Shown here piece by piece: positions 1-39,020 of a stretch of DNA of 39,020 nt (its first letter is position 1; the number at the start of each line of letters is the position of its first letter). This DNA is from a virus. The notes under the pieces are model-generated. The model saw only the letters and a program-made list of their open reading frames with translations. It was not told the origin of the DNA and made no database searches. Position numbers and translations under genes: made by a program. The stretch lies in IMG/VR virus record IMGVR_UViG_3300032296_003683, positions 1 through 39,020 of that record; one strand, 5' to 3'.

Positions 1-94
1 GGGGATGCATTAAACCATGTACTTGACAAATATCCAAACCATGAGTTAAACTTAAATGTCAAATCCCTCAACTGGTACTTTAAGGAGTTTGCAG

Positions 95-256
95 ATGAAT
101 ACGCAGTATAAACCTTACACCATAGATGAACTATGCACCACCATATGGGAAGAAAACCTAGAGCACTTTGAGTTTATGAGTGCTATGTCTGCTGGTGATT
201 GTGATTGTCGACTTTGTACCGCCTTTGGTGTTATCTATGAGTATTGGGAGAAATAA
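95..256 (+). CDS. Small Cys-containing protein, unknown function
   Basis: A 53-residue acidic protein of unrecognised family. The start at 95 is chosen because AAGGAG lies eight bases upstream; the frame is open further upstream but without a ribosome site. Residues about 34-41 read CDCRLC, a compact Cys cluster that could bind metal, though one cluster alone is weak evidence. Its stop codon overlaps the next start by one base (TAATG), so the two are translationally coupled at the head of an operon running to the terminator at 2235-2280. Confidence 0.6.
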   Translation: MNTQYKPYTIDELCTTIWEENLEHFEFMSAMSAGDCDCRLCTAFGVIYEYWEK

Positions 257-411
257 TGGGTAAAGAGGTTTGGCAGTTTACTATCACAGATAATATGATC
301 AATCATTTAGATATTAATGAGTTAAGCCTATTTGTGAATTCCCTTGAAGATGCTATACAGGAGATCTGTGGTAACTACGAGGTAGAGCCTTGGGAGATGT
401 CTAGTGATTAA
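256..411 (+). CDS. Small acidic protein, unknown function
   Basis: A 51-residue ORF beginning at the ATG that overlaps the upstream stop by one base. It is acidic, with Trp near both ends (EVWQF and EPWEM). No domain is recognised. The coupled overlap and continuing codon usage argue that it is real. Confidence 0.55.
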   Translation: MGKEVWQFTITDNMINHLDINELSLFVNSLEDAIQEICGNYEVEPWEMSSD

Positions 412-485
412 GATCACATTAAGATCGCTTGCTTTAATCCCCCGCTTTTGCTAAACTTATATTAAGAACCCAGAGAAAGAGACCC

Positions 486-797
486 ATGCCAGACCTAAAG
501 ATACTTACAGAGGATGAATGGTTTAATACCTATAAACCAATTCCAAACCACTTAGATGAGAATGCCTCATTTAATGACGGAGAGAATGGCTATATGTTTG
601 AAACATATGGCGATGAGGTAGAGTTTGTTAAAGCACAAGAGCCTAATAGGATATGGACATATAGTGACGGAGACGACGGTGGGACCTATATCTCTGACGG
701 ATATCATGTAGTTAATAGGATTGGGTACTTTGTAACTACCGTGCCCTATGATGACAAACAATACTATCAAATAACAATAACGGAAGGAAAAGAATAG
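486..797 (+). CDS. Phage protein of unknown function, 103 aa
   Basis: An acidic, aromatic-rich protein with no membrane segment. The middle (about residues 35-80) carries the segments GYMFETYGDEVEFV, RIWTYSDGDDGGTYI and GYHVVNRIGYFVT, which look like short beta strands of a compact domain. I believe similar proteins occur in other phages, but I know no function. It begins 74 bases after the previous gene, behind a purine-rich GAGAAAGAG, and its TAG overlaps the next GTG start. Confidence 0.7.
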   Translation: MPDLKILTEDEWFNTYKPIPNHLDENASFNDGENGYMFETYGDEVEFVKAQEPNRIWTYSDGDDGGTYISDGYHVVNRIGYFVTTVPYDDKQYYQITITEGKE

Positions 798-1351
798 TGC
801 ACACCCTACACTATATAGCAGTTGAGGCAGAAAGCAAACAAGAAGCATTTGATAAGGTTGTAGTATCCTTATTACCAAACGATGACGGATATCGCCTAGC
901 AGACTGGTCAGATTGGCATGTCGTAGGTGGGGGAAGGTGGAGCAGTGCAGTTCAAAAGTCGAAAGATTTTATGGACAGTTACGCCAATGATAGTACTGAT
1001 GTTATTGGCTACACTGAAAATAAAGAAAAATTCGAAAAAGCAATAGAGGGAGTTCTTAAGTGGCGCTCTGAAACTATGAATAGAAACCTATCAGAGATTA
1101 AGACTGATAAGTTTATTAGTGACATAGTTGACTATATATCAGACGGCAGTTCAGGTAAATGGTATAGCGACATAATGAATAACTATACTATCAAGCAAAC
1201 AGTCGACATGATGTTGGGCTCATACATTCCTGATAGTGGCTTTTACGACAGTGTTGACAATACCCCCGAAATTGGGTATTTAAAGGAGCGACTTGACAAT
1301 CCCGAGCAGGCTCCGCTACAATATCTAGTACCAGTAGATTTTCATTTCTAA
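797..1351 (+). CDS. Phage protein of unknown function, 184 aa
   Basis: Starts at a GTG overlapping the upstream stop (TAGTG), with GGAAGGAAAAG just before it. The N-terminal part has a beta strand (LHYIAVEA), a helix with Lys/Glu (SKQEAFDKVV) and a DWHVVGGGRW segment. That layout is common in small phage alpha/beta proteins, but I recognise no catalytic motif. Soluble, slightly acidic, no signal peptide. Confidence 0.65.
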   Translation: MHTLHYIAVEAESKQEAFDKVVVSLLPNDDGYRLADWSDWHVVGGGRWSSAVQKSKDFMDSYANDSTDVIGYTENKEKFEKAIEGVLKWRSETMNRNLSEIKTDKFISDIVDYISDGSSGKWYSDIMNNYTIKQTVDMMLGSYIPDSGFYDSVDNTPEIGYLKERLDNPEQAPLQYLVPVDFHF

Positions 1352-1361
1352 AGGAGACCCA

Positions 1362-1694
1362 ATGATAAAAACAGATACTTTAATTCTAGCAGGCCAAATC
1401 GGTATTGATAGCGGTCAGGCTATGGTAGGCGACCCATGTTATTTAGAGCAATGGGATACTAACCAAAACGATGAGTGGAATATTGACGGCAAAGAAGGTC
1501 AATACTCTTATCATGGTGCTAGTGCTACTACACTTGCTAGCGACTATGGGCAACTAGGATTAGGAACAGCCGTAGTATTTAGCACAGGATATGGAGATGG
1601 ATTATATCCAGTCTATGTTCAACTTAATAATGATGGCAGAGTTTCTAAAGTTGTAATTGATTTCGAAGGCGACCTACAGGAGGAAAACGAATAA
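1362..1694 (+). CDS. DUF4241-like protein
   Basis: A 110-residue protein with the pattern GIDSGQAMVGDPCY near residues 14-27 and FSTGYGDGLYPVYV near 73-86, ending in VVIDFEGD. The GVDSGQ...GxGDGxYP...IDF arrangement is what I associate with DUF4241 proteins, whose function is unknown. An AAGGAG ribosome site precedes the ATG, and the stop is shared with the next start (TAATG). Confidence 0.7.
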   Translation: MIKTDTLILAGQIGIDSGQAMVGDPCYLEQWDTNQNDEWNIDGKEGQYSYHGASATTLASDYGQLGLGTAVVFSTGYGDGLYPVYVQLNNDGRVSKVVIDFEGDLQEENE

Positions 1695-1840
1695 TGGCAC
1701 AATGGAATGTAGAACTTATATTTGAACCAACAGGTGATTATATGAACTTTACATATGACACCGATGAAGAGGATCAAGATCAGATCTTCAATGAAATTAT
1801 GCATGGAATTTCAATCATACCTGAGAGGATGGACGACTAG
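1694..1840 (+). CDS. Small acidic protein, unknown function
   Basis: A 48-residue ORF coupled on both sides: its ATG overlaps the previous stop (TAATG) and its TAG overlaps the next GTG (TAGTG). An AGGAGG lies about nine bases upstream. Very acidic middle (YDTDEEDQDQ). No family recognised. Confidence 0.6.
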   Translation: MAQWNVELIFEPTGDYMNFTYDTDEEDQDQIFNEIMHGISIIPERMDD

Positions 1841-2205
1841 TGGGAGCACGTTGCACATTTGTCTTTAAGCAATCAGAGGACCTAGGGGTAGCGTTATACA
1901 GCCACTGGGGCGAGTATGAGATGCATAAGGATCTGGCCCTGGCGCTGCAGCACGCAGCGGTACGTATAGGAGATGTTCAATACTACACACGTATGGCTAT
2001 TAGTCATCTTATAAAGGATTCGATCCTAGATGAGACAGGGTATGGACTCTATGCCTGCAATCCTAATGACCTAGGTTTTATGGATCACCCAATATTAGTC
2101 GACCTAACAAATAATACTATTAGTGATGAGACAGGGGACCATTCAATTGGGACCTTTATTAATTACCATTGCTCTGCGGTTTCGCCATCCGTAGGAGCGC
2201 TATAG
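1840..2205 (+). CDS. Phage protein of unknown function, 121 aa
   Basis: GTG start overlapping the previous stop. The protein has a conserved-looking N-terminus with CTFVFKQSEDLGVALYSHWG, then an alpha-helical stretch and ILDETGYGLYA. I have an impression of similar proteins in other actinobacterial phages but know no role. It is the last gene before the hairpin terminator at 2235-2280. Confidence 0.65.
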   Translation: MGARCTFVFKQSEDLGVALYSHWGEYEMHKDLALALQHAAVRIGDVQYYTRMAISHLIKDSILDETGYGLYACNPNDLGFMDHPILVDLTNNTISDETGDHSIGTFINYHCSAVSPSVGAL

Positions 2206-2234
2206 CAGAGGTAGGGTCACCGCTGCTACAAATA

Positions 2235-2280
2235 GGGGTAGGACACATGCTTGGGTGGTTTGTGTTCTGCCCCACCTTTT
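2235..2280 (+). terminator. Rho-independent terminator of the first operon
   Basis: Arms GGGGTAGGACAC (2235-2246) and GTGTTCTGCCCC (2262-2273) pair over twelve positions with two G-U pairs around a 15-base loop, followed by ACCTTTT. The stem is far more GC-rich than its surroundings and sits 29 bases after the last gene of the 95-2205 operon. Confidence 0.75.
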
Positions 2281-2288
2281 GATACAAT
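2260..2288 (+). promoter_or_regulatory. Promoter for the 2306 gene
   Basis: -10 TACAAT at 2283-2288, with a poor -35 candidate TTGTGT 17 bases upstream, inside the 3' arm of the terminator. The gene that follows has its own GAGGAG, so this transcript has a short leader. Confidence 0.4.
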
Positions 2289-2305
2289 GTTGAGTGAGGA
2301 GTGTT

Positions 2306-2539
2306 ATGTATCGTATTAGTAGAGCCAAAGTTATAACCAAGGAGGAGAAAGTTGCCATGTCTATTGGCAAACTACTTTCTGACTTTTATCTTGACTTAGA
2401 GAAGGTTGGATATTATTTGGCTAAGTCTGTTCCGTATTTAATTTATCGCAGGTCTATTGAAGTGCTGGAAAGTGCTAAGTTTCAGGAGGACACAATAGAG
2501 CATGAGAAATTAAAATATGATCAGGCTCGCCTTCCATGA
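2306..2539 (+). CDS. Phage protein of unknown function, 77 aa
   Basis: Start at 2306 is favoured by GAGGAG four bases upstream over an in-frame GTG at 2294. The 77-residue protein is mostly helical and basic at the N-terminus, with LLSDFYLDLEKVGYYLAKSV near residues 23-42 forming an amphipathic helix. No function can be assigned. Confidence 0.6.
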   Translation: MYRISRAKVITKEEKVAMSIGKLLSDFYLDLEKVGYYLAKSVPYLIYRRSIEVLESAKFQEDTIEHEKLKYDQARLP

Positions 2540-2546
2540 GAAAGTT

Positions 2547-2555
2547 TGGTATACT
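2547..2555 (+). promoter_or_regulatory. Extended -10 promoter, leaderless, gene 2562
   Basis: TGG followed by TATACT (2550-2555), ending six bases before the ATG at 2562. The predicted start of transcription coincides with the start codon. Confidence 0.6.
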
Positions 2556-2561
2556 TGTAAT

Positions 2562-2864
2562 ATGAGTGAAACTGGACCAACCAATAAACTAAAGATCCTT
2601 TCTGATCTATGGTTAAATTATAGAGATGAAGAAGCGTTTGAAGAGTTCGTAGACTATAACGATATAGGGCTACCACTTGCCTACACTATTCATACTGAGA
2701 TTGTCCCGCCAACACCAAGGTCTGACCTTTACATACAAGAAACCTTTGATATGCTTTTAGCATCTTTAGGGTTTGTAAATGAAGAGGGAGATGTTGTTGA
2801 TAATGGCTGGAACGATCTAGAAGAAATGTTAAGTAGTTCTACATCTTATACTGAAAACAATTAG
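2562..2864 (+). CDS. Phage protein of unknown function, 100 aa
   Basis: An acidic protein with the segment ILSDLWLNYRDEEAFEEF near residues 11-28 followed by NDIGLPLAYTI near 32-42. Proteins with a similar opening are, to my recollection, widespread in actinobacteria and their phages as unknowns. The start at 2562 is chosen because a -10 box ends six bases upstream, giving a leaderless message; the frame is open upstream into the previous gene. Confidence 0.7.
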   Translation: MSETGPTNKLKILSDLWLNYRDEEAFEEFVDYNDIGLPLAYTIHTEIVPPTPRSDLYIQETFDMLLASLGFVNEEGDVVDNGWNDLEEMLSSSTSYTENN

Positions 2865-2872
2865 GAGATAAA

Positions 2873-3073
2873 ATGGAAATCATTGAAACGTTAGCAAGCC
2901 AGGAAATGTTTGATAAAAGAGTTCAAGATCTTGGTGGGTTGTCTGCAACTACCTTAGATCTAATTCAAGAGATACTTAAACTTGATCCTGAAAAGTATAC
3001 AGACCAAGAACTAGTACAGTTAATCTCTCAAGCAATCAAACTACACTTTGATTATAAGGAGCCAGCCGAGTAA
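2873..3073 (+). CDS. Small helical protein, unknown function
   Basis: A 66-residue acidic helical protein with a good ribosome site (TTAGGAGATAAA before ATG), eight bases after the previous stop, so probably cotranscribed with it. No domain recognised. Confidence 0.6.
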   Translation: MEIIETLASQEMFDKRVQDLGGLSATTLDLIQEILKLDPEKYTDQELVQLISQAIKLHFDYKEPAE

Positions 3074-3213
3074 ACGGCCCGGACCATAGTTTCCAAACCA
3101 TAAAACCTTATTACGATCCAAACCTTTATTTCCCCAAAATTAGATTACGATAGACAAAATATTTTCCAGATTCATGGCCAAACCTTCAAACCTTTATATG
3201 TTATAATTTAAAT
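3074..3213. repeat. Gene-free DNA with CCAAACC and ATTACGAT repeats
   Basis: No ORF is seen. CCAAACC occurs at 3093, 3118 and 3178, with further AAACC at 3103 and CAAACC at 3187. ATTACGAT occurs at 3110 and 3144 and again at 3606. The right end holds the promoter of the 3214 gene. The repeated heptamer could be a protein-binding site or iteron. Confidence 0.5.
3199..3207 (+). promoter_or_regulatory. Extended -10 promoter, leaderless, gene 3214
   Basis: TGT followed by TATAAT at 3202-3207; six bases to the ATG at 3214. Confidence 0.65.
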
Positions 3214-3336
3214 ATGTCAAACCAATGTAAAACTAAATGCTACTTCTGTGATAGAGAGGCTATTTATGTATCCGATAAGGATGGTTTGATTATAGATACT
3301 TGTCTTATACACTTTAAGTATAGGTATTCTGGTTAA
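3214..3336 (+). CDS. Zinc-finger-like microprotein, 40 aa
   Basis: Reads MSNQCKTKCYFCDREA at the start and DTCLIHF near the end: a CxxC knuckle (CYFC) paired with CxxH (CLIH), spaced about 20 residues apart as in small treble-clef or ribbon folds. The layout resembles the larger zinc proteins at 20171 and 20446. A perfect TGnTATAAT lies six bases upstream, supporting a real gene despite its size. DNA, RNA or protein binding is inference only. Confidence 0.6.
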   Translation: MSNQCKTKCYFCDREAIYVSDKDGLIIDTCLIHFKYRYSG

Positions 3337-3357
3337 TCCCCCCGCCAAAAAAAATAA

Positions 3358-3366
3358 TGATATAAT
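3358..3366 (+). promoter_or_regulatory. Extended -10 promoter, leaderless, gene 3373
   Basis: TGA followed by TATAAT at 3361-3366, six bases before ATG 3373. Confidence 0.65.
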
Positions 3367-3372
3367 CAGGTT

Positions 3373-3555
3373 ATGGCACCTCATCATTTTTCTAGAATCG
3401 GCAGAAGCCGTCGTCAATCACAAACAGAGCGTGAACTTGAACAGCAGATAGAACACGCAATCTCATTTGCTTTTTCCCCAGTACGTCATCCCGTTAAGGC
3501 CGTCCGTGATATCAAGCGCCTTTTCAAGCGGGGACAAAGACAATCAGAATCATAA
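3373..3555 (+). CDS. Small basic protein, unknown function
   Basis: A 60-residue protein very rich in Arg (IGRSRRQ near the start, RDIKRLFKRGQR near the end) with a central Glu-rich helix. Its charge suggests nucleic-acid or membrane-surface binding, but no family is recognised. It has higher GC codons than its neighbours and its own leaderless-type promoter. Confidence 0.6.
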   Translation: MAPHHFSRIGRSRRQSQTERELEQQIEHAISFAFSPVRHPVKAVRDIKRLFKRGQRQSES

Positions 3556-3695
3556 TTCCCTCTATATAAAACCTTAATAACTTTCAAACCTTTTTACCTT
3601 TTTTTATTACGATATTCGAATTTTTTTCCCAGAAATCCTATGGTTTTATAACATTTTCTTTATTTTTTCTATGGTTTTTTATGGGGTATTTATGC

Positions 3696-3724
3696 TTGAC
3701 AAACCATTATATCTATGGTATAAG
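3696..3724 (+). promoter_or_regulatory. Sigma-70-type promoter into non-coding DNA
   Basis: TTGACA (3696-3701), 17-base spacer ending in TGG, then TATAAG (3719-3724). Strong -35 match, no ORF within 170 bases downstream, and a second promoter lies directly before the next gene. Confidence 0.6.
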
Positions 3725-3887
3725 GCATATGCAGGACATATGGTTTGAAGGTTTAAAGGTTTGGGGATAGGAAGGTTTGGTGGTTTGACATTACGAAGCC
3801 CCATGTAAAAGCGCTCCATTCCCCACCACTTTCCTCCACTTTACTCTCCAGTCAGATATAAATATCATCAGTAAGAAATATAAACCA

Positions 3888-3896
3888 TGATATACT
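3888..3896 (+). promoter_or_regulatory. Extended -10 promoter, leaderless, gene 3903
   Basis: TGA followed by TATACT at 3891-3896; six bases to ATG 3903. Confidence 0.65.
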
Positions 3897-3902
3897 CAGT
3901 TT

Positions 3903-4406
3903 ATGAGTAAAACCATTAAAAACCAAATCATTGAAAACGCATTTACTGATGAACAAATAGCATATCTTAATGACAAAATATCCTCAATGATGGATAAAAT
4001 GGTTTATAACAATGATCCTGAAAGAGGCAGAGATGACCTACAACTATGGGATCAAAATGGAAATTATGGGGAGTTTGACCAAACCATCATAAACAAAGTT
4101 CTCTCATACTTTGAAGAAGGTTATTCGGTTTATCATGTAACATTCTCTGATTACAACAACAACCATATTAATCCAAACCTTCCACCACACTCAGATCCAA
4201 ACTATCCAGATACATCTCTTACATTTGATTATCAATTAAAAACAGATGTTGATTGGCAGTTCTGTATAGATGACCAATGTTTTAATATGAAGGACAATGA
4301 GGCTATCATTTTTGATCCAAAGAACTCTAGACACTATAGACCAGAGTTAGAGTTTAAATCTGGTGAGTCTGTCAAGATAGTATTTTTCTATCTAAGTAAA
4401 AAATAA
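3903..4406 (+). CDS. 2OG-Fe(II) oxygenase, HWR-type (HYR variant)
   Basis: A 167-residue double-stranded beta-helix oxygenase. Visible iron ligands are H96 and D98 (PPHSD) and the distal H144 in RHYRP; R146 is the probable 2-oxoglutarate contact. Between them lie FDYQL (108-112) and the WQF...FNMKDNEAIIF strands typical of this subgroup. Such enzymes use O2 and 2-oxoglutarate to hydroxylate proteins or small molecules; the substrate cannot be read here. It differs from its five paralogs in having Tyr instead of Trp in the HWR motif. Leaderless promoter; convergent with the methylase gene at 4443. Confidence 0.75.
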   Translation: MSKTIKNQIIENAFTDEQIAYLNDKISSMMDKMVYNNDPERGRDDLQLWDQNGNYGEFDQTIINKVLSYFEEGYSVYHVTFSDYNNNHINPNLPPHSDPNYPDTSLTFDYQLKTDVDWQFCIDDQCFNMKDNEAIIFDPKNSRHYRPELEFKSGESVKIVFFYLSKK

Positions 4407-4442
4407 CGGGGGATATAAAACCCTTACTTGGGCCATATTAGC

Positions 4443-5171
4443 CTATCCTCTATAGCCCTCCATGGCCAATATAAGGTAATCTTTAGGGTCTCTGTGCTTC
4501 ATGTGGTATTCGAGCAAATAGGATATATTTCCTCTTACTATGGTTTCATGTGACATGGTTAGGTTGTAGCATAGGGTTGCTTGCCTATCCCCGCAGATTT
4601 TTATGATCTCTGGAAAAACATCTGGTATTTCTGATACAAAGGCATCATGACCAAACCCCATAGCATTACGAAGCATTACGATCTGTGCTGCAGAATCATA
4701 TTTCATATTTTTAATTTGGTTTGATCGTTTATCTATATCTGTTTCAAAAAATGAATTAAACTTAAAATTATGTCCATAACCAGAGACTGTTACTGCTGCT
4801 ATTAAAGATGATGGCCCTGGAGTAGCCGACACTTTAAAACCATTTTCATGACACCATTGTATGATAATTGATCCTGGATCTGCAACACCTGGCATACCAT
4901 CATCTGATATCAGATATACATCCTCACCTTTTGTAAGTATATCTTTTAATACTGACAAGACTTCTTTTTCTTCTGGGTTGGTTGCTTTACCGTTTTTTTG
5001 CGATGTTAAATAAATAATATTAGCCTTAATTTTAATATCAAGTTTAGATAATATTTCTTCAAAGTTGTATTCGTTTTCGGCTATTATATATTTAGCATTT
5101 TTTATCATATCAATATTTTTCAATGGCATATCTCTGGGATTACCAACTGGCATACCTACAATATATAACAT
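4443..5171 (-). CDS. RsmI-like tetrapyrrole-methylase-fold methyltransferase
   Basis: A 242-residue protein matching the RsmI (16S rRNA C1402 2'-O-methyltransferase) layout: LYIVGMPVGNPRDMP at the N-terminus, SDDGMPGVADPGS in the middle (RsmI has SDAGTPGISDPG) and TPGPSSLIAAVTVSG after it. These form the SAM-binding pocket of the family. It is shorter than cellular RsmI (about 280 aa) and seems to lack the C-terminal helical region. The start at 5171 is preferred because TGCTATAAT ends six bases upstream. A divergent paralog is at 23033. Target rRNA is inferred from homology only. Confidence 0.8.
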   Translation of the reverse strand: MLYIVGMPVGNPRDMPLKNIDMIKNAKYIIAENEYNFEEILSKLDIKIKANIIYLTSQKNGKATNPEEKEVLSVLKDILTKGEDVYLISDDGMPGVADPGSIIIQWCHENGFKVSATPGPSSLIAAVTVSGYGHNFKFNSFFETDIDKRSNQIKNMKYDSAAQIVMLRNAMGFGHDAFVSEIPDVFPEIIKICGDRQATLCYNLTMSHETIVRGNISYLLEYHMKHRDPKDYLILAMEGYRG

Positions 5172-5177
5172 CAAACC

Positions 5178-5204
5178 ATTATAGCAGGTATTGAGGTTTG
5201 ACAA
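5178..5204 (-). promoter_or_regulatory. Leftward leaderless promoter for RsmI-like gene
   Basis: On the minus strand TTGTCA (5204-5199), a 15-base spacer, TGC and TATAAT (5183-5178), six bases before ATG 5171. Its -35 overlaps that of the rightward promoter at 5198-5226 within a perfect palindrome. Confidence 0.65.
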
Positions 5205-5208
5205 ACCT
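5194..5208. promoter_or_regulatory. 15-bp palindrome over divergent -35 boxes
   Basis: AGGTTTGACAAACCT is a perfect inverted repeat around one central base. It contains the -35 boxes of both divergent promoters, so one bound protein could control both. Its half-site AGGTTT/AAACCT is the motif repeated at 3074-3213 and 3738-3790. Confidence 0.5.
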
Positions 5209-5226
5209 TTCAACCTTATGTATAAT
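5198..5226 (+). promoter_or_regulatory. Consensus sigma-70 promoter
   Basis: TTGACA (5198-5203), exactly 17 bases, TATAAT (5221-5226): a perfect match to the housekeeping consensus. Transcription should start near 5232-5234. Confidence 0.8.
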
Positions 5227-5231
5227 TAATA

Positions 5232-5498
5232 TTGCTCCACAAAGAAGCAAGACGGACTCTGGTACCTGACAGCGTCTATAAAGGAAAAGATCAGGATAGG
5301 ACCTGGACAAGTCTTAAAACTGTCCTTAAATTTAAAGACAAGGATAAAATAATGGATACAAACCTTACATGGGATGATGGAAATATATGGAAAGGCTGGA
5401 CATATAGCCTTGAAAAGAATCGTTATTACTTTGATGATATTGGGGATGAGTCTTTAACTACCCTTTGGAATAGTGAATTTTTAAATCAGGCATATTAG
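5232..5498 (+). CDS. Unknown protein, start uncertain
   Basis: From a TTG at 5232 the frame encodes 88 residues; from the ATG at 5352, which has AGGA eight bases upstream, it encodes 48. The TTG lies five bases after a perfect -10, so a leaderless TTG start is possible, but the first 120 bases could equally be an untranslated leader; they are more GC-rich than the rest. The C-terminal part is aromatic and acidic (WKGWTYSLEKNRYYF). No family recognised. Confidence 0.45.
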   Translation: MLHKEARRTLVPDSVYKGKDQDRTWTSLKTVLKFKDKDKIMDTNLTWDDGNIWKGWTYSLEKNRYYFDDIGDESLTTLWNSEFLNQAY

Positions 5499-5515
5499 AA
5501 GAATTAAACCAATAG

Positions 5516-5531
5516 TGCACCGCTAGGTGCA
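5516..5531. other. Hairpin after the 5498 stop
   Basis: TGCACC, loop GCTA, GGTGCA: a perfect 6-bp stem with tetraloop. There is no T-run, so it is a weak terminator at best; it could protect the 3' end of the upstream message. Confidence 0.4.
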
Positions 5532-5579
5532 TTCATTAGGTATACCCCTTCTATTTTCCGCCGAACTTTAAAACTAATA

Positions 5580-5588
5580 TGATAATAT
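5580..5588 (+). promoter_or_regulatory. Extended -10 promoter, leaderless, gene 5595
   Basis: TGA followed by TAATAT at 5583-5588; six bases to ATG 5595. Confidence 0.55.
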
Positions 5589-5594
5589 ATAGTT

Positions 5595-6104
5595 ATGGAA
5601 AAAATACCCCAAATAATAGAAGAGGTATTAAAAGCCGACGAACTTTTGAAATTACAAGAATATTTTAAATCAAATTACAAAAATTATCATTTTGAAAAAA
5701 AGCGTGCTAGATATATTACTGATTCGAATTCTGTTCCAATTTTAAAAGATTTTTTATATTCAAGCCTAGACATAGTTAGAAAAGCCCTAAATAACGACAA
5801 CATTGTTCCCACAGTAGGATTTTTTGCACATTACGAAGGCGATGTAGGTTTACAAAAACATAAAGATAGTTACGCAGGAACTCATACACTTAGTATGCCA
5901 ATTTATCAAACCGAGCCTTGGAATTTATATATTGATGGAATCCCATATCTTTTAGAGGTTAATCAGGCGGTAGCATTTTGGGGACAAGATCAGTATCATT
6001 GGAGAGATCCGATTTTAAATCCAGAGTCTAAACATGTTGCAGTTATATTTTGTCATTACGCAGAGCCTGGTCATTTTAGATTAAGACAACAAGACCTAAA
6101 ATAA
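5595..6104 (+). CDS. 2OG-Fe(II) oxygenase, HWR-type
   Basis: A 169-residue oxygenase with iron ligands H89 and D91 (QKHKDS) and distal H135 in YHWRD, R137 the likely 2-oxoglutarate binder. The PWNLYIDGIPYLL strand pair before the distal His is shared with the paralogs at 10236, 21780, 23796 and 27828. It sits directly upstream of the two tail-fibre-like genes (18 bases to the next start), which makes a virion protein an attractive substrate, although each gene has its own promoter. Confidence 0.8.
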   Translation: MEKIPQIIEEVLKADELLKLQEYFKSNYKNYHFEKKRARYITDSNSVPILKDFLYSSLDIVRKALNNDNIVPTVGFFAHYEGDVGLQKHKDSYAGTHTLSMPIYQTEPWNLYIDGIPYLLEVNQAVAFWGQDQYHWRDPILNPESKHVAVIFCHYAEPGHFRLRQQDLK

Positions 6105-6107
6105 TAA

Positions 6108-6116
6108 TGATATACT
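6108..6116 (+). promoter_or_regulatory. Extended -10 promoter, leaderless, gene 6123
   Basis: TGA followed by TATACT at 6111-6116; six bases to ATG 6123. Confidence 0.6.
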
Positions 6117-6122
6117 AGAATA

Positions 6123-6407
6123 ATGGCTCAACATAATTTGGTTAATTTAAGTAATTCTACCGCTGAACTTTTAAGTCCGTTTGGCACACACTCAGGCGTT
6201 GACATTACAATTCAAAATGTCAACTCAGATGGATATGTTTATATTGGCGCAAGCAGCCAAGTAACATCAACCAATTATGGATATCGCATTTCACCAAACA
6301 ACGCTATATCATTTGAACTTCCAGGATCTGATTCCTTGTATGCAATAGGATCAACAACTGGATTAAAAGCAGCAGTTATAATTACTAATTTAGATTCTGG
6401 TGCATAG
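6123..6407 (+). CDS. Small virion-type protein, beta-rich
   Basis: A 94-residue protein of mostly Ser, Asn, Gly and Thr with strands such as VDITIQNVNSDGYVYIGA, YGYRISPNNAISFELPG and SLYAIGS. This looks like a small jelly-roll structural protein of the kind found next to tail fibres in many phages. The stop overlaps the GTG of the collagen-like gene (TAGTG), so the two are cotranslated and probably co-assembled. Exact role unknown. Confidence 0.65.
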   Translation: MAQHNLVNLSNSTAELLSPFGTHSGVDITIQNVNSDGYVYIGASSQVTSTNYGYRISPNNAISFELPGSDSLYAIGSTTGLKAAVIITNLDSGA

Positions 6408-7339
6408 TGGCACGTTTTACACATCCTAGTAGTGGAGACGGTTCTGGTCTTCCAGGTCCACAAGGAGATCCAGGCCCAGCAGGTGCTGATGGTGCCGACG
6501 GAGCAGATGCTCTTTGGAACTTTTTGGGCGAATGGGTAAATGGAGTTGACTATGCTCCTGGATCAGTTGTTCAATATCAAGGATCTTCTTACTATCACCC
6601 TGATGGTCAGTTTTCTTCTTATAACCCTCCTGGTTATGGATGGCTTTTAGTATCTTCTAAAGGGGATGCAGGAACAGATGGAACTAATGGTACAGATGGT
6701 GCAGATGGCGCAACTGGTAGCCCAGGGCTTGTTTACTTAGGCAACTATGTTTCAGGAAATGGATATTTAGCAAATGTTGCAGTTGTAAAAGGAAGCGACA
6801 ATAACCTATACATTGCAACATCAAGTGGTGGACTAGGAGATCCTGTTGGAAACACTGCAGAATGGAGTATATTTTTACCAAAAGGCGCAGATGGTGCAGA
6901 TGGGGCTGATGGGGCAGATGCAAATTTAGATACTGGAACAACAACAATTAATTCTTACAACCCAGTTTGGAGTGGTACAGGATTAGCATACACCAATACT
7001 CCTGCTACTGGATCTTATATTAAAATTGGTAATCTTGTAACTGTGCAAATAGATGTTTTATTTACTAATGTGTCAAATTTTGGAACTGGTGCATACTCTC
7101 TTACTTTGCCATTTGCATCTAAATATCACACTGATGTTTATGGTGGATCTATTCACAAAATTACAAATCAGGGTATAGATCACTATAGCCTTAAAGGACA
7201 CCTTGTACCAACATCTTCAACTTTTACTCTTTGGGTAATAGGAAGTAGTGCTGCAGATCAAACTTTTAATAACAATACCCCTGTTGGTATAGATACAGAC
7301 GATAAATTCCATATGTCATTTTCTTACATTTGTGAATAA
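6407..7339 (+). CDS. Collagen-like tail-fibre or virion protein
   Basis: A 310-residue protein with three Gly-X-Y blocks: about residues 14-35 (begins GLPGPQGDPGPAG), 86-104 and 159-171 (GADGADGADGADA). Between them are two domains with WNFLGEW...YHPDG and GLVYLGNYVSG...LYIA patterns resembling small carbohydrate-binding modules of the CBM5/12 kind, and a C-terminal beta-rich head of about 130 residues. Collagen triplets in phage proteins form trimeric stalks. The blocks contain X-Pro-Gly sites (LPG, DPG, SPG), the preferred context of collagen prolyl-4-hydroxylases, in a region full of P4H-like genes. Starts at GTG coupled to the upstream stop. Confidence 0.8.
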   Translation: MARFTHPSSGDGSGLPGPQGDPGPAGADGADGADALWNFLGEWVNGVDYAPGSVVQYQGSSYYHPDGQFSSYNPPGYGWLLVSSKGDAGTDGTNGTDGADGATGSPGLVYLGNYVSGNGYLANVAVVKGSDNNLYIATSSGGLGDPVGNTAEWSIFLPKGADGADGADGADANLDTGTTTINSYNPVWSGTGLAYTNTPATGSYIKIGNLVTVQIDVLFTNVSNFGTGAYSLTLPFASKYHTDVYGGSIHKITNQGIDHYSLKGHLVPTSSTFTLWVIGSSAADQTFNNNTPVGIDTDDKFHMSFSYICE

Positions 7340-7668
7340 TCTAGTTTTTCGTATTCTTTTATAATAGTATTAATTATCTTAATTACTCTTTTTGATGATA
7401 TCTTTTTAGCGTCAAAAGCCTCTGTATATCCATCCTGTGGCATGTCTTCTTTCTTTAAATATGTTCCAGGGAATCTAGCACGAAACAATTCGAGTGCCCT
7501 TTTTTCTACACAACTAGCCAATTTCCTATCCTGAAAATACCAATATTTCATAACAATCCATCCCCTTGCTCTATGCTGGGCATATCTTTTATTGGATAGG
7601 TTTGTTATTCCTATTTTAAATGCCCGCAAAAATGGACTATAAACTAAATATAATATTGTTCTTTCCAT
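7324..7668 (-). CDS. GIY-YIG-like (T5orf172-type) nuclease domain
   Basis: A 114-residue protein beginning TILYLVYSP, followed by FKIGITN, an Arg-rich helix, RARGW, a Glu-bearing helix (CVEKRALELFR) and GYTEAF. This order matches the GIY-YIG-related domain found in phage ORFs (YLxY...KIGIT...R...GW...E...TE). These proteins are presumed endonucleases. A TATAAT ends six bases before the start. The 3' end overlaps the convergent collagen-like gene by 16 bases. Confidence 0.7.
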   Translation of the reverse strand: MERTILYLVYSPFLRAFKIGITNLSNKRYAQHRARGWIVMKYWYFQDRKLASCVEKRALELFRARFPGTYLKKEDMPQDGYTEAFDAKKISSKRVIKIINTIIKEYEKLDYSQM

Positions 7669-7674
7669 TTATAT

Positions 7675-7680
7675 ATTATA
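7675..7680 (-). promoter_or_regulatory. -10 box, leaderless, gene 7668
   Basis: Minus-strand TATAAT, six bases before the ATG at 7668. Confidence 0.6.
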
Positions 7681-7681
7681 C

Positions 7682-7710
7682 TTGAACAATTGATTGATGT
7701 AGGGTATAAT
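7682..7710 (+). promoter_or_regulatory. Promoter for the 7729-8284 microprotein operon
   Basis: TTGAAC (7682-7687), 17 bases, TATAAT (7705-7710). Unlike most promoters here it leaves a short leader containing AAAGGAG before the first ATG. Confidence 0.65.
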
Positions 7711-7728
7711 GATACTAAAGGAGAAAAA

Positions 7729-7851
7729 ATGACTGCACTATTAATGCTATTTAGTTTTTTTATTGGGTTTGTTTCATGTTATTTTTTTATGACACATGGG
7801 GTTGACCAAGAAGGATTTTGGGTATCAAACAAAGAATTTGATCGTGAATAA
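7729..7851 (+). CDS. Membrane microprotein, 40 aa
   Basis: A single N-terminal transmembrane segment (about residues 2-21, ALLMLFSFFIGFVSCYFF) followed by an acidic tail. AAAGGAG lies five bases upstream. It heads a four-gene operon of microproteins linked by overlaps. Function unknown; inner-membrane location inferred. Confidence 0.6.
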   Translation: MTALLMLFSFFIGFVSCYFFMTHGVDQEGFWVSNKEFDRE

Positions 7852-7954
7852 AAAAGTAGTTATTTGTGATATGTGTAACAAAGAAATTGAAGTTAGGTGG
7901 GGAGTTTTTGCAAATCAGACCCTACTCAGACACAAAAAAATGGAGCATAAATGA
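7844..7954 (+). CDS. C2H2-like zinc-finger microprotein, 36 aa
   Basis: GTG start inside the end of the previous gene. The sequence has CDMC near the N-terminus and LLRHKKMEH near the C-terminus, a CxxC...HxxxxH arrangement of a single zinc finger about the right size. Stop and next start overlap as ATGA. Confidence 0.6.
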   Translation: MNKKVVICDMCNKEIEVRWGVFANQTLLRHKKMEHK

Positions 7955-8133
7955 AAAAAAATAATGATAAAGTATCTCAGTCTAAAGTTAAAAGAGCAAA
8001 TAAAAATAAAAAAAGATTAGCCAATAAGCAAGATTTTTCTAAATTTGAAAGAAAACAGATCAGAATAATGGATCAAATTAGAAGGTTGGCATATGCAAAT
8101 ATGTTGACAAAAAAAGAAAATGATTCCCAATGA
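7951..8133 (+). CDS. Highly basic small protein
   Basis: Sixty residues, about a third Lys or Arg, with no acidic cluster until the C-terminus; probably helical. ATGA overlap with the upstream zinc-finger gene. Nucleic-acid binding is a reasonable guess from charge only. Confidence 0.55.
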   Translation: MKKNNDKVSQSKVKRANKNKKRLANKQDFSKFERKQIRIMDQIRRLAYANMLTKKENDSQ

Positions 8134-8284
8134 ATTAGAACTTCGCAAACAAATAACCAACATTCTTTTTGAAGAGGTTGGTAAAATTAAAGTTCATATT
8201 ATAGATATCAATAGTACTATTTTAGAAATTGAATATGATTTGATAACAGATAGAATTATAGAAGAAATAAAAAAATTAATTTAG
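8120..8284 (+). CDS. Small protein, unknown function
   Basis: A 54-residue ORF starting at the ATG that overlaps the previous gene by 14 bases, with AAAGAAAA before it. Alternating helix and strand (ELRKQITNILFEEVGKIKV, then HIIDINSTILEIEY). Ends in a 9-base convergent overlap with the methyltransferase at 8276. Confidence 0.55.
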   Translation: MIPNELELRKQITNILFEEVGKIKVHIIDINSTILEIEYDLITDRIIEEIKKLI

Positions 8285-8881
8285 TTTTTTTAAATAAATA
8301 TCTGAAGTTAAATTATCGTTTAAAGCAAAAGCATAAACGTACCATTCTGGATTTTTATTTAGAAAACGGTTGATTGCAGGAACAGTTCCCATCTTTTCTC
8401 CAGTTTTAGTTTCATTATAATAAATATTATAGTCATTAAATCCTAATATTCCATTTTTGTTTAATCTTGGTATTGAAAGTTCTATTTGTTCTCTTATTGA
8501 TTTTTCCGTTACGTCATAATCCATATACAAAAAATCAAAACTTTCATTGTTTTTAGAACAAAATGAATGATATGTATCTTTAACGAGATTTACATTTGGA
8601 ATATTTTCAAATCTTTTACAAACAAAATTAAAATGATCATTTTGACTATTCCATCTTGGGGCATCATACTCTGGTGCATGCCAGTCTATTGTTTCGTATG
8701 GATCAATCAAGATTGATTTAGATGGGTGACATTCTTCAATAACTTTTATTGCAAAATCTCCAGCAAGGACCCCAGCCTCTAAAAATGTTATCCCTTTTGG
8801 TAAAGTTTTTATAAATTCATACCTAGTGCTATATAATTTTGCATTTTCTAATTGCTTTTGAGGTATCATTATTTGTGGCAT
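8276..8881 (-). CDS. Class I SAM-dependent methyltransferase
   Basis: A 201-residue Rossmann methyltransferase: motif I reads FLEAGVLAGDFA, the acidic end of strand 2 is LIDPYE, and a later strand reads FDFLYMDYD followed by GILGFNDY. The opening PQKQLENAKLYSTRYEFIKT resembles that of the protein at 14212, so the two are paralogs. The layout is that of Methyltransf_24/macrocin-type O-methyltransferases, which act on sugars and small molecules. The start at 8881 is set by a TGGTATAAT ending six bases upstream; in-frame codons further up would overlap the divergent gene. Confidence 0.75.
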   Translation of the reverse strand: MPQIMIPQKQLENAKLYSTRYEFIKTLPKGITFLEAGVLAGDFAIKVIEECHPSKSILIDPYETIDWHAPEYDAPRWNSQNDHFNFVCKRFENIPNVNLVKDTYHSFCSKNNESFDFLYMDYDVTEKSIREQIELSIPRLNKNGILGFNDYNIYYNETKTGEKMGTVPAINRFLNKNPEWYVYAFALNDNLTSDIYLKKLN

Positions 8882-8887
8882 TAAATT

Positions 8888-8896
8888 ATTATACCA
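8888..8896 (-). promoter_or_regulatory. Extended -10 promoter, leaderless, gene 8881
   Basis: Minus-strand TGG TATAAT, six bases before ATG 8881. Back to back with the rightward box at 8907-8912. Confidence 0.65.
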
Positions 8897-8906
8897 TAGA
8901 ATGATG

Positions 8907-8912
8907 TATAAT
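8907..8912 (+). promoter_or_regulatory. -10 box, leaderless, gene 8919
   Basis: TATAAT six bases before ATG 8919. Confidence 0.65.
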
Positions 8913-8918
8913 GGAGAT

Positions 8919-9590
8919 ATGATAGAAGAGAATTTTATACCGCCATCCAATATGCCAGAAAAACGATTAGACAACGTTAGCAAAATTATTGGTACTGGTC
9001 CTAGTACAATTAAAGTAATTAAAAATTTTATAGGACAAGAAGACATTAATAAATTTATAGAATTTGGAAAAACTGTAGCAGATTTTAATAAAGATAAAAC
9101 TCATCATTATACTGCAACTCAACGTGGCACTAATGATAAAGAATTAAAAAAACTTTTTATTAAATATGAAGAAAAATTAAGACAACAAGCAGAAGAGTTG
9201 TATGGTCTTAAATTAACTAAAGAAAGAGTATTAGATTTATTTATTCATCCAGAAGGATCATATTTAGAACCACATACAGACATTATTGATTACCATCAAC
9301 CAGAAATTTATGATCAAGGTAATTTATTTGCACAACAAAAAAAGGATTTTCCATTTCTTTGGAGCGGACATCTTTCAATTATTTGCTACTTAAATAAAGA
9401 CTATGAGGGTGGCACATTATATTTTCCAGAACAAGATGTCAAGATAGTTCCAGAACCTGGCATGTTTGTATGCTTTCCTGGCAATCTTCATTTCATTCAT
9501 GGGGTTACTAAAACACATGGAGCAACTAGATATACAATATCTTTATGGACAAGATTTTCTGACTTTAAAAACAAATTGATAGAAGAATAG
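8919..9590 (+). CDS. Prolyl-4-hydroxylase-like 2OG-Fe(II) oxygenase
   Basis: A 223-residue P4Hc-type enzyme. Iron ligands are H119 and D121 (EPHTD) and distal H194; R204 (GATRYT) binds 2-oxoglutarate. GGTLYFP (164-170) and PEPGMFVCFPGN (178-189) are the family's signature strands. The N-terminal motif GTGPSTIKVIKNF (25-37) is shared with the next gene. Family members hydroxylate proline or other residues in proteins. The first ATG in the frame, at 8901, lies upstream of the -10 box, so 8919 is chosen. Followed after one base by a paralog, so the pair is a tandem duplication. Confidence 0.85.
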   Translation: MIEENFIPPSNMPEKRLDNVSKIIGTGPSTIKVIKNFIGQEDINKFIEFGKTVADFNKDKTHHYTATQRGTNDKELKKLFIKYEEKLRQQAEELYGLKLTKERVLDLFIHPEGSYLEPHTDIIDYHQPEIYDQGNLFAQQKKDFPFLWSGHLSIICYLNKDYEGGTLYFPEQDVKIVPEPGMFVCFPGNLHFIHGVTKTHGATRYTISLWTRFSDFKNKLIEE

Positions 9591-9591
9591 T

Positions 9592-10254
9592 ATGCAGCGT
9601 GGCTATTTTGAAATAAAAAATGTTCCAAATATAAACCCTGAGTCAATCTTAAATGATGTTGCTACTACTCAAAATAATATAGAGATGGATGGTGTCACAC
9701 AAACTTTAGGAACAGGTCCAGATTCAATTAAAATTATAAAAAACTTTGTTGATAAAGAAGAATTAGAATTATTAAAAAAGTTGTGTGATTTTAATTATAA
9801 AAATATTCAATTTAATCAAATAAAAGAAACAAATTTAATAATTACTAAATATAAAGAAAAAATAAAAAATACTGCCGAAAATATTTTTGGGTTTAAGTTA
9901 GAACATGACGACTTAGCAAATGAAATTAATTTAAAAACAAATTATTTAAATGGAAGAAAACCTAATTTTGCAACAGATGTTCATACTGACACTCTTACTG
10001 ATATACAAAATAATATTAAATATGCTTGGAGTGGTCATATATCAAATCTTTTATATCTTAATGATAACTATTCTGGAGGAGAACTTTATTTTCCCCATCA
10101 CAAAATTAAAATAAAACCAGAGCCTGGAATGTTAGTGTCTTTTCCTGGCAATTGGTTTAATAGGCACGGAATATTACCAGCAAGTGATTTTAGATATGCA
10201 ATAAATATTTTTTTAAAAATATCAAATTTTCCTAGTCAGCCATTATATATATAA
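9592..10254 (+). CDS. Prolyl-4-hydroxylase-like 2OG-Fe(II) oxygenase
   Basis: A 220-residue paralog of the preceding gene, starting one base after its stop and therefore cotranslated. Ligands H131, D133 (VHTDT) and H192; R201 (DFRYA) for 2-oxoglutarate. GGELYFP at 162-168 and EPGMLVSFPGN at 177-187. The shared GTGPDSIKIIKNF opening (40-52) shows recent common ancestry, but the segment between it and the HxD is diverged. The 3' end overlaps the convergent gene at 10236 by 19 bases. Confidence 0.85.
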   Translation: MQRGYFEIKNVPNINPESILNDVATTQNNIEMDGVTQTLGTGPDSIKIIKNFVDKEELELLKKLCDFNYKNIQFNQIKETNLIITKYKEKIKNTAENIFGFKLEHDDLANEINLKTNYLNGRKPNFATDVHTDTLTDIQNNIKYAWSGHISNLLYLNDNYSGGELYFPHHKIKIKPEPGMLVSFPGNWFNRHGILPASDFRYAINIFLKISNFPSQPLYI

Positions 10255-10811
10255 GACCAATCTTTAAATACTTGTTGTATTTGTTTAGCCTGTTCTATTT
10301 CATTTTTTGGATTAACATCCATAGTATGCCTCCAATGTCCATCTCCAATGCAATTAAAACAAATCATTTCTACAAACTCATCATCGTTAAATAATGTTTT
10401 TTCTCTCCAATGGGCTTCTTTCTCTCCCTCAAAACAAACTGCATCGTTGTCTAATAGTTCTATCTTTTTACCTTCAATAAGCAAATCCCATTTTTTATTA
10501 GTTCTAACTTGATAGTCAAATACTACTTCACAGGCATAATCATCTTTATGTGGCAAAAGTTTAGGAGTGCCATATTCTTTTTTAAACCTCATAAAGCCAA
10601 TATCTTTTACTATTAATTTTTTATTGTATGTATTGTTGACATAGGCTTCAACTTTATCAATAATATTTTTGTTTAAATTATCCAAACCAATTAATTTTCT
10701 TCCAGTTTGTCTGTATACTTTTCCAGCACCAGTATCTTCTGTTTCTTTTATATTATTTAATATAATATTTATTTCTTCTTCATTAAAAAAACTATTAATT
10801 ATTTTATACAT
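10236..10811 (-). CDS. 2OG-Fe(II) oxygenase, HWR-type
   Basis: A 191-residue oxygenase with H88, D90 (LPHKDD) and distal H134 in AHWRE; R136 likely contacts 2-oxoglutarate. These residues fall at exactly the same positions as in the 191-residue paralog at 21780, and both share the FDYQ / WxxxIEG / FEGE framework, so they are close paralogs 11 kb apart. Leaderless promoter directly upstream, placed between the start and the holin terminator. Confidence 0.8.
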   Translation of the reverse strand: MYKIINSFFNEEEINIILNNIKETEDTGAGKVYRQTGRKLIGLDNLNKNIIDKVEAYVNNTYNKKLIVKDIGFMRFKKEYGTPKLLPHKDDYACEVVFDYQVRTNKKWDLLIEGKKIELLDNDAVCFEGEKEAHWREKTLFNDDEFVEMICFNCIGDGHWRHTMDVNPKNEIEQAKQIQQVFKDWSYIYNG

Positions 10812-10817
10812 ATTTTT

Positions 10818-10826
10818 ATTATATCA
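10818..10826 (-). promoter_or_regulatory. Extended -10 promoter, leaderless, gene 10811
   Basis: Minus-strand TGA TATAAT ending six bases before ATG 10811. Confidence 0.65.
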
Positions 10827-10828
10827 TT

Positions 10829-10860
10829 AAATAAAAAAGGCCACACATTTCTGCATGGCC
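10829..10860 (-). terminator. Rho-independent terminator after the holin-like gene
   Basis: On the minus strand GGCCATGCA, loop GAAA, TGTGTGGCC (10860-10839), nine pairs with two G-U, followed by TTTTTTATTT. A GNRA tetraloop and a clean T-run make this a strong terminator. It insulates the next leftward gene, which has its own promoter. Confidence 0.85.
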
Positions 10861-10884
10861 AATTTATTTTATTATACTTCTATA

Positions 10885-11166
10885 TTACTTGGTTTTACGT
10901 TTTGAAGTTGGCAGAGCCTTCTTTACAGGTGCCTTAGCAGCCTTTAAAGCCACCTCTACTGAGTCAACAGTTGGCAGCAAGCCAAATGCCTTATCTGCAG
11001 GATTGATCGCACGTAATAGAACGGGCGCAATGGCAGCAACAAGAGCAGCCCAAAGATCCTTTGGATCAGTTACTCCAGACATGTATAGAGCAATTCCTGC
11101 ACCTAGTACTGATCGACCATAAGATGCTCCCATAGCCTTTAGTTGTTTAGTGTCAATGTTTGACAT
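10885..11166 (-). CDS. Holin-like small membrane protein
   Basis: A 93-residue protein starting MSNIDTKQLKAMGASYGRS, then a hydrophobic segment with GAGIALYMSG, a second hydrophobic stretch (LWAALVAAIAPVLLRAI) and a Lys-rich C-terminus. This two-segment layout with NPADKAFG after the second segment is typical of small proteins annotated as holins in actinobacterial phages. The start at 11166 is set by AGGAGAAAC; an in-frame ATG 39 bases upstream lacks a site. Followed by the terminator at 10829-10860. Holin function is inferred; the endolysin is far away at 34257. Confidence 0.55.
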   Translation of the reverse strand: MSNIDTKQLKAMGASYGRSVLGAGIALYMSGVTDPKDLWAALVAAIAPVLLRAINPADKAFGLLPTVDSVEVALKAAKAPVKKALPTSKRKTK

Positions 11167-11207
11167 GTTTCTCCTTTTCCCCCTTTTTTTTGAAAGGGAA
11201 TACATAT

Positions 11208-11216
11208 ATTATAGCA
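11208..11216 (-). promoter_or_regulatory. Extended -10 promoter for the holin-like gene
   Basis: Minus-strand TGC TATAAT (11213-11208). Leaves a leader of about 35 bases holding a CCCTTT/AAAGGG inverted repeat and AGGAG. Confidence 0.6.
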
Positions 11217-11225
11217 CCATCAACC

Positions 11226-12215
11226 CTAAACCTTTACTTTATATCCTTTCGGACATTTAGGGTTAATTCCATAGATTTTTTTTATTTCTTTTCCTTTATA
11301 ACATTTTATTGTTATTTTTATAATTGGTTTTTTGGTTGAAGGGGAAGTAATTGGTTTTGGTGCTATTGTTACATTTTGTTTGGTAACATATTCTTCTGCC
11401 TCTTTAATTAAATAAAGATATTCATAAGTAGCAACAGATCCAACATACATAACACTATTCTGCCACCCTTTATCACTACAATTTGGATGCATGCCAACAC
11501 CCCAAGCCAAAGGTCCTATATATATGTAATCTTGATTATTTTTTACATATATTGCAGATCCAGAATCACCACTACATGTGCTTGGGCCTCCTGGTACTTG
11601 AACAGTATGTATTTTCATTCCATAATATTGAGTACTATTTAATGTAGCCTTTACAACATCTAGAGAAACTAAAGGAAATTCAGCATATTGTGGTACTGTT
11701 AGGTCATTTTGTCCGTGGCTTGATGATTGTCTGCCATATCCAACAGTAGAAACTAAAGTTTTATTTTTGATGTATAAATCAATTTGTTCTTGATTGGCAA
11801 CAGTTGCTTTACCATTAATTTTAATAGGTTCTTTTAATATTAAAATTCCAAAATCTTCAATATCAGTAAAATCATTTGGTCCTTTGTGTGCCCAACCCGC
11901 TGGCAATATTGTTTTTTCTATTTCCAATAATTTTAAATTTTCTTTTGAATATGTCATTCCTGGTGGCCCAATATATATTTTTGGATATAAACTTTTGGTA
12001 TCTCTTTCAGAAATACAGTGCCCCGCAGTTAAAACAATTCTTTCAGAATATAAAAATCCAGTACAAACTTTCATTAATGAATTTCCAAATGGATGCTGAA
12101 CTATTATAGGGACTGCTCTTATATCACCAACGGCATCTTTTGCATTTTCTATAGCATTTGCAATAGGCATGTTTAAAAACAAGGCTGCACATAACAATAT
12201 TTTTGTTTTATTCAT
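11226..12215 (-). CDS. Secreted trypsin-like (S1) serine protease
   Basis: A 329-residue protein with a signal peptide (residues 1-21, ending ANA) and a full S1 triad: H66 in VLTAGHC, D121 in DFGILIL and S218 in CSGDSGSA. The C-terminal tail after about residue 285 is a Pro/Thr/Ser/Lys linker and then a module with KCYKGKEIKKI and NPKCPKGYKVKV, of a kind I associate with secreted proteins of freshwater actinobacteria, perhaps for wall attachment. A phage-encoded exported protease could remodel the host surface or process virion proteins. It has a perfect TTGACA-17-TATAAT promoter and a leaderless start. Confidence 0.85.
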   Translation of the reverse strand: MNKTKILLCAALFLNMPIANAIENAKDAVGDIRAVPIIVQHPFGNSLMKVCTGFLYSERIVLTAGHCISERDTKSLYPKIYIGPPGMTYSKENLKLLEIEKTILPAGWAHKGPNDFTDIEDFGILILKEPIKINGKATVANQEQIDLYIKNKTLVSTVGYGRQSSSHGQNDLTVPQYAEFPLVSLDVVKATLNSTQYYGMKIHTVQVPGGPSTCSGDSGSAIYVKNNQDYIYIGPLAWGVGMHPNCSDKGWQNSVMYVGSVATYEYLYLIKEAEEYVTKQNVTIAPKPITSPSTKKPIIKITIKCYKGKEIKKIYGINPKCPKGYKVKV

Positions 12216-12221
12216 AACACA

Positions 12222-12250
12222 ATTATATCTATAAAAAATATAGTTGTCAA
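12222..12250 (-). promoter_or_regulatory. Consensus leaderless promoter of the protease
   Basis: Minus-strand TTGACA (12250-12245), 17 bases, TATAAT (12227-12222), six bases to ATG 12215. Perfect in both boxes. Confidence 0.8.
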
Positions 12251-12252
12251 CT

Positions 12253-12357
12253 TTAATATATAAAAATTCTTGGTTTTTTTAAATCTTTTTTTAGTTTTCT
12301 GATTTGTTTTTTAACAATAAACCATCTTTTTATCTTTTTAACTGTACTATTTAACAT
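12253..12357 (-). CDS. Basic microprotein, 34 aa
   Basis: An ORF overlapping the end of the SGNH gene by 11 bases, with GGGGGA upstream of two adjacent ATGs (12360 and 12357). It encodes MLNSTVKKIKRWF, then more Lys/Arg and ends PRIFIY. Tiny Lys/Arg-rich phage proteins ending in similar aromatic motifs are, to my memory, common. Its stop lies close to the protease promoter. Confidence 0.5.
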   Translation of the reverse strand: MLNSTVKKIKRWFIVKKQIRKLKKDLKKPRIFIY

Positions 12358-13285
12358 CATTCCCCCTTTTCTTATATTGTTGATAAAACTCTTCAGCCCA
12401 AAAAGCATGAATTACTTTTCCACAATGCCCATCTCTTTTTCTTAAATCATCTTTTTCTACCACATGGGTTTTATAATATTTATCAAGATATGTAGTAAGA
12501 TCATTGTTTTTTAATTCAAAAAATTCATTAAATGGTCCAGGCTTTAAATTATCTAAATCCATAGGATCCCAAGTAGAAAATATTAATTTAACACTATTTG
12601 ATTTACATAATTCCAAAAATGTTTTCCAGTTTATTAAAAAAAATACAAAATCTTCTAGATATTCTTTTGGTTCAGAAAGTTTTTCAATTTTATTATTTTT
12701 TTGTTCATAATGTTTTGGATATGTTTGATAATAAACCCACTCAGTTCCCTCTTTAATACCATTTAATTTTTCTTTATAATAAAATTTTCTTTGATGATTT
12801 GGCAAAAGTATAAAATATGTATCTGGATAACCATATTTTTTAAAATAAATAAGAGCATTAATTATAATTCTAGACCAGCCCCATCCAGATTTTGCTAAAT
12901 TAAAAAATCCAGAACATTTTTCTTCTTTAGAAATTTTATTATAAAGCATGTGGGACCAGGCGTTTTCTATATTTCCCCCAACACCTTCTGTTTCGGAGCA
13001 TCCGCTAAAAAGAATATGTTTTCCATCATGAACTTTTTTAAAACTATCAGACCTAAAAAAGTCTTCATTATATTGATAAAAAACTGATTTGTCGTCTACT
13101 GCTCCAGAATGCAACTCAGGTTCAATAATAGAAAAAACTCTTGTTAGATCGTTGTTTGGAAGATTTTTATTCCAAGTCATATCAAAATTTTCTTTAAACA
13201 AATCATCAAAAATATCATTAACTATTGGACTAGAATCTTTTTTTAATTTATAATAAAAATTAAAATCTTCATTTTTATAAATCAT
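12347..13285 (-). CDS. SGNH/GDSL-hydrolase-like protein, copy 2
   Basis: A 312-residue protein with SGNH-like blocks: HILFSGCSETEGVGG (block I, putative nucleophile Ser in GCSE), NLAKSGWGWSRI (block II), YFILLPNHQRKFY (block III) and RDGHCGKVIHAFWAEEF (block V, Asp-x-His). The family removes or transfers acyl groups on glycans and lipids. It is a clear paralog of the gene immediately upstream (13310), sharing long stretches such as SHMLYNKISKEEK. AAGGAAAAAA precedes the start. A role in acyl modification of glycans is inference from neighbouring glycosyl- and methyltransferases. Confidence 0.7.
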   Translation of the reverse strand: MIYKNEDFNFYYKLKKDSSPIVNDIFDDLFKENFDMTWNKNLPNNDLTRVFSIIEPELHSGAVDDKSVFYQYNEDFFRSDSFKKVHDGKHILFSGCSETEGVGGNIENAWSHMLYNKISKEEKCSGFFNLAKSGWGWSRIIINALIYFKKYGYPDTYFILLPNHQRKFYYKEKLNGIKEGTEWVYYQTYPKHYEQKNNKIEKLSEPKEYLEDFVFFLINWKTFLELCKSNSVKLIFSTWDPMDLDNLKPGPFNEFFELKNNDLTTYLDKYYKTHVVEKDDLRKRDGHCGKVIHAFWAEEFYQQYKKRGNDVK

Positions 13286-13309
13286 TTTTTTCCTTTTTTA
13301 TTTTTTTTG

Positions 13310-14215
13310 TCATTTAGACACTTCTTTATATTTTTTATAAAATTCTTGTGACCAAAAAATATGACCTATTTTCCCATTATGTCCATCTCTTTTTTTTAAA
13401 TCCTCTGGTTTTATTTTATTATTTTTAGCATAACTATTGGTAAACTTTCTTTCATTTTCTTTTGTTAATAAAAAAAAGTTGTTAAAAAAAACATGTTGTA
13501 AATTTAATCCATCTAATTCATCCCAAGTAGAAAATATTAATTTGATATTTTTTGCTTCACATAATTCATAAAATGTTTTCCAATTTATTAAAAAATGAAT
13601 AAAATTTTCAAAATATTCTTTGGGATTAGATCTATTATTATTTTTAGTTGCATCTACATAGTCAAAATATGGTTCAGGATATTTTTGACCATAGGTAAAC
13701 AAATTTTCTAAAGTTGAAGATTCATTTTTATAAGAAAAATTTCTTTCATGATTTGGCAAAAGTATAAAATATACATCTGGATATCCATATTTTTTAAAAT
13801 AAATTAAGGAATTAACTATAATTCTATTCCATCCCCAACCAGATTTTGATAAATTAAAAAATCCAGAAACTTTTTCTTCTTTAGATATTTTGTTATATAG
13901 CATATGAGACCATGCATCTTCTATGTTTCCACCAACACCCTCAGTTTCAGAACAACCACCAAACAAAATATGTTTTCCATCATGTTTTTCTATAAAATTA
14001 TCACATCTAAAAAAGTCATTATTATAACGATATGTAACAGTTTTATCATCTATCACACCCCTACGAACTTCTGTCGGAGTAATTGTAAAAACTAATTTTT
14101 TATTAGTTGGAAGTTGCTCAAGGTGTTTTTGCCAAGTTACATCAAAATTTCCTTCAAACAAATCATTAAGATTATTATGTTTTTTTAATTTATAATCTCT
14201 AAGTATGTCTTTCAT
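13310..14215 (-). CDS. SGNH/GDSL-hydrolase-like protein, copy 1
   Basis: A 301-residue tandem paralog of the next gene. Blocks: HILFGGCSETEGVGG, NLSKSGWGWNRI, YFILLPNHERNF and RDGHNGKIGHIFWSQEF. All presumed catalytic positions are kept in both copies, so neither looks like a decayed duplicate; the segments between blocks III and V are the most divergent. Starts with an ATGA overlap on the methyltransferase stop, behind AAGGAAAAAC. Confidence 0.7.
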   Translation of the reverse strand: MKDILRDYKLKKHNNLNDLFEGNFDVTWQKHLEQLPTNKKLVFTITPTEVRRGVIDDKTVTYRYNNDFFRCDNFIEKHDGKHILFGGCSETEGVGGNIEDAWSHMLYNKISKEEKVSGFFNLSKSGWGWNRIIVNSLIYFKKYGYPDVYFILLPNHERNFSYKNESSTLENLFTYGQKYPEPYFDYVDATKNNNRSNPKEYFENFIHFLINWKTFYELCEAKNIKLIFSTWDELDGLNLQHVFFNNFFLLTKENERKFTNSYAKNNKIKPEDLKKRDGHNGKIGHIFWSQEFYKKYKEVSK

Positions 14216-14913
14216 TGTTTTTCCTTTTTTATGTATATATCATAAAATCCTAATGAGTGCAAAGCCATGCCGTCAACCACCCAATTCGAATTATTTAGCA
14301 AAAATTCATTTGTTACTTGGAACGTAGCGTATGGCATATCTTCAATAATACCATCATAAATTAAATAATCGTTAAGTCCAATAATTCCACCGTCTTCAAT
14401 AAGTTGTGATGCTAGGTTAAGGGTTGGCCTTATGTCTTCTCTTTTATTTGTTATGTCTATATATATATAGTCATATTTGTTTGATATATTTTTTAAAATT
14501 TCTTTGCTGTCACCTTTAAAAGTTTTTAAATTATTATATTTACTAAATTTATTTATAATATATTTTTCATGAGTGTCGGGGGTATACAGCAATTCGTGTT
14601 TAAATCCTTCACACTTACACTCTCCAAACCTTCTCCAAGACCAACATTTTAAATCTTGGTTAAACCAATCAACTAAATGAATTAGTTCTGGATTTTTTTG
14701 TTTTGCAATTAATTCAGAATAATAGCCCCAGGCTACTCCAACCTCCATATATTTTAAACCATACGGTAAAGTTTTAACATATTCTTCTCTACAAGAAAAT
14801 ATTTTTGCAGAGTTTAGTTGATTTTGATTAATTAAATAAGCGCAATCAATTTTGTTTTCTGATAAAATAAAATTATCTTTGCCTGTAAGGGGCGCAATTG
14901 GTTCTCTTGGCAT
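14212..14913 (-). CDS. Class I SAM-dependent methyltransferase
   Basis: A 233-residue paralog of the 8276 protein: QNQLNSAKIFSCREEYVKT leads into motif I (YMEVGVAWGYYS), strand 2 (HLVDWF), an acidic strand 4 region (YDYIYIDIT) and GGIIGLNDYLIYDG. It carries an inserted Cys-bearing segment (GECKCEGF) absent from the paralog. Likely an O-methyltransferase of the Methyltransf_24 type. Overlaps the SGNH gene (ATGA) and the zinc protein upstream by one base, so it belongs to the long leftward operon. Confidence 0.75.
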   Translation of the reverse strand: MPREPIAPLTGKDNFILSENKIDCAYLINQNQLNSAKIFSCREEYVKTLPYGLKYMEVGVAWGYYSELIAKQKNPELIHLVDWFNQDLKCWSWRRFGECKCEGFKHELLYTPDTHEKYIINKFSKYNNLKTFKGDSKEILKNISNKYDYIYIDITNKREDIRPTLNLASQLIEDGGIIGLNDYLIYDGIIEDMPYATFQVTNEFLLNNSNWVVDGMALHSLGFYDIYIKKEKQ

Positions 14914-15086
14914 TAAACTAATCCTCCATCTAATTTATCCACAGTAACTGGTGGCATCCCACATTGCATACACTTCATGTTGTCAAAATATATGGCAAGG
15001 GCATTGTTTTCAAATATTGCTGATATAGACCATATTTTAGATCCACAAGAACAAATATATGTTTGTTGTTTATTTAAACTTATCAT
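14913..15086 (-). CDS. Zinc-ribbon-like microprotein, 57 aa
   Basis: Contains CSCG near residue 13 and CMQCG near residue 40, two Cys pairs spaced as in a zinc ribbon. The start at 15086 overlaps the stop of the DNA glycosylase as ATGA; in-frame codons further upstream have no ribosome site. Function unknown. Confidence 0.6.
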   Translation of the reverse strand: MISLNKQQTYICSCGSKIWSISAIFENNALAIYFDNMKCMQCGMPPVTVDKLDGGLV

Positions 15087-15583
15087 GCATTTATCTTTTC
15101 TTTGTGCGTAGGCCAATAATATTTACATGGCTCTTTGCGATCTGGACAACATGGGGTATTGTATGGGCTCAATGTTGCATATTGAAATTTAGCGTAATAC
15201 ATTGGATCTTTATTAAAAAGACTAGCCCTATGTGTAGTAATAATACGCATTGAAATTAAGTCATCATCAAACCATTTAGGCATTAATGTATTCCAATTTT
15301 TGCCAACTTTTTTAAATAATTTTTGTATATTAAATTCATTGTTGTCTGTTTTAATATTACGTTGTTTTGCTTCAATAATCATACAATCTAAATATTTTAA
15401 TAATGCCCCTTCATGATTTTTCCACATAAGGACAGCAGGATGATTACGCCAGCCACCAGTTGGAGACTGCCCAGATAACACATTGAGTATCTGATACCCC
15501 TCTAATATTTGTTTATTAAGTCTTTTAGAATCTAGCATTTGAGCAGCCCAAGCAAAATTAGTAGATGGTAAAAATGTTTGCAC
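15083..15583 (-). CDS. Pyrimidine-dimer DNA glycosylase (Pyr_excise family)
   Basis: A 166-residue protein with features of the Pyr_excise family (T4 endonuclease V relatives): MQTFLPSTNFAWAAQMLDSK at the N-terminus, RLNKQILEGYQIL, GWRNHPAVLMWKNHE near 44-58 and THRASLFNKDPMYY near 117-130. These enzymes cut at UV-induced cyclobutane dimers and also act as AP lyases. In a sunlit-water phage this would repair incoming DNA. A C-terminal CCPDRKEPCKYYWP extension adds three Cys, perhaps a metal site. GTG start overlapping the upstream stop (TAGTG). Confidence 0.75.
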   Translation of the reverse strand: MQTFLPSTNFAWAAQMLDSKRLNKQILEGYQILNVLSGQSPTGGWRNHPAVLMWKNHEGALLKYLDCMIIEAKQRNIKTDNNEFNIQKLFKKVGKNWNTLMPKWFDDDLISMRIITTHRASLFNKDPMYYAKFQYATLSPYNTPCCPDRKEPCKYYWPTHKEKINA

Positions 15584-15813
15584 TATTTTGTAGCCTTTCT
15601 GGTTAACAACACAATTGCTCCATTTTCTTCTAATGCTTTTTTGACTCTAATCATATATTGCACTGCTTCTATTTTATCATCATGTCCTAATTTTGTAAAG
15701 GCTACTTCGTCTGCTCGAACAACCAAAAAATGTTCATTGTCTACAATATCAACATTAAAATTTTTAGGGGCTCTAATAGATCTAAAAGCCTTACGCATAT
15801 TATCTGTATACAT
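15583..15813 (-). CDS. Small alpha/beta protein, unknown function
   Basis: A 76-residue basic protein with strands FNVDIVDNEHFLVVRADE and AIVLLTRKATK around a helix. Start overlaps the WhiB stop by one base (TAATG). No family recognised. Confidence 0.6.
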   Translation of the reverse strand: MYTDNMRKAFRSIRAPKNFNVDIVDNEHFLVVRADEVAFTKLGHDDKIEAVQYMIRVKKALEENGAIVLLTRKATK

Positions 15814-16103
15814 TATTTATTTTCTAATGTTAAGGCTTGCCAATGATTGGACCACGACTCTTTAGTTTTGTGGCTATTAAACTCTTTAGATGGTTCTCCA
15901 TCTTCTAAATAAATACCGCCCCAAACTCCGTATTCTTTGCCAGAAACCCCAACAGCAAAACATGTTTTTAACACTGGACAATTTAAACATAATTGATCAA
16001 TATTATTTTTGTAATCTACGCTACCCTCTTCATATTTATCAAAAAAAGAATTAGTATCTTGATTTAAACATAAAGCAGAATCTTTCCATTTATGGCTTTT
16101 CAT
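15813..16103 (-). CDS. whiB: WhiB-family iron-sulphur regulator
   Basis: A 96-residue protein with the four WhiB cysteines C12, C39, C42 and C48 (spacing C-x26-C-x2-C-x5-C) and GVWGG at 59-63, the turn that contacts sigma factor. WhiB proteins bind a [4Fe-4S] cluster and region 4 of the primary sigma factor, changing promoter choice. They occur only in actinobacteria and their phages, which fixes the host phylum. The start at 16103 is chosen because AGGA lies nine bases upstream; a further nine codons are open above it. The usual basic C-terminal tail is weak here. Overlaps the upstream oxygenase by 14 bases. Confidence 0.9.
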   Translation of the reverse strand: MKSHKWKDSALCLNQDTNSFFDKYEEGSVDYKNNIDQLCLNCPVLKTCFAVGVSGKEYGVWGGIYLEDGEPSKEFNSHKTKESWSNHWQALTLENK

Positions 16104-16824
16104 TAAGATATTTCCTAACGTCAATGCCAACAGGATCTATCTTATCAAAATCTGGCAAACCTTCCCAAAGTTGAACAGAATCTATGTATGAGTACTCTTT
16201 TTTTTCTGGATTAACTTTTTGTTTTACATCAAAAGAATACCAAGATGGCATTGTGTATCGAGTTCCACTTTCTACCCTTTGCACAGTATGTTTATAGGCT
16301 CCATTTCCTGGAAACATAATCATATCCCCTGGTTTTGGTTTAACGATTAAGTCATAATCTGGAAAAGTAATCTCTCCGCCAGTATACTCATCATTAGGAT
16401 ACATTAACACAGAAACATTATATGTATAAAAATCAGCAGCATACGCTGGTGTTCCGTCAGGTTTTTCACAATCACAATGTAATTTAGAATTCATTCCAGT
16501 AATCCATTTTACAAAGTGCGTAGAGTTAACTGGTTTTCTAATAATAGGAATTCCGTATTTTTCAGTAAAAAGTTTATATGCTTCAGCATATATTTTTTCT
16601 TCATACTTGTCTAGAATTTTACCGACTGCTGGATTTTCCTTTTTTACCCTATCATCTCTTAAATCTTTTCCACCCATAAACTCATCGTCATCTTTGTATG
16701 AATTTAAATAATCATTAATTAATTTTAAATCATCTGACTCAATAAAATTATTAATTAATATAATATTGTCTTTACTATGACCCATGAGATTAAAGTAATT
16801 TTGATATGGTTCATAATTAATCAT
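16090..16824 (-). CDS. Prolyl-4-hydroxylase-like 2OG-Fe(II) oxygenase
   Basis: A 244-residue P4Hc enzyme. Ligands H116 and D118 (LHCDCE), distal H179 (YKHTV); R189 (GTRYT) for 2-oxoglutarate. GGEITFP at 149-155 and PKPGDMIMFPGN at 163-174. A C-terminal extension of about 45 residues beyond the fold (to KYLNEKP) is not seen in the other four P4H types. The start at 16824 follows AGGAG six bases upstream. Overlaps the preceding gene by eight bases. Confidence 0.85.
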   Translation of the reverse strand: MINYEPYQNYFNLMGHSKDNIILINNFIESDDLKLINDYLNSYKDDDEFMGGKDLRDDRVKKENPAVGKILDKYEEKIYAEAYKLFTEKYGIPIIRKPVNSTHFVKWITGMNSKLHCDCEKPDGTPAYAADFYTYNVSVLMYPNDEYTGGEITFPDYDLIVKPKPGDMIMFPGNGAYKHTVQRVESGTRYTMPSWYSFDVKQKVNPEKKEYSYIDSVQLWEGLPDFDKIDPVGIDVRKYLNEKP

Positions 16825-17035
16825 TATTACTCCTATATTTATTTGGTAAATACCATCCATTTTCTGTTATTGGATATTGTTTGTCAATACCCCATTTATT
16901 ATTTAAAAATGAACCAGACTTATGATTGAATCCATTTGCTGTAATTTCTCTTGAAACAATATTCCAGCCAACCCACCTTAAATCTTTATTAAATTTAACA
17001 ATTTTTTCTGCTTGCTCTAATTCTTTTATTAACAT
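16817..17035 (-). CDS. Small protein, unknown function
   Basis: Seventy-two residues, basic and Trp-rich (RWVGWNI, NGWYLPNKY), preceded by AAGGAGG. Overlaps the oxygenase start, suggesting coupled expression. No domain recognised. Confidence 0.6.
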   Translation of the reverse strand: MLIKELEQAEKIVKFNKDLRWVGWNIVSREITANGFNHKSGSFLNNKWGIDKQYPITENGWYLPNKYRSNND

Positions 17036-17044
17036 ATGCCTCCT

Positions 17045-17401
17045 TTAGTACTGGAATATTCCCAGTTCTACTCCCTGTTCTTTAGCCTTTTTGGCTAATA
17101 CCGATGTTGATTGCTTTGTGTTGCTAAAAAATGCAAAATAATCCATTTGTGTTAAGTATTCATTAATCCAAGCATCCGTTGTTTTATACATACTTATTTT
17201 TTTACCTCTTAATTTCATACCTTTTTCTGATACATTACAAAATTCCATGGCAAATTCTGCAACTTTGCTATCTTTAGAACCAACAGCATATATAGCCAAC
17301 TCATTATCGTCTTGGCTCATACCAGATAAAACAACTCCCATGGCACGTAAAAAGACTGTATAGTCTTTAAACTCATTAGTTGCCTGTACCACTACCATCA
17401 T
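17045..17401 (-). CDS. Rossmann-like protein, unknown function
   Basis: A 118-residue protein with alternating strands and helices: ELAIYAVGSKDSKVAEFA in the middle and YFAFFSNTKQSTSVLAKKAK then GVELGIFQY at the end. The pattern hints at a nucleotide-binding SLOG-like fold, but no signature is clear enough to claim it. Either of two adjacent ATGs (17401, 17398) may start it. Overlaps the preceding gene by 26 bases. Confidence 0.55.
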   Translation of the reverse strand: MMVVVQATNEFKDYTVFLRAMGVVLSGMSQDDNELAIYAVGSKDSKVAEFAMEFCNVSEKGMKLRGKKISMYKTTDAWINEYLTQMDYFAFFSNTKQSTSVLAKKAKEQGVELGIFQY

Positions 17402-17849
17402 TTTTATTAATACCCCTTAAATCGTCAACAATTTTCATCAATCTATCAACTGCTTCTACGTCTAAATTAGATGTATCAACTGGTTTAGCACATGATTGAT
17501 CTATTTCTCCGTCTTCGGTCAACACAGTTTCATAAAATGTATTATCCTGAATCCAATATGCTTTGTTTTCAATAATAACAACTTTTATACTTTCTGCATT
17601 ATACTTTTGCATAGACTGTTTTGTTTGTTTTGACTTCTCCCTATTCATTATAATGTTTTTAATAATTTCTTCATTAGTTGGTAAAACATTTTTAACAATA
17701 TTATGGATTGTGCTTTGCCTATGTTTTAATTTAGGCATAACATTTTTTAACATAGTATTGGCTATTGTTTTACCAACTATATATATTATAGAACAAATCA
17801 GGACAGTTGTCAAGCCTGCATAGGATATATATTTTATTATGTCAGACAC
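17376..17849 (-). CDS. Membrane-anchored protein, unknown function
   Basis: A 157-residue protein with one N-terminal transmembrane segment (about residues 10-30, GLTTVLICSIIYIVGKTI), a basic coiled region and an acidic C-terminus. GTG start with AGAGGA upstream. The bulk is probably cytoplasmic. No family recognised. Confidence 0.6.
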   Translation of the reverse strand: MSDIIKYISYAGLTTVLICSIIYIVGKTIANTMLKNVMPKLKHRQSTIHNIVKNVLPTNEEIIKNIIMNREKSKQTKQSMQKYNAESIKVVIIENKAYWIQDNTFYETVLTEDGEIDQSCAKPVDTSNLDVEAVDRLMKIVDDLRGINKNDGSGTGN

Positions 17850-17857
17850 AAAATCCT

Positions 17858-18469
17858 CTAATCAGCAAAAGATAGGGATAGAATGCTTCCTGGGGATAAA
17901 TATTCTGCGCTATGAACAAGTTTTTTGGGAATAAAAATAATATCTCCAACATCTAATACATGTTCTTCTGGATAATTGCCATCTATTTTCCAAACTGACG
18001 ATCCATTTGTTTGAATAAAAAATGTGTCTACAGAATAAAAAAATTTAGGAGCCTTTATAGATTCAAATGAAGGCAATATTTTGGGGGCTTTAAATGGATT
18101 TTGATTTTCAAAAATTTGTTTAAACTCTAAGGCATAATCATTTGTAATTTTATTATCATTTTTACCTATTAAACTAATAGACAAAGAAGATGCTATTTTT
18201 TCTCCAGAATGTATTGGTAAAGTTTTATTTAAAGATTTGTCTATTAGACTCAATCCACTATCTTCTATTTTATCTATATCAATAGAACAAGTAGCAAAAG
18301 AATAAAAATTAACTAATTTTTTTATTTGCCCAGATCGAAAAATACGAATTATTCTTTCCCAAGATAGACTTGAAATTATTTCATCATTTAAAAAATTTTT
18401 ATTTAATAATGCGCTATTATCAATTTTAGACTTAGCAACAGATTCTAGGTTAACAAATAACTCTGGCAC
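17858..18469 (-). CDS. Cupin/JmjC-like protein with altered metal site
   Basis: A 203-residue protein whose C-terminal half resembles the JmjC/Cupin_4 family: VDTFFIQTNGSSVWKIDG followed by VLDVGDIIFIPKKLVHSAEY and ILSLSF. In active members the first strand carries His-x-Asp a few residues before that Asp; here the aligned residues look like Phe and Tyr, while the distal His (LVHSA) remains. It may be inactive or bind another ligand. GTG start coupled to the upstream stop (TAGTG). Family call is tentative. Confidence 0.5.
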   Translation of the reverse strand: MPELFVNLESVAKSKIDNSALLNKNFLNDEIISSLSWERIIRIFRSGQIKKLVNFYSFATCSIDIDKIEDSGLSLIDKSLNKTLPIHSGEKIASSLSISLIGKNDNKITNDYALEFKQIFENQNPFKAPKILPSFESIKAPKFFYSVDTFFIQTNGSSVWKIDGNYPEEHVLDVGDIIFIPKKLVHSAEYLSPGSILSLSFAD

Positions 18470-18696
18470 TATTTAATTCCTTTTCCATATTTTGCCCAAA
18501 CTCTTTCATGAATATAGTAGCCTATTGACTCCCAAGCAATATAGATAAGTGCTCCTAAACTAGCATATTCCCATTCACCAGTAAACAAATAAATGACACC
18601 AGCAACGCCCACTAAGTGAAATGTTTCCCAACTTAATGTTTTTATTAAACTTTTTTTACTTGACTCCAGATTTTTTTTCTTTGCCATATCTTCCAT
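18469..18696 (-). CDS. DUF2061-like membrane protein
   Basis: Seventy-five residues: a basic N-terminus, LIKTLSWETFHLVGVAGVIY, a second hydrophobic stretch (LGALIYIAWESIGYYIHERV) and WAKYG. The KTxSWxxxH...ExxxYYxHERVW pattern is that of DUF2061, a predicted two-helix membrane protein family of unknown function. AGGAG lies just upstream of ATG 18696; an alternative ATG three codons in is possible. Confidence 0.7.
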   Translation of the reverse strand: MEDMAKKKNLESSKKSLIKTLSWETFHLVGVAGVIYLFTGEWEYASLGALIYIAWESIGYYIHERVWAKYGKGIK

Positions 18697-18808
18697 ACTC
18701 TCCTAAAATTGCCTTAATAGTTCCATCTTTTCTTAATCTTACAACTTTTCCATCTTTAATCTGTATAGGATTAAAGCCATCATGTCTTTTATAACGGCCA
18801 GAAGACAT
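18656..18808 (-). CDS. Small basic protein, unknown function
   Basis: A 50-residue protein beginning MSSGRYKRHDGFNPIQIKDG. The start at 18808 lies inside the end of the upstream gene. Strongly basic; may bind nucleic acid. No family recognised. Confidence 0.5.
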   Translation of the reverse strand: MSSGRYKRHDGFNPIQIKDGKVVRLRKDGTIKAILGEYGRYGKEKKSGVK

Positions 18809-19817
18809 TACCACTACCACGTTTTTTAGATTGTTTTTGAATTGAACCAAAAGTGTCTGAAAATAAAGCCTTATCTTTCTGTGCGTTTACAATTTTTCTG
18901 GACCAAGAAAATCCTGCATCTCCGCCCCATGCTAGCCACATAATATATCCGTTAGATGGATTTGCTGCATTTCCCCAGTCTTTGCCTTTTTTATCTACTT
19001 CATGACGTGAGAAATATGAGTACATTCTTTTAACAGTACTAAGAGAAATAGTTTCGCCTCTTGCTAACTGTCCTGCACGAGTCCAACCTACAGATGTTCC
19101 AGCACCATTTGCTTTTCCATCTTCTTTAAATTTAATTGCTCTACGAGCAGCAGATCTTGCTCCTGCTGGTGGTGAGTATCCTTCAGCCTTAGAAAGTTCA
19201 TTTGTTTCATAAACAACTGTATCGTCATCTTCCCAAAGGTCGTCAGCCTTTGCTGCTGGCACACAATTTGGAACTGGCTTACCATTTGCTCCTGGCTTCA
19301 TGCCACGCTGTACATATCCATCCCAACATGGTGCTTGTTTTTCAATATTTTCTTCTGGGCAACATCCATCAAATTTATCCATATCTTCTAACTCTGGTTC
19401 TTGTGGAAGTGGTTCAATTTGAATCATTAACGACATCATGCATGCAGAATATTCTCTTGTTGCTTCCCAAAAACCCTCTTCATCTTGTTCATATAATTGA
19501 ATTAATACCGCTGGATTTTCTGCACTTGCTTCTAATGTATATTCGCCACCAGGAACGCCAAGCATTCCTTCTCTCATTACATGAACTACCTGACCAATAT
19601 GGAATTCATCTTCTTCTCCATGAGAAGTTAAAGCCCAGTCGCCTTCTTTAAGATTTGGCATAGCCTTTCCTATATTTCCTTCAGAAATGTTAATAGCATA
19701 AATTTGTGCAGCAGCAGCAGAACGAGTTTTATGGCATCCCATAACCTCTCCTGTGTCTTTTACAGCAGGGTAACCAGAACAACCAGACGATCCTTTAGCA
19801 CCTACACGATATGGCAT
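18789..19817 (-). CDS. Multidomain phage protein, unknown function
   Basis: A 342-residue protein in three parts. Residues 1-45 (VGAKGSSGCSGYPAV) look like a short cysteine-bearing module; 55-145 are acidic and beta-rich; 210-325 hold AARRAIKFKEDG, VGWTRAGQLARGE, TVKRMYSYFSRHEVDKK and WLAWGGDAGFSWSRKIV. That last part resembles a module I recall from many actinobacterial phage proteins, sometimes near capsid genes, but I cannot name its function. Leaderless promoter (TGGTATACT six bases upstream). Higher GC than its neighbours. Confidence 0.65.
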   Translation of the reverse strand: MPYRVGAKGSSGCSGYPAVKDTGEVMGCHKTRSAAAAQIYAINISEGNIGKAMPNLKEGDWALTSHGEEDEFHIGQVVHVMREGMLGVPGGEYTLEASAENPAVLIQLYEQDEEGFWEATREYSACMMSLMIQIEPLPQEPELEDMDKFDGCCPEENIEKQAPCWDGYVQRGMKPGANGKPVPNCVPAAKADDLWEDDDTVVYETNELSKAEGYSPPAGARSAARRAIKFKEDGKANGAGTSVGWTRAGQLARGETISLSTVKRMYSYFSRHEVDKKGKDWGNAANPSNGYIMWLAWGGDAGFSWSRKIVNAQKDKALFSDTFGSIQKQSKKRGSGNVFWPL

Positions 19818-19823
19818 AAATAC

Positions 19824-19832
19824 AGTATACCA
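19824..19832 (-). promoter_or_regulatory. Extended -10 promoter, leaderless, gene 19817
   Basis: Minus-strand TGG TATACT ending six bases before ATG 19817. Confidence 0.6.
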
Positions 19833-20171
19833 CTATTTGGGTATACCCAAGGCCTCTCTTATACGTAAAAACAATTCTGCTTTTTCTAGTGGTAGTTCTG
19901 ATATAGCCTTAGAATCAAACGCTTTGGAAGTAAGAGAGATTATTGGATTTATACTAGTAAAATCATCAACATTTAAAAACCCTCTTTCCCAAAAATACAT
20001 GGTGTCTGCATAAATGATATTCATATGCTCATCATACAAAGCCTTGTTAACATCTTTCATTTTTTCAGTAATTCTGTATAAAAATTCTCCAGTTTCTGGA
20101 TCTATGCCTTCAAGTTCAAGTGCCCCAGCCTCGAGCAATTCTTGCATAATTTCATCATTGCTTTTAGACAT
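19833..20171 (-). CDS. Phage protein of unknown function, 112 aa
   Basis: An acidic helical protein; the middle reads KALYDEHMNIIYADTMYFWE then RGFLNVDDF. I know no function. Its start overlaps the stop of the DUF7455-like gene by one base. Confidence 0.65.
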   Translation of the reverse strand: MSKSNDEIMQELLEAGALELEGIDPETGEFLYRITEKMKDVNKALYDEHMNIIYADTMYFWERGFLNVDDFTSINPIISLTSKAFDSKAISELPLEKAELFLRIREALGIPK

Positions 20172-20425
20172 TACCTTTTTATTGCTTCCTCTAGGTCTTC
20201 TTTGGTTTCAAGGGCATATCTATTGTCTAAAATTTCAACAGCAAATTTCATCATTTTGTCATAGCCAACAGCATTATCCATAATTTTATTATAATGGTGT
20301 GCACAAAACATTAATTCACCAACTCTGCCTTTAATCAGTACCAGGGCTCTTGCTGAACATTTGTCGCACCTATGTGTGGCATCTAAAGATATTTTAGCAG
20401 TTTTGTCCATAAGCGTAGTTTCCAT
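20171..20425 (-). CDS. DUF7455-like zinc protein
   Basis: An 84-residue protein with THRCDKCSARALVLIKG near residues 13-29 and ELMFCAHHYNK near 33-43. A CxxC knuckle followed by CxHH is the DUF7455 pattern, common in actinobacteria and their phages; function unknown. Leaderless start (TATAAT six bases upstream). A doubled version of the motif occurs in the neighbour at 20446. Confidence 0.7.
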   Translation of the reverse strand: METTLMDKTAKISLDATHRCDKCSARALVLIKGRVGELMFCAHHYNKIMDNAVGYDKMMKFAVEILDNRYALETKEDLEEAIKR

Positions 20426-20431
20426 ATATCA

Positions 20432-20437
20432 ATTATA
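20432..20437 (-). promoter_or_regulatory. -10 box, leaderless, gene 20425
   Basis: Minus-strand TATAAT six bases before ATG 20425. Confidence 0.6.
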
Positions 20438-20445
20438 CCTTGTAT

Positions 20446-20970
20446 TTAAACGCTTGGCAACTGTGCCATCTCTTCTTTAATTGAAATGTTCATTTTATAT
20501 CTTTCGTCAATAATTTCATACACATCTTCATATATTACATTATTTGATAAATGCCTAAAATATATCTTTCTAAAATGAAAATTGCAATGATAAAGTCCTA
20601 TGCCAGATTTTTTATTTATTGATACAGTAGTAGCCTTTTGAGTACACCAGCATAAGTCAGTATCTTTTAGTTTGTCTGTTTTATTTTTACTAAAGGTTAA
20701 CTTAACATCTTCTAATTTTTCTATCATATATTTTTCTATCAATGGCCATTGTTTTGGTGTTCTAATCATAACAACATCTCTTTCAGAGTGATAATGATAG
20801 TCACAAAGAAAACGTTTTCCCCTGGAACCTTCAAGATAAACATATGCTGGAGCAACACACGATGTGTTTACTTTAAAGACATCCTTTATTATATTTTCTG
20901 TTTTTTCTGGCAATAACATAATTGGGTCATAAGCCTGACATATTTGACTATCTGGAATATTAACAATCAT
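20446..20970 (-). CDS. Protein with two Cys/His zinc-like modules
   Basis: A 174-residue protein carrying two related modules: SCVAPAYVYL...GKRFLCDYHYH near residues 37-62 and CWCTQKATTVSINKK...GLYHCNFHF near 107-133. Each has the A-x-x-x-(strand)-C-x-x-H layout of the DUF7455-like protein next door, but only the second keeps a Cys pair in front (CWC). It looks like a divergent internal duplication. Starts as an ATGA overlap with the FmdB-like gene. Confidence 0.6.
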   Translation of the reverse strand: MIVNIPDSQICQAYDPIMLLPEKTENIIKDVFKVNTSCVAPAYVYLEGSRGKRFLCDYHYHSERDVVMIRTPKQWPLIEKYMIEKLEDVKLTFSKNKTDKLKDTDLCWCTQKATTVSINKKSGIGLYHCNFHFRKIYFRHLSNNVIYEDVYEIIDERYKMNISIKEEMAQLPSV

Positions 20971-21149
20971 TTTCTATTATCTGTTCTATAAAATCCATTT
21001 CCATTAAATGTTACGCCAATACTAGAATATACACGAACAATAGGTTTATTGCATTTATCACATTTATATCCTGGATCTGTTTCAGACATTGCTCGAACTT
21101 TTACATATCTTTCTCCACAAGGCATACAATCATATTCATATGCGGGCAT
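20967..21149 (-). CDS. FmdB-like zinc-ribbon protein
   Basis: Sixty residues: PAYEYDCMPCGE, then YKCDKCNKPIVRVYS and GNGFYRTDNR at the end. Two CxxC pairs plus the GxGFYxTD tail match the FmdB-type regulatory zinc ribbon (CxxC_CxxC_SSSS). AGGAGA precedes the ATG, whose A overlaps the upstream stop (TAATG). Role in phage unknown. Confidence 0.8.
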   Translation of the reverse strand: MPAYEYDCMPCGERYVKVRAMSETDPGYKCDKCNKPIVRVYSSIGVTFNGNGFYRTDNRK

Positions 21150-21790
21150 TATACTTCTCCTGTCGACATTCTTGGTTCTTTTAAACTATGATACCACTGT
21201 GGCACTGCATATCTAAAACCTTTTTCAATAGATTTTACCGTATGAGTAAAAACAAAATTTGATGGGAAAAATATAACGCTTCCAGCCTCTGGCTTAATTT
21301 CAACATCTATTTGTGGAAAATAAATTTCTCCACCGATATAATCATCATTTAAGTAGGCAACCGTAGATAAAACTCTACTGCTAACTCCTTGATCCTGATG
21401 CTCTGGTAAATATCCAGTAGTTCCATATTTTAAAACACTCAATAGGCCTTCTGTTGATTTAATATTTTGAGATGCATGAGGGTATAGTTCTTTTGAATAA
21501 TGATTATATGCTTTTTCAATTCCACCAAAAATTTTATCATAAACAAAAGATATATGAGAATAAAGGGGATCTAGTTTAAATACATTTTTAGGTTCAGTTA
21601 TAAAATGTCTTATACAAAATTTTTCTATTTCTGGATTTGCCCCATTCCATTCATGCCATGGTTGAGCAGCACTTTCAACACCTTTTGCAAGTTGATCCTG
21701 CATATACTCAATAGAACCAATTACTTCTTTGGTATTTTCTATAGCATTTTTATAATATACCATTCCAGCAGCCTTAATTTCATATTGCAT
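21149..21790 (-). CDS. Prolyl-4-hydroxylase-like 2OG-Fe(II) oxygenase
   Basis: A 213-residue P4Hc enzyme with ligands H131, D133 (EHQDQ) and H183 (THTV); R193 (GFRYA) for 2-oxoglutarate. GGEIYFP at 153-159 and PEAGSVIFFPSN at 167-178. It overlaps the HWR-type oxygenase upstream by 11 bases, so one enzyme of each subtype is made from the same message, the same pairing of subtypes as the adjacent convergent genes 9592/10236 and 27828/28471. Confidence 0.85.
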   Translation of the reverse strand: MQYEIKAAGMVYYKNAIENTKEVIGSIEYMQDQLAKGVESAAQPWHEWNGANPEIEKFCIRHFITEPKNVFKLDPLYSHISFVYDKIFGGIEKAYNHYSKELYPHASQNIKSTEGLLSVLKYGTTGYLPEHQDQGVSSRVLSTVAYLNDDYIGGEIYFPQIDVEIKPEAGSVIFFPSNFVFTHTVKSIEKGFRYAVPQWYHSLKEPRMSTGEV

Positions 21791-22355
21791 TATAAGTACT
21801 CTCCCAACGGCTCATTTTTTCTCTAAAATTTTTTTTATATTCTTTAAAATCTGGACGCACATCTGTTTTATAAGACCAGTGATCTTCATCTATAAACTGA
21901 AACCAGATTAAATCTAAAAATTCGTTATCAGAAAAATCTTTTTTAGGACGCCAATGCAAAACATTTTCCCCCTCAAATGTAAGAATTGAATTATTTTTTA
22001 ACCAATATTCATTACCCTCAATAACTATTGACCAATCAGTATTTCCGTCTAGTTGATAGTCTATTGTAAACTGTGAAGGCACTTCGTCTATATGAGGAGT
22101 TAGTTTAGGATCGCCAAACTCTTTACTATATTGACCAAATGCTGCTGCATATAATTTTAAATTTTTACCATAAAGTTCTGATGCTTTGTTTGTAAGAATT
22201 GTAATGACTTCTTGAGGTAATAAATCTATATTTGACACTGGGCGAATGATTCTACCCCTTTTACTATCAATTTGACCATTAATACTATTTTTTAATTGTT
22301 TTAAATTTTTAATTGTATCAATATCAAAAATGTTATCAACTATTTGACCATTCAA
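21780..22355 (-). CDS. 2OG-Fe(II) oxygenase, HWR-type
   Basis: A 191-residue oxygenase: H88, D90 (TPHIDE), distal H134 in LHWRP, R136. Strands IDYQL, WSIVIEG and LTFEGE match the 10236 paralog residue for residue in position. It starts at TTG, supported by AGGTGG seven bases upstream and a TGGTATACT promoter above that; the nearby ATG is in another frame. Confidence 0.8.
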   Translation of the reverse strand: MNGQIVDNIFDIDTIKNLKQLKNSINGQIDSKRGRIIRPVSNIDLLPQEVITILTNKASELYGKNLKLYAAAFGQYSKEFGDPKLTPHIDEVPSQFTIDYQLDGNTDWSIVIEGNEYWLKNNSILTFEGENVLHWRPKKDFSDNEFLDLIWFQFIDEDHWSYKTDVRPDFKEYKKNFREKMSRWESTYNAI

Positions 22356-22375
22356 ATTAACACCACCTTTTTATA

Positions 22376-22384
22376 AGTATACCA
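22376..22384 (-). promoter_or_regulatory. Extended -10 promoter for the oxygenase pair
   Basis: Minus-strand TGG TATACT. Leaves a leader of about 14 bases containing AGGTGG (22368-22363) before the TTG start. Confidence 0.55.
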
Positions 22385-22513
22385 AACAAATTATCTTAAA
22401 TCAAAGATGAGCAGTTTATCCACATGCTCAGGTGTATTCCAGTTATTTAAAGGTCGCTGTCTCCCCCGACCACCCTGCGACTCCTCGATGAAGAGGTGCA
22501 GAGTTATATTATA
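22385..22513. other. GC-rich hairpin cluster with DnaA box
   Basis: A non-coding island much richer in GC than its surroundings. Three stem-loops: TGAGCA/TGCTCA at 22408-22430, GGTCG/CGACC at 22452-22471, and CTGC...CCTC/GAGG...GCAG at 22475-22501. The loop of the first contains a perfect DnaA box TTATCCACA (22416-22424). On its right lies a pure A/T stretch (from 22505). It could be a structured RNA of unknown class or an origin-type element. It lies between the Hsp20 stop and the oxygenase promoter. Confidence 0.5.
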
Positions 22514-22945
22514 TTATTTTATTTTAATAGTTTTAGGTTTCTTTTCTTCTGGAACAATACGATCAATTTGTATTTTTAACATACCGTCCTTTAGATCAGC
22601 ATTGGTAATCTCCATGTATTCTCCAAGCGCAAAAGATCTTGAGAATTGGCGAGTTGCAATTCCATTATGAACTACCTCTGGATATTTTTTTCTTCCATCA
22701 GTCTGATCCTTTAATTCACCCTTAATAAATAAAGTTCTATCATCTAAAGTGATTTCTATATCATCTTTAGAAAATCCAGCCACAGCAATAGAAACTAGAT
22801 AAGAATCTTCATCTAGTTTGACTATGTTGTAAGGTGGATACGACTGTGAGTTTGTTCTATATGCACTGTTTAGGCGACTCAACTCTTTGTTGAAACCAAT
22901 AAAAAATGGATCTTTAAAAAGATCCATAGCGAATGTACTTACCAT
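22514..22945 (-). CDS. Hsp20 / alpha-crystallin small heat-shock protein
   Basis: A 143-residue protein with the alpha-crystallin domain at about 37-135: PPYNIVKLDEDSYLVSIAVA, GFSKDDIEITLDDRTLFIKG and the late signature NGIATRQFSRSFALGE, ending in a C-terminal IxI-like VPEEKKPKTIKIK tail. A holdase preventing aggregation; phage copies, known also from cyanophages, are thought to help virion protein folding. Strong AAGGAGG six bases upstream, and a leader of about 50 bases from the promoter at 23005-23013. Confidence 0.9.
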   Translation of the reverse strand: MVSTFAMDLFKDPFFIGFNKELSRLNSAYRTNSQSYPPYNIVKLDEDSYLVSIAVAGFSKDDIEITLDDRTLFIKGELKDQTDGRKKYPEVVHNGIATRQFSRSFALGEYMEITNADLKDGMLKIQIDRIVPEEKKPKTIKIK

Positions 22946-23004
22946 TTTATTCCTCCTTCAAGCGAATAAGTTAATGTACCCCCCATTTGAGCAGATACAT
23001 ATAT

Positions 23005-23013
23005 ATTATATCA
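23005..23013 (-). promoter_or_regulatory. Extended -10 promoter for Hsp20
   Basis: Minus-strand TGA TATAAT. Gives a leader of about 50 bases, one of the longest here. Back to back with the rightward box at 23021-23026. Confidence 0.55.
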
Positions 23014-23020
23014 TATAGTG

Positions 23021-23026
23021 TATAAT
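23021..23026 (+). promoter_or_regulatory. -10 box, leaderless, gene 23033
   Basis: TATAAT six bases before ATG 23033. Confidence 0.6.
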
Positions 23027-23032
23027 AAAAAA

Positions 23033-23767
23033 ATGAACTTTGGTAAACTGTTTGTAGTTGGTGTCCCTATTGGAAATTTTGAGGATATGCCACCAAGGTC
23101 GTTAAGTTATATAAAAATAGCAAAAAATGTTGTAGCAGAAAGTCCAAATTCATTTATTAGAATGTGTGAAATTTTAAATATAGACCATTTACAAAAAAAT
23201 ATTATATCTATACATTTTGATTCAGACGGAACTAAACCTGGAAAAATGAATGAGTTAGAAAATATGACAAAAATAATAGAAATATTAAAATCTGGAGAAG
23301 ATGTTTATTTAGTTGCTGATGAAGGAATGCCAGGAATAGCCGACCCAGGTTCTAATATAGTAAAAGAATGCATAAAAAACAATATAAAAATTTTTTCTAC
23401 ACCTGGACCATCTGTTGTTATTGCTGCTGCTGTTGCTACTGGAGTTATGCATAACTTTATTTTAGAATCTTTTTTACCTTTTACCAGACAAGACAAAAAG
23501 TTATTTTTAAATAATAAAAAAAATCATGAATATCCAATGATAATAATGCTTAGAAATGAAAAAAATGAAACAGAGTTTAATAATGAAATTCCAGAATTTT
23601 TAGAGGATGCAAGTTTAATATTAGGAGAAAATAAGCAGGCTTCCCTTTGTTATAATTTAACATATCCAGAAGAACTTGTAATTCATGGCAGTATAAAAGA
23701 GTTATTTGAATATTTTTTATCAAATAAGCGAAACATCAAGGATAAAATATGTATAGTTATACATTAA
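23033..23767 (+). CDS. RsmI-like methyltransferase, second copy
   Basis: A 244-residue paralog of the 4443 gene: LFVVGVPIGNFEDMPPRSL, ADEGMPGIADPGS and TPGPSVVIAAAVATG. Same short form without the C-terminal region of cellular RsmI. The middle region where RsmI reads substrate (after FILESFLPF) differs strongly from the first copy, suggesting separate targets. An in-frame GTG at 23018 lies upstream of the -10 box, so 23033 is preferred. Confidence 0.8.
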   Translation: MNFGKLFVVGVPIGNFEDMPPRSLSYIKIAKNVVAESPNSFIRMCEILNIDHLQKNIISIHFDSDGTKPGKMNELENMTKIIEILKSGEDVYLVADEGMPGIADPGSNIVKECIKNNIKIFSTPGPSVVIAAAVATGVMHNFILESFLPFTRQDKKLFLNNKKNHEYPMIIMLRNEKNETEFNNEIPEFLEDASLILGENKQASLCYNLTYPEELVIHGSIKELFEYFLSNKRNIKDKICIVIH

Positions 23768-23779
23768 TTTTTTAGATTA

Positions 23780-23788
23780 TGGTATAAT
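23780..23788 (+). promoter_or_regulatory. Extended -10 promoter, leaderless, gene 23796
   Basis: TGG TATAAT (23783-23788), seven bases to ATG 23796. Confidence 0.6.
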
Positions 23789-23795
23789 AAAATTT

Positions 23796-24473
23796 ATGAG
23801 ATCTCCAGAAAAAGGACCTGCCTACGAAAAATATCTTGAATTTAAAAAATCACAACCAACAATATCTAATCAAGATTTTCAACCTTTTATTGTTGATAAT
23901 ATTTTTTCCGAAGAAGATATAAAATATATTTATAATCTTATAAATATAACTAACGAGGACAAAACATCTTTACAAAAATGGGCTGGTATGAAGGCTTGGC
24001 ATATGGATCTTGGCCCTAATATTAAAGAAAAAATACAAAAAGCAGTAAAAGAAAATATTGGAGAGCACGTTGTCATGTCTCAAGATCTTTCTTTTGCTAG
24101 ATACAGCGCAGAATATGGTTATGCTACAAACTTATACCCACACGTAGATACATTTTTTCAAAATAACAAAAATAAACAAAGAATGACATTTGACATTCAA
24201 CTTTATGCCGACGAAGAGTGGGGCGTTGTAGTTGAAGATGTAGAATATTTTTTAGAAAATAACCAGGCTTTAGTTTTTTGTGGCACACAGCAGCCACATT
24301 GGAGAAGACAAAAACAATTAAAAGATGGCAGCAGACAAGATATGGTTTTTTGTCATTTAGAGTATGTTGATGATACTCCATTAGATGATAATCAAGAAGA
24401 GATTATTCTTTCTAGAAGTAGATTTTTTTCAGAAACCTATAAAATGATTTACGACAAAGATTTATTTTACTAA
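23796..24473 (+). CDS. 2OG-Fe(II) oxygenase, HWR-type
   Basis: A 225-residue oxygenase with H116, D118 (YPHVDT), distal H168 in PHWRR and R170. Framework FDIQL, WGVVVEDVEYFL and ALVFCG. It is longer than the other HWR types at both ends, with a Lys-rich N-terminal 25 residues. Ends three bases before the convergent thermonuclease stop. Confidence 0.8.
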   Translation: MRSPEKGPAYEKYLEFKKSQPTISNQDFQPFIVDNIFSEEDIKYIYNLINITNEDKTSLQKWAGMKAWHMDLGPNIKEKIQKAVKENIGEHVVMSQDLSFARYSAEYGYATNLYPHVDTFFQNNKNKQRMTFDIQLYADEEWGVVVEDVEYFLENNQALVFCGTQQPHWRRQKQLKDGSRQDMVFCHLEYVDDTPLDDNQEEIILSRSRFFSETYKMIYDKDLFY

Positions 24474-24476
24474 TAA

Positions 24477-24887
24477 CTATTTCTTTTTTGCTTGCTCTCT
24501 TACTTTAGCCAATAATGCAAAATCTTTTATTTTTGTTTCGCCCATATAGCCCCAAGCATACCCGTCTTCAATCATTTGATGATTAACAGATTTATCTGAT
24601 CCATCAATAAAAACCCAACCAAGAATTCTTCCATATTTTTCTGAACTATCTGGTTTTTCAGTTTTTACAACAATATCCTTTGTATCTTTAAATTTTGACT
24701 TTAAATACTCTTTTGCCTCAAGACCTAAAGCCTTTTCAATTTTATCTGTAGTTCTAGATTCTGGGGTATCAATTCCAGCAAGCCTTAGTCTTTGTGCATA
24801 CGAAACGCTAAAACCAAGATCTATTTCGACATCTATTGTATCGCCATCTACTACATTTGTTACCTTTTTAATTCTATATTCATACAT
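24477..24887 (-). CDS. Thermonuclease (SNase family)
   Basis: A 136-residue staphylococcal-nuclease-fold protein. VVDGDTID at 12-19, LRLAGIDTPES at 34-44 and KYGRILG at 84-90 give the catalytic set R35, D40, E43 and R87, which by coincidence have the same numbers as in mature S. aureus nuclease. It cleaves DNA or RNA with Ca2+. No signal peptide, so it should act inside the cell, perhaps on host nucleic acid. Lies 13 bases after the glycosyltransferase stop, probably in one operon. Confidence 0.9.
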   Translation of the reverse strand: MYEYRIKKVTNVVDGDTIDVEIDLGFSVSYAQRLRLAGIDTPESRTTDKIEKALGLEAKEYLKSKFKDTKDIVVKTEKPDSSEKYGRILGWVFIDGSDKSVNHQMIEDGYAWGYMGETKIKDFALLAKVREQAKKK

Positions 24888-24900
24888 TTAAATACCCCTT

Positions 24901-26817
24901 TTATTTGTGATTGTGAAACATTTCTGCCTCATGCATCATATATATATTATTATATCCCCTTTTACTGAAGTCTTGACAGACTACAACCATTTCACAATCT
25001 GGCTTACCACTTACATAATTAATATGGCTCCACTTAGCACCATTCTTAAATGGTTCTGCCCTATATAGACAAAAACCACTAGACACAGAATAGTATTTTT
25101 TATATGGAAGTTTTTTATATTCTTCAAAATTTTCTTGAATTGCACTGTCGTATTCAGGACCTTCTCTAGTAGCCCATTGATCGTATAGCACCCTTTTTCG
25201 CATTGTTGCTGCTGCAACTATATCAAAATTGGGTTCTAAATTTTTAAAATTTAATATTTTTGCAACTGCAGGCATTTTAAATTCAACATCAATATCTATA
25301 ACAAGCACATAGTCTACACTATCTAAGAAATTACTTGCGTCAATTGTTTTGTTTCTTGCAATTGAAAGGTTTTTTACCCTATCTTCATCTTTAGTTGAGC
25401 CATAAAACTTTGTATTAATATTTTCAGAGACAATTGATACGCCAGCAAACATAGAATAATCTTGTTTAAAAATTAAACTTTTTGTAGAGTCTGTTGAATC
25501 ATTTTCGTATAATGACAAATAAAACTCATACTCTGGAAAATAATCAACCATAGCCTTTATTCTATTGTAGTAGTTAACATAAAAATCTTCGTCATTTCTT
25601 GCAATAGAGCATATTAATATTTTTTCTTTTTTATTTAATATTTCAGTTTTTATTATTTTTTTATCAACATATTTAGAAATGCAATCATCAATAAAATTTG
25701 CATAGTTCTGTTTTATTAAATTCCAATCATAAGTTTGACTATGCTTATATGAATTGTTACATAGTTCTGCGTAAATATCTTCATTTTTTAAAAGTTTAAT
25801 CTTATTATAATTTTCATCTTCAGTATCTGCAATTAGCATTGATTCGTTTATTTCTTCATTAGAAAAACCTCTAGCCCCAACAGTTGAGGTTATTATTGGA
25901 ATGCCATATCCAAGAGCCTTCATCATTTTTAAGTGGGTCCCAGATCCACCAGACATAGGGTTTATGAAAGCAAATGATGTTCTAAAATATTTATCCAAAG
26001 TCTCATCATCTACATAACCAGTAATATGCACATTGCTTGAAATACTACTAGGCTTAATTCCATTACCGCATCCACCTATAATAATAAAATTAAATTCTGG
26101 TAATGATTTAGCAAAACTAACTACCGCTTTTGCTGCCACCTTGTTTGGTGGATGTCCACTACCTACAAAAATAATATCTCTGGACTTAAGTCTATCTTTG
26201 TAATTAATTTTATTTTGAACAACTGTTCCATTAGGTATGTACGTCCCAACAATATCTTTTCCATAGTAGTTCTGTAATTTTATAAAATCTAATTTTGAAC
26301 AATATGTAATTTCTTTTGCTTGATTTAAAATACGAGTTTCCATGTTCTCAACTATGCTAAGAAGTTCTGGATTATTTCCATGAACTTGCTTTGCTAGTTC
26401 TAGTTCTGCATTATGTGAATTGTATATAATTGGAATATTTTTAACATTTTTAACAAGGGGCGAAACAGAGTAATGATCAACAATTAAAATGTCATGTTCT
26501 TTTGATATATTTGTTAAAACTTTACTAAATATATGCAGATCATCTTTTAATAGTTCAAAAACAGCATCATGGTTAAGGCTGGCAAAATCAGAAATAAGAT
26601 TTTTTCTGCGTCTATTCATAGTAGATCCTATTTGTGGCTGTAAATAAGTAATATTATTACCTATTTTTTTATCAATTAATTCATTGTTCCAATTAAATGA
26701 TAAAAACGTAACCTCATGACTAGTCAATGCCTCAAGTAAGGTTGCAGTTCTTTCTTTTCCCCCACTGTTTTTTGACCACTCTGGTAAATTAGCACTTACA
26801 ACTAAGATTTTTGCCAT
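24901..26817 (-). CDS. Two-domain glycosyltransferase (GT4 plus GT-A)
   Basis: A 638-residue fusion. Residues 1-380 are a GT-B, GT4-like glycosyltransferase: VVSANLPEWSKNSGGKERT at the donor-domain start, DIIFVGSGHPPNK, HITGYVDDETLDKYF and the sugar-nucleotide loop with SGGSGTHLKMMKAL. Residues about 390-638 look like a GT-A domain of the cryptococcal mannosyltransferase CMT1/CAP59 kind: ENDSTDST, LSIARN, VLVIDIDVEF (the DxD) and YDQWATREG. One polypeptide could add two successive sugars. The start at 26817 is set by a -10 box seven bases upstream; the ATG at 26826 overlaps that box. Confidence 0.75.
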   Translation of the reverse strand: MAKILVVSANLPEWSKNSGGKERTATLLEALTSHEVTFLSFNWNNELIDKKIGNNITYLQPQIGSTMNRRRKNLISDFASLNHDAVFELLKDDLHIFSKVLTNISKEHDILIVDHYSVSPLVKNVKNIPIIYNSHNAELELAKQVHGNNPELLSIVENMETRILNQAKEITYCSKLDFIKLQNYYGKDIVGTYIPNGTVVQNKINYKDRLKSRDIIFVGSGHPPNKVAAKAVVSFAKSLPEFNFIIIGGCGNGIKPSSISSNVHITGYVDDETLDKYFRTSFAFINPMSGGSGTHLKMMKALGYGIPIITSTVGARGFSNEEINESMLIADTEDENYNKIKLLKNEDIYAELCNNSYKHSQTYDWNLIKQNYANFIDDCISKYVDKKIIKTEILNKKEKILICSIARNDEDFYVNYYNRIKAMVDYFPEYEFYLSLYENDSTDSTKSLIFKQDYSMFAGVSIVSENINTKFYGSTKDEDRVKNLSIARNKTIDASNFLDSVDYVLVIDIDVEFKMPAVAKILNFKNLEPNFDIVAAATMRKRVLYDQWATREGPEYDSAIQENFEEYKKLPYKKYYSVSSGFCLYRAEPFKNGAKWSHINYVSGKPDCEMVVVCQDFSKRGYNNIYMMHEAEMFHNHK

Positions 26818-26824
26818 ATTACCC

Positions 26825-26830
26825 ATTATA
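26825..26830 (-). promoter_or_regulatory. -10 box, leaderless, gene 26817
   Basis: Minus-strand TATAAT, seven bases before ATG 26817. Confidence 0.6.
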
Positions 26831-26835
26831 CCCTA

Positions 26836-26844
26836 TGCTATAAT
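26836..26844 (+). promoter_or_regulatory. Extended -10 promoter, leaderless, gene 26852
   Basis: TGC TATAAT (26839-26844), seven bases to ATG 26852. Back to back with the leftward box; only 34 bases separate the two start codons. Confidence 0.65.
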
Positions 26845-26851
26845 TTTAAAA

Positions 26852-27538
26852 ATGGATTATGTGTATATATGTCGTAGTGGTGATAACGATGAATTAAGAT
26901 ATTCATTAAGATCAATTGAAGAAAACATGCCAGAAGGAAGAGTCTGGGTTGTGGGACATAGGCCAATTTGGTATATAGGAGATTTTATCCCTGTAGATGA
27001 TATTGGTGGAAAGTTTGATAATATTGTAAATTGTATAAAAACTGTTTCTGAAAATAACGATATATCTGATAATTTTATTTTAATGAATGATGATTTTTTT
27101 GCTTTAAATCCAATTGACAAACTAAAAAATTACCATGGCGGTTTATTAGAAAATAAAATAACAAGGTATAAAGAGTTAAGGATGGCTCCCAAATATATAA
27201 GATTGCTAGAACTAACTTTAAAACAATTAAAAGAAAATGGTATTAGTAATCCAATAGATTATGATATTCATGTTCCTATAATAATGAATAAAACAATATT
27301 AAAAGATGCAATTAATTTAGCCTTTTTCCCAAGATCGGCCTATGGTAATTTAGCCAAACTTGAGGCTATTAAAATTACTGATGTAAAAATATACAGCAAT
27401 GGTGAAAAAATTAATTGGCACGAAATTATAAACAATGATTTTGTATCAACAGAAGATAATTCTTTTATATCTTTAAAAAATAACATATTAGATAAAATGT
27501 TTGATAAACCAAGTCAATTAGAAAATCCTAGTTACTAA
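26852..27538 (+). CDS. Stealth-like / GT-A type glycosyltransferase
   Basis: A 228-residue protein beginning with VYICRSGDNDELRYSLRSI, then VWVVGHRP and FILMNDDFFAL, an acidic strand end with paired Asp as in GT-A enzymes and Stealth-type sugar-phosphate transferases. It lacks the longer conserved regions of full Stealth proteins, so the exact reaction is open. Divergent from the two-domain glycosyltransferase and probably part of the same pathway. Its stop lies two bases from the tRNA-Met gene on the other strand. Confidence 0.65.
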   Translation: MDYVYICRSGDNDELRYSLRSIEENMPEGRVWVVGHRPIWYIGDFIPVDDIGGKFDNIVNCIKTVSENNDISDNFILMNDDFFALNPIDKLKNYHGGLLENKITRYKELRMAPKYIRLLELTLKQLKENGISNPIDYDIHVPIIMNKTILKDAINLAFFPRSAYGNLAKLEAIKITDVKIYSNGEKINWHEIINNDFVSTEDNSFISLKNNILDKMFDKPSQLENPSY

Positions 27539-27540
27539 TG

Positions 27541-27614
27541 TACACCAGGTAGGACTTGAACCTACGATAGCCGAATTATGAGTTCGGTGCCTTAACCAAC
27601 TTGGCTACTGGTGC
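27541..27614 (-). tRNA. tRNA-Met (CAU)
   Basis: A 74-base cloverleaf: acceptor GCACCAG/CTGGTGT with a terminal G-U pair, D-arm GCC...GGC, anticodon stem CCGAA/TTCGG around loop CTCATAA, T-arm GTAGG/CCTAC with loop TTCAAGT. The anticodon stem lacks the three G-C pairs of initiators, so elongator Met is likely; Ile with a modified CAU is the alternative. CCA is not encoded. Confidence 0.9.
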
Positions 27615-27620
27615 TTATTG

Positions 27621-27693
27621 CGTCCCCAACGGGATTTGAACCCGTGTTAACGCCGTGAAAGGGCGACGTCCTAGGCCACTAGACGATGGGGAC
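27621..27693 (-). tRNA. tRNA-Glu (UUC)
   Basis: A 73-base cloverleaf: acceptor GTCCCCA/TGGGGAC, D-arm GTC...GAC, anticodon loop CTTTCAC, T-arm ACGGG/CCCGT with loop TTCAAAT. The outermost anticodon-stem pair is T-T, a mismatch at positions 27-43. CCA is not encoded. Confidence 0.9.
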
Positions 27694-27694
27694 T

Positions 27695-27770
27695 TGGCTG
27701 GCTCACCAGGTTTCGATCCTGGGACATCCGAATTAACAGTTCGGCACTCTACCAACTGAGTTATGAGCCA
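27695..27770 (-). tRNA. tRNA-Asn (GUU) with encoded CCA
   Basis: A 76-base gene: acceptor TGGCTCA/TGAGCCA with seven pairs, D-arm ACTC/GAGT, anticodon stem CCGAA/TTCGG around CTGTTAA, T-arm CCAGG/CCTGG with loop ATCGAAA, discriminator G and a genomic CCA. The T-loop begins with A instead of T54. First of the three tRNAs in transcription order, one base from tRNA-Glu. Confidence 0.9.
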
Positions 27771-27778
27771 ATAAAATA

Positions 27779-27787
27779 ATTGTATCA
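27779..27787 (-). promoter_or_regulatory. Promoter of the tRNA cluster
   Basis: Minus-strand TGA TACAAT (27784-27779). Transcription would begin almost at the mature 5' end of tRNA-Asn. Confidence 0.55.
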
Positions 27788-27812
27788 TCTTTGCCATTAT
27801 TTTTCAACTACC

Positions 27813-27821
27813 TGCTATAAT
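27813..27821 (+). promoter_or_regulatory. Extended -10 promoter, leaderless, gene 27828
   Basis: TGC TATAAT (27816-27821), six bases to ATG 27828. Confidence 0.65.
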
Positions 27822-27827
27822 AATTAC

Positions 27828-28463
27828 ATGAATAATTTTGATATGGAAAATTTTGAGTCTATAGTCGTTAAAAATTTTTTATCTGAAGAACATATTAAAA
27901 ATATTATAAATGATTTTCAAAATAAAATAGATAACAATGTAAAAAATAATAAAAATAAATATGCTGATTTTAAAATAAATGAAAAAATGGGCATGTTTAT
28001 GTATGAAGTTGAGGCTAAAAATAATCCAGAATTATTTGAGCATATAGGCACAAGATTAAAAGAAGTTTTTGGTATTGAACTACCATCATCCTGTGGTTTA
28101 CAGTATTTAAGATATAGCAAAGAAACGGGATTTGAGCCAAATGTTAGACCACATGTAGATAGGGTAGAAAAAGAGCAACCGCATATGATTGCATTTAGTC
28201 TTGCAATAAATAATGCTAACAAAGAGCCTTGGTCAATGTATATAAATAAAACAAAGTATGATCTTAAAGATCATGACGCTTTATTTTTTAATGCAACAAA
28301 TACATTACATTGGAGACCATCAAGAAAATTTTCTGAAGAAGATTATTTTGATGTTTTAGTATTTCGTTTTTATGACTATCAAAGTAAAATAATTCTGCCA
28401 GAAGAATTACAGAAAAAACTTGAAGAAGAAAGAATAGATTTGTTTGTAAATTATTATTATTAA
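27828..28463 (+). CDS. 2OG-Fe(II) oxygenase, HWR-type
   Basis: A 211-residue oxygenase: H109, D111 (RPHVDR), distal H161 in LHWRP, R163. The framework WSMYINKTKYDL and ALFFNA matches the other HWR copies. The start at 27828 is preferred over an upstream in-frame codon near 27780, which would lie above the -10 box. Convergent with the P4H-like gene at 28471. Confidence 0.8.
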   Translation: MNNFDMENFESIVVKNFLSEEHIKNIINDFQNKIDNNVKNNKNKYADFKINEKMGMFMYEVEAKNNPELFEHIGTRLKEVFGIELPSSCGLQYLRYSKETGFEPNVRPHVDRVEKEQPHMIAFSLAINNANKEPWSMYINKTKYDLKDHDALFFNATNTLHWRPSRKFSEEDYFDVLVFRFYDYQSKIILPEELQKKLEEERIDLFVNYYY

Positions 28464-28470
28464 TTAATTT

Positions 28471-29019
28471 TTATTTTAAAAAATCTTTATCTGCAAACCG
28501 TTTTTGTGAAGTGTGCATATACAAAGCCGTATATCTATGTCCAGACTCTACCATATTAATTCCATGGATATATTCTGTTCCAGCACTTGGAAAAAATACT
28601 GCCGATAGTTTTCGTGGTTTATAGGTAAAACCTTGATTTGGAAAATAAATCTCTCCACCGCTATAATCTGATGGATCATTAAGGTACATAATAGTGCTCC
28701 ATTCAATAAAAGGTTCTGGCCCTTGTGCATCAATATGCAAATCTCCTTTAGTTCCCGCTGTCCAGTGCGATCCAAATGCTTTAAAGACATACATATTATT
28801 TAAATAACCATTTAAACCCTTTTGCATCTCATTAGATTTGTGTCCATATTTTATTAATAAATCCATTACTGTTTTATTATATGGAAACGCAGTTCCACCA
28901 TATCTTTGCTTATAATATTCTGGATAAGGATTTTGTTCTGATGGGTTGTTCATTTCATTAATTAATGTTTGAGCATCTTGCTCTGTAATAAAATTGTCTA
29001 CCACTGTTATTCTATGCAT
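28471..29019 (-). CDS. Prolyl-4-hydroxylase-like 2OG-Fe(II) oxygenase
   Basis: A 182-residue P4Hc enzyme, the most compact of the five. Ligands H95, D97 (LHIDA), distal H152 (IHGI); R162 (GHRYTA). GGEIYFP at 121-127 and KLSAVFFPS at 137-145. It is the last gene of the leftward operon from 34193 and starts next to the stop of a glycosyltransferase-like gene, with AAGGAAGG upstream. The adjacent pairing of a proline hydroxylase and a glycosyltransferase recalls the hydroxyproline-glycosylation pathway of Skp1. Confidence 0.85.
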   Translation of the reverse strand: MHRITVVDNFITEQDAQTLINEMNNPSEQNPYPEYYKQRYGGTAFPYNKTVMDLLIKYGHKSNEMQKGLNGYLNNMYVFKAFGSHWTAGTKGDLHIDAQGPEPFIEWSTIMYLNDPSDYSGGEIYFPNQGFTYKPRKLSAVFFPSAGTEYIHGINMVESGHRYTALYMHTSQKRFADKDFLK

Positions 29020-29020
29020 A

Positions 29021-29947
29021 TCAATCTACCTTCCTTAAGTCTTTAATAAATCTGCTTCCATTATGCTGGTCAAATCTAGAATCTGTCCTCTTATATTGTA
29101 CATCATTTCCATCAAAAGGGAGTTCAGATAAGGTTTTAAAGTCAAAATTATGAAATTTAGAAAAATTATCTATGATTTGTGGGTCAATGTTACCAACAAT
29201 ATCATTGTGTGAGTACTTAAATAATGATATTACTTTGTTATAATTATGCCATTTTGAAAATGTTAAATAATAATTAAAGTCTTCTAGTGTGGTATATTGC
29301 TCTACTTTAACAATATTGTCTGGTGCAGCGTAAATATCTATACTATCTTTGTAGTATTGTAAAGATAAAACTTCTTCTTCTCCATAATATTTTAACCAGC
29401 CAGGGAAATTATAGTTTCCTAAAGAACTATTTTTCATCATAATTACGTTACCAAAAATAAAATTTCTATCTATAAAGTTTGTCAATGTGAAATCATTTAT
29501 ATCAGAAAATTCTTTTTTAATAAAAAATGGATCTTTTTTATTTATTTTTATTTGTTTATTTCCAGATACAATAACATTTTTATTTCTAACAAATTCAACT
29601 AATTTTAAATCCCAATCTTGCTCTACCATTGTTCCTGGAGTAATCGTAAGATGATATCTTCCACCAAGCGTTGCCTTTAATCTTCTATCCTTATATTCTA
29701 CTGCTCCATCCATATTGTCCCAATCAACTTTGACATATGCCCCATTACACATGTCATAAGAATTGATTAAGTCTTCTAATAGTTTTGCTCTAGTTGGACC
29801 ATATTGATCATGCCAATGCACAAATAAAAATATTTTTCCAGACCATTTTTTCATTAAATTTTCAAGAGTCTTAATTGCATCTTTATTTCTATAAGAATAC
29901 ATAACTACGTTGATGCTATCTATAGAGTCATTTTGTTTTTCTGCCAC
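29021..29947 (-). CDS. GT-A-type glycosyltransferase-like protein
   Basis: A 308-residue protein. INVVMYSYRNKDAIKTLENL opens a nucleotide-sugar fold, IFLFVHWHDQYGPTRA follows, then KDRRLKATLGGRYHLTITPG and MVEQDWDLKLVEF. The SYR(N/D) opening, the Gly-Arg-Tyr-His segment and the WDxxLV motif resemble the Skp1 hydroxyproline GlcNAc-transferase family (PF11397), but its usual D-x-H metal motif seems altered here (ITPGT). Call is tentative. GTG at 29947 overlaps the upstream stop (TAGTG); a TTG eight codons up is less likely. Confidence 0.5.
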   Translation of the reverse strand: MAEKQNDSIDSINVVMYSYRNKDAIKTLENLMKKWSGKIFLFVHWHDQYGPTRAKLLEDLINSYDMCNGAYVKVDWDNMDGAVEYKDRRLKATLGGRYHLTITPGTMVEQDWDLKLVEFVRNKNVIVSGNKQIKINKKDPFFIKKEFSDINDFTLTNFIDRNFIFGNVIMMKNSSLGNYNFPGWLKYYGEEEVLSLQYYKDSIDIYAAPDNIVKVEQYTTLEDFNYYLTFSKWHNYNKVISLFKYSHNDIVGNIDPQIIDNFSKFHNFDFKTLSELPFDGNDVQYKRTDSRFDQHNGSRFIKDLRKVD

Positions 29948-30675
29948 TATTGATACCTCTTTTTTTGCCAAACATCTTCTTTATAATATCCAGTTACCAT
30001 TGTGCGTCTTTTCTCAGCCTTAAATTCTTCTTCTTCTATAGACTCTTTATCATTTTTAACTTCAATTTCCCAATCATCTCTTTTAAATGGAATAAATTGC
30101 ATTATAGGAGTACCCTTTGGAATTGTACCTATAAAATTTTTCTTTAAGAAAAATGAGAAAAATACTGGAAGGCCCCAAACATCAGAATCTACCATGCCCG
30201 AAAGTGTGTAAAAAGGAAGATCATATCTATTCATTGGATGTGTAACCAATACAGAATATCCTGGGGGTGTACGATAAAACCAGTTCATTCTAAAACCAAA
30301 ATGTAATTGATGGCAATCACTTGGAATTGGAACTTGCATGGTTGGTCTTTTATCTAATAGCATTATTTCGCCTTTCCAAGTTAATGTTGGAAAGCCATTT
30401 TCAGCAAGATCAACATGAAGATCATCTTCTAACAAATAATAATATCCAGATGTAAGGGCATCAAAGAATGGCATACATTTTTTAGTATCAACTAAGGTTC
30501 CATCTGTTCCTATGTGATTAACTGGATTTAAATTTTTAATATCATTTGTATCTCCATAAAGCGTAAGACTTTTATACCATTCTGGTACTAAAGATATTGC
30601 TGGCACTGGCGGGGAATAAAGATTTTGAAAATTTTCCAAAGAAGGAATAAATGTTATTTTTTGTGATTCACTCAT
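29947..30675 (-). CDS. Unknown protein, CMPxxDALxSGY family, copy 2
   Basis: A 242-residue protein with PEWYKSL near residue 30, TKKCMPFFDALTSGYYYLLE near 67-86, TPPGYSVLVTHPMNRYDLPF, VDSDVWGLPVF and IPKGTPIMQFIPFKRDDW. The order of motifs is the same in the adjacent copy at 30672. I recall related proteins in large marine and freshwater phages; the fold is probably beta-rich, with some likeness to DUF6065, and the function is unknown. ATGA overlap with the upstream copy. Confidence 0.65.
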   Translation of the reverse strand: MSESQKITFIPSLENFQNLYSPPVPAISLVPEWYKSLTLYGDTNDIKNLNPVNHIGTDGTLVDTKKCMPFFDALTSGYYYLLEDDLHVDLAENGFPTLTWKGEIMLLDKRPTMQVPIPSDCHQLHFGFRMNWFYRTPPGYSVLVTHPMNRYDLPFYTLSGMVDSDVWGLPVFFSFFLKKNFIGTIPKGTPIMQFIPFKRDDWEIEVKNDKESIEEEEFKAEKRRTMVTGYYKEDVWQKKRYQ

Positions 30676-31397
30676 CTATATTCCTTTTTTACTCTAAGAT
30701 TATCTCTATAAAAGTTTTTAAATTTACTTCTTACAAGTAGTCTTTGTTTATTGATAAAACTAGAAGATTCTTTAATATCAACCAATTCCATTTCATATTT
30801 ATCTCTTTTAAATGGAATAACTTGTACTAATGGGGTGCCTCTTTCAATTATCCCTTTAAAATCTTTTTCAATATACATAGATAAATGTCCATCGCTTATA
30901 AATTTATCAGTATCTATTACTGCCGAAAATGCTTGAAATGGAAGACTATCCCTATGTATTGGGTGTATAAATAAAGAACTATACCCACTGTCTGTACCAA
31001 CAGACCAAAATGGCATAATTCTAAATACTTCTTGGTGATATTTTTTTTCATCTCTTGGATAGTGTGAAACTTGTGCTGGACTATGAGAAGATACTAAGTC
31101 TCTTTTAAACATTTTCATATTTTCTGGCAATGACCAAGAAAGTTTTTCTGGATTTGTTGCGTCTATATATATATCACAAGGAAAATAAATTATATATCCA
31201 CTATTTAAAGCATCAAATATTGGCATACATCTTTTTACAGTTGATGCAGAAAAACCTTTCTTTAAAAATTCTTCTTCATTTCCGCCATAGGCTGGTTGTT
31301 TTTTATACCAGTCTGGCATGTTTTTTGAAGCAGGCGTTGGTTCTGGTGCAACATTTATTGTTTCTTGACTAAATGGATAAAATCTAATTTTTGCCAT
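30672..31397 (-). CDS. Unknown protein, CMPxxDALxSGY family, copy 1
   Basis: A 241-residue tandem paralog of the preceding entry: MPDWYKKQPAYGG, VKRCMPIFDALNSGYIIYF, SGYSSLFIHPIHRDSLPFQA, VIDTDKF and ERGTPLVQVIPFKRDKYEME. Both copies keep the same spacing between motifs. AAAGGAG five bases before the ATG. Position between carbamoyltransferase and glycosyltransferase genes suggests the same pathway. Confidence 0.65.
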   Translation of the reverse strand: MAKIRFYPFSQETINVAPEPTPASKNMPDWYKKQPAYGGNEEEFLKKGFSASTVKRCMPIFDALNSGYIIYFPCDIYIDATNPEKLSWSLPENMKMFKRDLVSSHSPAQVSHYPRDEKKYHQEVFRIMPFWSVGTDSGYSSLFIHPIHRDSLPFQAFSAVIDTDKFISDGHLSMYIEKDFKGIIERGTPLVQVIPFKRDKYEMELVDIKESSSFINKQRLLVRSKFKNFYRDNLRVKKEYR

Positions 31398-32028
31398 AGA
31401 ACTCCTTTACCTTTTCTACTATTATATCACTACATGAAAATTTTATAAAATATGCTGGCTGATTTCTTTTAATTCTACCACACTCATTATCAATCATGTG
31501 TGACCCAACATTTTTAAATTTAAAAAATAACATTAATGGATCAATTTGTTTTTCTGTATTTTTTTTACTTTTATACTGAAAATTATAAAAATAAAAAGGA
31601 GAATCTGTAACTGGTAATATTTCTATATCTATTTCATCCTCATCTATAAACCATGGCATTGCCCATCTATAAACATAGTCAAAACAGTCTGCTACTTTTG
31701 TTTTATTTTCTTTTGATAAATAAAATTGTCTCATATGTATTTTTTCTGTTGCATTAAGATTTAAAGAGTTTTGTTTTTTTAATAAAAAAATTTCAGCAAA
31801 ATTATTTTGACACAATGTAATAATATTATCTTTGATAGAAACAAGTTCTGGTGGCGGACATAATTTATAAAAATTTTTATTAATTGGTTTAATAATTGAA
31901 TCTTTATGTTCAGTTTTTAAGACTTCGCTATAGTCCAGCCAATCATTTTTTATATTTGACCTTTCGTTAATATATAAAAATGACTCGTTAAAAGATTTAT
32001 ACCATATATTAAAATCAGGACTAGCCAT
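31384..32028 (-). CDS. Unknown protein, possible distant third copy
   Basis: A 214-residue protein. Late segments WAMPWFIDEDEIDIEIL, DPLMLFFKFKN and IKRNQPAYFIKFSCSD have the order seen in the two proteins that follow (MPFW, IxxGTPxxQxIPFKRD), so it may be a diverged relative that has lost the CMPxxDA motif. The ATG at 32028 overlaps the carbamoyltransferase stop; in-frame GTGs lie three codons up. Confidence 0.5.
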   Translation of the reverse strand: MASPDFNIWYKSFNESFLYINERSNIKNDWLDYSEVLKTEHKDSIIKPINKNFYKLCPPPELVSIKDNIITLCQNNFAEIFLLKKQNSLNLNATEKIHMRQFYLSKENKTKVADCFDYVYRWAMPWFIDEDEIDIEILPVTDSPFYFYNFQYKSKKNTEKQIDPLMLFFKFKNVGSHMIDNECGRIKRNQPAYFIKFSCSDIIVEKVKEFYGKN

Positions 32029-33466
32029 TTTCACCACGTATGATTATAGAGTTATATGTTTTTTCCCATTCTAAGATATCTCTTTCATCATTTAACAGTG
32101 GTTGTCCTTTAATATTTAAACTAGTGTTAAGTAATACTGGAACACCAGTTAATGCATACCAATTAGATAGAACAGCATGTAAACCAGGATGCTGATCCTT
32201 ATTTACTGTTTGTACCCTTGATGTTCCGTCTTGATGAACTACCGCTGGTATTTTTTCTGGTTGCAAACATTTAACTGCATATTGCATATAAGGAGAGTCA
32301 AAGTCCATATCAAACCATTTATCTGCATATTCTTCTAAAACAACTGGAGCAAATGGTCTAAAAGATTCTCTTTTCTTAATTTTGTTAACTTCATCTTTTA
32401 TATTTGGATCTCTTGGATCGGCTAAAATGCTTCTATTGCCAAGTGCTCTTGGTCCATACTCTGCTCGTCCAACAGCAACAGCAGCCACTTTGTTTTTAAT
32501 TAACTCTGTAATTATTTGTGATACTGGATAAGTACCACCTAAATCATAACCTAAGTATGGATGTTGCCATTTAATATGTTTACCATATGAAGCCAATGCT
32601 GCACCTAACGAACTACCCGCATCTCCAGGGTTTGGCATAATCCAAACGTCATCAAATATATTCCATAGCATAGTATTAGCAGAACAGTTTAATGCACAGC
32701 CACCCATAAATACTAATTCAGTTTTTCCAGTAATAGTTCTTGCCATTTTCATAAACTCAGCAAGTCTTAATTCATATACCTTTTGAACTGCTGCTGCAAT
32801 ATCAAATTTGTCTTGTTCGGTAACCCATCCCCAATCAGTAATTCCTTGATGAAAATTATACTTTTGAGTATTATAGTCTGGGAAATACTCTTTTACCTTA
32901 TTATAATATTTATTTGCATCGCCATATGCTGCCATTCCCATAAAAATATATTCTTCTTCGTTTGGCTTTAACCCAACTAATTGTGTAAATGCTGAATAAA
33001 ATAACCCAAAACTAAATGGATAATTTTTTTTGTACACTTGCTTAATACTTGAGCCATCTCCTACCCAAATAGTAGATGTGTTGTACTCGCCAATAGCATC
33101 TAAAACAACAATAACGGCATCACGAAATGGGCTTGTATAGTATCCTGCTGCTGCATGTGAATAATGATGACTAAAGGATTCTCTTGGTACCCATTTTAAA
33201 TCTTTTCTATTTAGATAGTTTGGCTTTCCCCCGCCAAATCCACCTTTTAATAATATTCTAGATTTTTTTAACCAACGATTTTCGTAATAGGCTATGCGAT
33301 CTGGTTTTCCATACTGAAGGGCACAATCAATTAATTCATCATTAGTAAACCAGTCATTTTTTTGTTTACTAAAACGTTCTGCATGTGCAGCAAATACTAA
33401 TTCTCCATTTTTTAACAAAGACACTGATGCATCATGTGTTGTTTCATTAATACCTAAAATTATCAT
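32021..33466 (-). CDS. NodU/TobZ-type carbamoyltransferase
   Basis: A 481-residue protein of the NodU/CmcH family. N-terminal Kae1-like domain: ILGINETTHDASVSLLKNG, AHAERFSKQK, the metal site HHYSHAAAGYY near residues 99-109, LDAIGE and FMGGCALNCSANTMLW. C-terminal part: EYGPRALGNRSILADPRD, RESFRPFAPVV and LNTSLNIKGQPL. Members transfer carbamoyl from carbamoyl phosphate through a carbamoyl-adenylate to a hydroxyl of a sugar or antibiotic. It is shorter than the typical 550-600. In this phage a glycan or hydroxylated residue would be a natural acceptor. Start overlaps the upstream stop (TAATG). Confidence 0.85.
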   Translation of the reverse strand: MIILGINETTHDASVSLLKNGELVFAAHAERFSKQKNDWFTNDELIDCALQYGKPDRIAYYENRWLKKSRILLKGGFGGGKPNYLNRKDLKWVPRESFSHHYSHAAAGYYTSPFRDAVIVVLDAIGEYNTSTIWVGDGSSIKQVYKKNYPFSFGLFYSAFTQLVGLKPNEEEYIFMGMAAYGDANKYYNKVKEYFPDYNTQKYNFHQGITDWGWVTEQDKFDIAAAVQKVYELRLAEFMKMARTITGKTELVFMGGCALNCSANTMLWNIFDDVWIMPNPGDAGSSLGAALASYGKHIKWQHPYLGYDLGGTYPVSQIITELIKNKVAAVAVGRAEYGPRALGNRSILADPRDPNIKDEVNKIKKRESFRPFAPVVLEEYADKWFDMDFDSPYMQYAVKCLQPEKIPAVVHQDGTSRVQTVNKDQHPGLHAVLSNWYALTGVPVLLNTSLNIKGQPLLNDERDILEWEKTYNSIIIRGENG

Positions 33467-33672
33467 TAACTAATAACCTTTAGTACAACTTGACAAGGAT
33501 CTCCTCCATCTGACCATTCTTGCTCTTCTTCTTCAGTCATATATGGATCTCCATCATGTGTATTACAAAATGGGGGAGTTATCCACTTTCTACTAATTCC
33601 ATTTTCCAACCAAATTTCAAATTCTTGAATATTTGATAGTTCTTCCCGCTCTTCTTTAAATATATCTTCCAT
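33466..33672 (-). CDS. Small acidic phage protein, unknown function
   Basis: Sixty-eight residues, strongly acidic, with WITPPFCNTHDGDPYMT and EEEEQEWSDGGDPCQVV. Similar short proteins with a C-x-THDG...DGGDPC pattern are, from memory, frequent in actinobacterial phages. The Cys, His and Asp residues could form a metal site. Coupled to both neighbours by one-base overlaps. Confidence 0.65.
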   Translation of the reverse strand: MEDIFKEEREELSNIQEFEIWLENGISRKWITPPFCNTHDGDPYMTEEEEQEWSDGGDPCQVVLKVIS

Positions 33673-34193
33673 TATCCACTCACCGTATCTATTGGTCCTT
33701 TACAAGATGGAGAATATTCAATTGCTGCTGCAACCGCTTGTCTCAATCTATTTCTAGGATTTTTTTGTTTTTGTGTTGAGTATAACGATCCATATGCATA
33801 TGCCGAGCCAGAACCCATACATAGAAATGGTTGTTGATATTCAGTAAGAGACATATCAATTGCGTTATGCTCAAATATTCTTCCACGAACACAAATAATC
33901 ATGCCAAAATCTGCATCCTTACTTGTGTCTACCCACCATTCTTCATAAAACTTTCTTAATGATTTAATAAATTTAGTATACATAAACTTATCTAAATTGC
34001 CTTCAGGTAATGGTGGTTTAAAATTGTGTCTAATTCGTTCTCCATCCATTGTTCCAGCATATCCAAAAAGATACGGACCAGTTTTCCAAACTTTGGGAGC
34101 AACTATTGACATAATATTATCGTCATCAGAGGCACCACGATCTCCTGCCATATAGACTTTACCATCTTGTCTTACGACGGCAATACAGGTCAT
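33672..34193 (-). CDS. Proteasome-beta/HslV-like Ntn hydrolase
   Basis: A 173-residue protein starting MTCIAVV. After removal of Met the nucleophile would be T1, and the proteasomal catalytic residues fall at their classical positions: D17 in AGDRG and K33 in APKVW. GSGSAYAYGSLYS in the second half matches the GSGxxxAxG strand-helix of beta subunits and HslV. The sandwich-fold length (about 172) is that of HslV. So this looks like an active threonine protease subunit, yet no HslU-like ATPase is visible. First gene of the operon; GAGAGGAAA ribosome site and a strong promoter upstream. Confidence 0.8.
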   Translation of the reverse strand: MTCIAVVRQDGKVYMAGDRGASDDDNIMSIVAPKVWKTGPYLFGYAGTMDGERIRHNFKPPLPEGNLDKFMYTKFIKSLRKFYEEWWVDTSKDADFGMIICVRGRIFEHNAIDMSLTEYQQPFLCMGSGSAYAYGSLYSTQKQKNPRNRLRQAVAAAIEYSPSCKGPIDTVSG

Positions 34194-34221
34194 GGGATTT
34201 CCTCTCAGATTTATCTATTTA

Positions 34222-34250
34222 AGTATACCAAAAGATTTTTGGTTAGTCAA
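34222..34250 (-). promoter_or_regulatory. Near-consensus promoter of the 34193-28471 operon
   Basis: Minus-strand TTGACT (34250-34245), 17 bases ending in TGG, TATACT (34227-34222). Leaves a leader of about 20 bases with GAGAGG. Confidence 0.75.
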
Positions 34251-34256
34251 GCACTA

Positions 34257-34823
34257 TTATTTTATAGTTTGTCCACATGCCGAGCATGTTTTAGTCTTAC
34301 TTGAAGGTTTTTTTGCTGCAGTTGGGGCAGCCTCACCAAATTTAGGCCTACCAAAACCTACAATAGAAACCATGATATTTTTCTTGTTTTTCTTATAGGC
34401 ACGAAGTTTTTTACAAACCTCTCCACCATTACGCTGGCTACCTTTTGGATCGCCAGAAGTATTTCCTTCAATACACCAGACAGTTCCATCTCCATTGTCT
34501 GTCATAACAATACCTACGTGAGAAATTCTATCTACTCCGTCAGATGGAAAATCAAAGTATGCGACATCTCCTGGTTCTGGATCTGCAACATCCCCATCAA
34601 TCCATTGACCTGCTTTTTTAAATGCTGCTGCCCCACCTGGAGTATAAACAGTGTTAGGAATTTTTACTCCTGCCTCGTTGGCACACCAGTTTACAAAAGA
34701 CCCACACCATGGTTGAAAATTAGCCTTGGTGTATGCACCATATTTAGTTTCATTATCTTTTGGACCTTCTACAGTTCCAATTTCTGCTTTAGCAATTTCA
34801 ATAAATTGTTCTGCTGAAGACAT
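34257..34823 (-). CDS. Endolysin, CHAP-domain peptidoglycan hydrolase
   Basis: A 188-residue protein with a CHAP domain at about 5-155: catalytic C40 in QPWCGSFVNWC, H102 in ISHVGIV and E119/N121 in CIEGNT. CHAP enzymes cleave peptide or amide bonds of peptidoglycan. After a Lys/Ala-rich linker the C-terminus ends in CSACGQTIK, a half zinc ribbon of only two Cys, perhaps dimerising around a metal. No signal peptide, so it depends on a holin. Upstream lie two membrane proteins and a lipoprotein, forming a lysis cassette. Confidence 0.85.
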   Translation of the reverse strand: MSSAEQFIEIAKAEIGTVEGPKDNETKYGAYTKANFQPWCGSFVNWCANEAGVKIPNTVYTPGGAAAFKKAGQWIDGDVADPEPGDVAYFDFPSDGVDRISHVGIVMTDNGDGTVWCIEGNTSGDPKGSQRNGGEVCKKLRAYKKNKKNIMVSIVGFGRPKFGEAAPTAAKKPSSKTKTCSACGQTIK

Positions 34824-34825
34824 AG

Positions 34826-35233
34826 TTAGTTTTTATCCCAATTAGTATCTACTGGTTGCTCTTCTGGCATGGCACCATCTGGTTTGGCAAGTCTCCGTGC
34901 TTTTGCTTCATCAATTTCTGCTTCTAATTTTTTATCTGCCATAGTATTTTTAGCGTCAACTTCTTTATTAGCAATTTGTGCTGCCATAACATCTTTTGCA
35001 CCAGATTGACCAATTAAAATACCCGCTAAAGTTCCTGTAATAAAAGTTGCTACGCTACCTAATACATTAAAAAACATTTTGTCATTTTCTGATTGACCAG
35101 TTAATGGTTGCTCAACAAAAACCAATGCATATAAGATTCCCATTGTGGTAAAGAATAAAATTCCACCTAAAGTTAAACCTAAAATAAATTTTAATAAACC
35201 ATCTAATTCTGACTGTGTTCTTCTTTTACCCAT
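34826..35233 (-). CDS. Two-TM membrane protein, candidate holin
   Basis: A 135-residue protein with transmembrane helices at about 13-38 (FILGLTLGGILFFTTMGILY) and 54-76 (VLGSVATFITGTLAGILIGQ), then a charged coiled cytoplasmic tail. Directly upstream of the endolysin, two bases from it, which favours a holin or antiholin role. Start overlaps the lipoprotein gene. Confidence 0.6.
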   Translation of the reverse strand: MGKRRTQSELDGLLKFILGLTLGGILFFTTMGILYALVFVEQPLTGQSENDKMFFNVLGSVATFITGTLAGILIGQSGAKDVMAAQIANKEVDAKNTMADKKLEAEIDEAKARRLAKPDGAMPEEQPVDTNWDKN

Positions 35234-35411
35234 TGTTAGTTTCCTTTACTAAGTCTTTTGTGCATGTACCAGTTGCTTCGCATGCTGGGGGATTGCACTT
35301 TGCTTCCTTCCAATTTGCTGGGTCCTGGCATTCATACCTATATCGACTTGAGCAACCTGAAAGGCTTAATACAAGTATACAGCAAATAACGGCAGAGGTC
35401 ACCTTTTTCAT
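35226..35411 (-). CDS. Small lipoprotein, possible spanin-like role
   Basis: A 61-residue lipoprotein with signal and lipobox LSLSGC (Cys about residue 20), then a Cys-rich mature part with RYECQDPANW, CNPPACEATGTC. Similar phage lipoproteins sit near lysis genes. An Rz1-like role is unlikely in a monoderm host, so envelope interference or lysis control is more plausible. Leaderless promoter. Confidence 0.7.
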   Translation of the reverse strand: MKKVTSAVICCILVLSLSGCSSRYRYECQDPANWKEAKCNPPACEATGTCTKDLVKETNNG

Positions 35412-35417
35412 ATAAAT

Positions 35418-35423
35418 ATTATA
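35418..35423 (-). promoter_or_regulatory. -10 box, leaderless, lipoprotein gene
   Basis: Minus-strand TATAAT six bases before ATG 35411. Confidence 0.6.
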
Positions 35424-35434
35424 CTATAGTATTA

Positions 35435-35623
35435 TTAGTCTTCTTCTTTTTCTGCTTTTTCTCTAATACCTATAGTTAAAAACCACAAGGCTACTGAGGC
35501 TAATGTTACATAACCAACCACAGTCTTAGCACTACCTTCAAGTACAACCCAGGCTACAAAAAATCCTAGAAATGTGAAGTTCTCGCTAAGAATCGCCATC
35601 ATTCTTTTCTTTAACCAGTTCAT
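35435..35623 (-). CDS. Small membrane protein, holin-like
   Basis: Sixty-two residues with two hydrophobic stretches (FTFLGFFVAWVVLEG and VVGYVTLASVALWFLTIGI) and a Lys/Glu-rich C-terminal tail, a class II holin layout. AAGGGGG precedes the ATG, one base after the stop of the 35625 gene. Confidence 0.6.
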   Translation of the reverse strand: MNWLKKRMMAILSENFTFLGFFVAWVVLEGSAKTVVGYVTLASVALWFLTIGIREKAEKEED

Positions 35624-35624
35624 A

Positions 35625-38234
35625 TTACCCCCTTATCCTCATTATTGAACTACCAAGAATTACTTGACCAACCAATACGGCTGCTACAAGAACTTCTTTT
35701 GCAGTTTGTCTTTCTTCTTCTGACATATCAGCACCTATATTTGCTAGCGCTTTAAACACTTCGCATTGCTGTTCTTCTGTCAAACCTTCAATTGCTTCGT
35801 CTGGATTAAAACATCCAGTAATTGCTCCTACTAAAGCAGCGGGAGACTCTAGTGTTAATAATGCTGATGCTACCTCTGCAGTAATAACAACAGGGTTACC
35901 ATTTAAATCTTCTCTCACTTCTACTGGTATTGCTGGTGGAAGATCACGATATTCAAGTCCCGCTGACTCTATGGCTGATGCTTCAACTGGGGCGCCTTCG
36001 GCTGAACTTACTAGTACATCTGCAACTAAATCTTTTTCAGCCAAGGTAAATTTTCCATCTTCGGATAATGTCTCTGATAAATTAACAATTTCTGCTGTTG
36101 TTATTTCTCCATCTGCAGATAACATTTCTGTAATAAATTCTGCCTCCGATTCGGTTAATCCGCCTTCGGATAATGTAGATGAAACTTCTGCAGCAATTTC
36201 TTCAGATACTTCTCCGCCATTAGCAATTGCTTCTAAAACTTCTGCAACTTCAGATACATTCAAACCACTATCTGCAACTAAATCTGAAACTAAATCTTGT
36301 ATTTCTTCTACAGATAAGGTATCATTGCCTTGTGATATTTCTTCAAAAGAATCCTGATTTTCTTCAAGAATATTTTCTAGTTCATCGTTGGATGAAGGCT
36401 CATCAGATTCAGGTGTATCCGTTTCAGGAGATTCAGGCTCTTCGGAAGGTAATTCATCGACAGGATCTTCAGGGATCTCTTCTGTCCCTGTATTATCCTC
36501 TTCAATTGGAATGGTTTCATCTGGTAGAGTTTGTTCGTTGTTATCAACAGGATAATAAATATCTCCACCAATAGTTATACTTGAACTTGGTGCGGGGATA
36601 GAAATAATAGTTTCAGTATATTCACTAACAGGCCCAGACCAGTTAGCAACCCTAATAGTATAAGTAGCGCCTTGTGTCAAACCACTTAACTCAATAGACT
36701 CAGGAGCACCATCTGTATTCAAAGTTTGTCCTTCATATGGATTTGCTACATTTGGATCGTTTGATATTACTTGATAAAACCATGTGTTTGCTGTATAGCC
36801 TGTTGGTAACTCAGGAGTAATTGTTACAGTAGTACCATCAATAACTGGCTCTGCAATAATTGGGGCAGGGGTAGGAATGTTATTGTTAATAGCAGTAACT
36901 AATTGACCTGATTTAGTATTTAATGCTGACTGAAGAGATATTTTTGTTGATACCGCCGAGTTTACAGCATTAGTTAAAGATGTTGTATTTATAGCATTTA
37001 TTGCTGAAGTGTTTGTAGTATTTTGAGAAACTACTGGAGTGAGGCTTGAATTTAATTGTGCAATAGTGGCATTTGCTGCATCAACTGATGCTTGAACTGT
37101 TGAAGTATTTGGGTCTACGTATGGAGTAAAAGATGCACCTTGATTAATTTGTCCATTAAATCCAGATCCAGTATTAGTGTCAGCAATTTCTGTTACTGTT
37201 CCATTATTTGTTTCCCTGTAATTAAATCTTGCACCACCAGGTATTGGACCATTAGCACTAACACTTGCTATCCATGCGCCATCGTTTGGATTTACATCTG
37301 CATTAAATCTAATTTGAACCATTTGTGTTGAAGCATCTTGTTGTGGATAAGGCCTTAAATCCCAAGCAATGTCTAAACTTGTTCCAGTAGTTGAATATGT
37401 AATTCCAGTGCCTGTGCTCCAAGTTGTCCAGTCCCATCCAGCAATAGAAACTGATGGGGCATCTGGAGTTTGATAATAAACCCATCCTTGATCTACACCA
37501 AATGTTATTGTTGCATTTGATCCCACATAAACATCATTGTAAACTGTTCCACCCATTTGCATTCCAAAAGGAAGATTCATTCTTATTCCAGCATCATCTA
37601 CGCCAGCCAAAACGTTTGTTGTTGTTCCAATAGTTGCCTGTAAATTATTTACTGCTGTTTGGGCATTATCAATAGCAATATTTGCCTGTGTTAATTCTGT
37701 TTGTGCTGTGGCTTGGGCTGTTACCGCTTCTGTTTTTGCTAATGTGGCTTCAGATATTTCTGTTTGAGCCTCTGTTATTTGTGTTCCTATATTATTTATA
37801 GCGGTAGTTGCAACAGTTACTGTAGCCTTTGCATCTTGAATCACTTGAGAACTTTGATCTATTGGGGTAACAGATAGATCGACATTACTAATATTATTAA
37901 TAGCAGTTTGAACATTATTTATTTCTGCATTAGCCAAAGAGATTTTTGATGATATTTCTGTTGTAGAAGATTGGGCTTGGGAATATTCGGCTTGTGCTTG
38001 TGTTACCTCTACTACAGCATTGTTTGTGGCTGTAATGGCCTGCTGGACCTCTGTATTGGCTGCCTGTAGGGCTGTGTTAACTGCCTGTTGTGCAGGACTA
38101 ATGACTACCTGCTCCTGATTAATTTCTCCTTCAGCATAAGAAAAATCTGTTGGAGAAAATATCATCCATAAGGTTAAAAATAAAGATACTACGCCAATTT
38201 TTAAAAACAGTTTGTAAATCTTGGGTCTCCTCAT
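35625..38234 (-). CDS. Large secreted multidomain protein
   Basis: An 869-residue exported protein. Signal peptide at 1-35 (VSLFLTLWMIFSPTDFSYA); Ala/Thr/Gln coiled coil at about 40-205; a beta domain at about 210-370 (RMNLPFGMQMGGTVYND, ATITFGVDQGWVYYQT, SLDIAWDLRPYP); a second coiled coil; a fibronectin-III-like domain at about 455-555; an acidic Pro/Glu/Asp linker at 575-650; helical repeats at 655-760 with DGEITTAE and DGKFTLAE loops reminiscent of EF-hands; and a hydrophobic C-terminal helix ending MRIRG. A surface adhesin or exported virion-associated protein is likely; function unknown. Cotranscribed with the holin-like gene. Confidence 0.7.
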   Translation of the reverse strand: MRRPKIYKLFLKIGVVSLFLTLWMIFSPTDFSYAEGEINQEQVVISPAQQAVNTALQAANTEVQQAITATNNAVVEVTQAQAEYSQAQSSTTEISSKISLANAEINNVQTAINNISNVDLSVTPIDQSSQVIQDAKATVTVATTAINNIGTQITEAQTEISEATLAKTEAVTAQATAQTELTQANIAIDNAQTAVNNLQATIGTTTNVLAGVDDAGIRMNLPFGMQMGGTVYNDVYVGSNATITFGVDQGWVYYQTPDAPSVSIAGWDWTTWSTGTGITYSTTGTSLDIAWDLRPYPQQDASTQMVQIRFNADVNPNDGAWIASVSANGPIPGGARFNYRETNNGTVTEIADTNTGSGFNGQINQGASFTPYVDPNTSTVQASVDAANATIAQLNSSLTPVVSQNTTNTSAINAINTTSLTNAVNSAVSTKISLQSALNTKSGQLVTAINNNIPTPAPIIAEPVIDGTTVTITPELPTGYTANTWFYQVISNDPNVANPYEGQTLNTDGAPESIELSGLTQGATYTIRVANWSGPVSEYTETIISIPAPSSSITIGGDIYYPVDNNEQTLPDETIPIEEDNTGTEEIPEDPVDELPSEEPESPETDTPESDEPSSNDELENILEENQDSFEEISQGNDTLSVEEIQDLVSDLVADSGLNVSEVAEVLEAIANGGEVSEEIAAEVSSTLSEGGLTESEAEFITEMLSADGEITTAEIVNLSETLSEDGKFTLAEKDLVADVLVSSAEGAPVEASAIESAGLEYRDLPPAIPVEVREDLNGNPVVITAEVASALLTLESPAALVGAITGCFNPDEAIEGLTEEQQCEVFKALANIGADMSEEERQTAKEVLVAAVLVGQVILGSSIMRIRG

Positions 38235-38249
38235 TAGACTATGTCTAAT
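38233..38249 (-). promoter_or_regulatory. Inverted repeat covering leader and start codon
   Basis: ATTAGAC, TAT, GTCTAAT: a 7-bp inverted repeat spanning from the predicted transcription start to the ATG of the 869-residue gene. It may be an operator or an RNA hairpin masking the start codon. No Shine-Dalgarno sequence is seen. Confidence 0.45.
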
Positions 38250-38255
38250 AGGATA

Positions 38256-38264
38256 ATTATAACA
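38256..38264 (-). promoter_or_regulatory. Extended -10 promoter of the large secreted protein
   Basis: Minus-strand TGT TATAAT (38261-38256); predicted start near 38249. Confidence 0.6.
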
Positions 38265-38271
38265 TTTTATT

Positions 38272-38312
38272 ATAAAAAAAAGACGTAGATGTTACTCTAC
38301 GCCTTTTCTTTT
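38272..38312 (-). terminator. Terminator of the 38325 gene, probably bidirectional
   Basis: On the minus strand GGCGTAGA, loop GTAACA, TCTACGTC, then TTTTTTTT. The plus strand also ends in a T-rich run, so it could work both ways. It separates the two surface-protein genes. Confidence 0.85.
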
Positions 38313-38324
38313 TTTAATTGTTTA

Positions 38325-39020
38325 TTACTTAATCCAACTTACTTTTAATTTAGGGAACTTTGCATTCCATTTTTTAGCAAGTGCGTTGAATTTAGCCTTT
38401 AGGTCTGCAATAGCCTTATCTGCTACAACCTTATCTGCTGCACGAGCAGCCTTTTCAGTTGCAAGTGCTGCCTCTGCAGTTGCCTTAGCAGCATTTGCTG
38501 CAGCAAGTTGTGAATTAACAACTGCAAGTTCTGCATTCTTTGCAGCAAGTTCTGCTGTAAGATCACGAACTGTAATTGTTTTTACAACTACTCCGACTGG
38601 AGTGGCAAAGCCAGATACCGCAGCAGCAGTTGTTGCTGTTGCAATAAGAGTTACAACACCAGATGCTGGCATTGTTACATCTACAACTTTTGTACCAATT
38701 GTTGTAGTAGTTGTTGTTGCTGTATCAGTTGTGTATGCAGTAGTTGTTGTTCCTGAAGAGGTTACAACTTGTAGTGAAATAGATGCTCCACCTTTTGCAT
38801 TACCAAAAATATCAGCAGCAGAAAGAGTTACCTTCTGTACTGAACCAGCAGCAGCAGAAGATTCACTAGTCAATGCAATTGTATTAATTGCACCAGCAGT
38901 GCCCTTGAAATAATATGTAGTTGTTGTTCCTCCAACAGTTACTGCTACTGTTCCGTCAGCAGTTCCCGTATTAAAAACATAAAAGTCTGCAGTAGTACCA
39001 GAACCTGTGTTGTAAGAAAC
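38325..39020 (-). CDS. Surface protein C-terminus, 5' end beyond window
   Basis: The frame is open to the window edge, so only the last 231 residues are seen. They comprise a Thr/Gly/Val-rich beta region (VTVGGTTTTYYFKG, KVTLSAADIFGNAKGGASI) like a bacterial Ig or S-layer domain, an Ala/Lys/Glu coiled coil (about 70 residues, repeated AAxxAAxA) and a terminal FNALAKKWNAKFPKLKVSWI. I associate this type of tail with surface proteins of freshwater actinobacteria, which would make it a host-derived or host-mimicking gene; unverified. Codon choice is more GC-rich than in neighbours. Followed by a strong terminator. Confidence 0.7.
   Translation of the reverse strand, partial: VSYNTGSGTTADFYVFNTGTADGTVAVTVGGTTTTYYFKGTAGAINTIALTSESSAAAGSVQKVTLSAADIFGNAKGGASISLQVVTSSGTTTTAYTTDTATTTTTTIGTKVVDVTMPASGVVTLIATATTAAAVSGFATPVGVVVKTITVRDLTAELAAKNAELAVVNSQLAAANAAKATAEAALATEKAARAADKVVADKAIADLKAKFNALAKKWNAKFPKLKVSWIK

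What the first reader, a model, noticed from the sequence alone, without database searches (positions are those of the whole stretch)
28471..33466. Possible phage hydroxyproline-glycosylation operon
One leftward operon joins a P4H-like oxygenase (28471), an adjacent glycosyltransferase-like protein with features of the Skp1 hydroxyproline GlcNAc-transferase family (29021), three related unknown proteins and a carbamoyltransferase (32021). In Dictyostelium Skp1, a prolyl-4-hydroxylase makes hydroxyproline and the GlcNAc-transferase then caps it. A prokaryotic-virus version, with carbamoylation as further decoration, would be new as far as I know. The weak point is the altered metal motif of the 29021 protein.
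Basis: inference. Interest (0 to 1): 0.8.

Follow-up and report, generated by a model that had tools for sequence, protein, structure and literature searches.

The report
Phage hydroxylase, glycosyltransferase and carbamoyltransferase cassette
A freshwater-type tailed phage carries a tightly packed set of genes whose enzymes look built to add a hydroxyl group to a protein (or sugar) and then decorate it with sugar and carbamoyl groups, a kind of chemistry known from amoebae and giant viruses but not, as far as I could find, shown in phages; what it actually modifies is still unproven.

Summary
On the minus strand at 28471-33466, six overlapping or abutting genes encode a NodU-type carbamoyltransferase, three DUF6065-like proteins, a glycosyltransferase (GTx, 29021) and a P4H-type 2OG oxygenase. 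GTx scores poorly alone (PF11397 E=0.045), but a 40-member family profile matches phage PF11397 proteins (hhalign 98.6%, E=8e-16). A confident AlphaFold model (pLDDT 87) has polypeptide GalNAc-transferases as its best solved matches. The metal motif loss is real: the family lacks PF11397's DxH, and the window's clade reads TPG. Yet GTx evolves under purifying selection. In loci fetched through GTx or DUF6065, the oxygenase lies directly downstream of GTx in 10 of 10 clusters at 40% identity (chance 1.3), with its iron ligands intact. The pairing is not obligatory: at least nine loci keep the oxygenase and carbamoyltransferase with a methyltransferase instead of the GTx/DUF6065 genes, and phage XacN1 pairs a PF11397 GT with a carbamoyltransferase without such an oxygenase. 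DNA hypermodification is disfavoured: no thymidylate-synthase homologue, no Tet_JBP match over cut-off. Ten of 16 contigs checked carry a collagen-like protein, a candidate substrate. Hydroxyproline glycosylation is plausible but unproven; no substrate or activity was tested.

The parts
32021..33466 (-). NodU/CmcH-type O-carbamoyltransferase (481 aa)
   Evidence: PF16861 7.8e-55, PF02543 6.8e-39; phrog_1601 6.4e-107
31384..32037 (-). Remote DUF6065 relative (217 aa), member of the conserved cassette
   Evidence: no Pfam or PHROG hit; hhalign of the deep profile to the DUF6065 profile 93.4%, E=2.5e-7
30672..31397 (-). DUF6065-like protein b (241 aa)
   Evidence: phrog_7084 2.9e-49; paralogue of 29947
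29947..30675 (-). DUF6065 protein a (242 aa)
   Evidence: PF19541 3.3e-6, over cut-off; phrog_7084
29021..29971 (-). GTx: divergent PF11397/GT27-like GT-A glycosyltransferase (316 aa, TTG start), DxH replaced by T111-P112-G113
   Evidence: family profile vs phage PF11397 proteins 98.6%, E=8e-16; AlphaFold pLDDT 87.3, pTM 0.85; top PDB matches ppGalNAc-T2, E=9e-10; dN/dS 0.12-0.16
28471..29019 (-). P4H/PKHD-type 2OG-Fe(II) oxygenase (182 aa)
   Evidence: PF13640 2.8e-7; PDB sequence hits prolyl 3-hydroxylase 1 4.2e-6, PiuC, bacterial P4Hs; H95xD97/H152/R162 conserved
6407..7339 (+). Collagen-like (Gly-X-Y) protein, a possible but unproven substrate; not part of the operon
   Evidence: PF01391 6.8e-6, just under cut-off

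Best explanation
The operon is a phage decoration cassette. The P4H-type oxygenase puts a hydroxyl on a side chain, most likely proline of a phage virion protein, with collagen-like Gly-X-Y fibre segments as the leading candidate. GTx, a polypeptide-glycosyltransferase-type enzyme, attaches a sugar to that (or a neighbouring) hydroxyl. The NodU-type enzyme then O-carbamoylates the sugar. The three DUF6065-like proteins travel with GTx in this module and probably form the substrate-binding or accessory part. Shown here: gene content, conserved order, fold class of GTx, intact oxygenase iron site, intact carbamoyltransferase domains, purifying selection. Inferred: the order of reactions, proline as target, virion proteins as substrate, GTx activity without the usual metal motif, the role of DUF6065.
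For: Tight gene overlaps. The block is gene for gene the same in about 20 related contigs. In loci fetched through GTx or DUF6065 only, P4H is directly downstream of GTx in 19 of 20 clusters at 60% identity and 10 of 10 at 40% (null means 2.3 and 1.3, p=0.0005), with DUF6065 two genes upstream in 19/20 and 10/10. GTx is homologous to PF11397, and its best PDB matches are polypeptide GalNAc-transferases, with collagen hydroxylysine galactosyltransferase also listed. GTx dN/dS is 0.12-0.16. A second phage group has P4H, an O-FucT+PF11397 fusion, carbamoyltransferase, PF11397, carbamoyltransferase in a row, and a third has P4H, (2OG), PF11397, three DUF6065, PF11397. Ten of 16 checked contigs have a collagen-domain protein over cut-off, including the larger relatives with this cassette, with Pro at Gly-X-Y Y positions in several.
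Against: No GTx has DxH; the window clade has TPG. At least nine orthologous P4H loci have a methyltransferase instead of GTx and DUF6065. Canonical phage PF11397 genes are next to P4H only slightly above chance (8 of 37 clusters vs 4.8, p=0.10; 5 of 20 vs 2.2, p=0.04). Phage XacN1 has PF11397 plus carbamoyltransferase but no PF13640 oxygenase. These phages carry many 2OG oxygenases of unknown target. The window's own collagen repeat is proline-poor and lies 21 kb away.
Confidence: 0.4

Rival explanations
1. Glycan tailoring: the oxygenase, GTx and carbamoyltransferase act on a polysaccharide or nucleotide sugar (host surface polysaccharide or a virion glycan), not on hydroxyproline.
For: NodU-type enzymes act on sugars and small molecules (established knowledge); neighbours include a GT4+CAP59/Anp1-type fusion and a weak Stealth-like hit; sugar epimerases and mannose-6-phosphate isomerase near similar genes in Synechococcus phage S-SCSM1; bacterial DUF6065 beside genes that look like ManC and a sugar epimerase in two Rhodobacteraceae loci (by eye); a methyltransferase replaces GTx in some loci.
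Against: GTx's closest solved folds are polypeptide transferases; the adjacent oxygenase matches protein hydroxylases in PDB.
Confidence: 0.3
2. GTx glycosylates Ser/Thr or another native hydroxyl, independently of the oxygenase, which serves a separate reaction; they are neighbours only because all belong to one decoration island.
For: P4H without GTx and PF11397 without any PF13640 oxygenase in XacN1; best structural matches are Ser/Thr-directed GalNAc-transferases.
Against: Strict GTx-P4H order over deep divergence.
Confidence: 0.2
3. DNA hypermodification: oxygenase, GT and carbamoyltransferase modify a DNA base, as with the 5hmC carbamoyltransferase described in PMC8670742.
For: Phage carbamoyltransferases can modify 5hmC in DNA (PMC8670742); weak Tet_JBP similarity of other oxygenases in these phages.
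Against: No Tet_JBP match over cut-off and no thymidylate-synthase/hydroxymethylase homologue in 16 contigs of up to 118 kb; the cited paper finds the DNA-acting enzymes beside thymidylate synthase, and those of unmodified contigs beside glycosyltransferases.
Confidence: 0.06
4. GTx is a catalytically dead scaffold that keeps the fold and a peptide- or sugar-binding role.
For: TPG in place of DxH.
Against: Low dN/dS; GEE and HxY positions largely conserved; some GT-A enzymes work without metal (established knowledge).
Confidence: 0.1

Closest known systems
Skp1 hydroxyproline pathway of Dictyostelium/Toxoplasma (P4H plus GT60 GlcNAc-transferase, PF11397)
   Same: A P4H-type oxygenase paired with a PF11397-homologous glycosyltransferase.
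   Different: The phage GT lacks DxH; DUF6065 and NodU genes are added; acceptor and sugar unknown.
Polypeptide GalNAc-transferases (GT27)
   Same: Best solved-structure matches of the GTx model (E 9e-10).
   Different: 11-13% identity, TM-score 0.5-0.6 only; no DxH; no lectin domain in the 316-aa protein.
Mimivirus collagen hydroxylation and glycosylation (hydroxylysine; PMC9546862)
   Same: Virus-encoded hydroxylation plus glycosylation, with collagen-like proteins as targets.
   Different: Lysine not proline, eukaryotic virus, other enzyme families.
Phage canonical PF11397 + carbamoyltransferase pair (Xanthomonas phage XacN1; Stenotrophomonas phages CM1 and RAS14 carry a PF11397 homologue)
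   Same: In XacN1, a PF11397 GT directly beside a NodU-type gene.
   Different: No PF13640 oxygenase found in XacN1 or RAS14 (CM1 not checked); no DUF6065 seen.
Phage 5hmC DNA carbamoyltransferase (PMC8670742)
   Same: Phage enzyme of the same carbamoyltransferase superfamily.
   Different: Sits with thymidylate synthase; this one does not.

Membership tests
PF11397 / GT60 GlcNAc-transferase | Sequence profile match | tested here: met
   Window protein alone is below cut-off (0.045); three relatives pass when their collinear pieces are summed; deep profile vs bona fide members 98.6%, E=8e-16
PF11397 / GT60 GlcNAc-transferase | DxH metal-binding motif | tested here: not met
   TPG in the window clade; Asp at position 112 in 26 of 40 members, Pro in 12; one member SEH
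PF11397 / GT60 GlcNAc-transferase | GT-A fold of the polypeptide-transferase type | tested here: met
   Model pLDDT 87.3; top PDB hits all GalNAc-transferases
PF11397 / GT60 GlcNAc-transferase | Transfer of GlcNAc to hydroxyproline | not testable with these tools
   needs enzymology
Prolyl hydroxylase-type 2OG oxygenase | 2OG-Fe(II) domain with HxD...H and 2OG-binding Arg | tested here: met
   PF13640 2.8e-7; residues kept in 87-89 of 89
Prolyl hydroxylase-type 2OG oxygenase | Acts on proline | not testable with these tools
   PDB sequence hits include prolyl hydroxylases, but also PKHD/PiuC
NodU/CmcH O-carbamoyltransferase | Both N- and C-terminal domains | tested here: met
   PF02543 and PF16861
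Phage DNA hypermodification system | Hydroxymethylase (PF00303) or TET/JBP enzyme | tested here: not met
   0 of 16 contigs with PF00303; no PF12851 match over cut-off; contigs are fragments
DUF6065 (PF19541) | Profile match of 29947, 30672, 31384 | tested here: met
   29947 over the Pfam cut-off; 30672 by paralogy; 31384 only by deep profile

The most novel reading that the evidence does not exclude
Tailed phages run a hydroxyproline-glycosylation pathway of their own: a P4H hydroxylates Gly-X-Y or other prolines of virion fibres, a metal-motif-altered PF11397-like enzyme glycosylates them and a carbamoyltransferase caps the sugar, with DUF6065 proteins as a new accessory family. It would be a counterpart of the Skp1 and mimivirus collagen pathways outside eukaryotes and their viruses.
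Probability: 0.3. Interest if true: 0.85.

Novelty: new variant of a known kind. Interest (0 to 1): 0.62.

Why it matters
Hydroxyproline-linked glycosylation is known from eukaryotes, and virus-encoded hydroxylation plus glycosylation from giant viruses. A phage version would show that bacterial viruses can chemically armour or diversify their fibres with amino-acid hydroxylation, sugars and carbamoyl groups, and would give a function to DUF6065 and to one of the many 2OG oxygenases of aquatic phages. It would also give a test case for a polypeptide-type transferase that has lost its DxH motif yet is kept by selection.

Tried and rejected
First AlphaFold run with 18 close relatives gave pLDDT 41 and was discarded; 40 diverse relatives fixed it. 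Direct sequence search of PDB with GTx found nothing useful. A shallow profile wrongly said 31384 is unrelated to DUF6065, corrected. My idea that DUF6065 has a dUTPase-like core (GxVDxD...G-Q motif by eye) got only 2.5% in hhalign with a three-sequence template and is not claimed. No bacterial genome relative of GTx was found, and no cultured-phage homologue of GTx or of an orthologous P4H. Promoter and terminator scans gave no more than chance. The DUF6065 neighbourhood in haloarchaeal viruses (beside RNR or thymidylate synthase) suggested nucleotide metabolism, but nothing similar sits beside it here. Adjacency statistics from P4H-query loci were set aside as circular; one search uses only GTx- and DUF6065-query loci. 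Literature searches found no report of this module; the library lacks most subscription papers.
Full report
What is there. The window is a 39-kb virus record, probably a fragment. On the minus strand, reading 33466 to 28471, six genes overlap or abut: a carbamoyltransferase, 31384, 30672, 29947, the glycosyltransferase-like 29021 (GTx) and the P4H-like 28471. About twenty related viral contigs keep this block gene for gene, while the genes between 28471 and the Stealth-like gene vary. A larger relative with the same module (116 kb, G020) has a portal protein, head maturation protease, terminase, tape-measure protein and a phage DNA polymerase, so the group is tailed phages. The host was not determined.

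The glycosyltransferase. Alone, the window protein barely touches PF11397 (E=0.045), and searches of PDB sequences found nothing. Twelve of 18 close relatives match PF11397 (best 4.8e-5), and in three of them three collinear pieces add up to more than the cut-off. Scans with the oxygenase and with DUF6065 widened the GTx family to about 64 unique members, and its profile pulled in phage proteins that are over the PF11397 cut-off (3.4e-20 to 4e-13). Profile against profile, the two groups align over 198 columns at 98.6% and E=8e-16. In that ungapped stretch, PF11397's Asp-x-His (YFLQIDAHANFEKNWD in L184) faces Thr-Pro-Gly in the window (YHLTITPGTMVEQDWD). Of 40 members, 26 have Asp at the middle position (mostly SDN or SDD), 12 have Pro, and one (SEH) has the His. 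With 40 sequences AlphaFold gives pLDDT 87.3, pTM 0.85. The best PDB matches are polypeptide GalNAc-transferases (E 9e-10), with collagen hydroxylysine galactosyltransferase COLGALT1 at rank 40; TM-scores are 0.5-0.6, so this is fold-class evidence. The best viral matches include phage proteins named 'Glycosyltransferase, GlcNAc'. GTx evolves faster than most of its neighbours but at dN/dS 0.12-0.16, so it is maintained; dS near 1 makes these values rough.

The oxygenase. 28471 is a PF13640 2OG oxygenase whose profile matches prolyl 3-hydroxylase 1, PKHD-type PiuC and bacterial P4Hs in PDB. His95, Asp97, His152 and Arg162 are kept in 87-89 of 89 orthologues. The family is close to protein hydroxylases, but proline as the target is an inference. 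The window alone has four further PF13640-type oxygenases and several of another 2OG-like family, so having such a gene nearby is cheap, which is why conserved order matters.

Is the pair more than chance? Using only loci fetched through GTx or DUF6065, to avoid circularity, the oxygenase is immediately downstream of GTx in 19 of 20 clusters at 60% identity and 10 of 10 at 40%, against 2.3 and 1.3 expected from random genes of the same loci (p=0.0005; these oxygenases are 11% of genes). DUF6065 is two genes upstream in 19/20 and 10/10. In oxygenase-query loci, the 31384-like, DUF6065 and GTx genes nearly always come together. At least nine loci (L137, L142-L145, L148, L151, L152, L174; some near-identical) keep the oxygenase, a second one and the carbamoyltransferase but have another gene in place of that set; those read are methyltransferases (Methyltransf_24 in L137). 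So GTx always comes with this oxygenase; the oxygenase does not always come with GTx.

Other phage arrangements. Searching with canonical PF11397 phage proteins gave 80 loci. One group has P4H, a 917-aa protein with O-FucT and PF11397 domains, carbamoyltransferase, PF11397, carbamoyltransferase in a row. Another has P4H, (a second 2OG gene), PF11397, three DUF6065, PF11397. A marine phage contig has DUF6065 directly before a PF13640 oxygenase. These look like recurrences of one theme. Counted without hand-picking, however, canonical PF11397 genes are next to a P4H only slightly above chance (8 of 37 clusters vs 4.8, p=0.10; 5 of 20 vs 2.2, p=0.04). Among 50,697 phage records only three hold a close canonical PF11397 homologue; in XacN1 it sits by a carbamoyltransferase, with no PF13640 gene found in that genome.

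Three related unknowns. 29947 and 30672 are paralogues of phrog_7084/DUF6065. 31384 joins them only with deep profiles (93%, E=2.5e-7; controls 0.1-0.6%). No paper in the library searched mentions DUF6065.

Possible substrate. Among 16 contigs of these groups, ten have a PF01391 collagen match over cut-off. These share a short N-terminus, 12-15 Gly-X-Y triplets, several with Pro at Y, and a similar C-terminal domain, as might be expected of a fibre. The window's own collagen-like protein (6407-7339) is poorer in proline. The L232-type group has no collagen match. This is a candidate, not a finding; how common collagen-like proteins are in comparable phages was not measured.

DNA rival. Phage NodU-type enzymes can carbamoylate 5hmC in DNA (PMC8670742). 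In that work DNA-acting enzymes sit with thymidylate-synthase homologues, while those of unmodified contigs sit beside glycosyltransferases. None of 16 contigs here has PF00303, and none has a Tet_JBP match over cut-off. Contigs are fragments, so this is strong but not final.

Verdict. The gene-level observation is right. The reading as a phage hydroxylation-glycosylation-carbamoylation cassette is well supported as a type of chemistry; hydroxyproline as the site is plausible (my estimate 0.3 for the full claim) and unproven. GTx should be filed as a divergent homologue of PF11397/GT27, not as a member of the Skp1 GlcNAc-transferase family, because the tested DxH feature is missing. All functional steps are inference; no activity, substrate or modified product was examined.

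Noticed in passing
window 3903, 5595, 8901, 9592, 10236, 16090, 21149, 21780, 23796, 27780, 28471: The phage carries five PF13640-type 2OG oxygenase genes and about six genes of another related family (profile of 27780, resembling phrog_2954) in 39 kb, an unusual expansion of unknown targets.
   Followed up: partly
L232:4108-6861: A 917-aa phage protein with about 297 unassigned residues, then a GDP-fucose protein O-fucosyltransferase domain (PF10250) and a PF11397 domain, directly after a P4H gene and before a carbamoyltransferase.
   Followed up: partly
window 24901-26826 (-): Fusion of a GT4-type glycosyltransferase with a CAP59/Anp1-type domain; split into two ORFs in L008.
   Followed up: no
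window 4443-5213 (-) and 23018-23767 (+): Two tetrapyrrole-methylase-type (PF00590) genes in one phage fragment; a third lies beside P4H and PF11397 genes in L223.
   Followed up: no
L022, L023 (haloarchaeal viruses HRTV-22, HCTV-6): Single DUF6065 genes in haloarchaeal tailed viruses, near ribonucleotide reductase or thymidylate synthase.
   Followed up: partly
L030 6822-9309, L032 2568-5004: Rhodobacteraceae chromosomal DUF6065 genes lie next to genes that look by eye like mannose-1-phosphate guanylyltransferase and a sugar epimerase.
   Followed up: no
L295:8161-9363: Tryptophan-halogenase-type gene in a related phage (phrog_2928, 2e-62).
   Followed up: no
window 33672-34193 (-): HslV/proteasome-like peptidase gene just upstream of the operon (phrog_1040), next to a small ORF and a lysin.
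   Followed up: no
window 27540-27770 (-): Cluster of tRNA-Met, tRNA-Glu and tRNA-Asn between the operon and the Stealth-like gene; this interval is variable in relatives.
   Followed up: no
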